Positions 1 to 33,161 of a stretch of DNA of 33,161 nucleotides are shown here, one piece after another. A program made the translations under genes and the position numbers. The DNA is from Acidimicrobiaceae bacterium (GTDB taxonomy: Bacteria; Actinomycetota; Acidimicrobiia; Acidimicrobiales; Acidimicrobiaceae). The notes beneath the pieces are model-generated. The model did not search any database. It was not told the origin of the DNA and saw only the letters and a list, made by a program, of their open reading frames with translations. Within the stretch, counting starts at the first letter, position 1. Each line of letters begins with the position of its first letter. The DNA is taken from the NCBI GenBank assembly GCA_013044385.1, contig JABEUN010000030.1, forward strand, positions 1 through 33,161, given 5' to 3'.

Positions 1-123
1 AGTGGCGGAGTGTTGGTGCGGTCTTCGGGGCTGGGCTCTGCATACTATGGGTTGATGCTTTCCGCTGCAGTTGCGTCGGTGACGAGTCTCGCTTTTACGA
101 GGGTGACACATAATGGTGAGTAG
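1..123 (+). CDS. C-terminal end of a probable membrane transporter (partial)
   Basis: The first reading frame is open from the left edge to a TAG stop at 121-123, giving 40 residues. They begin with a short glycine/serine stretch, continue with a hydrophobic helix (GLMLSAAVASVTSLAF) and end in a short polar tail (TRVTHNGE). This is what the last transmembrane helix and cytoplasmic tail of an MFS-type permease look like, but 40 residues cannot fix the family. The rest of the gene lies outside the window. No alternative gene explains this stretch. Confidence 0.45.
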   Translation, partial: SGGVLVRSSGLGSAYYGLMLSAAVASVTSLAFTRVTHNGE

Positions 124-168
124 TGCCCAGTGGAAACTCATGTCACCTAGCAGCGGACCCAACATGAT

Positions 169-1128
169 GTGCTTATGTTCATCGAAGGAAGCTACAGGAA
201 CGACCTAGTAGGGCGAATCGGTGGGCATCGTGCTGCATGGTTCGATACTCAGATGACAATAAAGTTTGGACTGAATGTGGAGCATGGTAACTTACAACGA
301 CTCCTCGGGGACTGTGAAGGTGTCGTTTTTGAGCCGAAGCGGCCGAACCCGTCAGTGGGCGTTTTGATTCTTTCGGGTTCGAGTGGCCAGATCGCTAGTC
401 GAAGGTGTGAATTGCTTGCGGACTGTGGTGCTCTAGCTGTTTCTATTCGCTGGTTCGGTGGGCCCGGGCAGTCGACTGGAATCTGTGAGATACCCATTGA
501 ACGGTTTATATCGGTATTCGATGAGTTTGAGAATCTGGGTCTTGAGAAACTGGCGGTTGTCGGAGTATCCAAGGGGGCAGAAGCGGCACTTCTCCTGTCA
601 TGCATTGACAGTAGGTTAGATGCGGCCGTGGCCATCTCTCCGAGCGCTTATGTATGGGCAAATCTGGGACCTGGGATTGATGGAGTGGGTCACCCCTACC
701 GATCCTGTTGGACCTTTCAGGGCAGCCCAATTCCATTTATCCCTTATTCCGATCGGTGGAGTCCAGGAACAGAAGTTCCACCATCGTACAGCGGGCTCTA
801 TCAGCTTAGCCTCGTCGAATTTTCCGGTGTTGCTGAAGCCGCTCGTATCCGTGTCGAAATGGCTAAGACGAACCTTCTGTTGGTCGCCGGTGGAGACGAT
901 AAACTTTGGCCTTCCGATGCGTTCGCTCGTGAGATCATCCTCCGAAGGAAACGGGCGGGACTTGACTCTGCCTATGTCTATCTAGAAGGTGCGGGCCATA
1001 GGCCAATTCTGCCCGGTGAGGACGCTCCAGTTCCGTCTAGCGTTCGCAGCTGTGGCGGCAGTGAAGTTGCTGACAGGCTGCTAGGTGGAATGGCCTGGGA
1101 AGCGATGATTGACTTGCTGAAGCTCTGA
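169..1128 (+). CDS. BAAT/acyl-CoA thioester hydrolase C-terminal domain protein (alpha/beta hydrolase)
   Basis: Probable cytoplasmic alpha/beta hydrolase of the bile-acid-CoA:amino-acid N-acyltransferase / acyl-CoA thioesterase C-terminal family, 319 residues. The nucleophile elbow is GVSKGAEAALLL with Ser134. The following AISPSAYVW is a family landmark, a candidate acid lies in GGDDKLWPS (Asp243/244), and the histidine lies in EGAGHRP (His277). A glycine-rich strand-loop (LILSGSSGQ, about 66-74) would form the oxyanion region. Mammalian members carry an extra N-terminal Ig-like domain, which is absent here as in many bacterial members. The start is unsure: GTG at 169, ATG at 175 and ATG at 253 are in frame and none has a convincing ribosome binding site. 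The acyl-CoA substrate cannot be told. The gene stands alone between the transporter tail and the cyclic-di-GMP gene. Confidence 0.75.
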   Translation: MLMFIEGSYRNDLVGRIGGHRAAWFDTQMTIKFGLNVEHGNLQRLLGDCEGVVFEPKRPNPSVGVLILSGSSGQIASRRCELLADCGALAVSIRWFGGPGQSTGICEIPIERFISVFDEFENLGLEKLAVVGVSKGAEAALLLSCIDSRLDAAVAISPSAYVWANLGPGIDGVGHPYRSCWTFQGSPIPFIPYSDRWSPGTEVPPSYSGLYQLSLVEFSGVAEAARIRVEMAKTNLLLVAGGDDKLWPSDAFAREIILRRKRAGLDSAYVYLEGAGHRPILPGEDAPVPSSVRSCGGSEVADRLLGGMAWEAMIDLLKL

Positions 1129-1394
1129 CGGATCGATAGGCCGAGTCGTCCTCGGTCATTCGCGGACTGCATCTGAAAATATACGGCCTTAATTCGGCCT
1201 CCCCCAGGCTAGGCGGTCGACCCAAAGTTGCTTGAACGGGCTACTATTGGCTCCAAAGACCGCCGTATACTGGGTGTTGGCCCCCAGCGTACATTTGGTT
1301 GGACCGGCTGCAGAACACGACCCAGGATGACCGATACTTCTTCCCGTGTCAAGCTAGCAGAATTTCTGCCGATTATTCAGCAGTGAGGTGGTAG
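1129..1394. other. Intergenic region before the cyclic-di-GMP gene
   Basis: No gene is visible on either strand. There is a weak 5-bp stem-loop near 1270-1287 (CTGGG...CCCAG). No clear -35/-10 pair was found. The purine-rich GAGGTGG at 1385-1391 is a good ribosome binding site for the small ORF that starts at 1395. Confidence 0.4.
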
Positions 1395-1520
1395 ATGGGA
1401 GCCCTTCAGTTCGTGTGGAATGCGGTGCTCGAGCTTGGTGCCTCGTCCGATTTCGTGGGGCGACCGAACTGTCGCGCAAACACGGTGGTCCAAACAGCCG
1501 CTGGCTGCGTTCAGAAGTAG
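1395..1520 (+). CDS. Possible 41-residue upstream ORF (leader peptide) of the cyclic-di-GMP gene
   Basis: ATG at 1395 is preceded by a strong Shine-Dalgarno-like GAGGTGG (1385-1391) and reads 41 codons to TAG at 1518-1520. It starts MGALQFVWNAVLELGASSDF. It ends seven bases before an in-frame ATG (1528) of the large GAF/EAL/GGDEF gene and overlaps that gene's longest possible 5' end in another frame. If the large protein starts at 1528, this ORF would be a translationally coupled leader. If the large protein starts at 1420, the ORF is probably a shadow. No family is recognised. Confidence 0.3.
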   Translation: MGALQFVWNAVLELGASSDFVGRPNCRANTVVQTAAGCVQK

Positions 1521-4500
1521 TCTGAGCATGGGTGTGACTGAAACCATAGGGGAACCACCACAACCGCCTGGGATTTCGGAAGTGATAAGCGAGGCCGTTG
1601 AAGGTTTCACTGAACTTTTTTTCTCGAATTCTGTCTCCGAGTCAGTTCTGATCCGTTTCGGGGAAGTCGATCTCGAAATTCTGAGAAGCGGTCTGAGCGC
1701 ATTGCTAACAATGGCCCTTAATCCGGAGATTTCCGACGCTGATGTCTCTGAATTCTGCGACCAAATTGCGCGAGCTCACGCCATGGTCGGAATCTCATCA
1801 CTAGTGCTGATGAGGTTACTTCCAGAACTGGCAACCCAGTTGACAGAGTCGATGGGTCGGTTCGACATGGACTCCAAAGTAGTGACCTCATATGTGGGTT
1901 GGGCGGCCTCCAGAGTAGCGGGTTTAGTCACAATCTCCTTGGAAGTCGAGGCTGAATTCGACCGTGGATTGCATGAACTGCTAGACGGACTAACCGAAAC
2001 CTGCAGAACTTCCAATACGTCGCCCGATCTAGCCAGGCAGATTCTCGCCAGATTGGCAAGCCTTTCCGGCGTCTGTTTGACATTCATAGCGAGACCAAAT
2101 TCAGAAGGCAACCTCGAGTTTGAGCACATGGATGGCTCCGCATTGGAGATCATGGCGGAAAACTCGGCCAAGGGAAAGTCTGCGCACGCGGACGATTATG
2201 TGATACACCTTTCGGAGGTCAGTCCCGGCGCCCGTGCTTGGCTCACTGGATCGGTTTTACTGATTCCAGCGGTGTCGATGGAGCCGTCACTTGTGGCGTG
2301 GCAAAGCTTTTATGAGGCTATCGGTGCGCGCAGCATAGCGGCAGTTCCAATTCTGGACTCGAACAATAGGCCGAGGGCTCTGCTCGGCGTCTATTCGAAG
2401 TGGCCCGGTTACTTTGATACGCCGTCGCGAAAGAGTTTTATTGAGTATGTGAGGCAGCTGCTGGCCGGAGCAATGGAACGGCTGGACGGTGGTGGCGTGA
2501 TGTCCTACGGTCTTCGGCAGCACTTCCATGCACTCTTAGAGGATGGCCGGGTAAGGATGCTCTTCCAACCGATAGTGCATCTCAACAGTGGTGCGCTAGA
2601 GGGCGTGGAGGCTCTAGCTCGACTTGTCGACGTTGATGACAGGATAATCCCACCTGCTGAGTTCCTGTTGGCCCTCGACTCAGATGACCTATTGCTCCTA
2701 TTCAAAATTGGAGTCGAGCAGTCCATTTCAGCGTTGAAAGCTTGGAGAGCTGACGGTCTTAATCCCAAAGTATCCATCAACTTTCCTATCCAGGGACTCG
2801 CCGACAGCCGATACGTGAAATTCCTTCAGGAGTACGTCGTTAGTGGGCAATTGGAGCCTAAAGACTTCGCCTTGGAGCTCACCGAGGAGCAGGACACGCC
2901 TGAGGGGGCTGGCTCCTATGCGGTGCTTGAACAGATTAAGGCTATGGGATTCAAGATTGCCCAGGACGATCTAGGTGCCGGTTACAGTTCTTTGTCGCGG
3001 TTGGAGCGGATTCGATTTGACGAGGTCAAGATCGACCAAGCGCTTGTACGTACCTCAAGTGATCCGCAGAATTCTCTGCCGCTAATCGAACACCTGACTC
3101 ACCTTGCGCACGATTTGGGAATCACTGTTGTTGTCGAAGGCCTGGAGACCGAGGCACTCATAGAGGCATCAAGAATTATCGGAGCAGATCTGGGCCAAGG
3201 CTATGCGATAGCCAAGCCCATGGAGCCCGAGAAACTCCTAAATTGGGTATCCGCCATACGCTGGAACTCACAGCTGAGTAGGCCACGCACTGCGCTCGGT
3301 GCGCTTGCGGCTCTAAGAAGTTGGACCCAGCGAGTCAGGTCTATGGCGAGCTATCCGGAAATTTTGGTTGATCCACGGCTCATCTCTGAACTAAGAGATG
3401 CGCTGCTTTACCAGACAGATCCGAGGATGCGAGGACAACTCGATCAGCTCGGAAAGTCGCTAAAGATCGGCGTTGGCGCAGAATATAGGGCAAACATATC
3501 GAACATTACGTATTCGCTTTTGACCCTGCTGGATGTCTCTTCGGTGGCGCGTGAGTCACTCGATGTCTTCGATCCGGATGTGCCTCACCGCAACGACGAA
3601 TCACTTACCCGAGACGAATTGAGGACTTTGCTCGATGTATACGACTCGCTGGTAAAGATCTCTAAGGACGTCAAGAATCTCGAACAAGTCATTGTCGAGG
3701 TGTGCAAGCTCGCCGAATCGTACGTTTCCAACACGGTCGCAAGCGTGATGGAGTTGTCGAATAGTGGAACTTTGGAAATGCTGGCGGGTCCATCGTTTGG
3801 CGAATCGTTGGCAAAGGCATTCGAGGACATTGTTCCAGGTCCATACGCTGGATCGTGTGGGACGGCAGTACATCTGGCCGCACCAGTCATAGTTGGCAAC
3901 ACAGCCGTCGATCCGAGATGGCGTGATTTTCAGGCCACTGCTGCCGAACATAACCTTCGAGCTTGCTGGTCGTTTCCCCTCGTAAACAGCTCCGGTAGGG
4001 TGCAGGGGACCTTTGCTCTTACAAGTTTCGAGAATCGTATGCCATCTAGGTTCCAGCGTGTTTTACTGGAAGCCTGCACTGAACATGCAAGTCTCGCACT
4101 GAGTCGCCTTGAGGAGTTTCGTGACCACCAGGCGGAACTCGCCAGACAGGCGGATGCAGGTGCGGGACGCTTCGTCCGGTTCAGTGTCAGGGTACGCGAT
4201 GGCGCAATTTCGAACGTGTCTGACGAGGCGCGCGCCTTCTATGGATTCTCTGACGACGAGTGGGCGAGAATCAACATCTTCGACCTGAATGTCAAGGTAA
4301 CTCCCGATCTCCTTAACCAACTGGCAGACTCGATCGAACTCGGCGGATTTGCCCACATGACAGCCACCCACAGACTTGCATCTGGGGAGCTCAGAGAGGT
4401 TGAGTTCTATACAAGGCTAAGAGTTACAGATGGTGAGAGGTTTCTCGACTCCAGTTTCATAGATATTACTGATCGAAGTCTTTCGGAGAGATTGCTCGCC

Positions 4501-6159
4501 GGCGAAACGGCGATTCGTGACAGAATATTGAACACCGGTGCATTCATCGCTATGGTGATCGACCCACTTGGGGTAACCCTGTCGGTGAATGAATTGGTCA
4601 CTGAGATACTCGGGGTCCAAGAGATTGAACTGCACGGAAGACTGTTCCCTTGGGAAAAGGCTGTTAGCGCAGACGGGGTAGATGCCATCCTGCAGACCTC
4701 CAAACATGCAGTGTTGACGAGAGAGTCGCACTCAACCGAGGTTTGGTTCAAACGTGCAGATGGCCAATCCAGAAGGTTTACACTACGAGCATCTCCCGTG
4801 TTCGACGCAGATGGAGCGCTCTCCTCACTCGTATACACCGGTATTGACACCACGGATCGCTACGAGGCTGAGACGCAGGTTAGAAGTCAGAAGATCTTCG
4901 TCTCGCAGATTATCGAGTCTCTATCGAACCTTGTCATAGTCCTCGATTCCAAGGGACGGGTTGTCGAATGCAACAAAGCCCTAGAGGAGTTTGCTGGGAT
5001 GACCCTACAGCAGATGAGCGCGCAAGTCGGGGTCTCCCTCGGCTTCTTTGCTCCCAGTGCAAGGGAGTACGGTTTCCACTGGTTTGAACAAGCAGTTATC
5101 GGCAAAATCGAACGTAGGGCATCGGCACCGTGGATTGACAAGGATGGAAATCTGCACGATATGGATTGGCATAGTTCGACCATTCCGGATGCCGATGGAA
5201 ATGTCGAGTTCATCGTCTGTATAGGGGTGGACGTCACTGACGAGAAAAAGCGTAACGATGAACTGGCTTTGGCCGCAGTGGTGTTCAAAAATGCCCGCGA
5301 AGGTATCGTTATAACGGATCAGAATGGCTTGATCGTCGATGTCAACGCTGGATACTGCCGGATTAGTGGATACGACCGTAGCGAATGCGTGGGTCAGAAC
5401 GCCGGATTCTGGAGGTCTGGACAGCATGATTCAGAGTTCTATGCCGCGATGTACCAGGAATTGAGCCTAAATGGATTCTGGTCGGGAACGATCTGGAACA
5501 GAGGTCGAAACGGAGGGCTGATCCCGATTCTGATGCAGATCACGGCTATCGCTGGTGTCGGTGGATCCGTCGGCCAGTACGTCGGTATTTGCACAGAGAT
5601 CACGGAGATGATCGAGTATCAGGATCGACTTTCGGACTTGGCTTTTCACGATCTTCTCACTGGCCTGCCAAACCGCAGCCTGCTCGCTGAGCAGATCAAG
5701 CACGCTATCGCCAGCTCAAAGAGAGATGGAGGAATCCTGGCAGTTGCCTATATGGACCTAGACAATTTCAAGCCCATAAATGACACGTACGGTCACGCCG
5801 AGGGGGACCGCCTGCTCGTGCAGGTTGCAAAGCGAATGTCCGGCGCTCTGCGCGATGTCGACACGATCGCCCGAATCGGAGGAGACGAGTTTGTATGTCT
5901 CCTGCCTGATTTGACTGACGAGGTCGACGCCAAGTTGATCCTAGGCAGGCTCAGCGCGAGTTTTGAGGAACCGATCTGGGTTGGTAATGCCAACTTTGGT
6001 GAGTATGTGACGATCTCTTCGTCGATCGGTGTTGTATTTACAAAAGGGGAAGAGGTCGATCCTGACACACTGCTTCGTCAAGCGGATCAATTGATGTACA
6101 GGGCCAAGCGCCTCGGAGGTGGATGTCACGTCACCCAGCAGGACTTCGCAGAGGAGTGA
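1420..6159 (+). CDS. GAF-EAL-GAF-PAS(x4)-GGDEF cyclic-di-GMP phosphodiesterase/diguanylate cyclase
   Basis: A 1579-residue soluble-looking signalling protein that should both degrade and make cyclic di-GMP. Order by residue from ATG 1420: helical N-terminus with no assignment (60-185), GAF-like domain (190-350), EAL phosphodiesterase (378-620), linker, second GAF (735-900, with GSCGTAVH), four PAS domains (about 916-1025, 1030-1148, 1158-1275, 1280-1400) and GGDEF (1408-1575). The EAL motif is E397-A398-L399. SINFP, ELTE, DDLGAGYSS (516-524), KID, EGLE (Glu573) and QGY are all kept, so the metal and catalytic residues look intact. RIGGDEF (1487-1491) is intact, and RDVD five residues ahead matches the inhibitory I-site RxxD. 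No membrane segment was seen, so signals would be cytoplasmic ligands, gases or redox. Start is uncertain: ATG 1420, or ATG 1528 just after a small ORF. EAL before GGDEF reverses the usual order. Confidence 0.92.
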   Translation: MRCSSLVPRPISWGDRTVAQTRWSKQPLAAFRSSLSMGVTETIGEPPQPPGISEVISEAVEGFTELFFSNSVSESVLIRFGEVDLEILRSGLSALLTMALNPEISDADVSEFCDQIARAHAMVGISSLVLMRLLPELATQLTESMGRFDMDSKVVTSYVGWAASRVAGLVTISLEVEAEFDRGLHELLDGLTETCRTSNTSPDLARQILARLASLSGVCLTFIARPNSEGNLEFEHMDGSALEIMAENSAKGKSAHADDYVIHLSEVSPGARAWLTGSVLLIPAVSMEPSLVAWQSFYEAIGARSIAAVPILDSNNRPRALLGVYSKWPGYFDTPSRKSFIEYVRQLLAGAMERLDGGGVMSYGLRQHFHALLEDGRVRMLFQPIVHLNSGALEGVEALARLVDVDDRIIPPAEFLLALDSDDLLLLFKIGVEQSISALKAWRADGLNPKVSINFPIQGLADSRYVKFLQEYVVSGQLEPKDFALELTEEQDTPEGAGSYAVLEQIKAMGFKIAQDDLGAGYSSLSRLERIRFDEVKIDQALVRTSSDPQNSLPLIEHLTHLAHDLGITVVVEGLETEALIEASRIIGADLGQGYAIAKPMEPEKLLNWVSAIRWNSQLSRPRTALGALAALRSWTQRVRSMASYPEILVDPRLISELRDALLYQTDPRMRGQLDQLGKSLKIGVGAEYRANISNITYSLLTLLDVSSVARESLDVFDPDVPHRNDESLTRDELRTLLDVYDSLVKISKDVKNLEQVIVEVCKLAESYVSNTVASVMELSNSGTLEMLAGPSFGESLAKAFEDIVPGPYAGSCGTAVHLAAPVIVGNTAVDPRWRDFQATAAEHNLRACWSFPLVNSSGRVQGTFALTSFENRMPSRFQRVLLEACTEHASLALSRLEEFRDHQAELARQADAGAGRFVRFSVRVRDGAISNVSDEARAFYGFSDDEWARINIFDLNVKVTPDLLNQLADSIELGGFAHMTATHRLASGELREVEFYTRLRVTDGERFLDSSFIDITDRSLSERLLAGETAIRDRILNTGAFIAMVIDPLGVTLSVNELVTEILGVQEIELHGRLFPWEKAVSADGVDAILQTSKHAVLTRESHSTEVWFKRADGQSRRFTLRASPVFDADGALSSLVYTGIDTTDRYEAETQVRSQKIFVSQIIESLSNLVIVLDSKGRVVECNKALEEFAGMTLQQMSAQVGVSLGFFAPSAREYGFHWFEQAVIGKIERRASAPWIDKDGNLHDMDWHSSTIPDADGNVEFIVCIGVDVTDEKKRNDELALAAVVFKNAREGIVITDQNGLIVDVNAGYCRISGYDRSECVGQNAGFWRSGQHDSEFYAAMYQELSLNGFWSGTIWNRGRNGGLIPILMQITAIAGVGGSVGQYVGICTEITEMIEYQDRLSDLAFHDLLTGLPNRSLLAEQIKHAIASSKRDGGILAVAYMDLDNFKPINDTYGHAEGDRLLVQVAKRMSGALRDVDTIARIGGDEFVCLLPDLTDEVDAKLILGRLSASFEEPIWVGNANFGEYVTISSSIGVVFTKGEEVDPDTLLRQADQLMYRAKRLGGGCHVTQQDFAEE

Positions 6160-6300
6160 AACAGTAAGCAGTCATTTGTTGCTCTGTACTCGTCAAGTAT
6201 CTGACGAATAATTAGGAGCCGCATTTGAATTACAGAAGGTTGGAAGTCGTGAAGTCGCGTCGCTCCACTTTTCGCACCTTAAGGGAAACTTCGATTCGAA

Positions 6301-7419
6301 CTACTGGGAAACTCGCAGTTCGCTGAGTCGACTGTGACCAAAAACCCAAATGATGCCTCCGCCTTGGGAGACAACAGTGGTGGCGAATAGTCCGCTTAGA
6401 TTCCACGCCTGGAGGACCTTATCCGAAGTTGAGGCGATCTCGAATAGTGCGCTCGGACCGATAGCCCAGATGACTTGGCCATTGGGGTCCACGTTGGCAT
6501 CTAGGATCTCGCCCACTACGCCAGGGACCTTCACGGCATTGATCTTGGAGGCTAGGTCTACCGTGACAAAGCTTGGTGGTACAAGGGCGATATATGAGTC
6601 CAGACTTCCCCAGAGCCGCTGGGTCGTTGCCACCATTAGACCGAACGCGGCTTGCTTGGATACCACGAAGGAATTCTTGAGCCGTCCCGCCGCCGGATCG
6701 AACTCTAGGGTCTGGACCTGGGGCGGGGTGGATCCGTGTCCAGCTGTTTGTGTAGTAATCCAGATTTCACCTTGGCCAAGAACTTCGGATAGGACCTGAA
6801 CGCCGGGGAGGTAGGTGCTCGAAAGGAGAGTGCCGTCCGACACTGCATATCTCTGCATAAGTATGCCATCTGAAGGATTGGAACCGAAGCTCGAGGCGTC
6901 TCCGACCACCCAGACTGAACCTGGAGTCGCGACGATTCCCGCAGGTGTAGTTACAAATCCGTTTAGTGGAGAGTTAAGCGTCAGCTTGAAACTGCTAAGG
7001 CTCACGGAGATGAGTCGGTCTGCAGTAGCGATCCATGCAGTATCTCCGATGACCGCGGGTCCGAAAACTGTGGATGTGGTAGAGGCGAGCGCAGTATTTG
7101 AAGATTCAAGCGGTACTGCTCGCAGTATCTTCGGGCCGGCACTGCTCACGTAATCCAACGTTATTGAACCCGATGATGAGGAAAGTGCCAAGACCCCGGA
7201 ACCGAATGGGGAAGGAGGAGAGAGAAGGTCCAATGGGGTCGCTCCGACCGTAACTGGCGTTTTGAATTTGGATATTGCCTGTTGAACGCTAGTTGTTGAC
7301 GTAGTGGCAGCGGACGGTTTTGCGGTGGCTCCGCCTCCCGATGAATGGGTAGACCCGCAGCTGGCTAGTAATCCTGCGGCAAGTACTGCTGTGGCCAAGC
7401 CATTGATTAGACGCGACAA
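6301..7419 (-). CDS. Secreted lipoprotein, probable beta-propeller-like repeat protein
   Basis: 372 residues starting at TTG (7419), with GAGGGA upstream as ribosome binding site. The N-terminus is a lipoprotein signal: a short basic start, a hydrophobic stretch and lipobox LASC with Cys21, then a Ser/Gly/Thr-rich tether. The mature part has repeated short beta-strand blocks (for example TAWIATADRLISVSLSS, SVWVVGDASSF, EIWITTQTAG, VIWAIGPSALFEIA, IIWVFGHSRLSELRV) spaced like blades of a PQQ/YncE-like propeller. The protein would sit on the outer face of the membrane. No catalytic residues stand out, so the function is unknown. It is convergent with the cyclic-di-GMP gene and has its own promoter with an operator-like palindrome. 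Confidence 0.8.
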   Translation of the reverse strand: MSRLINGLATAVLAAGLLASCGSTHSSGGGATAKPSAATTSTTSVQQAISKFKTPVTVGATPLDLLSPPSPFGSGVLALSSSSGSITLDYVSSAGPKILRAVPLESSNTALASTTSTVFGPAVIGDTAWIATADRLISVSLSSFKLTLNSPLNGFVTTPAGIVATPGSVWVVGDASSFGSNPSDGILMQRYAVSDGTLLSSTYLPGVQVLSEVLGQGEIWITTQTAGHGSTPPQVQTLEFDPAAGRLKNSFVVSKQAAFGLMVATTQRLWGSLDSYIALVPPSFVTVDLASKINAVKVPGVVGEILDANVDPNGQVIWAIGPSALFEIASTSDKVLQAWNLSGLFATTVVSQGGGIIWVFGHSRLSELRVSQ

Positions 7420-7457
7420 GTCGGTCCCTCTTCTTCGAATCGGTCATTGTTTCGAAA

Positions 7458-7480
7458 CGACCGGTTGGTCCAACAGGTCG
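7458..7480 (-). promoter_or_regulatory. 23-bp operator-like palindrome ahead of the lipoprotein gene
   Basis: Ten of eleven base pairs match around a single central base (7469). The arms read CGACCgGTTGG and CCAACaGGTCG. It abuts the -10 element on the minus strand, so a bound protein would cover the transcription start. The adjacent GTTTCGAAAC (7449-7458) is a separate perfect 10-bp palindrome. The binding protein is unknown. Confidence 0.6.
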
Positions 7481-7486
7481 ATTATA
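7481..7486 (-). promoter_or_regulatory. -10 element of the lipoprotein promoter
   Basis: On the minus strand these bases read TATAAT, a consensus sigma-70 -10 box, about 62 bases ahead of the TTG start at 7419. No good -35 sequence is seen at the usual spacing, so the promoter may need an activator. Confidence 0.5.
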
Positions 7487-7595
7487 AAGATATGCTGACC
7501 GATCTGGGCAGACTCTTAGTTGCTCACTTTGGTACACGTGAGGTCGGGCATTCGTCCGTTCTGCCCAAGTAGTCTCCCGTGCTTTTGCACACCAG

Positions 7596-8405
7596 TCATT
7601 GTCGGTGTCGGTCCCACCAGATGCACGCGATCTGCCTAGTTGGGGACGCTTTGATGAGTCCGGAGAGTTCCGAATCGAAGGTAGGGTCGAGGCATAATTG
7701 TCGTCGCGCTTGTTGGACAATCAAAACAGGGCTCTGGTTCCGCCTCGGAGCGGATTCGAAGATCTCCAACTCTGCGTTGATGCCGACTTCAGCGATCACC
7801 TCTAGAGCATCCAAGGCGTTGGGACGATCGGGCCGTGTGATCCCGTGAAAGTGTTCGAAGAGTGGATTTAGCCAAGACAGTGGATGTTTGTAGGTGATTT
7901 CGATGACAACCCGATGTCGGGCGTGCTCGTCAAGCAGCCTAATGAAATTGCCTAGGTCCGCAACATTGTAAAGGACGTGGTGGCAGAGAACGAGGTCTAC
8001 CTCCGGGACCGCATCTGCGACCTCAAGCCAATTCCCGAGGACGGTACGTACATTCAGCCCTAACCCGGCGGCGTCATCGTGGAGGCTTGCGAGCATGCTT
8101 TCAGACTGGTCGACGCATATGAGTTCTGTAGCAGGGGGCACCAGACAGAGACTTGCAGCACCGCGGCCAGCGCCGACGTCTAAAACACTTCCACCAAGTG
8201 CTGCGACTTCGAGAGCCCGTCGATAGGACTCCGTGTCAGGAGGTGTGATGGACGGCGTGAAGGAGTTAGGTGAGAGGATCCATGGTGATTCTGGTGCACT
8301 TGCTATGAGCTCATTTGGTAGCGCCCATTCTGCGAGTTGACGTGCCCACCGATCGGCTGCCCGAGTCACATCCGCACCATTTCCCTCCAAGCCCTCGTTC
8401 TGCAT
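7596..8405 (-). CDS. Class I SAM-dependent methyltransferase
   Basis: Predicted cytoplasmic methyltransferase of 269 residues. Motif I is VLDVGAGRGAAS (about 74-85), the acidic end of strand 2 is LICVDQSESML (about 95-105), and motif IV-like VDLVLCHHVLYNV follows, a Rossmann-fold SAM-binding pattern like the Methyltransf_11/25 groups. The ATG at 8405 is preferred over the more distant TTG at 8480 because GGGAGG lies five bases before it. The substrate is unknown. The second half is less typical, with conserved-looking EITYKHPLSWLNPLFEHFHG and PDRPNALDALEVIAEVG segments that resemble actinobacterial SAM methyltransferases of no known role. It is transcribed alone, divergent from the metal-transport operon. 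Confidence 0.8.
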   Translation of the reverse strand: MQNEGLEGNGADVTRAADRWARQLAEWALPNELIASAPESPWILSPNSFTPSITPPDTESYRRALEVAALGGSVLDVGAGRGAASLCLVPPATELICVDQSESMLASLHDDAAGLGLNVRTVLGNWLEVADAVPEVDLVLCHHVLYNVADLGNFIRLLDEHARHRVVIEITYKHPLSWLNPLFEHFHGITRPDRPNALDALEVIAEVGINAELEIFESAPRRNQSPVLIVQQARRQLCLDPTFDSELSGLIKASPTRQIACIWWDRHRQ

Positions 8406-8462
8406 AAGTTCCTCCCAGGGTTTGATTGAGACGACAAAGTTGTAGGACTTTGGCGGCTCACC

Positions 8463-8490
8463 GACCAAACTTTGAGTCAACTATTTGGTC
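8463..8490 (-). promoter_or_regulatory. Nested dyad upstream of the methyltransferase gene
   Basis: Outer arms GACCAAA (8463-8469) and TTTGGTC (8484-8490) pair perfectly. Between them sits the perfect 9-bp palindrome TTGAGTCAA (8472-8480) with almost the same centre. The dyad lies about 60 bases ahead of the preferred ATG at 8405, a good place for an operator. It also overlaps the alternative TTG start at 8480, which argues for the shorter protein. Confidence 0.5.
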
Positions 8491-8710
8491 ACCCGTCAAC
8501 ATTAAGTGCATTGTGCCGTGCCAACTGACAAGCCATCGAGGTTTCAAGTGACGAGCCTACGGGCAAGGCGGTTTACTGTCAGCAAACCTCTCTTTAGTTG
8601 TGGCTATGTAGGCCCAAAAAAATCTGGGGTCAAATCTCGGATGAAATGTGCGAGGGCGAGTGGACCTTTAGACAACCTGGGCAAGCCTCGGAATAACCGG
8701 ATGTCCGCCT

Positions 8711-8756
8711 TGTTAGAACTATATACTGATAACATGTTAGAACTTAGTTCTGATAA
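8711..8756 (+). promoter_or_regulatory. Tandem Fur-box-like operator of the metal-transport/fur operon
   Basis: Two 22-bp direct repeats, 8711-8732 and 8735-8756, match at 18 of 22 bases. Both begin TGTTAGAACT and end CTGATAA, with a 24-bp period, just over two helix turns. The second contains the perfect palindrome AGAACTtAGTTCT (8739-8751). The first is framed by TGTTA/TAACA (8711-8715 and 8730-8734) and includes a -10-like TATACT (8722-8727). Placement over the promoter of an operon that encodes a Fur-family protein suggests autorepression. Confidence 0.65.
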
Positions 8757-8761
8757 GAGCC

Positions 8762-9700
8762 TTGAGAAATGATCGGATTGCAGTGTTGGTCGCAGTATTG
8801 AACCTTTGGAACCCGCACGGTAGTTTCACAGTCGGTGGAGCCGTCCTGCTCGCATTCGCCCTCGGTATGGTGCACGGCATCACGCCAGATGAACACACTT
8901 GGCCGATCACGTTCAGTTACTCGATTGGCAGTGGATCTTCACGGAAGGGTTTGATTGCAGGTCTCATCTTTTCGTTAGCCTTCACCCTGCAGAGAATGAT
9001 TGCATCTGAGCTCGCTTATTTTTCGCTCGCTAATTTTTTGGTATCCAGACCTTGGGTGAACTACCTCATATATGTAGTGGTCGGTGTGGCGATGGCCTGG
9101 GCGGCGAAGTACCTCTTTCGTGGAAATCACTGGCACCTTCTTAGCCCATCACATCACCTAGATGAGATAGTTCAAGGAGACAAACTTGCCGATCCAAAAC
9201 CGTGGATGCCGGCTCTGCACGGCTTCATAGCGGGCTGGGGTGTGGGTGCATTTGCACTGATCATCTACACGGTCCTTTCGCCGCAGATGCCATCGGCCGC
9301 GATAGGTTGGCTACCTGGTGCGGCATTCGGCCTCGGCACTACGGTGGTTCAGATGCTTGCAGGTGCCCTCTTCGGGTATGTCGCAAGGCGTAGTCACCTT
9401 GATGCCGGCGATATCAGGAAGGTCTCGCTCGTTACTGCGGGACGGACCCTACTAATTGGAGGAGTCGCGTTCACAGCCGCAGGACTTCTCGGTCTCGTGT
9501 TTCCAGGGGTGGTAGGTGCATCGGTGGGAACTGGCCTCCATATCCACAACCTTGCGAGATTTGGCATAACTCAAGTACTTGTCATAGGGGTAGTGATCGT
9601 CGTCGGAATCGGAACACTGGTGTCCACCACGCGCGCAGTTATCAAGGTCAAGAAGGTGCCTTCGGGGAGAGACCTCGAAAGTGATAGGCAGCTGCCGTGA
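8762..9700 (+). CDS. Multi-pass membrane protein, probable Ni/Co- or other metal-transport (NicO/UreH-like)
   Basis: 312 residues with about seven to eight hydrophobic helices. Near the N-terminus, GMVHGITPDEHTWP has the histidine-acid-histidine pattern (H-x4-D-E-H) that resembles the HX4DH signature of nickel/cobalt transporters and the NicO/UreH group. Other possible ligands are the H-rich loop GNHWHLLSPSHHLDE (about 121-135) and GLHIHNLARFG near the C-terminus. The direction of transport and the metal are not shown by the sequence. The TTG start at 8762 is weakly supported; GTG at 8783 is an alternative. The stop overlaps the start of the Fur-family gene by four bases, so the two are co-translated, and Fur-like boxes precede the operon. 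That context is the best argument for a metal substrate. Confidence 0.65.
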   Translation: MRNDRIAVLVAVLNLWNPHGSFTVGGAVLLAFALGMVHGITPDEHTWPITFSYSIGSGSSRKGLIAGLIFSLAFTLQRMIASELAYFSLANFLVSRPWVNYLIYVVVGVAMAWAAKYLFRGNHWHLLSPSHHLDEIVQGDKLADPKPWMPALHGFIAGWGVGAFALIIYTVLSPQMPSAAIGWLPGAAFGLGTTVVQMLAGALFGYVARRSHLDAGDIRKVSLVTAGRTLLIGGVAFTAAGLLGLVFPGVVGASVGTGLHIHNLARFGITQVLVIGVVIVVGIGTLVSTTRAVIKVKKVPSGRDLESDRQLP

Positions 9701-10170
9701 CACAGAACCTCGAAGATCCGGTCGAGCTTCTGCTTGAAGTTCTTAGGAAAGGCGGGCACCGTGTTACGAGTGAACGGGTTGAAGTATTCGGCCATCTGCT
9801 GGGAGTGCAACGCCCGACCACCAGAAGTGAGATCGCAACTGAGATGAGAGGGAAAGGTATCCACGCACCCACGGTTTACAGGACTATTGACCTGTTCGTT
9901 GCCCTTGGCGTGATCCAACCTATGTCCTCAGTTTCAGGTGATACCACCTATGAGCTGCTCCCACCGTTTGCCTCTCACCACCACCACTTCCGCTGTTTAC
10001 GCTGTGGGGTGACATTGGCTATAGACGCCAAAGCGGAGGAGAAGGTGCTGCGCGATATGGAGGACGGCCTTCCAGGCGTGCCCCTTTACCATCAGATGGA
10101 CATCTTCGGGAACTGCTTCAAATGTCTTGAATCCCTCGCCGCCACGGCAGCGCCATCGATTGGCCGTTGA
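9697..10170 (+). CDS. Fur-family metal-responsive repressor
   Basis: 157 residues with the Fur layout: N-terminal winged helix (RVTSERVEVFGHLL, then HAPTVYRTIDLFVALGVI as recognition region) and a C-terminal metal-binding dimer domain. HHHHFRCLRCG (94-104) gives regulatory histidines and the first CxxC (Cys100, Cys103). The second CxxC is Cys140/Cys143, completing a structural Cys4 zinc site. Whether it senses Fe, Zn, Ni or Mn cannot be told from sequence. The GTG start at 9697 overlaps the TGA of the transporter gene (GTGA), so the two are coupled. The protein probably binds the tandem boxes at 8711-8756 and represses its own operon. Confidence 0.88.
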   Translation: MTQNLEDPVELLLEVLRKGGHRVTSERVEVFGHLLGVQRPTTRSEIATEMRGKGIHAPTVYRTIDLFVALGVIQPMSSVSGDTTYELLPPFASHHHHFRCLRCGVTLAIDAKAEEKVLRDMEDGLPGVPLYHQMDIFGNCFKCLESLAATAAPSIGR

Positions 10171-10179
10171 TACTGGTGG

Positions 10180-10203
10180 CAGTTCGGTTGGCCAATTGAG
10201 CTG
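10180..10203 (+). terminator. Possible terminator between convergent fur and GNAT genes
   Basis: The RNA could fold into a 10-bp stem (CAGTTCGGTT with AATTGAGCTG, three G-U pairs) around a GGCC loop, ten bases after the fur stop. There is no T-run. Confidence 0.3.
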
Positions 10204-10245
10204 GGAAGTTCCGCTTGTCTTTTGCAAAGGGAACGAGTGGGAGTC

Positions 10246-10767
10246 CTAAGCGATGGTCTTCCGATATCGAACTTCAGGCAGACTCCGACCCTGTATCTCG
10301 AGGTAATTCAAGGTTCCATCGGCGGTCCAACCTCTACTCTCGTAGAAAGACCGGGCTCGGTGATTGGACGCAAAGACCCATAGGGCCGCAGATTTCAGCC
10401 CCCAACCTGCCATTTCTTTCTCAGCAAGGTCTAAGAGCATGGTTCCGATACCTCGCCTCCAGGTCGCCGGAGCGATGTAGAGTGCTTGCGTTTCGCCCAT
10501 ACTTGCAAGGTCGAGGTCTCGTGTTCTGCTGAATGTAACAAAGCCAATGACTGAGTTCGATACTGTCGCAATCCAAGTGTTTGGGTTTTCCTGTCCATGA
10601 AGTTCGAAGTTGTATCGTGCTGCTCGTTCCTCGATAGACAGAGTGTCGAGAAATGGGTCCGGAACGATTCCCCTGTAAGCAGTTTGCCAAGAGGCGACGT
10701 GAACCTTGGCCACGTCAAGGGAGTCCTGCGGGATGGCTCGACGAAGTTTCAGTTGGTGATTTGTCAT
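10246..10767 (-). CDS. GNAT-family N-acetyltransferase
   Basis: 173 residues from ATG 10767, which has GGGGGA just upstream; an in-frame TTG lies at 10779. The GNAT fold is shown by the N-terminal LRRAIPQDSLDVAKVHVASW, strand 4 with the acetyl-CoA P-loop (ALYIAPATWRRGIGTMLLD, about 95-113, R-R-G-x-G), and the C-terminal motif ALWVFASNHRARSFYESRGW (about 128-147), where Asn and Tyr are typical. It would transfer an acetyl group from acetyl-CoA to an amine, but the substrate is not shown. The N-terminal AKVHVASWQTAYRGIVPDPFLD resembles the common bacterial GNAT group with the AYRGILP motif. An inverted repeat lies about 50 bases upstream. Confidence 0.88.
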   Translation of the reverse strand: MTNHQLKLRRAIPQDSLDVAKVHVASWQTAYRGIVPDPFLDTLSIEERAARYNFELHGQENPNTWIATVSNSVIGFVTFSRTRDLDLASMGETQALYIAPATWRRGIGTMLLDLAEKEMAGWGLKSAALWVFASNHRARSFYESRGWTADGTLNYLEIQGRSLPEVRYRKTIA

Positions 10768-10816
10768 CGTCCCCCGCAATGCTTTTTCAGCTGCTGACCG
10801 GACCGGTGCGTATTTA

Positions 10817-10840
10817 TTCTAATGCTCCTTGACATTAGAA
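10817..10840. promoter_or_regulatory. Inverted repeat upstream of the GNAT gene
   Basis: Perfect 8-bp arms TTCTAATG (10817-10824) and CATTAGAA (10833-10840) are separated by 8 bases. The repeat lies 50-73 bases ahead of the GNAT start and may be an operator. The TTCTA/TAGAA outer bases recall the furA palindrome at 12908, but the spacing differs. Confidence 0.4.
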
Positions 10841-10911
10841 ACTTGGACGCTGAAGTGGCAACAGATGTAGATACGCGCTTGGGCAAGTCAAAATATTGTT
10901 TTATAAGGACC

Positions 10912-10953
10912 AGTAAGTAGGTCAGTCGGAAGTTACGGACCGACCTACTTACT
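10912..10953 (-). terminator. Hairpin terminator of the furA-katA operon
   Basis: A 12-bp perfect stem, AGTAAGTAGGTC with GACCTACTTACT, continues after one mismatch with three more pairs and closes on a 10-base loop. It begins nine bases after the catalase stop on the minus strand. The tail is only moderately T-rich. Confidence 0.65.
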
Positions 10954-10962
10954 TGGTAAGGC

Positions 10963-12414
10963 CTACCTTGTTGTGGACTTCTCGATCAAGGCACCAAGGT
11001 CGGGGTCCACCTGTCGCCAGTAGTTGATGGCCCTAGCTTTGACATCGCTCGAAACACCGTTAGACAGATGGACCAGAATGTTCTCGACGAGCCGGTCCTT
11101 GGCTCCTTGGTCCATCACCTTACGGTACAGATCTCCTGCTTGGCCGAAGTCGTCATCCTCAGCGTGGAGGGTGGCCGCCGTTCTAAGGATCTCTCCGTCT
11201 GATTCCCATCCGATTTCGTAGATTCTGTCGTCGGCAGCGGGTCCTCCGTATGAGTTAGGTGCATATACCGGCGCAGCTCCGTTGTTGTCGTAGCGCATTG
11301 CGCCGTCCTTGTTGTAGCTGTTCACCGAACTCTTGGGGTGGTTGATTGGCAGTTGAGCGTAGTTGGTTCCAATTCGGTACCGGTGTGCATCTGGGTAGCT
11401 TGCGATCCTCCCGAGAAGCATCCGGTCTGGACTGGCACCTATCCCGGGCACAAGGTTGGCCGGTTCGAAAGCGGACTGTTCTACCTCTGCGAAATAGTTC
11501 TCGGGATTGCGGTTGAGTACCATTTGCCCGACCCTGATCAGGGGGTAGTCCGAATGGGGCCACACCTTGGTTAGGTCGAAAGGGTTAAAACGGTAGTCAG
11601 CTGCATCCGCGAACGGCATTAGCTGTACGTATAGGGTCCAGGACGGGTGATTAGATGATGCGATCGCTTGGTGGAGGTCCCTTATGTGGAAGTCGGGGTC
11701 CTCGGTTGCCATGGCTTTCGCCTCGTCTGCGGTGAAGTTTGATATGCCTTGGTCAGTCTTGAAGTGATATTTGACCCAGAACTTCTCTCCAGAGGAGTTC
11801 TGCCAAGAGAACGTATGGCTCCCGTATCCGTTCATGTTGCGCCAAGTCCTAGGTGTTCCCCTGTCACCGAGGAGCCATGTCACCTGGTGTGCGCTCTCTG
11901 GAGAGAGGGTCCAAAAGTCCCACTGCATGTTGTTGTCCCGGAGATGTGTGTCGGGAAGCCGTTTTTGGGAGTGGATGAAGTCCGAGAACTTCTGCGGGTC
12001 TCGAATGAAGAAGACTGGCGTGTTATTGCCGACCAGATCGTAATTTCCCTCCCGAGTATAGAACTTGATTGCGAATCCCCTCGGGTCTCGCACTGTGTCT
12101 GCGCTGCCTAGTTCGCCCGCCACAGTGGAAAACCGGACGAACAGCTCGGTCCTTGTTCCTGGCTGAAGGAAGTCGGCGCGAGTGAATTGGCTGACGTCTT
12201 CGGACACCTCGAAAAATCCATGCGCTCCACCACCTTTTGCGTGGACAACCCTCTCGGGCACCCGCTCGCGGTTGAATTGGGCCATCTTTTGGAGAAGGTA
12301 GTGGTCGTGTAGAACGATTGGCCCGTTCGGCCCGACAGTAAGTGAGTGGCTATCGCTTGTTGCGGGTATGCCAGCGTCAGTGGTTGAATATTGTCTGTTG
12401 TCTGTCATGGTCAT
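10963..12414 (-). CDS. katA: Monofunctional haem catalase (small-subunit type)
   Basis: 483 residues, the usual size of small-subunit (clade 3) catalases, which turn hydrogen peroxide into water and oxygen in the cytoplasm. The active-site signature [16 protein letters not shown] carries catalytic His58. The distal asparagine is Asn131 in VGNNTPVFF. The proximal signature [14 protein letters not shown] carries haem-ligand Tyr340. [29 protein letters not shown] is the standard core segment. No C-terminal flavodoxin-like extension is present. The ATG at 12414 overlaps the TGA of furA (ATGA), so catalase is the second gene of an operon controlled with its regulator. The gene looks intact and functional. 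Confidence 0.96.
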
Positions 12415-12884
12415 GCTCCTTTTTCTTCTACTAATTGATCATCGTCCGATGGAACGTCTGTCGCGCTCTGGCACGTCGGGCACAGTCCCCAATAGGTGAC
12501 CTCTGCCTCGTCGAGCAGGAAACCATGGGTGTCGGAGGGGTATAGGCAGGGTTTAGCGCCCACCGCACAGTCGACGTCTTGGATCATCTGACAGAGTCGA
12601 CACACAACGTGGTGATGATTGTCACCCACCCTGAGTTCATAAACTGCGGAACTCCCTGCAGGCTCAATCCGGCGTACGAGGCCCTTGGCCGTGAGCAAGG
12701 CGAGCGTGCTATATACGGCTTGAATTGAAACGGCTCCCAGCCGAATCCTAATGACGGAGATGATCGAGTCCGTGTTCAAATGTGGTCGATCCTGAAGCGC
12801 TTCAATGACTGCGACGCGCGGGGGAGTGGCCCTGAGACCGGACTCCCTGAGCAACTTCGCTGTGGCACCAACTTCTCTGGACAA
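12411..12884 (-). CDS. furA: Fur/PerR-family regulator linked to catalase
   Basis: 157 residues when started at TTG 12884, which has AGGAGA about seven bases upstream. A longer reading from ATG 12941 would run through the operator palindrome and adds an odd hydrophobic lead (MIFFFSRIILEII), so it is rejected. Winged-helix region: [14 protein letters not shown] and [20 protein letters not shown]. Metal-binding region: [12 protein letters not shown] (first CxxC, Cys95/Cys98) and GLCPTC (Cys135/Cys138), a Cys4 zinc site as in PerR, FurA and FurS. In actinobacteria FurA-type proteins repress an adjacent catalase gene and release it under peroxide. Position, overlap with katA and the palindrome ahead all fit that role; iron sensing is the alternative. 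Confidence 0.88.
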
Positions 12885-12907
12885 GGCGCTCTTCTCCTGC
12901 TCGATTA

Positions 12908-12928
12908 TTTCTAGAATGATTCTAGAAA
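12908..12928 (-). promoter_or_regulatory. Perfect 21-bp palindrome, probable FurA/PerR box
   Basis: TTCTAGAATgATTCTAGAA plus one further matching pair at each end gives a 10-1-10 perfect palindrome centred on 12918. It has the 7-1-7 layout of PerR/Fur boxes with its own bases. It lies 24 bases ahead of the preferred furA start. A second half-site, TGATTCTAGG, occurs at 12951-12960. A -10-like TATGAT on the minus strand (12942-12937) sits just upstream, so binding would block transcription. Confidence 0.75.
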
Positions 12929-13029
12929 AGAAGAATATCATATAAAAGAGTGATTCTAGGATAGGGACGCTAATAAAGTTTCAAGTTTGATCTGGAATCC
13001 TCCCTTTGCATCGTTTCTTCGTTGGTATC

Positions 13030-13076
13030 CTGCGTGGTACGCAGTCATATCTTTGCTGAATCATCCCTAAGGATGA
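13030..13076 (+). promoter_or_regulatory. Two inverted repeats in the promoter region of the ABC/two-component operon
   Basis: CTGCGT-ggt-ACGCAG (13030-13044) is a perfect 6-3-6 palindrome, and TCATCC-ctaa-GGATGA (13061-13076) is a perfect 6-4-6 repeat. They lie 58-104 bases ahead of the ATG at 13134. Dimeric LuxR/NarL-type regulators, such as the one encoded by the operon's last gene, bind short dyads like these, so either is a candidate site for autoregulation. Confidence 0.4.
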
Positions 13077-13133
13077 CCTTCTCAAGCCTTTGTGAGGATG
13101 TCGTCCGGCCTCAGAGTCACTTAACGTTTAGAC

Positions 13134-14111
13134 ATGGATACAGATCAACTGAATCATGAAGAGATATTGCCCGACGCGGCGAATGAACTTGATTTCATCG
13201 TGTCAATCTCGAACTTGACCAAGCGCTTCGGCAGCCGTGTTGCGGTCGACGGCGTAAATTTGTCCATCCCGAGGGGGATGGCGTTTGGGTATCTTGGGCC
13301 AAACGGCGCAGGGAAGACGACCCTGATTCGAATGCTTCTTGGACTTACCCAGCCCAGTTCGGGAGAGATGACAGTTCGTGGGTTCAAACTTCCTCACCAT
13401 AGGAGCCAGGCACTCTCCCGTGTTGGAGCAATAATCGAGGAGCCCCGCTTCCACGGCCACGTGACGGGTTATGAAAACCTGAAGATCTTCGCCTCCGTAC
13501 GGGATCCTCAGTCCATGTCCCGTATTCCGGAAGCGATCGAAAGGGTCGGCCTTGCCGGCAGGGGCGACGAGAAGGTGCGCGGATACTCGCTAGGGATGAG
13601 ACAGAGACTCGGGATAGCGCGCTGCCTTTTATCCGATCCCGAGCTTCTGATTCTCGACGAGCCGATGAATGGACTCGACCCCGCTGGGATACTGGAGTTT
13701 AGACATCTGATGCGCAGTTTTGTCGACGAAGGACGGACCGTAGTCATATCCTCTCACCTGCTAGACGAGATCGAAAAGACTTGTGATGCGGTGGCGATTG
13801 TGGATATGGGACGCGTGGTGCTCCAGGGACGGATCGACGAACTCGCAGGTTCTTCAAAGGGAACTGTGTTGATCGAGACGGACAAGGTCGACCTTGCTCT
13901 TTCCGTTCTTGCCCAGAGCAGACTTGCATCCGAACTAACTGGCCTTACAGAAAACCAGCTGCGGGTGACCCCGCTGCACGATGTTCCCACCTCTGAGATT
14001 GTCAAGGCCCTCGTCCTCGGGGGAGCAGCCGTCGATTCAGTCTTGAATGAGCGAACAAGTCTTGAGGATCGATTTCTAGCTATTACTGAAAAGAGCGGAG
14101 CAGTACTGTGA
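13134..14111 (+). CDS. ABC transporter ATP-binding protein (BcrA/CcmA-type exporter)
   Basis: 325 residues, cytoplasmic ATPase of an ABC-2-type exporter. Walker A is GPNGAGKTT (55-63), the Q-loop region is IIEEPRFHGHVTGYENL, the signature is YSLGMRQR (151-158), Walker B is LLILDEP (171-177) and the switch histidine is in ISSHLLDE. The C-terminal 100 residues are the substrate-specific extension of BcrA/DrrA-like ATPases. It pairs with the next gene, whose GTG overlaps this stop (GTGA). Together with the kinase and regulator downstream the layout resembles antibiotic- or bacitracin-type resistance modules, but the exported compound is unknown. The ribosome binding site at 13134 is weak. Confidence 0.92.
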   Translation: MDTDQLNHEEILPDAANELDFIVSISNLTKRFGSRVAVDGVNLSIPRGMAFGYLGPNGAGKTTLIRMLLGLTQPSSGEMTVRGFKLPHHRSQALSRVGAIIEEPRFHGHVTGYENLKIFASVRDPQSMSRIPEAIERVGLAGRGDEKVRGYSLGMRQRLGIARCLLSDPELLILDEPMNGLDPAGILEFRHLMRSFVDEGRTVVISSHLLDEIEKTCDAVAIVDMGRVVLQGRIDELAGSSKGTVLIETDKVDLALSVLAQSRLASELTGLTENQLRVTPLHDVPTSEIVKALVLGGAAVDSVLNERTSLEDRFLAITEKSGAVL

Positions 14112-14926
14112 GCATCACTGTGTCTCAGAAATACCAGCAAAGTAACACGGACTTCAATTGGCTCGCCAGGTCGATGAGTCGTGCTGAATTTCTCAAACTG
14201 AGGAAGCGCCGGGGACTTTTCTGGACGTCCCTGTTCCTAAGCCTTGGAGCGGTATTGATCTACTTTGCCGTGCTCGAAATTCTCCACATCGTTTCGCCGG
14301 CGGCGCACGGCTCGGCGGGCGGGAATGTCAACCTGACTCGGGCGGTCAACATTATGACGCTCATCGGTGGCACTGCGGCGATACTTGTTGGTGCAAATGC
14401 GGGAGCCGGAGACTCGAATGGAGTTTTCAGAGACTTGGTCGCAACGGGCCGGAGCCGGGTGGCACTCTTTTTCGCTAGGATTCCCGGCGCCATCATGATG
14501 TTCTGGCCAATGATCATTGCAGCATACGTAGTTGCGGCTTTGGTTAGTGTGATCTTGGCCGGATCTTACGCTGTGCCGACTTCGGCGAATCTAATCCACT
14601 ACGGACTCATAGTCCTTCTATCGACCAGTTTTGAGCTGTTGCTTGCTATCGGAGTATCGTCTTTGACGGTCTCAAAATCTGTGACCATCGCCGTACTTAT
14701 GGCTTGGGAGTTCATAGTCCAGCAGCTACTTCTCCTGATTACGTGGTTTGGAAGCTTCCGGGAGATTCTACCACTCTCATCAATCGGGCGTCTCTCGCCG
14801 CACGCTGGTGGACCACTCAGGTATGTTCCAGGAGAGAGCACATTGGTGGCGAGTCTTGTTCTGGTCGGCTGGATAGTGGTGGCTACGGGAGTCGGTGTGT
14901 TCAAAACCAAAAAGATGGATGCCTGA
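14108..14926 (+). CDS. ABC-2-type transporter permease
   Basis: 272 residues with six predicted membrane helices. The first follows SRAEFLKLRKRRGLFWTSLFLS, the amphipathic lead and first helix typical of ABC-2 permeases of the BcrB/NatB kind. Further helices cover about 80-105, 120-150, 165-190, 193-215 and 240-262. It forms the membrane half of the exporter with the ATPase upstream, to which it is coupled by a GTGA overlap. The sequence does not show the substrate. Confidence 0.85.
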   Translation: MSITVSQKYQQSNTDFNWLARSMSRAEFLKLRKRRGLFWTSLFLSLGAVLIYFAVLEILHIVSPAAHGSAGGNVNLTRAVNIMTLIGGTAAILVGANAGAGDSNGVFRDLVATGRSRVALFFARIPGAIMMFWPMIIAAYVVAALVSVILAGSYAVPTSANLIHYGLIVLLSTSFELLLAIGVSSLTVSKSVTIAVLMAWEFIVQQLLLLITWFGSFREILPLSSIGRLSPHAGGPLRYVPGESTLVASLVLVGWIVVATGVGVFKTKKMDA

Positions 14927-14974
14927 GCTCGAAAGGATATCGGGCTGGCGCCGCGTCTAGAATCGGGATCAGCA

Positions 14975-16204
14975 ATGTTGCAGAAGAGCGATAGTCCAGT
15001 GATGACCCCCGGGGTCGGCGTCATGAGACATCTTCCCGAACGTTATGTCGACGTCACTGTAGTCGTCGTGCTCGTGCTGTCCCAACTGCTTGCTTCTGCG
15101 TTCATAATCTTCGTTTCGTCGAAGGACTCCGGCCATCAGGTACTGGCTGTTCTCGCTTCTGCGGTGCTGTTGTTGGCGGATCTGACCCTCTTGGTAAGGC
15201 GGAGGAGGCCACTTTTTGCTCTGGTCGTCACGTTCGTGGCGTTTGCAATCGCCGAGCTGATCCATGGAACTGGAGTGGCATCTTTTGCCCCGCCCTTCGC
15301 CCCGTTGATCGCCTTGTACTCCTTCTCATTGGTAAATGCACCGGGGCGAGTGGTCAGGGTCGCCGCACTTGCGTGGGTATGGATGGTTGGCGTAAATGCG
15401 GTCACAGACGTCAGGCACTGGAGTCATTTCTTAGCTGTCATTCCGCTGGCAACTCTGGTCGCGGGTGTCGGGGCGAGTGTAGGGCTCTACATAGGCACCA
15501 GGCGGAAATACGTCGAGCAGCTGACCGAGAGGGCAGCGACGCTTGAACGTGAACACAACCTTCTAGCAGAGAGGGTTGTCGCCGAGGAGCGGGTAAGAAT
15601 AGCTAGAGATCTCCATGATGTGGTTTCTCATCACATTGCACTCATGGTTGTGCAGGCGAACGCGGCGCAGGCGACTTTCTCGAGCGAGCCTCGCAAGAGT
15701 ATGGAGATGATAGATCAGGTTGCATCGTCGGGTCGCAAGGCATTGAATGAAATGAGAAGGATGCTCGGTGTTCTGAGGACGCCTACCTCGCCGGAGATGG
15801 AACTTTCTCCTTCTCCGGGCATAAGCGAGCTAAGTGAGTTGGTCATGCGAACCGAAGAGGCAGGAATCTCTGTGGAATTCTCCCTCAAAGGTGATCCGAC
15901 AGCCCTCACTGACCCGATTCAGCTCACCTGTTATCGAATCGTCCAAGAATCCTTGACCAATGTCATCAAATACGCTCCGTCTTCGTTGGCGTCCGTCTCT
16001 GTTGAGGTTGGTGAGGCCGAAGTGAGTGTGGTTGTGACTGATGACGGACCCGGATCGGAAGAGTCCGGGTCAACGGGGCATGGGATACCTGGAATGCGGG
16101 AACGAGTCGCACTCTTCGGCGGAAGATTGTTCGCAGGTGATCGTGAGTCCGGAGGTTTTGAGGTGGTGGCAGCAATCCCCATCTCCTCCGCTCCCATGCC
16201 GTGA
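14975..16204 (+). CDS. Sensor histidine kinase, DesK/LiaS-like (HisKA_3)
   Basis: 409 residues. The N-terminal 170 residues hold about five membrane helices with no large outer loop, as in intramembrane-sensing kinases. A coiled-coil linker (EQLTERAATLEREHNLLAE) leads to the HisKA_3 phosphoacceptor RIARDLHDVVSHHIALM with His214. The ATPase domain has QESLTNVIKYA (N box), DDGPG and GHGIPGMRER (G boxes). It should phosphorylate the regulator encoded next, whose start overlaps this stop. Neighbouring ABC exporter genes suggest the kinase reports on a compound or membrane stress that the exporter relieves. Confidence 0.93.
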   Translation: MLQKSDSPVMTPGVGVMRHLPERYVDVTVVVVLVLSQLLASAFIIFVSSKDSGHQVLAVLASAVLLLADLTLLVRRRRPLFALVVTFVAFAIAELIHGTGVASFAPPFAPLIALYSFSLVNAPGRVVRVAALAWVWMVGVNAVTDVRHWSHFLAVIPLATLVAGVGASVGLYIGTRRKYVEQLTERAATLEREHNLLAERVVAEERVRIARDLHDVVSHHIALMVVQANAAQATFSSEPRKSMEMIDQVASSGRKALNEMRRMLGVLRTPTSPEMELSPSPGISELSELVMRTEEAGISVEFSLKGDPTALTDPIQLTCYRIVQESLTNVIKYAPSSLASVSVEVGEAEVSVVVTDDGPGSEESGSTGHGIPGMRERVALFGGRLFAGDRESGGFEVVAAIPISSAPMP

Positions 16205-16839
16205 TCGAGGTTCTAATCGCCGATGACCAGCCGATGATCAGATCTGGCTTCAGGTTGATCCTTGAGTCGGCTGAGGACATATCGGTCATTGGAGAGGCGG
16301 GAGACGGGCGAGAAGCCGTAGAACTGGCGAAACAGCTGAGCCCAGATGTGATCGTCATGGATATCCGCATGCCCAATCTGGACGGAATAGCTGCTACTCG
16401 ACTTATTGACAACGCAAAGGTTTTGATCCTAACGACGTTTCATCTGGACAATTACGTGGTCGAGGCCCTGGCCGCCGGCGCTAGTGGCTTTCTCCTGAAG
16501 GATGCGACGGCCGACGAGCTCAAATCAGCGATACGTTCGATCGCCCGTGGGGACGCTGCTTTGTCACCTTCGGTAACTAGAACGATCCTTGATATTGTGA
16601 AGGCAAGTCACGCAAGCAGGCTCCAACCGCCATCGGAGCTATCCACTCTGAGTGCCCGTGAGTCAGACGTGCTCAAATGTCTCGCCCTAGGTATGTCAAA
16701 CCATGAAATAGGAGCGAGCCTTTACTTGTCGGAAGCGACGGTAAAGACCCACGTGTCTCGCATATTGGCCAAACTTGGTCTCCGAGACCGCGTCCAAGCG
16801 GTCGTCTTTGCTTACAGATATGGAGTGCTCGAGGGCTGA
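16201..16839 (+). CDS. NarL/LuxR-type response regulator
   Basis: 212 residues. The receiver domain has ADDQ at the start, phosphoacceptor Asp54 in VIVMDIRMPNLDG, and the switch Thr and Lys (ILTTFH, LLKDA). The C-terminal GerE/LuxR helix-turn-helix runs about 148-205 (LSARESDVLKCLALGMSNHEIGASLYLSEATVKTHVSRILAKLGL). GTG at 16201 overlaps the kinase stop (GTGA). It is the last gene of the four-gene operon and probably controls it. Confidence 0.95.
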   Translation: MIEVLIADDQPMIRSGFRLILESAEDISVIGEAGDGREAVELAKQLSPDVIVMDIRMPNLDGIAATRLIDNAKVLILTTFHLDNYVVEALAAGASGFLLKDATADELKSAIRSIARGDAALSPSVTRTILDIVKASHASRLQPPSELSTLSARESDVLKCLALGMSNHEIGASLYLSEATVKTHVSRILAKLGLRDRVQAVVFAYRYGVLEG

Positions 16840-16840
16840 G

Positions 16841-16855
16841 CAGGGAATCTCCCTG
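16841..16855 (+). terminator. Short hairpin after the response regulator
   Basis: CAGGGA and TCCCTG form a 6-bp stem with a 3-base loop directly after the stop codon. There is no T-run, so termination strength is uncertain. Confidence 0.4.
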
Positions 16856-18115
16856 ATCTATGAGTATGGAGTTTTTGATTGGCGGGTAGTGGTCGACTGG
16901 AAAACCGCTTCAAATCGCCGTTGAAGGACCTTTCTAATTTCTAACAAGTGCGCTTGAGGTCGACAAGTACTTCTAACCGGATAATCGTGCCCAAATCAAT
17001 ATCGAGGCATCCAGTAATTCCCCGACGAACGCCCACGACTTCCTAGCAGCACATCCAGCGCTCAACCCTGCAGATCGCCACCCGACACCCTCCAAGTGAA
17101 GCTGCCTCCAGACTTTTGAGACACCGTTGCGGGGGCTTCTGACGTACACGCTCGATCCTGAGTTACTGGTTCCTCGTCACGTGTTGCCTAGACAATTGGA
17201 AGTTGTGTGGTGGCGGGGCAGTGGGTGGTGGGGCGGACCGACATGCCTCGTAGATCCGCTCGGCTGCCCATCGGACCTTGCGGGACTCGACGTGTCGGAC
17301 TAGTTCCTCATGCGACCTTCGAGTTCGGTCGCGCAGAATTTCGAGACGTCCGTCATTAGCAGGTTGGCACGCCGAAGGTCCCGGTGCTCCCTCTCGAGCA
17401 CAATTAGGGGCGAGCCCTTGTTGGTTGTGAGGACCTGAGGAAGTCCACGGTCGGTCTGATCTGGGTGCGTCGCTAAGTCCTAAGGTTTCTGGATTCATCG
17501 CTACCATTTAGGACACCGAATTGATCGAGACTCACTTCGAGGAGTACTCGTCATGGTGTTTGAACACCACCATTACGGCTCAGTCATGCACTACCGGCCA
17601 GTGCCTGTTTGTTTCTGTCACGGTTCTATCCCCTTGAAGGGTTCGATCTTAAAGATTCCGGGGGCGATGCGAGGTGAGTGAACTTCGGGTGCCTGGGGCG
17701 TTTTGACACTAGGCGGGCGCGTTTGCGTCGCAGCCAAGCCGCATAGGACTACCGTTCACCGACTGTTTTCACTCCTCCAGTGACTATCGAGTATGGACAG
17801 CGCACTTGTCCTGCTAACTCACTTCGAGATTTCCAGCAAAAGCGGTGTCGGAAGACCACCTCTCCTATTAGGTCGCAAAGCGAGGAAGTTCATAGGACAC
17901 CTTTAGTGGACGAGCTGGTATGTCAAGATCCCGATCGTTGTGGCCAACGCTAAAAAACACCACAGTAGGATTCGTGCGATTCTTGGGTCGAAATTATTCA
18001 GTAGTAACCATGAGTCGATTGCCATATATCTAAACGTGATTTTGATAGGTGGTCAGATGCATGCGGTCGTGAACTCAAAGGCTACTATCCAGTGTTCGGG
18101 CGATATTAGCCCGTC
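16856..18115. other. Gene-poor region of about 1.3 kb, possible decayed DNA
   Basis: No convincing gene on either strand. The longest minus-strand frame (17163-17507, 114 codons) is rich in Pro, Arg and Ser and looks like a chance ORF, though GRLEILRDRTRRSHEELVRH inside it is protein-like. On the plus strand a frame across about 17792-18119 has one TAG and includes IVVANAKKHHSRIRAILGSK, faintly like part of a transposase, too weak to call. Composition looks patchier than in the flanking operons. The right end holds the promoter of the next lipoprotein gene. Confidence 0.4.
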
Positions 18116-18142
18116 TTGACCTATCAATAGTTTGGGTATAAA
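18116..18142 (+). promoter_or_regulatory. Promoter of the 235-residue lipoprotein gene, possibly leaderless
   Basis: TTGACC (18116-18121) and TATAAA (18137-18142) form a plausible sigma-70 promoter; TAAAGT at 18139-18144 gives the ideal 17-base spacing. Transcription would start near 18149-18152, only a few bases before the ATG at 18155, and no ribosome binding site is present. Confidence 0.5.
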
Positions 18143-18154
18143 GTCCAAGTCGCT

Positions 18155-18862
18155 ATGACATATTTATCTGCTTTGCGGGTCCATCCTGATCGTTTTCTAG
18201 TCGCCTTCTTTGCTCCGCTACTTCTGGCTGCTTGTGGTGGCGTTTCGAATTCATCGACGGCGACTTCTTCAGTCTCAACCAACTCGTCATTGACTCCAAC
18301 TACTGCAGCAATTACTTCATCGACAGGGGGAGCTTCGGGTTACTTCAATTTGGCCCAGCTTGAGAGTCTGGCCAATTACTCATTTATCAGCAAAGTCGGA
18401 GCGGGAGCAGCCATTGTGAGTTTTAGCGGAAGGATCCATAGCTCAACGAACTTTGTGATCTCATTTGGCGACACAAAGACCTATTTTGTCGGCGGTCAGG
18501 CGTATGAAGTTCTGGGATCACTTAGCCCACAGAAACTGACATTGAATCCTGGCTATTTCCAGAGCCAAGGCGAGATTGCTGCTGCAGAAACCTTTGACGG
18601 ACTAACCAGAGCTTATGGGATAAAGGTTACCAAAGGTGGAGGATGTAGTGTTGCAGGTATTGCTGGAACAATCTATAAAGAGTCTACGCCATCAAATGGT
18701 GGATTGGTAACCATTGCCCAGCAAGGTTGCGTTGCGAATAAGGGTGGGGCACTGCTAAGTTTTGAAGAAGGAGCTGGCGGCTCGGCGGTACCGGGTGGCG
18801 GTCATAGTTACACGTTCCAAGTAACGGGCGTAAACAACGTTGGCGCTTTAGCTCTCCCTTAG
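18155..18862 (+). CDS. Hypothetical secreted lipoprotein
   Basis: 235 residues. The signal peptide has Arg/His near the start, a hydrophobic stretch FLVAFFAPLLLAAC and lipobox LAAC with Cys27, followed by a Ser/Thr-rich tether to about residue 60. The mature domain (about 65-235) is Gly-rich and beta-like, with two cysteines (GGGCSVAG and QQGCVANKG) that could form a disulfide on the outer face. No family is recognised. It is a lone gene flanked by gene-poor DNA on both sides, and is read from a promoter so close that the mRNA may be leaderless. Confidence 0.75.
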   Translation: MTYLSALRVHPDRFLVAFFAPLLLAACGGVSNSSTATSSVSTNSSLTPTTAAITSSTGGASGYFNLAQLESLANYSFISKVGAGAAIVSFSGRIHSSTNFVISFGDTKTYFVGGQAYEVLGSLSPQKLTLNPGYFQSQGEIAAAETFDGLTRAYGIKVTKGGGCSVAGIAGTIYKESTPSNGGLVTIAQQGCVANKGGALLSFEEGAGGSAVPGGGHSYTFQVTGVNNVGALALP

Positions 18863-19914
18863 ATCTTTGAATTGGTGTAGGGGTGTTGGTGTTTGGGAGG
18901 CCTGATCTCTTTGTGGCGGATCGGCGCTTCGCTGAGATGATAAACCCCCCCCGAGCCAGAACTTGATTTGGGTGGAGACGGAAATACTCGGCTGGAGCGT
19001 GGAATACCTTCGCCGTTGACTAGGTCGAACTAACAGTGAAAGTTGATATTGAGCGGGCTGAGGTCTCCCCTAAAGTGGTCAATCTTCCAATGCAGCGTCC
19101 AACACGAATACCGAGTGCGCTTGAAGTCGTTAGATTCCTATTCGGTACCAGAATTCCAGTTTTCAACGAGCGTTGACGCCCTCGAACCAGGAGTCAAACT
19201 GTATTGGGTTTCCGGGTTGATAGCTGGGTCGGCAGCTGGGGTATCTAGGGAGATAGTCCTAGCTGACCGCAGATACTACCTTCGATAGCCTCTAGGCGAA
19301 TCCCCAGCGACCTACTTGTTCTGAACGACGTTCACTTTGGTCCTTCAGCTCACCTTTTCCAAGTGGCACCATCAGGTGTTCGTAGTGGTTGAGAAGTGCC
19401 TGAGCCGGTGCGCGGTATTGCTCAAGTAACTCTTGATATTCGGACACCTTTGAAGTCCTGTTTTGTGATATCGGAAATCCACGGCGATCGTTCTCTGAGG
19501 CCGTCTGTCTGCAAGGTGAGACCGACGGCCGATCCCTCATCTTCCAAAGTGATTGTCTCCCTGGACTTGGAGGATGGCTCACTTCTCAAAAGTGCAGTGG
19601 CTCAGTCATGGGGGGAGCGTTGTCAGGCGATGACTAACCTCACCGGCATTCTGGTCTCCAGCCTTACGAGTATGGGTTAGTTGAGGCGGTTTGCCTTATT
19701 TCTGCGTTGGAAGAGACCTCTGCTGGGAATCGTAAATATCCCCTTAGCGGATCCCTTGTTGCTTTGACTTCGGATAGCAAGACTCTTGCGCCTGGTTAAT
19801 GCGAGTACCACAACAGGAATGCGGAAACAGTCCCTTTGAACCTGCGATGCACTGACTATCAATGGGTGGTTGGATTCCTAGTACGTGGACTGTCTGAACT
19901 CTTGGTTTTCGGGT
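18863..19914. other. Gene-poor region of about 1 kb with possible gene remnants
   Basis: No intact gene is supported. A C8 tract lies at 18945-18952. Short protein-like stretches occur in different frames: plus strand 19090-19176 (SALEVVRFLFGTRIPVFNER, then stop), plus 19174-19288 (GVKLYWVSGLIAGSAAGVSR), plus 19550-19680 (ending AMTNLTGILVSSLTSMG) and minus 19292-19460 (SEYQELLEQYRAPAQALLNH). They do not join into one frame and may be remnants or chance. Confidence 0.35.
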
Positions 19915-19939
19915 CGAAATTCTGCACAGAGGAATTTCG
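19915..19939 (+). promoter_or_regulatory. Inverted repeat just upstream of the substrate-binding protein promoter
   Basis: Perfect 8-bp arms CGAAATTC (19915-19922) and GAATTTCG (19932-19939) are spaced by 9 bases. The centre is about 58 bases ahead of the predicted transcription start, an activator-type position. The A/T-rich GAAATT/AATTTC core is of the kind bound by IclR-family proteins, and an iclR gene closes this cluster at 25025. Confidence 0.5.
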
Positions 19940-19949
19940 GGGTAGAGGG

Positions 19950-19978
19950 TTGCGTCAGGAAGAATTGTAGTTTATAGT
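19950..19978 (+). promoter_or_regulatory. Sigma-70-like promoter of the Liv-type importer
   Basis: TTGCGT (19950-19955) and TATAGT (19973-19978) are separated by exactly 17 bases. Transcription would start near 19985, which excludes the GTG at 19982 as start and supports ATG 20006 of the binding-protein gene. Confidence 0.6.
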
Positions 19979-20005
19979 TTCGTGAGTTCAATGACGGGGG
20001 GATTT

Positions 20006-21307
20006 ATGAGGGGACTCAAAAATCGTGTATGGGGCGGACTAGTGACCGCATCGGTGCTGCTTGCTGCCTGTGGCAGTTCTACGAGTGCCAGTTCGGGAAC
20101 GTCCGGTTCTACATCGAAGGGAACCGCAACTATAGGCATGATTGCCGCATACACCGGAAATCAGGCCTTTGAGGCAGGGTTCACGGATTCCGGGGCGTTT
20201 CCAGCAGTATGGGCCATCAACAATGGTGGTGGGATTTTAGGGTATAACGTGGTTGCCAAACCAGTTGATACCAAGAGCGATCCGGCGGATGCCCTTACTG
20301 CTGTCGAGCAGATGCTCGGTACGACTTCCAACCTTCTTGGAGTCTCTGGCCCCGACTCGACCTCTGGGCCCACCGTTATACCGGTTCTCGACAAGTCGCA
20401 GATTCCAATGATGATCACGGCTGGAGAGGCCGCCTATGACCGAAGCCCCTACTCCTATTTGTGGAGGGATCTTCCCCCAGACCCAGCTAACGGAATAGCG
20501 ATGGCACTCTGGGCCAAGCAGCACGGCTATACCCGTGTTGCGACGGTATTCGGTACTGACTCAGGCTCGCAGGGCGACCTCCCTGGTGTGGTTACAGGCG
20601 TACAAAAGACCGGCATGAAGTTGGTTGCCCAGATCAATTTGACCCCGGATCAGCCGTCCTACCGCACAGAGGTAGAGCAGTTGATCGCCTCCAAGCCACA
20701 GGTCATCATGACTGAGACGGACGGTCCGACAGCTGCAACGTTCTATGGCGAGCTGAAGCAGCTCGGTACGATTGTTCCGATAATTGGTACTTCAGGGGTG
20801 CCGACGGATACCTACCTAAATCCGCTCCGCTCCGCTCTCGGCTCATCCAGTTTCAATCAGGATTTTGTAGCCGTCGTCGCCGGAACGCCGAATCCTAATC
20901 CTGCGGTCACGGCATTCAACAATGCGCTGACTCACGTCAAAGGGCAGTTACCAGCTCCGCTCAACCAGTGGCTGAGTAATCCATTCTCTGAGGCAGGATA
21001 CGACGCGCTGATCGCAATGGCCTTGGCGGCGAACGAAGCCGGATCAATCAAGGGGAGCGTGTATAACGCTGACATCATGAAAGTGACCAGTCCAGGAGCA
21101 GGGAAGACCGTCGTATACACCTACCCAGCTGGCGTTGCCGCAATAAAGGCCGGAAAGCAGATCCAGTATGTTGGAGCCTCGGGGCCCCTGCTCTTCAATC
21201 AGTATCACAATTCATATGGGGATCAGGCTGTTGAGTCTTTCCCTTCGGGAGTGGCACCGACGGTGGTTGGTACCATATCGGCCAAGTCGGTTGAAGCTGT
21301 CGGCTGA
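20006..21307 (+). CDS. Liv-type ABC transporter substrate-binding lipoprotein
   Basis: 433 residues from ATG 20006, chosen because GGGGGGA lies directly upstream and the predicted promoter precludes starts further left. Signal peptide with lipobox LAAC, Cys22, then a Ser/Gly tether, so the protein is anchored on the outer membrane face. The mature part is a Peripla_BP_6 / LivK-type type I binding fold: ATIGMIAAYTGNQAF at the first strand, NGGGILGYNV, VSGPDSTSGPTVIPVLDKSQIPMM and GYTRVATVFGTDSG. This family binds branched-chain amino acids, amides, urea or aromatic acids. With a gentisate pathway beyond the importer, an aromatic acid or a conjugate of one is a reasonable guess. A strong stem-loop separates it from the permease genes. 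Confidence 0.9.
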   Translation: MRGLKNRVWGGLVTASVLLAACGSSTSASSGTSGSTSKGTATIGMIAAYTGNQAFEAGFTDSGAFPAVWAINNGGGILGYNVVAKPVDTKSDPADALTAVEQMLGTTSNLLGVSGPDSTSGPTVIPVLDKSQIPMMITAGEAAYDRSPYSYLWRDLPPDPANGIAMALWAKQHGYTRVATVFGTDSGSQGDLPGVVTGVQKTGMKLVAQINLTPDQPSYRTEVEQLIASKPQVIMTETDGPTAATFYGELKQLGTIVPIIGTSGVPTDTYLNPLRSALGSSSFNQDFVAVVAGTPNPNPAVTAFNNALTHVKGQLPAPLNQWLSNPFSEAGYDALIAMALAANEAGSIKGSVYNADIMKVTSPGAGKTVVYTYPAGVAAIKAGKQIQYVGASGPLLFNQYHNSYGDQAVESFPSGVAPTVVGTISAKSVEAVG

Positions 21308-21319
21308 TCAATTGGTTGG

Positions 21320-21358
21320 CAGGTCGGGACTGGAGTACTGCTACTCCATCCCGACCTG
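21320..21358 (+). terminator. Strong stem-loop between the binding-protein and permease genes (attenuator-type)
   Basis: CAGGTCGGGA and TGGAGTA (one bulged C at 21330) pair with TACTCCA and TCCCGACCTG: 17 base pairs around a 4-base loop. It starts 12 bases after the stop codon and has no T-run. Such hairpins between binding-protein and permease genes lower downstream expression and protect the upstream mRNA, giving excess binding protein. Confidence 0.7.
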
Positions 21359-21411
21359 TAATTCAGTCCGGATTTGACTGACCGATCTAACAAGGAGAGG
21401 CGAAGAGCCAG

Positions 21412-22299
21412 GTGAGTATTTTCATAGCGTCATTGGGCTTTGGGCTGGTGACAGCTTCCATCATCGCTATTGGGTCGATGGGATTTACGCTACAGTTCGG
21501 ATTGACCAACGTTCTGAACATCTCCTTCGGAGCGATGATGACGTTCGGAGCGATGGGATCGCTGGTTGCCGAGAAGCTCGGTGCATCAATGTGGATTGTG
21601 GTGCTCGTGGCACCGATAGTTGGAGCCCTGGCTACAGTCGCTGTCGGGCGCTTGGTTTTCCCGATATTCTCCAGACGGGGGTCGGGTCTGTTTGAGATGG
21701 TTATGGTGACGCTTGCGATCGATCTCCTTCTCCAGTACCTAGTCGACGCCGTAGATCACGAACAGATATTCTCGTTCAATTTTCCATCCGGACACTCCTT
21801 TCACTTCGGCCCGATCGTGTTGACGGTTACGCAGCTTTCCATAATCGCTGGTGCAATTTTGCTCTTCGTGAGCCTGGAGTCGTTGCTTCGAAGAACTCGG
21901 CTCGGGAAAGCACTTCGGGCAATGGCGGGCGAGCCCCGACTGGCGAGGGCTTGTGGAGTCCCGACCGGCAGAATCGTCAACGTTACCTGGATCATAAGTG
22001 GGGCATTGGCCGGACTAGCGGGCCTCGTCTACATGATGAACTCACTTACGGTCGATGCGTTCACCGGCGCAAACTTCCTTCCATTCGTGCTGGGTGCCGC
22101 AATCCTTGGCAGAGCGGGTTCCACCGTTGGGGCCGTGGTTGCTGCACTTGCCATGGGGATGGCAACCGAGATTGCGGGTGCCTTCGGGGGGTCTGCCTAC
22201 TCTACCGTTGCGGGCTTTGCGCTTCTCGCGATTGTCCTTCTGACTAGGCCAAGTGGACTCATAGGAGACACTCTACTCAAGGAGGAGGTAACGCTGTGA
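21412..22299 (+). CDS. Liv-type ABC transporter permease (LivH family)
   Basis: 295 residues, about eight hydrophobic helices. It opens with IASLGFGLVTASIIAIGSMGFTLQFGLTNVLNISFG, the hallmark start of LivH permeases (G-x-T-L-x-x-G-x-x-N-x-x-x-F-x-G). The cytoplasmic coupling segment is RRTRLGKALRAMAGEPRLARACGVPTGRIVNVTWIISGALAGLAG, which contacts the ATPases. GTG start at 21412 with AAGGAGAGG ahead. It forms the membrane channel with the next gene. The usual family substrates are amino acids or amides, and the real one must be judged from context. Confidence 0.92.
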   Translation: MSIFIASLGFGLVTASIIAIGSMGFTLQFGLTNVLNISFGAMMTFGAMGSLVAEKLGASMWIVVLVAPIVGALATVAVGRLVFPIFSRRGSGLFEMVMVTLAIDLLLQYLVDAVDHEQIFSFNFPSGHSFHFGPIVLTVTQLSIIAGAILLFVSLESLLRRTRLGKALRAMAGEPRLARACGVPTGRIVNVTWIISGALAGLAGLVYMMNSLTVDAFTGANFLPFVLGAAILGRAGSTVGAVVAALAMGMATEIAGAFGGSAYSTVAGFALLAIVLLTRPSGLIGDTLLKEEVTL

Positions 22300-22332
22300 G
22301 CCAGCTCACCTGCGTCCGAATGACCGTCCAAT

Positions 22333-23415
22333 ATGACCAGTGTCCACCCTATTTGGGTGGAGTTCGAAACAGCGAGGACTGAAGTGTCGTTTTACCTTTC
22401 AACACTTGCCGTGTATTTCGGGATCGATCTTCTTAGTGCATGGTCGCTCAACCTTCAGTTTGGCTTCGCTGGCGTACCAAACTTCGCCTTTATAATCTTC
22501 CAAGCAGTTGGTGCGTATACAGCTGCGATACTCACCTTGGGTCCGGATACCGGAATCAACTCCTTCCAGCGCTACTTTTTCGGCGCATCGCTCCCTTACC
22601 CTTTTCCACTCATATTTGCGACGCTTGCAGGTGGGGCCCTCTCCTATTTGATCGGTTCGTTTTCACTAAAGCGCATGCGAAGGGACTATCAGGCAGCGGT
22701 ACTGCTTATCGTCTCTCTGATCGCAGTCCAGGTGGTCTCCACCGTCGTTCGCTTCTTGAATGGTTCGAACGGCCTCACAGGAATACCTAAACCATTCTCG
22801 GGCGTCTTGAATATATCGGTTGCGGCGTATCAATGGTCGTATGCGGCGTATGTCGGGGTCGTCTGCATCATCATCTACTTCATCTTGCGGCGGTTGCTCC
22901 GGTCAGGATGGGGAAGAGCCGTTCGAGCCGTGCGCGACCACGAAGATGCAGCTGCGACGCTTGGACTGAATGGCACAAAAGTGCGCATGCAGGTCTTCGT
23001 GTTCGGGGGAATGATCGCCGGCCTGTCCGGTGGACTTCTAGTGCAGTTTATCAATGCCTGGTCGCCAGCCTCGTGGAGTTACGCGGAGACCTTCGGAATC
23101 CTCACCGCTGTGATTATCGGTGGAGTTGCCAACAACAAAGGTGCCATCGTTGGCACTCTTCTTGTGCAGATCATCTTCCTGCAACTTCCATCATTCCTGC
23201 CCCAAATTGGCTATCCGGGCCTGACGGCAGCGCTGCAGTGGGTAGTGATCGCTTCTATATGGCTGATCTTTATGGCCGTGAAACCACGGGGAATAATCCC
23301 TGAAGCGCGATACAAGGTCAAGCAACCGAAGGGTCTGATCACCCACGAAGGGGACAAGGCTGAGCAGTTACTGGCGAATCTTGCTGCGGGTGAGAAGGAC
23401 AGGGTGGCAAAGTGA
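22333..23415 (+). CDS. Liv-type ABC transporter permease (LivM family)
   Basis: 360 residues with about eight to nine hydrophobic helices. LSAWSLNLQFGFAGVPNFAFIIFQAVGAYTAA corresponds to the conserved LivM opening (N-L-x-x-G-x-x-G-x-x-x-x-x-x). The coupling segment is RSGWGRAVRAVRDHEDAAATLGLNGTKVRMQVFVFGGMIAGLSGG. A charged C-terminal tail (about 315-360) is cytoplasmic. A GTG at 22296 overlapping the previous stop reads only a short frame, so ATG 22333 is preferred. It pairs with the LivH-type permease. Confidence 0.92.
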   Translation: MTSVHPIWVEFETARTEVSFYLSTLAVYFGIDLLSAWSLNLQFGFAGVPNFAFIIFQAVGAYTAAILTLGPDTGINSFQRYFFGASLPYPFPLIFATLAGGALSYLIGSFSLKRMRRDYQAAVLLIVSLIAVQVVSTVVRFLNGSNGLTGIPKPFSGVLNISVAAYQWSYAAYVGVVCIIIYFILRRLLRSGWGRAVRAVRDHEDAAATLGLNGTKVRMQVFVFGGMIAGLSGGLLVQFINAWSPASWSYAETFGILTAVIIGGVANNKGAIVGTLLVQIIFLQLPSFLPQIGYPGLTAALQWVVIASIWLIFMAVKPRGIIPEARYKVKQPKGLITHEGDKAEQLLANLAAGEKDRVAK

Positions 23416-24164
23416 ATCTCCTGGAGATCGACAATCTCGATGTCACCTTCTCAGGTATCCATGCAGTAAGGGGGGTGTCTCTCAAGGTGGAACCGGGGGA
23501 GATAGTTGGCATCATCGGGCCAAATGGTGCGGGAAAGTCCTCATTGCTTGGTGCCGTCGGTGGTCAACTCCCTGTCACGGGCGGTCGGATTTCGCTTGAT
23601 GGAACTGATATCACCCACGCGAAACCAGATCAGAGGGCACGTATCGGCCTCTCACGTAGCTTCCAGACTACGAGTGAATTCGCTTGGATGACGGTGTTCG
23701 AAAACCTTGCAGTCTCAGGGGCGGGGTACAAAGGGGCTTCCTTTCTGGGTGCTCTCATCGGTGGTAAGGCTTTCAAAGAGGCTGAGATGAAGAATGTTGA
23801 GCGAGTTTGGGAGGTCCTCTCCGAATTCGACATGATAGATATGGCCAACTCCTTTGGTCGGGAGCTCAGTGGTGGACAACGAAGACTCGTTGAACTGATG
23901 CGCTGCCTGATGCAAAAGCCGAAGATCATCCTTCTGGATGAGCCAATGGTTGGAGTCGCACCTCACCTAGTTTCCAGAATTGGGGACGAGTGTCTCCGAA
24001 TCAAAGACTCCGGAGTGGCGCTCGTCCTAATCGAACATGCACTCGAAGTTGTGGAGAGACTGTGCGATCGGGTAGTGGTCATGGCTGACGGAGCGGTGAT
24101 CGCTGAGGCGACTTATGCCGAGGTTATGAGTTCCGGGGCGGTTCGATCTGCCTACCTGGGCTGA
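23412..24164 (+). CDS. Liv-type ABC transporter ATPase (LivG family)
   Basis: 250 residues. Walker A is GPNGAGKSS (36-44), Q-loop region SRSFQTTSEF, signature LSGGQRR, Walker B KIILLDEP followed by MVGVAPHL, and switch histidine in LIEHALEVVERL. The Q-loop SFQ and the C-terminal VVVMADGAVIAEATYAEV fit LivG. It powers import with the LivF partner. GTG start at 23412 overlaps the permease stop (GTGA). An extra loop at about 103-118 (GAGYKGASFLGALIGG) lies where LivG proteins carry their usual insert. Confidence 0.93.
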   Translation: MNLLEIDNLDVTFSGIHAVRGVSLKVEPGEIVGIIGPNGAGKSSLLGAVGGQLPVTGGRISLDGTDITHAKPDQRARIGLSRSFQTTSEFAWMTVFENLAVSGAGYKGASFLGALIGGKAFKEAEMKNVERVWEVLSEFDMIDMANSFGRELSGGQRRLVELMRCLMQKPKIILLDEPMVGVAPHLVSRIGDECLRIKDSGVALVLIEHALEVVERLCDRVVVMADGAVIAEATYAEVMSSGAVRSAYLG

Positions 24165-24192
24165 TGGGAAACTCGTGATGGAGGAGAGTGAC

Positions 24193-24960
24193 ATGACCAA
24201 TGCGGCTTTCGAGGGCCTTGACTCACCAGTTCGGGTAGCGCCGAGTCTCGTCGCCAACGATCTCACAGCCGGCTACAAGGGACACGCGATCATTCATGAC
24301 GTTTCACTCCAGGTAGGTCCCGGTGAAGTTGTACTTGTGGTGGGACCGAATGGCGCGGGCAAGAGCACTCTGGTGAAATCCATTAACGGCGAACTCGGTC
24401 TGATGTCCGGGAGTGTCGAGTTCTGCGGGAAGAGAATAGAGCACCTGGCGGAGGAGAAGCGGGCGGCGCTGGGGATCGGCTACGTGCCTCAGGTGAGGGA
24501 TGTGTTTCCCCTACTGTCGGTTCGAGAGAACTTGGAGATCGGCGCTTATCGTCTCTCGCAGAAGGCAGCAAAAGAACGGGTCGAGGTCGTTATGGACGAG
24601 TTCCCGCAACTCCGTGAGTTGGCAAAGCGACAAGCAAAACAGCTGTCTGGTGGCCAGCGCAAGCTAGTTGGAGTTGCCCGGGCTCTGGTTGCGGATCCCG
24701 ACCTGTTCATGCTCGATGAACCGACTTCGAATCTCTCCCCCGGTGTGGCGAAGCAGGTTCTGAATGAGGTCGTCGGAGCTCTTGCTTCGGCTGGTCGGTC
24801 CCTTCTTCTGATCGAGCAGCGTGTGTCGCTTGCCCTCGAGGTTGCCACCTGGGTTTATGTGATGGTGGACGGGAGAGTCAGGTTTAACGGTTCGGTCGAG
24901 GAGTTTAGTTCCCGCGATGACATGGCGACGCTCTTCTTCGGCACGGTTGGCGGAAGATAG
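24193..24960 (+). CDS. Liv-type ABC transporter ATPase (LivF family)
   Basis: 255 residues from ATG 24193, chosen for GGAGGAG six bases upstream; GTG 24175 and ATG 24178 are also in frame. Walker A GPNGAGKST, the LivF-like GYVPQVRDVFPLLSVRENLEIGAY, signature LSGGQRKLVGVARALVADPDLFMLDEP with Walker B, then TSNLSPGVAKQVLNE and LLIEQRVSLALEVATWVYVM. It is the second ATPase of the importer and the last gene of this operon. It converges on iclR with 64 bases between stops and no clear terminator. Confidence 0.93.
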   Translation: MTNAAFEGLDSPVRVAPSLVANDLTAGYKGHAIIHDVSLQVGPGEVVLVVGPNGAGKSTLVKSINGELGLMSGSVEFCGKRIEHLAEEKRAALGIGYVPQVRDVFPLLSVRENLEIGAYRLSQKAAKERVEVVMDEFPQLRELAKRQAKQLSGGQRKLVGVARALVADPDLFMLDEPTSNLSPGVAKQVLNEVVGALASAGRSLLLIEQRVSLALEVATWVYVMVDGRVRFNGSVEEFSSRDDMATLFFGTVGGR

Positions 24961-25024
24961 GTTCTGTGGTCGCCGTGTTGGAATGCGAGCAGGCGAGGAG
25001 AGTCAATCAGTCGGGGTCGGTAAA

Positions 25025-25837
25025 TTACTCCTCTCCCACGACGTGGGTTGAGTCGTATCTAGTCATTCCTGAGTTCAACAGAGTCTCGATCATGCGGGCA
25101 GAGTCCCTAAGGGCGGGGAGTATCTCGTCTCTTACGGAGGTCCTTGTTAATCGGAATGACGGAGCGGCTACCGCTATCGCTGCGACAGGCCTTCCGGTGG
25201 AGTCGGTGATACTTACTCCAGCTGCGGAGATCCCGTTGTCTCCCTCTTCTTGGTTTAAGGCGTATCCGAGGTGCCTCACGGTCTCTAGCTCGGCCTCTAA
25301 TTCGTCCCAAGTGGTAATAGTATTTGGCGTTCTTAGCTTTAGATTTTTGCCTGGGTACCTGCGAAGCAACTCGTCAATAGGCAGGCATGCAAGTATTGCT
25401 TTGCCTCCCGATGAACAGTGTGCTGGCAGTACTAGGCCTACCCGAGATGCAACCCGAACCGCTTGTGGACCTTCGAGAGAATCGAGGAAGTGCACCTCGT
25501 TTCCCTTTAGCGACATTAAGTTGACGGTCTCTTTGAGTCGACTCCTCAGGTCTTCCAAGATGGGTCGCGCCGCTGCCCGAATATCGATTCCACCAGACGC
25601 CGCCAGCGCCAATTCCTGTAGCGTTGGGCCGACCAGATATGGACTTCCTCGGTGCTCTTGGACTGCGTATCCGAGTTTCTTGAGGGTGGCTAGGAGTCGG
25701 TGTGCCGTAGACGGTACGACTCCGATTATTTCGGCCGCTTCATTGACTCTCAAGGATCGGCGATCAGCCAATGCTTCTATGAGTTTCAAGGCGTGTTCGG
25801 CAGCGTTGACTACTCCGTCTCGATCATCATTCGTCAC
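25025..25837 (-). CDS. IclR-family transcriptional regulator
   Basis: 270 residues. The N-terminal winged helix has LKLIEALADRRSLRVNEAAEIIGVVPSTAHRLLATLKKLGYAVQ (about 17-60). The C-terminal effector domain has ILEDLRSRLKETVNLMSL, HCSSGGKAILACLP and GYALNQEEGDNGISAAGVSITDSTGRPVAAIAVAAP, all IclR landmarks. IclR proteins often control aromatic catabolism by binding the substrate or an intermediate. It starts at GTG 25837, divergent from the first gentisate-pathway gene with 51 bases between starts, and converges on the importer. It is the obvious regulator of the pathway and maybe of the importer. Confidence 0.93.
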   Translation of the reverse strand: MTNDDRDGVVNAAEHALKLIEALADRRSLRVNEAAEIIGVVPSTAHRLLATLKKLGYAVQEHRGSPYLVGPTLQELALAASGGIDIRAAARPILEDLRSRLKETVNLMSLKGNEVHFLDSLEGPQAVRVASRVGLVLPAHCSSGGKAILACLPIDELLRRYPGKNLKLRTPNTITTWDELEAELETVRHLGYALNQEEGDNGISAAGVSITDSTGRPVAAIAVAAPSFRLTRTSVRDEILPALRDSARMIETLLNSGMTRYDSTHVVGEE

Positions 25838-25888
25838 AACGGAATGTTAACACAAAATCTTGCGCACTTGCGAATGAAAGGGAAGTTG
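25838..25888. promoter_or_regulatory. Divergent promoter/operator region of iclR and the gentisate operon
   Basis: Only 51 bases separate the two start codons. It holds the perfect 8-bp palindrome TGTTAACA (25845-25852) and the direct repeat CTTGCG-ca-CTTGCG (25859-25872). Both promoters must overlap here, so one bound IclR dimer could govern both directions. Confidence 0.45.
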
Positions 25889-27130
25889 ATGACTTCAAAT
25901 AGAGGCTTTTCGGATAGTCCGGTTGCGGTTATTGGCGGAGGGCCAGTCGGGATGTGTGCAGCCATGGTACTTGCATCCAAAGGCATATCGGTGACGGTCT
26001 ATGAGGCTAATCCGAAGCCTATGCCGGACTGGCGTGCGTCTACATTTCACGCGCCAACACTAGAGCTCCTCGATCGGATCGGTGTTGCTGGTCCCATGCA
26101 TGAGGAGGGATTGGTCGTTCCTCGATACCAGTTCCGTGATCGGAAGGTGGGCTTGGTAGCCGAGTACGATTTCAGCCTGTTGGCAGACGAGACACCGTTC
26201 CCGTATCGACTTCAACTGAATCAGCAGCGCCTTGTAGCGATTCTTTTTGGAATGTTGTCAAAGATGGACAATGTGGAGCTCAGATTTGGCTGTCGGATCA
26301 CATCAATTGTGACCGATCAAGCCGGTTCCAAGTTTGAGTATCAGGACGCTGCGGACGGTTCGATGTCCTCAGTTGAGGCGAGATTTGTGATAGCTGCCGA
26401 TGGTGCTCGAAGTTCTGTTCGCTCCCTCCTTGAGATTCCTTTCGATGGAATCACCTACCCAGAGCGGTTTCTGATAATAAGCACCCCGGTAGAGATGGGC
26501 GATCTGATTGAACGTCTTGCGCCCGTCAATTACATTGCCGATCCGGAGGAATGGCTCTTCATTCTCCGGACTCCTGAGTCATGGAGAGTCCTTTGGCCAG
26601 TCCCTGAGGGGATTACTGATGATGAGGCGCTCTCCGATTCGCAGATCGAGGCCCATCTTCAGGGAGTTGCACCCCGTTCTGAGCCATATCCGATACTGGA
26701 TTCGCAGATCTATTCAGTTCATCAGCGGGTAGCTGAGAGATTCAGGCAGGGATCGACTGTGCTTGTGGGTGACGCTGCGCACATTAATTCCCCGGTGGGT
26801 GGGGTTGGTCTGAACAGCGGCATACACGATGCATTTGACATTACGGAGCGGCTAGCCCGGGTGATCATCGATGAAACTGATCAGGAGCTGGAACTCGATG
26901 CCTTCGAGACCATCCGGAGGCGGGTGGCACTTGAATACGTGCAGGCGGATACGGAGCGCAATACCAGGCGGCTACGAGAGAAAGACGAGGTCCAGCGAGC
27001 TGTGAATATCGAAGAGATGCGAGCGCTTGCCTTTGATCTTGATGCTCAGCGGAATTACCTCAGACGGGTCTCGCTACTTGAGAGCTTTAGGCGTTTTGGA
27101 ATCGGCCTGCCCGTAGAAGAAGCGGTTTGA
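25889..27130 (+). CDS. FAD-dependent aromatic-ring hydroxylase (PheA/TfdB/MhpA-like group)
   Basis: 413 residues from ATG 25889, with AAGGGA ahead; the same frame is open further left into iclR but that is not used. FAD-binding: AVIGGGPVGMCAAMVLASKGISVTVYEA (dinucleotide fold), RASTFHAPTLELLDRIGV, the DG motif FVIAADGARSSVR and the GD motif VLVGDAAHINSPVGGVGLNSGIHDAF. It should use NAD(P)H and oxygen to add a hydroxyl group to an aromatic ring. It lacks the C-terminal thioredoxin-like domain of the long phenol hydroxylases. The exact substrate, such as a hydroxybenzoate or an aromatic side-chain compound, is not shown. First gene of the gentisate operon. Confidence 0.85.
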   Translation: MTSNRGFSDSPVAVIGGGPVGMCAAMVLASKGISVTVYEANPKPMPDWRASTFHAPTLELLDRIGVAGPMHEEGLVVPRYQFRDRKVGLVAEYDFSLLADETPFPYRLQLNQQRLVAILFGMLSKMDNVELRFGCRITSIVTDQAGSKFEYQDAADGSMSSVEARFVIAADGARSSVRSLLEIPFDGITYPERFLIISTPVEMGDLIERLAPVNYIADPEEWLFILRTPESWRVLWPVPEGITDDEALSDSQIEAHLQGVAPRSEPYPILDSQIYSVHQRVAERFRQGSTVLVGDAAHINSPVGGVGLNSGIHDAFDITERLARVIIDETDQELELDAFETIRRRVALEYVQADTERNTRRLREKDEVQRAVNIEEMRALAFDLDAQRNYLRRVSLLESFRRFGIGLPVEEAV

Positions 27131-27167
27131 GTATGAGTGGCGAGATGAGGATCAGGTTGGTGATCAG

Positions 27168-28070
27168 ATGAGATTCTTCAGCTTTGGAGATCAGGGAGAG
27201 CGCATTGCTGTGCTTGTCTCAGATAGTGAAGCCGTCGAGTTGACCGGTCTTTTGCCCGGCGGTTTCACAGGTCAGTTGAGCCCGATGAGGCGAATGATAG
27301 AACGCTACGAATCACTCGTTCCAGAGATCGCTGCAAAAGCGGTCTCGGATGACCGAATTAAGATTGACGGGCTATCCCTGGCTCCACCTGTGCCGGATCC
27401 ATCGAAGGTCATCGCTGCGCCAGTGAACTATGTAGACCATATGGAGGAGATGAGTCAGGATAGCCACATAGATTCTCTCGGAGTATTTCTTAAGGCTCCT
27501 TCATCGGTACTTGCTGCCGGTGGCGTGGTGGGGCTGCCGTATACCGATAGGCGGTTTGACCAGGAGGGTGAGTTGGCGCTCGTGATCGGAAGGCGAGCAA
27601 GGAACGTTGCGGTTGCTGATGCGCTCCACTTCATCTTTGGTTACACATGCCTGCTCGATATAACAATGCGAGGCGGCGAGGACAGGTCAACAAGGAAGTC
27701 CTTTGATACCTTCACTCCAATGGGTCCATACCTCGTTACTGCGGACGAAGTTGGCGACCTTGGTTCGCTGGAACTGAAGTGTACCGTCTCTGGTGACCTA
27801 AGACAGAAGGTGATGATCGATGATCTCATCTGGGGCGTTCCTGAGCTCGTCGCATACGCGTCTTCAGTCATGACTTTGCTGCCGGGGGATGTGATTACAA
27901 CTGGAACCCCTAAGGGAGTCGGTCCATTGCAAGATGGCGATTCAGTAACTGTCGAGATCAGCCGGGTGGGTTCGTTATCGGTGCACGTCAGTGCTGACGG
28001 TGCTGGCCTCTCGCCTACAAAGGGCGCCAATCGTGGACCGGTTCCGCCTCCTGCGAAGGAGCGAGGCTGA
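27168..28070 (+). CDS. Fumarylacetoacetate hydrolase family protein, probable fumarylpyruvate hydrolase
   Basis: 300 residues. An N-terminal lid of about 75 residues is followed by the FAH fold starting SKVIAAPVNYVDHMEEM. Metal ligands appear as E133-x-E135 in FDQEGELALVIG and Asp164 in TCLLDITMRG; His91 could be the catalytic base. SFDTFTPMGPYLV and LLPGDVITTGTPKGVG are conserved family segments. Given the gentisate dioxygenase and maleylpyruvate isomerase next to it, it most likely splits fumarylpyruvate into fumarate and pyruvate. Direct hydrolysis of maleylpyruvate or another acylpyruvate is the alternative. The ribosome binding site is weak. Confidence 0.88.
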   Translation: MRFFSFGDQGERIAVLVSDSEAVELTGLLPGGFTGQLSPMRRMIERYESLVPEIAAKAVSDDRIKIDGLSLAPPVPDPSKVIAAPVNYVDHMEEMSQDSHIDSLGVFLKAPSSVLAAGGVVGLPYTDRRFDQEGELALVIGRRARNVAVADALHFIFGYTCLLDITMRGGEDRSTRKSFDTFTPMGPYLVTADEVGDLGSLELKCTVSGDLRQKVMIDDLIWGVPELVAYASSVMTLLPGDVITTGTPKGVGPLQDGDSVTVEISRVGSLSVHVSADGAGLSPTKGANRGPVPPPAKERG

Positions 28071-28136
28071 ACACGTAGGGGATATCGCAGCCAGGTGAGC
28101 CGGGTTTTAGATGCGAGATTGAAAGGGAGATAGAAG

Positions 28137-29198
28137 TTGGTTGCTAAGCGGTTCTTTGCGCCAGATGAGTTCGAGAACAAGGCTGAGGTAGACGAGTTCT
28201 ACAAAATGGTGGCGGAGAAGGATCTCCAGCCCCTGTGGACACAGAAAGGTTTGATGCTCGGGGAGCCGCCAATTCGTGACATTCCGTTCCATTGGAGATG
28301 GAGTGATATCAAGAAACTTTCAGAGCGGTCTGGCGAGCTTATTCCAATAGATCGTGGAGGGGACCGGCGAGTGCTGTCCCTTACAAATCCAGGTCTTGGG
28401 GGTCTACCTTATGCTTCGACGACCTTATGGGGGGCGATCCAGTACCTGGGTCCGCGGGAAGTTGCCCCAGCGCACAGACATAGTGCTGCAGCTCTGAGAT
28501 TTGTGGTTGAAGGAAGTGGAGTCTGGACGCTGGTAAATGGTGATCCGGTAGCGATGGAGCCCGGTGATCTTGTCCTGACTCCGAACTGGACATGGCACGA
28601 GCACCACAACCCAGGGGACACGCCAATGATGTGGTTTGACGCGCTCGACCTTCCATTGATCAGATCAGTCGATGCGCTGTTCTACGAGGATGGTCCCGAC
28701 CTCATGGTCAACCGTCTGGTCGATGCGGTTTCCAGTTCAGAACTCGAATTTGGTGGCGGCGCCGGACTAGTGCCATTTGACATGGAGGATGAGCAGCCTA
28801 ACCATTCACCGCTACTCGCTTTCAGATGGAAAGACACAGATAGAACGCTTGAGTCGTTGCTGTCACGGAGGCAGGATGGGTACGCAGCACTTCGATTCTC
28901 AGACCCAACGAATGGTAAAGATGTGATGCCCACGATGCGATGTTCGATGCATCGGGTAGCCGCTGGGTCGGAGATCTCTCCGAGGCAGACGACGGGCTCC
29001 TCGATCTGGCTGACCTTCGCAGGTTCGGCGAGAGTTTCAGTAGGTGAGTCGGAGTTTCAGTTGGAGCACGGAGATCTGTTTGTGGTTCCAAGTTGGGCGA
29101 GCATGGCGTTGTCTGCAAATGAGCAGACCGATCTTTTCTGCGTCTCAGATGCCCCTGTGCTTGAAGCTCTGGGCCTTATGCGCCAGCGGAAGCTTTAG
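28137..29198 (+). CDS. Gentisate 1,2-dioxygenase
   Basis: 353 residues, the usual length for this bicupin enzyme, which opens the ring of gentisate (2,5-dihydroxybenzoate) between C1 and C2 to give maleylpyruvate. The N-terminal cupin carries Fe(II) ligands His113 and His115 in REVAPAHRHSAAALRFVVEG and His154 in PNWTWHEHHN. PLWTQKGLML and IPFHWRW are family-typical leads. The second cupin (about 240-345, MRCSMHRVAAGS, FAGSARVSVGESEFQLEHGDLFVVPSW) seems to lack a full His triad, as usual. TTG start at 28137 with GGGAGA upstream. A related salicylate or 1-hydroxy-2-naphthoate dioxygenase activity cannot be excluded, but the isomerase gene next to it favours gentisate. Confidence 0.92.
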   Translation: MVAKRFFAPDEFENKAEVDEFYKMVAEKDLQPLWTQKGLMLGEPPIRDIPFHWRWSDIKKLSERSGELIPIDRGGDRRVLSLTNPGLGGLPYASTTLWGAIQYLGPREVAPAHRHSAAALRFVVEGSGVWTLVNGDPVAMEPGDLVLTPNWTWHEHHNPGDTPMMWFDALDLPLIRSVDALFYEDGPDLMVNRLVDAVSSSELEFGGGAGLVPFDMEDEQPNHSPLLAFRWKDTDRTLESLLSRRQDGYAALRFSDPTNGKDVMPTMRCSMHRVAAGSEISPRQTTGSSIWLTFAGSARVSVGESEFQLEHGDLFVVPSWASMALSANEQTDLFCVSDAPVLEALGLMRQRKL

Positions 29199-29310
29199 GA
29201 ACTCGAATGGATCCCATTGAGTGGTGCGAAGAGTTGGGCCAAATGACACTAAGACTCAGGGTCGAATGTGAAATTCGGCCTGGTCTGACGATCTCCGGGG
29301 AGCTGTCGTA

Positions 29311-30018
29311 ATGGAGAAGGATCTGGTACTTAGCCGAATGGCATGGATGGACATGGGTGAAGCTGCGTTCGAGACTGAGTTTGCAAAGCTTGGCGAGTTG
29401 CAATTGAGTACTCCCAGCTTGTTGCCGGACTGGTCGAAAGCGATGTTGGTCTCACATGTGAACGGCAATGCCACCGCTCTGACGAATCTATGTGTCTGGG
29501 CCCTGACTGGGGTGGAGACACCCATGTATCCGAGTCCTGAGTTTCGAGCGAAGTCGATTGCAGGAGGCTCAATGGCCAGTTTTAGTGATCTCCTGAATGC
29601 GTTTCGTAGCACCTCTGCCGAACTTAGAAGGCATATCTCAAGCCTTACATCGCTGGATTGGACTGTTGAAGTGAGAACAGCACGAGGTCGACAGGTCCAA
29701 ATGAGCGAAGTGCCACTAATGAGGGCGCGTGAGACATGGATACACCTTTTCGATCTCGGGACGGGAAGGTCTCTATCAGAGATGCCTGATCCCCTGTTCG
29801 AGATCTTGTTTCGTGAGGGAGTCGACTCGCTTCCACAGAGGTCTGGTGGAAGAGCGTTTTCAATCGAGATCACTGGCGGTGAAGTGCTCGAAGTCGCTGG
29901 GGTGGATGAACCTGTAAGAGTTCGAGGTGATGCCTCTGACGTGCTTGCATGGCTGCTTGGTAGGGGTGGAAGTCTTGAGATCACAGACGCTGAGGTGAAT
30001 CTAGGACCGTGGCTGTGA
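29311..30018 (+). CDS. Mycothiol-dependent maleylpyruvate isomerase
   Basis: 235 residues, DinB-like N-terminal domain plus a C-terminal alpha/beta domain. The zinc ligands are His49 (LVSHVNGNA), Glu141 and His145 (RARETWIHLFDLG). Their spacing equals that of the Corynebacterium glutamicum enzyme (His52, Glu144, His148, as I remember it). The family landmark ALTGVETPMYPSPEFRAKSI (66-85) is present. The enzyme turns maleylpyruvate into fumarylpyruvate with mycothiol as cofactor, so the host should be an actinobacterium. GGGGAG lies ahead of ATG 29311. The 112 bases before it hold no gene. Confidence 0.92.
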   Translation: MEKDLVLSRMAWMDMGEAAFETEFAKLGELQLSTPSLLPDWSKAMLVSHVNGNATALTNLCVWALTGVETPMYPSPEFRAKSIAGGSMASFSDLLNAFRSTSAELRRHISSLTSLDWTVEVRTARGRQVQMSEVPLMRARETWIHLFDLGTGRSLSEMPDPLFEILFREGVDSLPQRSGGRAFSIEITGGEVLEVAGVDEPVRVRGDASDVLAWLLGRGGSLEITDAEVNLGPWL

Positions 30019-30060
30019 CTGAATACCTGAAGTTCTGTGATTTTGTGGAAGGGAGTCGCG

Positions 30061-31323
30061 ATGGGCGACGGGAATTGGATCGGTTCTGGCTCGCAGGAGG
30101 CCGGCGTAGCGATCGTCGGTGCTGGTATAGCGGGCCTCACGCTCGCTCTTCAACTCGACTCCGTCGGGATAGCTTCGACAGTCTTTGAGGCAGCTCCGGC
30201 TGTTGAGCCGCTGGGTGTCGGCATTAACATCCTGCCCCATGCCTCACGAGTGCTATGTCTGCTAGGCCTTGAATCACCTCTGCTGGAGAAGTCCATTGCG
30301 ACAGCAAATTCGGTCTTCTATAACAGGTTCGGCCAGCTCATCTACTCCGAGCCGCTCGGCAGGGCGGGCGGCTATGAGTTCCCTCAATTCTCCATCCATC
30401 GAGGAGACCTGCAAGAGGTCCTGTTGAAAGCTGCAATTGAGCGGCGGATACCCATTGAATTGGGTCATAAGGTGACCTCGGTCGATCAAGATCATAAAAT
30501 TGCCACGCTCCATTTTGATCAGAAGTCAGCCCCGGTCCCCGATAGGACGGCTTCAGTAGTAGTTGGCTGCGATGGTATTCACTCCGTGCTGCGTAAGCAG
30601 TTGCACCCGGCCGAGGGGGATCCAAGGTATTCCGGCGTGAATATGTGGCGGGGTGTCACTTTATGGCCGAAGATTCTAGATGGAGCATCGATGATCAGGG
30701 CCGGCTGGCTCACGACAGGGAAGATGGTCATCTACCCAATCCGAGACAGTGTCGACGAACAGGGACGCCAGTTGATCAACTGGGTGGCAGAACTCGAAAC
30801 CGATAGGTATAGAAGGAGAGACTGGTCGCGGCCTGGTTCGCTCGACGACTTCGCCGGCTCTTTCGCAAACTGGCAGTTCGACTGGATGGACGTTCCAGCG
30901 TTTCTCGACGCCTCAGAAGAGGTGCTCGAGTATCCCATGGTAGACCAAGATCCGCTGAGTACTTGGACCGACCGCAGGATCACTCTATTAGGGGACGCCG
31001 CACATCCAATGGTGCCTCGAGGGTCAAATGGCGCTGGTCAGGCGATACTCGATGCCAAGTGCCTCTCGGACTGTCTAGTCCAGGAGGAAAGCTTAGAAGC
31101 GGCACTTGCGAGATATGAGTACGAGAGGTTGGCGGCAACATCAAAGGTTGTCCTTACGAATAGGGTCAATCCACCGGATATCATTCTCAAGATTGTGGCG
31201 GATCGGACGGGTGACAGGCCGTTCGACCGGATCGAGGACGTGATATCCGAAGATGAACTGAAGTCGATCTCCGATTCGTACAAGTCGATAGCGGGATACT
31301 CAAAGGAGCGGTTAGCAGGGTGA
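30061..31323 (+). CDS. FAD-dependent monooxygenase, probable salicylate/3-hydroxybenzoate-type hydroxylase
   Basis: 420 residues from ATG 30061 with GGAAGGGAG ahead. FAD-binding: VAIVGAGIAGLTLALQLDSVGIASTVFEAAP, then GVGINILPHASRVLCLLGL, the DG motif VVGCDGIHSVLRKQL and the GD motif ITLLGDAAHPMVPRGSNGAGQAILDA. Residues DGIHS, GDAAHPM and the RGSNGAGQA loop place it in the salicylate hydroxylase / 3-hydroxybenzoate 6-hydroxylase / PhzS group. A 5- or 6-hydroxylase making gentisate would fit the operon. The last 80 residues (VNPPDIILKIVADRTGDRPFDRIEDVI) are typical of PhzS-like enzymes. It is the last gene of the operon, and a strong stem-loop follows. Confidence 0.88.
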   Translation: MGDGNWIGSGSQEAGVAIVGAGIAGLTLALQLDSVGIASTVFEAAPAVEPLGVGINILPHASRVLCLLGLESPLLEKSIATANSVFYNRFGQLIYSEPLGRAGGYEFPQFSIHRGDLQEVLLKAAIERRIPIELGHKVTSVDQDHKIATLHFDQKSAPVPDRTASVVVGCDGIHSVLRKQLHPAEGDPRYSGVNMWRGVTLWPKILDGASMIRAGWLTTGKMVIYPIRDSVDEQGRQLINWVAELETDRYRRRDWSRPGSLDDFAGSFANWQFDWMDVPAFLDASEEVLEYPMVDQDPLSTWTDRRITLLGDAAHPMVPRGSNGAGQAILDAKCLSDCLVQEESLEAALARYEYERLAATSKVVLTNRVNPPDIILKIVADRTGDRPFDRIEDVISEDELKSISDSYKSIAGYSKERLAG

Positions 31324-31387
31324 GGTTCGGTCAGTATGGCCGGTTAGAGACGCTGGAGGAGCGGGTCCTCGCTATGCGTTAACCTTG

Positions 31388-31427
31388 GATCGGCGTCCCT
31401 CTGAGAATGTTCAGAGGGACGCCGATC
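31388..31427. terminator. 17-bp perfect stem-loop, bidirectional terminator
   Basis: Both arms are perfect complements: 31388-31404 (begins GATCGGCGTCCC) and 31411-31427, around a 6-base loop. It lies 64 bases after the monooxygenase stop and 4 bases past the stop of the minus-strand small ORF. It has no T-run on either strand. Its symmetry suits a shared terminator between convergent genes. Confidence 0.75.
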
Positions 31428-31431
31428 TGCC

Positions 31432-31638
31432 TTATAGGTACAATGGCTTTCCTTGGGCGAGCTGGGACAGCGGTGAGGCTGTCTGCGAACTCGCCGCCGA
31501 GGTCGATGTTGTACTGGAGCTCGAATTGCTATTCGCTGGTTCGATTCCGTGATCTCCGTCACCGTCAGGTGCTTTGGCTGCCTGAGTGGCTGCTTGAGCG
31601 AATCCTGCCTGCTGTGCCCCTACCGCTGAAATACTCAA
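31432..31638 (-). CDS. Small 68-residue Ser/Thr/Ala-rich protein, unknown function
   Basis: Starts at TTG 31638, right after an in-frame TAG, with AAAGG about eight bases ahead, and stops at 31432. The sequence starts MSISAVGAQQAGFAQAATQA, continues with APDGDGDHGIEPA (Asp/Gly-rich, a little like a calcium-loop) and then a low-complexity Ser/Thr run. It has no signal peptide or membrane helix. The best evidence that it is real is its position: its stop lies 4 bases from a strong bidirectional stem-loop facing the gentisate operon. The overlapping plus-strand frame (31407-31715) has no such support and was rejected. Confidence 0.45.
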   Translation of the reverse strand: MSISAVGAQQAGFAQAATQAAKAPDGDGDHGIEPANSNSSSSTTSTSAASSQTASPLSQLAQGKPLYL

Positions 31639-31803
31639 CTAGCTGGCCTTTCTCTTTGGGTAAGTTCATTTCGGTCCTAACTATGGCGGCCTTGAGCGAA
31701 CGTACTCAGGCTTGACTCATTATCCGCACAGAACTGGACAAGAGATTTGGATGACTGGTCCGTTGGTGTTATTCGTTGTGAATTTCGGAGCTAGTTTGGG
31801 CGG

Positions 31804-33161
31804 ATGGGTTCATACTTTGAGACAGTCAATCGGATCTTTCGAAATGACGCCGTTCCAGCGCTTGCCGAATATGTGTCTATCCGCTGTCTATCTCCGTCCT
31901 TCCAAGCTGACTGGAGCGACTTGGGCGAGATAGATCGAGCTGTCGAGCTGATTGAGACTTGGGCTCGGCAGCGTAAAATCCCTGGCTTGTCGACCAGAGT
32001 TTCGAGGATCCCGAATAGAACGCCGGCATTGGTGGTGACCATTCCTGGAACCCAGACCACCTCCGGATCGGTGTTGCTCTACGGACACCTGGACAAACAG
32101 CCAGCATCAGCTCCATGGCCGATAGCGGGAGACCCATTTGTGGCGACCTTCGTCGGTGATCTAATTTACGGTCGAGGTGTTGCAGATGACGGTTACTCCT
32201 GCTTCGCTGCTTTGTCTGCCATCGAGGCACTAGCGAGCCTGGGGGTTCCTTATCCAAGGTGCACGGTGGTGATTGAGGCGAGTGAGGAGAGTGGAAGTCC
32301 TGATCTTGATGCCCACTTGGATGCTTTAGCAGCCGAGATCGCTGATACGTCGGTTGTTATCTGTCTCGACTCGGGCGGACTTGATTTCGAGCGTTTGTGG
32401 GTAACGACCTCACTCAGGGGCAATCTGGTTATTAATGTCGACGTAAAGGTGCTTGATCACGGGGTGCACTCCGGGTCCGCTGGCGGAGTCGTACCGTCGT
32501 CGTTCAGGATTCTTCGGTCCCTGTTAGCTAGGATCGAAGATGCCACAACAGGTGAGATCCTTCCGCAATTTCTACGCGCTGAAATTCCAGAGTTGCACTT
32601 GAATAGGGCCAAAATGCTTGACCAAGAGCTCGGAGACCCACTGAGTAGGGTGTTCCCAACAGTAGCGAATCTCGAACTCATGGGATCGTCAGGATCCGAG
32701 CGGATTCTCAACCAGACGTGGCGTGCGTCGCTCGCTGTAACGGGGATTGAAGGAATACCTGACATTCAGAGTGCTGGGAATGTGCTCAGGTCTCACACAG
32801 TTGCCAAGCTTTCGTTGCGAATTCCTCCCAACGTGGATGCCCAATTGGCTCAGAAGGAATTAATAGATCTGTTGAAATCTGATCCTCCATCGGCTGCATC
32901 AGTGACGGTGGCAGGGGAAGGATCTGCTCCGGCCCAGGGCTGGGTCGCAGCCGATCTGACGGAGCCAATTGCAGAAGCGCTCGATGTTGCTTCACTCGAG
33001 ATCTTCGGAAAGCCTGCAGGATTCTGTGGCGAAGGTGGCTCAATTCCATTCCTTGCAGCCCTAGGTGCACGCTTTCCCGAAGCCCAGGTCATTGCAACCG
33101 GTGCATTGGGACCCGGGTCTAACCATCACGGACCGGATGAATCGCTTAGTCTGACTTCTGC
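31804..33161 (+). CDS. M20-family metallopeptidase/amidohydrolase (partial, runs off the right edge)
   Basis: Open from ATG 31804 to the window end, 452 residues visible, with a TAG in frame just upstream, so 31804 is the earliest start. Two-zinc M20 site: His95 and Asp97 in LYGHLDKQP, Asp128 in GRGVADDGYS, catalytic Glu161 and metal Glu162 in IEASEESGSP, Asp189 in CLDSGG, and a C-terminal His in GPGSNHHGPDE (441/442). A dimerisation insert lies between about 205 and 350. It resembles CNDP-type dipeptidases and N-acyl-amino-acid hydrolases, which cut dipeptides or N-acyl/aroyl amino acids. It is close to, but in a separate transcription unit from, the gentisate operon. The true stop is outside the window, probably only a few residues away. 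Confidence 0.92.
   Translation, partial: MGSYFETVNRIFRNDAVPALAEYVSIRCLSPSFQADWSDLGEIDRAVELIETWARQRKIPGLSTRVSRIPNRTPALVVTIPGTQTTSGSVLLYGHLDKQPASAPWPIAGDPFVATFVGDLIYGRGVADDGYSCFAALSAIEALASLGVPYPRCTVVIEASEESGSPDLDAHLDALAAEIADTSVVICLDSGGLDFERLWVTTSLRGNLVINVDVKVLDHGVHSGSAGGVVPSSFRILRSLLARIEDATTGEILPQFLRAEIPELHLNRAKMLDQELGDPLSRVFPTVANLELMGSSGSERILNQTWRASLAVTGIEGIPDIQSAGNVLRSHTVAKLSLRIPPNVDAQLAQKELIDLLKSDPPSAASVTVAGEGSAPAQGWVAADLTEPIAEALDVASLEIFGKPAGFCGEGGSIPFLAALGARFPEAQVIATGALGPGSNHHGPDESLSLTS

Follow-up and report, generated by a model that had tools for sequence, protein, structure and literature searches.

A predicted autoregulated metal-uptake operon, most likely for zinc, behind tandem inverted repeats in an Acidimicrobiaceae genome

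In the 33,161-nucleotide stretch of DNA analysed here (the window), two near-identical repeats stand before a gene for a polytopic membrane protein and a gene for a Fur-family regulator. Which metal does this pair handle, in which direction would it be carried, and are the repeats the operator of the regulator? A preliminary description had proposed an operon with operator-like boxes over its promoter and had compared the membrane protein with nickel/cobalt transporters, leaving open which metal is carried. The first part is borne out by a conserved footprint in related genomes; the comparison with nickel and cobalt did not stand. The prediction that the locus is an autoregulated operon for metal uptake has good support, and the metal is probably zinc. 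Taken as a whole, the reading that it is such a module for zinc and replaces ZnuABC-Zur in this family is one to which we give somewhat better than even chances.

The tandem boxes and the operon

The features of the operon are collected in Table 1.

Table 1. Features of the operon and its upstream region (window coordinates)
Feature	Position	Strand	Sequence or support
Possible -35 of ECF-like promoter (putative role)	8690-8694	+	GGAAT, of GGAAT-N16-TGTT
Candidate -10	in first repeat (8711-8732)	+	first TGTT of the repeat, 16 bp after GGAAT
First 22-bp repeat	8711-8732	+	TGTTAGAACTATATACTGATAA; core box 8713-8729 TTAGAA-CTATA-TACTGA
Second 22-bp repeat	8735-8756	+	TGTTAGAACTTAGTTCTGATAA; core box 8737-8753 TTAGAA-CTTAG-TTCTGA
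Polytopic membrane protein ORF, candidate metal importer, DsbD_2-like	8762-9700	+	Pfam DsbD_2 3.3e-7
Fur-family regulator ORF	9697-10170	+	Pfam FUR 2.7e-12; best solved match S. coelicolor Zur

As described earlier, the repeats immediately precede a membrane-protein gene that is joined to a Fur-family gene, the two ORFs overlapping by 4 bp (GTGA, 9697-9700). The membrane ORF may start at TTG 8762 or at GTG 8783, and alignment with its relatives makes 8783 the likelier start. The repeats have the 24-bp period previously noted and agree at 18 of 22 bases (82%), and the second holds the perfect dyad, AGAACT-T-AGTTCT at 8739-8751. Both have the 6-5-6 inverted-repeat layout TTAGAA-N5-TNCTGA. In 300 first-order Markov shuffles of positions 8600-8800 the best pair of 22-mers agreed at 16 of 22 bases, short of the observed pair, which occurs only here in the 2.82-Mb genome. 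When the genome was searched with the pattern of the preliminary description, allowing up to 3 mismatches, exact matches were found only at the two repeats and the next best had 2 mismatches. Single 6-5-6 sites are not rare (46 genome-wide at up to 2 mismatches, against 67 for a reversed control), so the signal lies in the tandem pair and its conservation, not in the single dyad. A wider regulon for TTAGAA-type boxes was rejected: apart from the window pair, nearly all of the 15 best-ranked match loci examined (up to 2 mismatches) were intragenic.

The same operon, with both boxes and the same 24-bp period, is present in four other species of the genus, where the second box is a perfect TTAGAA-N5-TTCTAA. 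Across the five species 70% of the alignment columns are invariant over the 46 bp of the boxes, compared with 3% over 76 bp lying upstream of them and 15% from the boxes to the start. In the related genus g7 (two genomes) a single box is kept, TTAGAA-TTTAT-TAC(T/C)AA. No sigma-70 consensus promoter was found upstream of the operon, and no RNA elements or tRNAs were found. The element GGAAT-N16-TGTT (8690-8714), which is at the same position in 8 of 8 related genomes compared from three genera, looks like an ECF-sigma promoter whose -10 would overlap the first box; boxes so placed would be suited to repression.

Elsewhere in the window, translations of the genes at 25025-31323 read as an apparent aromatic-acid (gentisate-type) degradation cluster, comprising an IclR-type regulator, two FAD monooxygenases, a fumarylacetoacetate hydrolase-like protein and a cupin dioxygenase-like protein. 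Beside it lies a branched-chain amino-acid-type ABC transporter (19982-24960).

The membrane protein and its regulators across bacteria

The sole Pfam match of the membrane protein was DsbD_2 (PF13386), at 30.9 bits against a cut-off of 24.9. It spans residues 88-224, covering part of the profile and the middle of the protein only, and 23 of 45 relatives also match. Among the residues that vary little or not at all are H31, D36, E37, H38, E76, H118, H146 and H255 (GTG-start numbering), a list that is biased in its HGITPDEHTWP part because this motif was used in the search for relatives. No conserved Cys pair was found among the invariant positions, and the prevalence there of His, Asp and Glu rather than Cys suggests transport, not electron transfer. 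We consider it very unlikely that the protein is a metal exporter, or a non-metal protein (e.g. DsbD/CcdA-like redox), that is merely Fur-regulated. Such a role would account for DsbD_2 as the only Pfam match, it would suit the metal-rich mine waters that record titles suggest as the habitat of many relatives, and activation of an exporter is known for S. coelicolor Zur (PMC11077047). The missing Cys pair argues against a thiol-redox function, however, the boxes overlap the putative promoter as repression would need, and import fits the replacement of ZnuABC.

The preliminary description was right that HGITPDEHTWP differs from the motif of classical nickel/cobalt transporters. There was no Pfam NicO match in the window protein or in the relatives examined, and profile comparison with three NicO proteins gave a probability of 0.3% and no similarity, so that no kinship with NicO/NiCoT proteins is detectable. 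Profile searches found neither a solved homologue nor an internal repeat. An AlphaFold model (mean pLDDT 85.8), considered for a LysE-type, ZIP or CcdA fold, had no Foldseek match at E <= 0.001, and its best structural Z, 8.1, was to an unrelated helical protein. No paper on this transporter family was found in the open-licence literature searched, and the family appears uncharacterised.

In a bacterial genome collection we found 356 stretches related to the membrane protein, many of them, by their record titles, from acid mine drainage and other acidic sites; the operon occurs mostly in acid-loving bacteria. No plasmid homologues were found. Of 109 homologous loci, 68 have a Fur-type gene adjoining the membrane gene (downstream in 19, upstream on the same strand in 39, divergent in 10); the set counts a few genomes twice and includes loci that end before the neighbouring gene. 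No other neighbour recurs nearly as often, which agrees with the operon as first proposed. An importer encoded with its own Fur-type repressor is a known kind of operon.

In a tree, the linked Fur proteins fell into at least four clades: true Zur, grouping with S. coelicolor Zur (100/99); genus g3 with Thermotogota; the window protein together with Sulfobacillus proteins (99/97), adjacent to those of small-genome bacteria; and one highly divergent group. Operator boxes track these clades. Boxes resembling TGAAAATNATTTTCA, which we take to be an actinobacterial Zur-type box, precede g3 and Thermotogota homologues (9 of 109 loci, background 0.5%). Those in Sulfobacillus and small-genome bacteria are TTGCAA-N5-TTGCAA (34 of 109 at up to 2 mismatches, background 2.3%), and those in the genus of the window are TTAGAA-N5-TTCTAA (10 of 109, background 0.7%). 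With one transporter, several Fur clades and operators that change by clade at fixed geometry, the module gives direct access to the question of how specificity evolves in the Fur family.

These comparisons bear on whether the repeats belong to the adjacent regulator. They might instead serve another factor, or be a promoter feature only: the conserved ECF-like element overlaps the first repeat, and the occupancy of the repeats by the Fur protein is itself a prediction. We regard this as highly improbable, given that promoters of homologues paired with several Fur types also have inverted repeats of the 6-5-6 layout, whose sequence shifts clade by clade while the geometry stays constant. The best reading of the repeats is that they are the operator of the adjacent Fur protein.

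Membrane-gene homologues are also present in genomes of 0.6-1.0 Mb (L058, L106, L079, L093 and similar, several labelled Saccharibacteria), where in most cases a Fur gene points the other way and TTGCAA-N5-TTGCAA lies in the gap between the two. A TTGCAA-box regulon in Sulfobacillus and others was considered and dropped; exact sites were few per genome and those read were without clear metal genes, the sole site at a metal gene lying inside the coding sequence of an Nramp in a 0.6-Mb genome and being judged chance.

Which metal

The window regulator exceeds the Pfam FUR cut-off (47.3 against 23.1 bits), and it matches S. coelicolor Zur at about 1e-10 (1.1e-10). It keeps the Zur D-site (H84, H86, E105, H122; the Glu is not present in every relative), the four-Cys structural site and the M-site His pair (H85, H87). 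By alignment, the other two of the four M-site ligands are replaced (D65 by Q, C79 by L). A Synechococcus Zur is also without the M-site (PMC11077047), so these losses do not exclude zinc sensing by the window protein. Four Fur-family genes were found in the host genome, namely that of the operon, one for a Nur, a PerR-like gene close to rubrerythrin and one linked to catalase. There is no other Zur candidate among the four, and the window protein would therefore fill the vacant place of Zur. The Nur (best solved match 3eyy, 8e-30) has the Nur-type histidines and is encoded directly behind a two-component system (L174, 4016-4468). The catalase gene lies directly behind its Fur-family gene, with a 4-bp overlap, on the minus strand of the window (10963-12941), as a FurA/CatR-like pair that is also present in L205 (G004).

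The distribution of the membrane gene points to zinc. Across 42 genomes of the family, it was present in 25 and an ABC-3/ZnuB permease in 7, and the two were never found together; a partial hit of 25% identity in G012 was excluded from this count. Fisher tests gave p 7e-4 over the 42 genomes and p 0.01 within genus g3, values that ignore phylogeny, perhaps only two or three independent switches lying beneath the exclusion. In g3, an operon of metal-binding protein, ATPase, ABC-3 permease and Zur is found in four genomes, all without the membrane gene; in seven others the membrane gene is accompanied by a Zur-like gene and ABC-3 is absent. In four g5 genomes and in G038 the membrane gene follows a Zur-type gene; the one g5 protein tested matched S. 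coelicolor Zur (3mwm) at 2.5e-32, against 5e-15 for its best non-Zur match. It is the presence of Zur in both the g3 ABC-3 operons and the g5 module that makes them a pointer to zinc. In the genome of the window no ABC-3 match was found. Among 30 distant genomes with the membrane gene, ABC-3 is clear in 6 or 7, and in the others absent or a weak match of 20-28 bits, compared with 13 of 14 control genomes with ABC-3.

Other observations tell against zinc. The window regulator is weakly Zur-like, falls outside the Zur clade and is without two M-site ligands. Its nearest relatives beyond the family, in Sulfobacillus, sit behind TTGCAA-N5-TTGCAA. The 6 or 7 distant genomes in which the membrane gene and a clear ABC-3 coexist also count on this side. 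Genus g4 has a window-type Fur alone, with neither ABC-3 nor the membrane gene. There (L175-L179) the orphan gene is flanked by genes for a TPP enzyme and an aldo/keto reductase, and no shared box was seen upstream of the g4 orphans.

Nickel was the reading favoured first. The operon would then take up nickel (or cobalt) under a Nur-like sensor, and the membrane protein would feed Ni-SOD and urease, both of which the host genome encodes; NicO and CbiM were searched for in that genome and not found. In addition, the TTGCAA-N5-TTGCAA of the Sulfobacillus and small-genome homologues is the Nur-box consensus (PMC3919588). This reading was demoted because a separate Nur was found in the host and because the membrane gene and ABC-3 exclude each other, and the nickel/cobalt comparison of the preliminary description goes with it. 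Moreover, an alignment with 3eyy showed that the window regulator is without the nickel ligands of Nur (H33, H70 and H72 in 3EYY numbering). NicO and the membrane gene show no tendency to exclude each other, being found together in 8 genomes, those g4 genomes that have Ni-SOD are without the membrane gene, and no TTAGAA-type box was found near sodN or in the urease region of the host. We now hold uptake of nickel to be unlikely.

That the operon serves to take up manganese or ferrous iron, with a sensor of the Fur/Mur type, is decidedly unlikely in our view. Regulators of the window clade share a conserved Glu in a YEL..P motif, at the position of the site-2 Glu of E. coli Fur, and the best match of the Sulfobacillus protein is a Fur. 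ABC-3 permeases can also carry manganese, so their exclusion alone does not separate manganese from zinc. It is again the Zur genes of the g3 ABC-3 operons and the g5 module that argue for zinc over manganese or iron.

On the zinc reading, the regulator loaded with metal, most likely zinc, would bind as dimers to both 6-5-6 boxes over the promoter and repress both genes of the operon. Under metal shortage it would leave the boxes and the membrane protein would import the metal, the direction of transport that we infer from the replacement of ZnuABC. In this family of genomes the module would take the place of ZnuABC-Zur. A broader proposal, to which we give an even chance, is that the membrane protein represents a new family of single-component zinc importers which has replaced ZnuABC more than once, is paired with at least four types of Fur regulator and with Zur-like, TTGCAA or TTAGAA operators, and is widespread in acidophiles and small-genome bacteria. 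Bacterial zinc import has two firmly established routes, through ABC systems (ZnuABC) and through ZIP proteins. Import of zinc by this family would add a third, hitherto unrecognised, in hundreds of acidophile genomes, and would allow many annotations as 'hypothetical' or DsbD-like to be corrected.

Comparison with known systems

The module would resemble the znuACB-zur operons of actinobacteria in that a zinc-type Fur regulator is encoded with its own importer, and in this family the distributions of the two are mutually exclusive. It differs in having a single polytopic protein in place of a three-part ABC transporter, a regulator from another Fur clade, and boxes of the form TTAGAA-N5-TTCTAA. 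With the Nur box of S. coelicolor the boxes share the 6-5-6 geometry, and those of the Sulfobacillus homologues equal its consensus (PMC3919588), but the window boxes are TTAGAA, the window regulator is without the Nur histidines, and a true Nur is encoded elsewhere in the genome.

Like NicO/NiCoT proteins, the membrane protein is polytopic with an early His/Asp motif (HGITPDEH, compared with HAFDADH), although the spacing of the motif differs and there is neither domain nor profile similarity. The likeness to DsbD_2 is above the Pfam cut-off, yet it is limited to the middle of a protein whose invariant residues are His, Asp and Glu, not Cys. Single-component zinc import under Fur-family control would have a parallel in FurC-zupT of Cupriavidus (cited in PMC6103462). 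Unlike ZupT, the window protein has no ZIP domain match, and the structural likeness of its model to BbZIP is weak and within noise.
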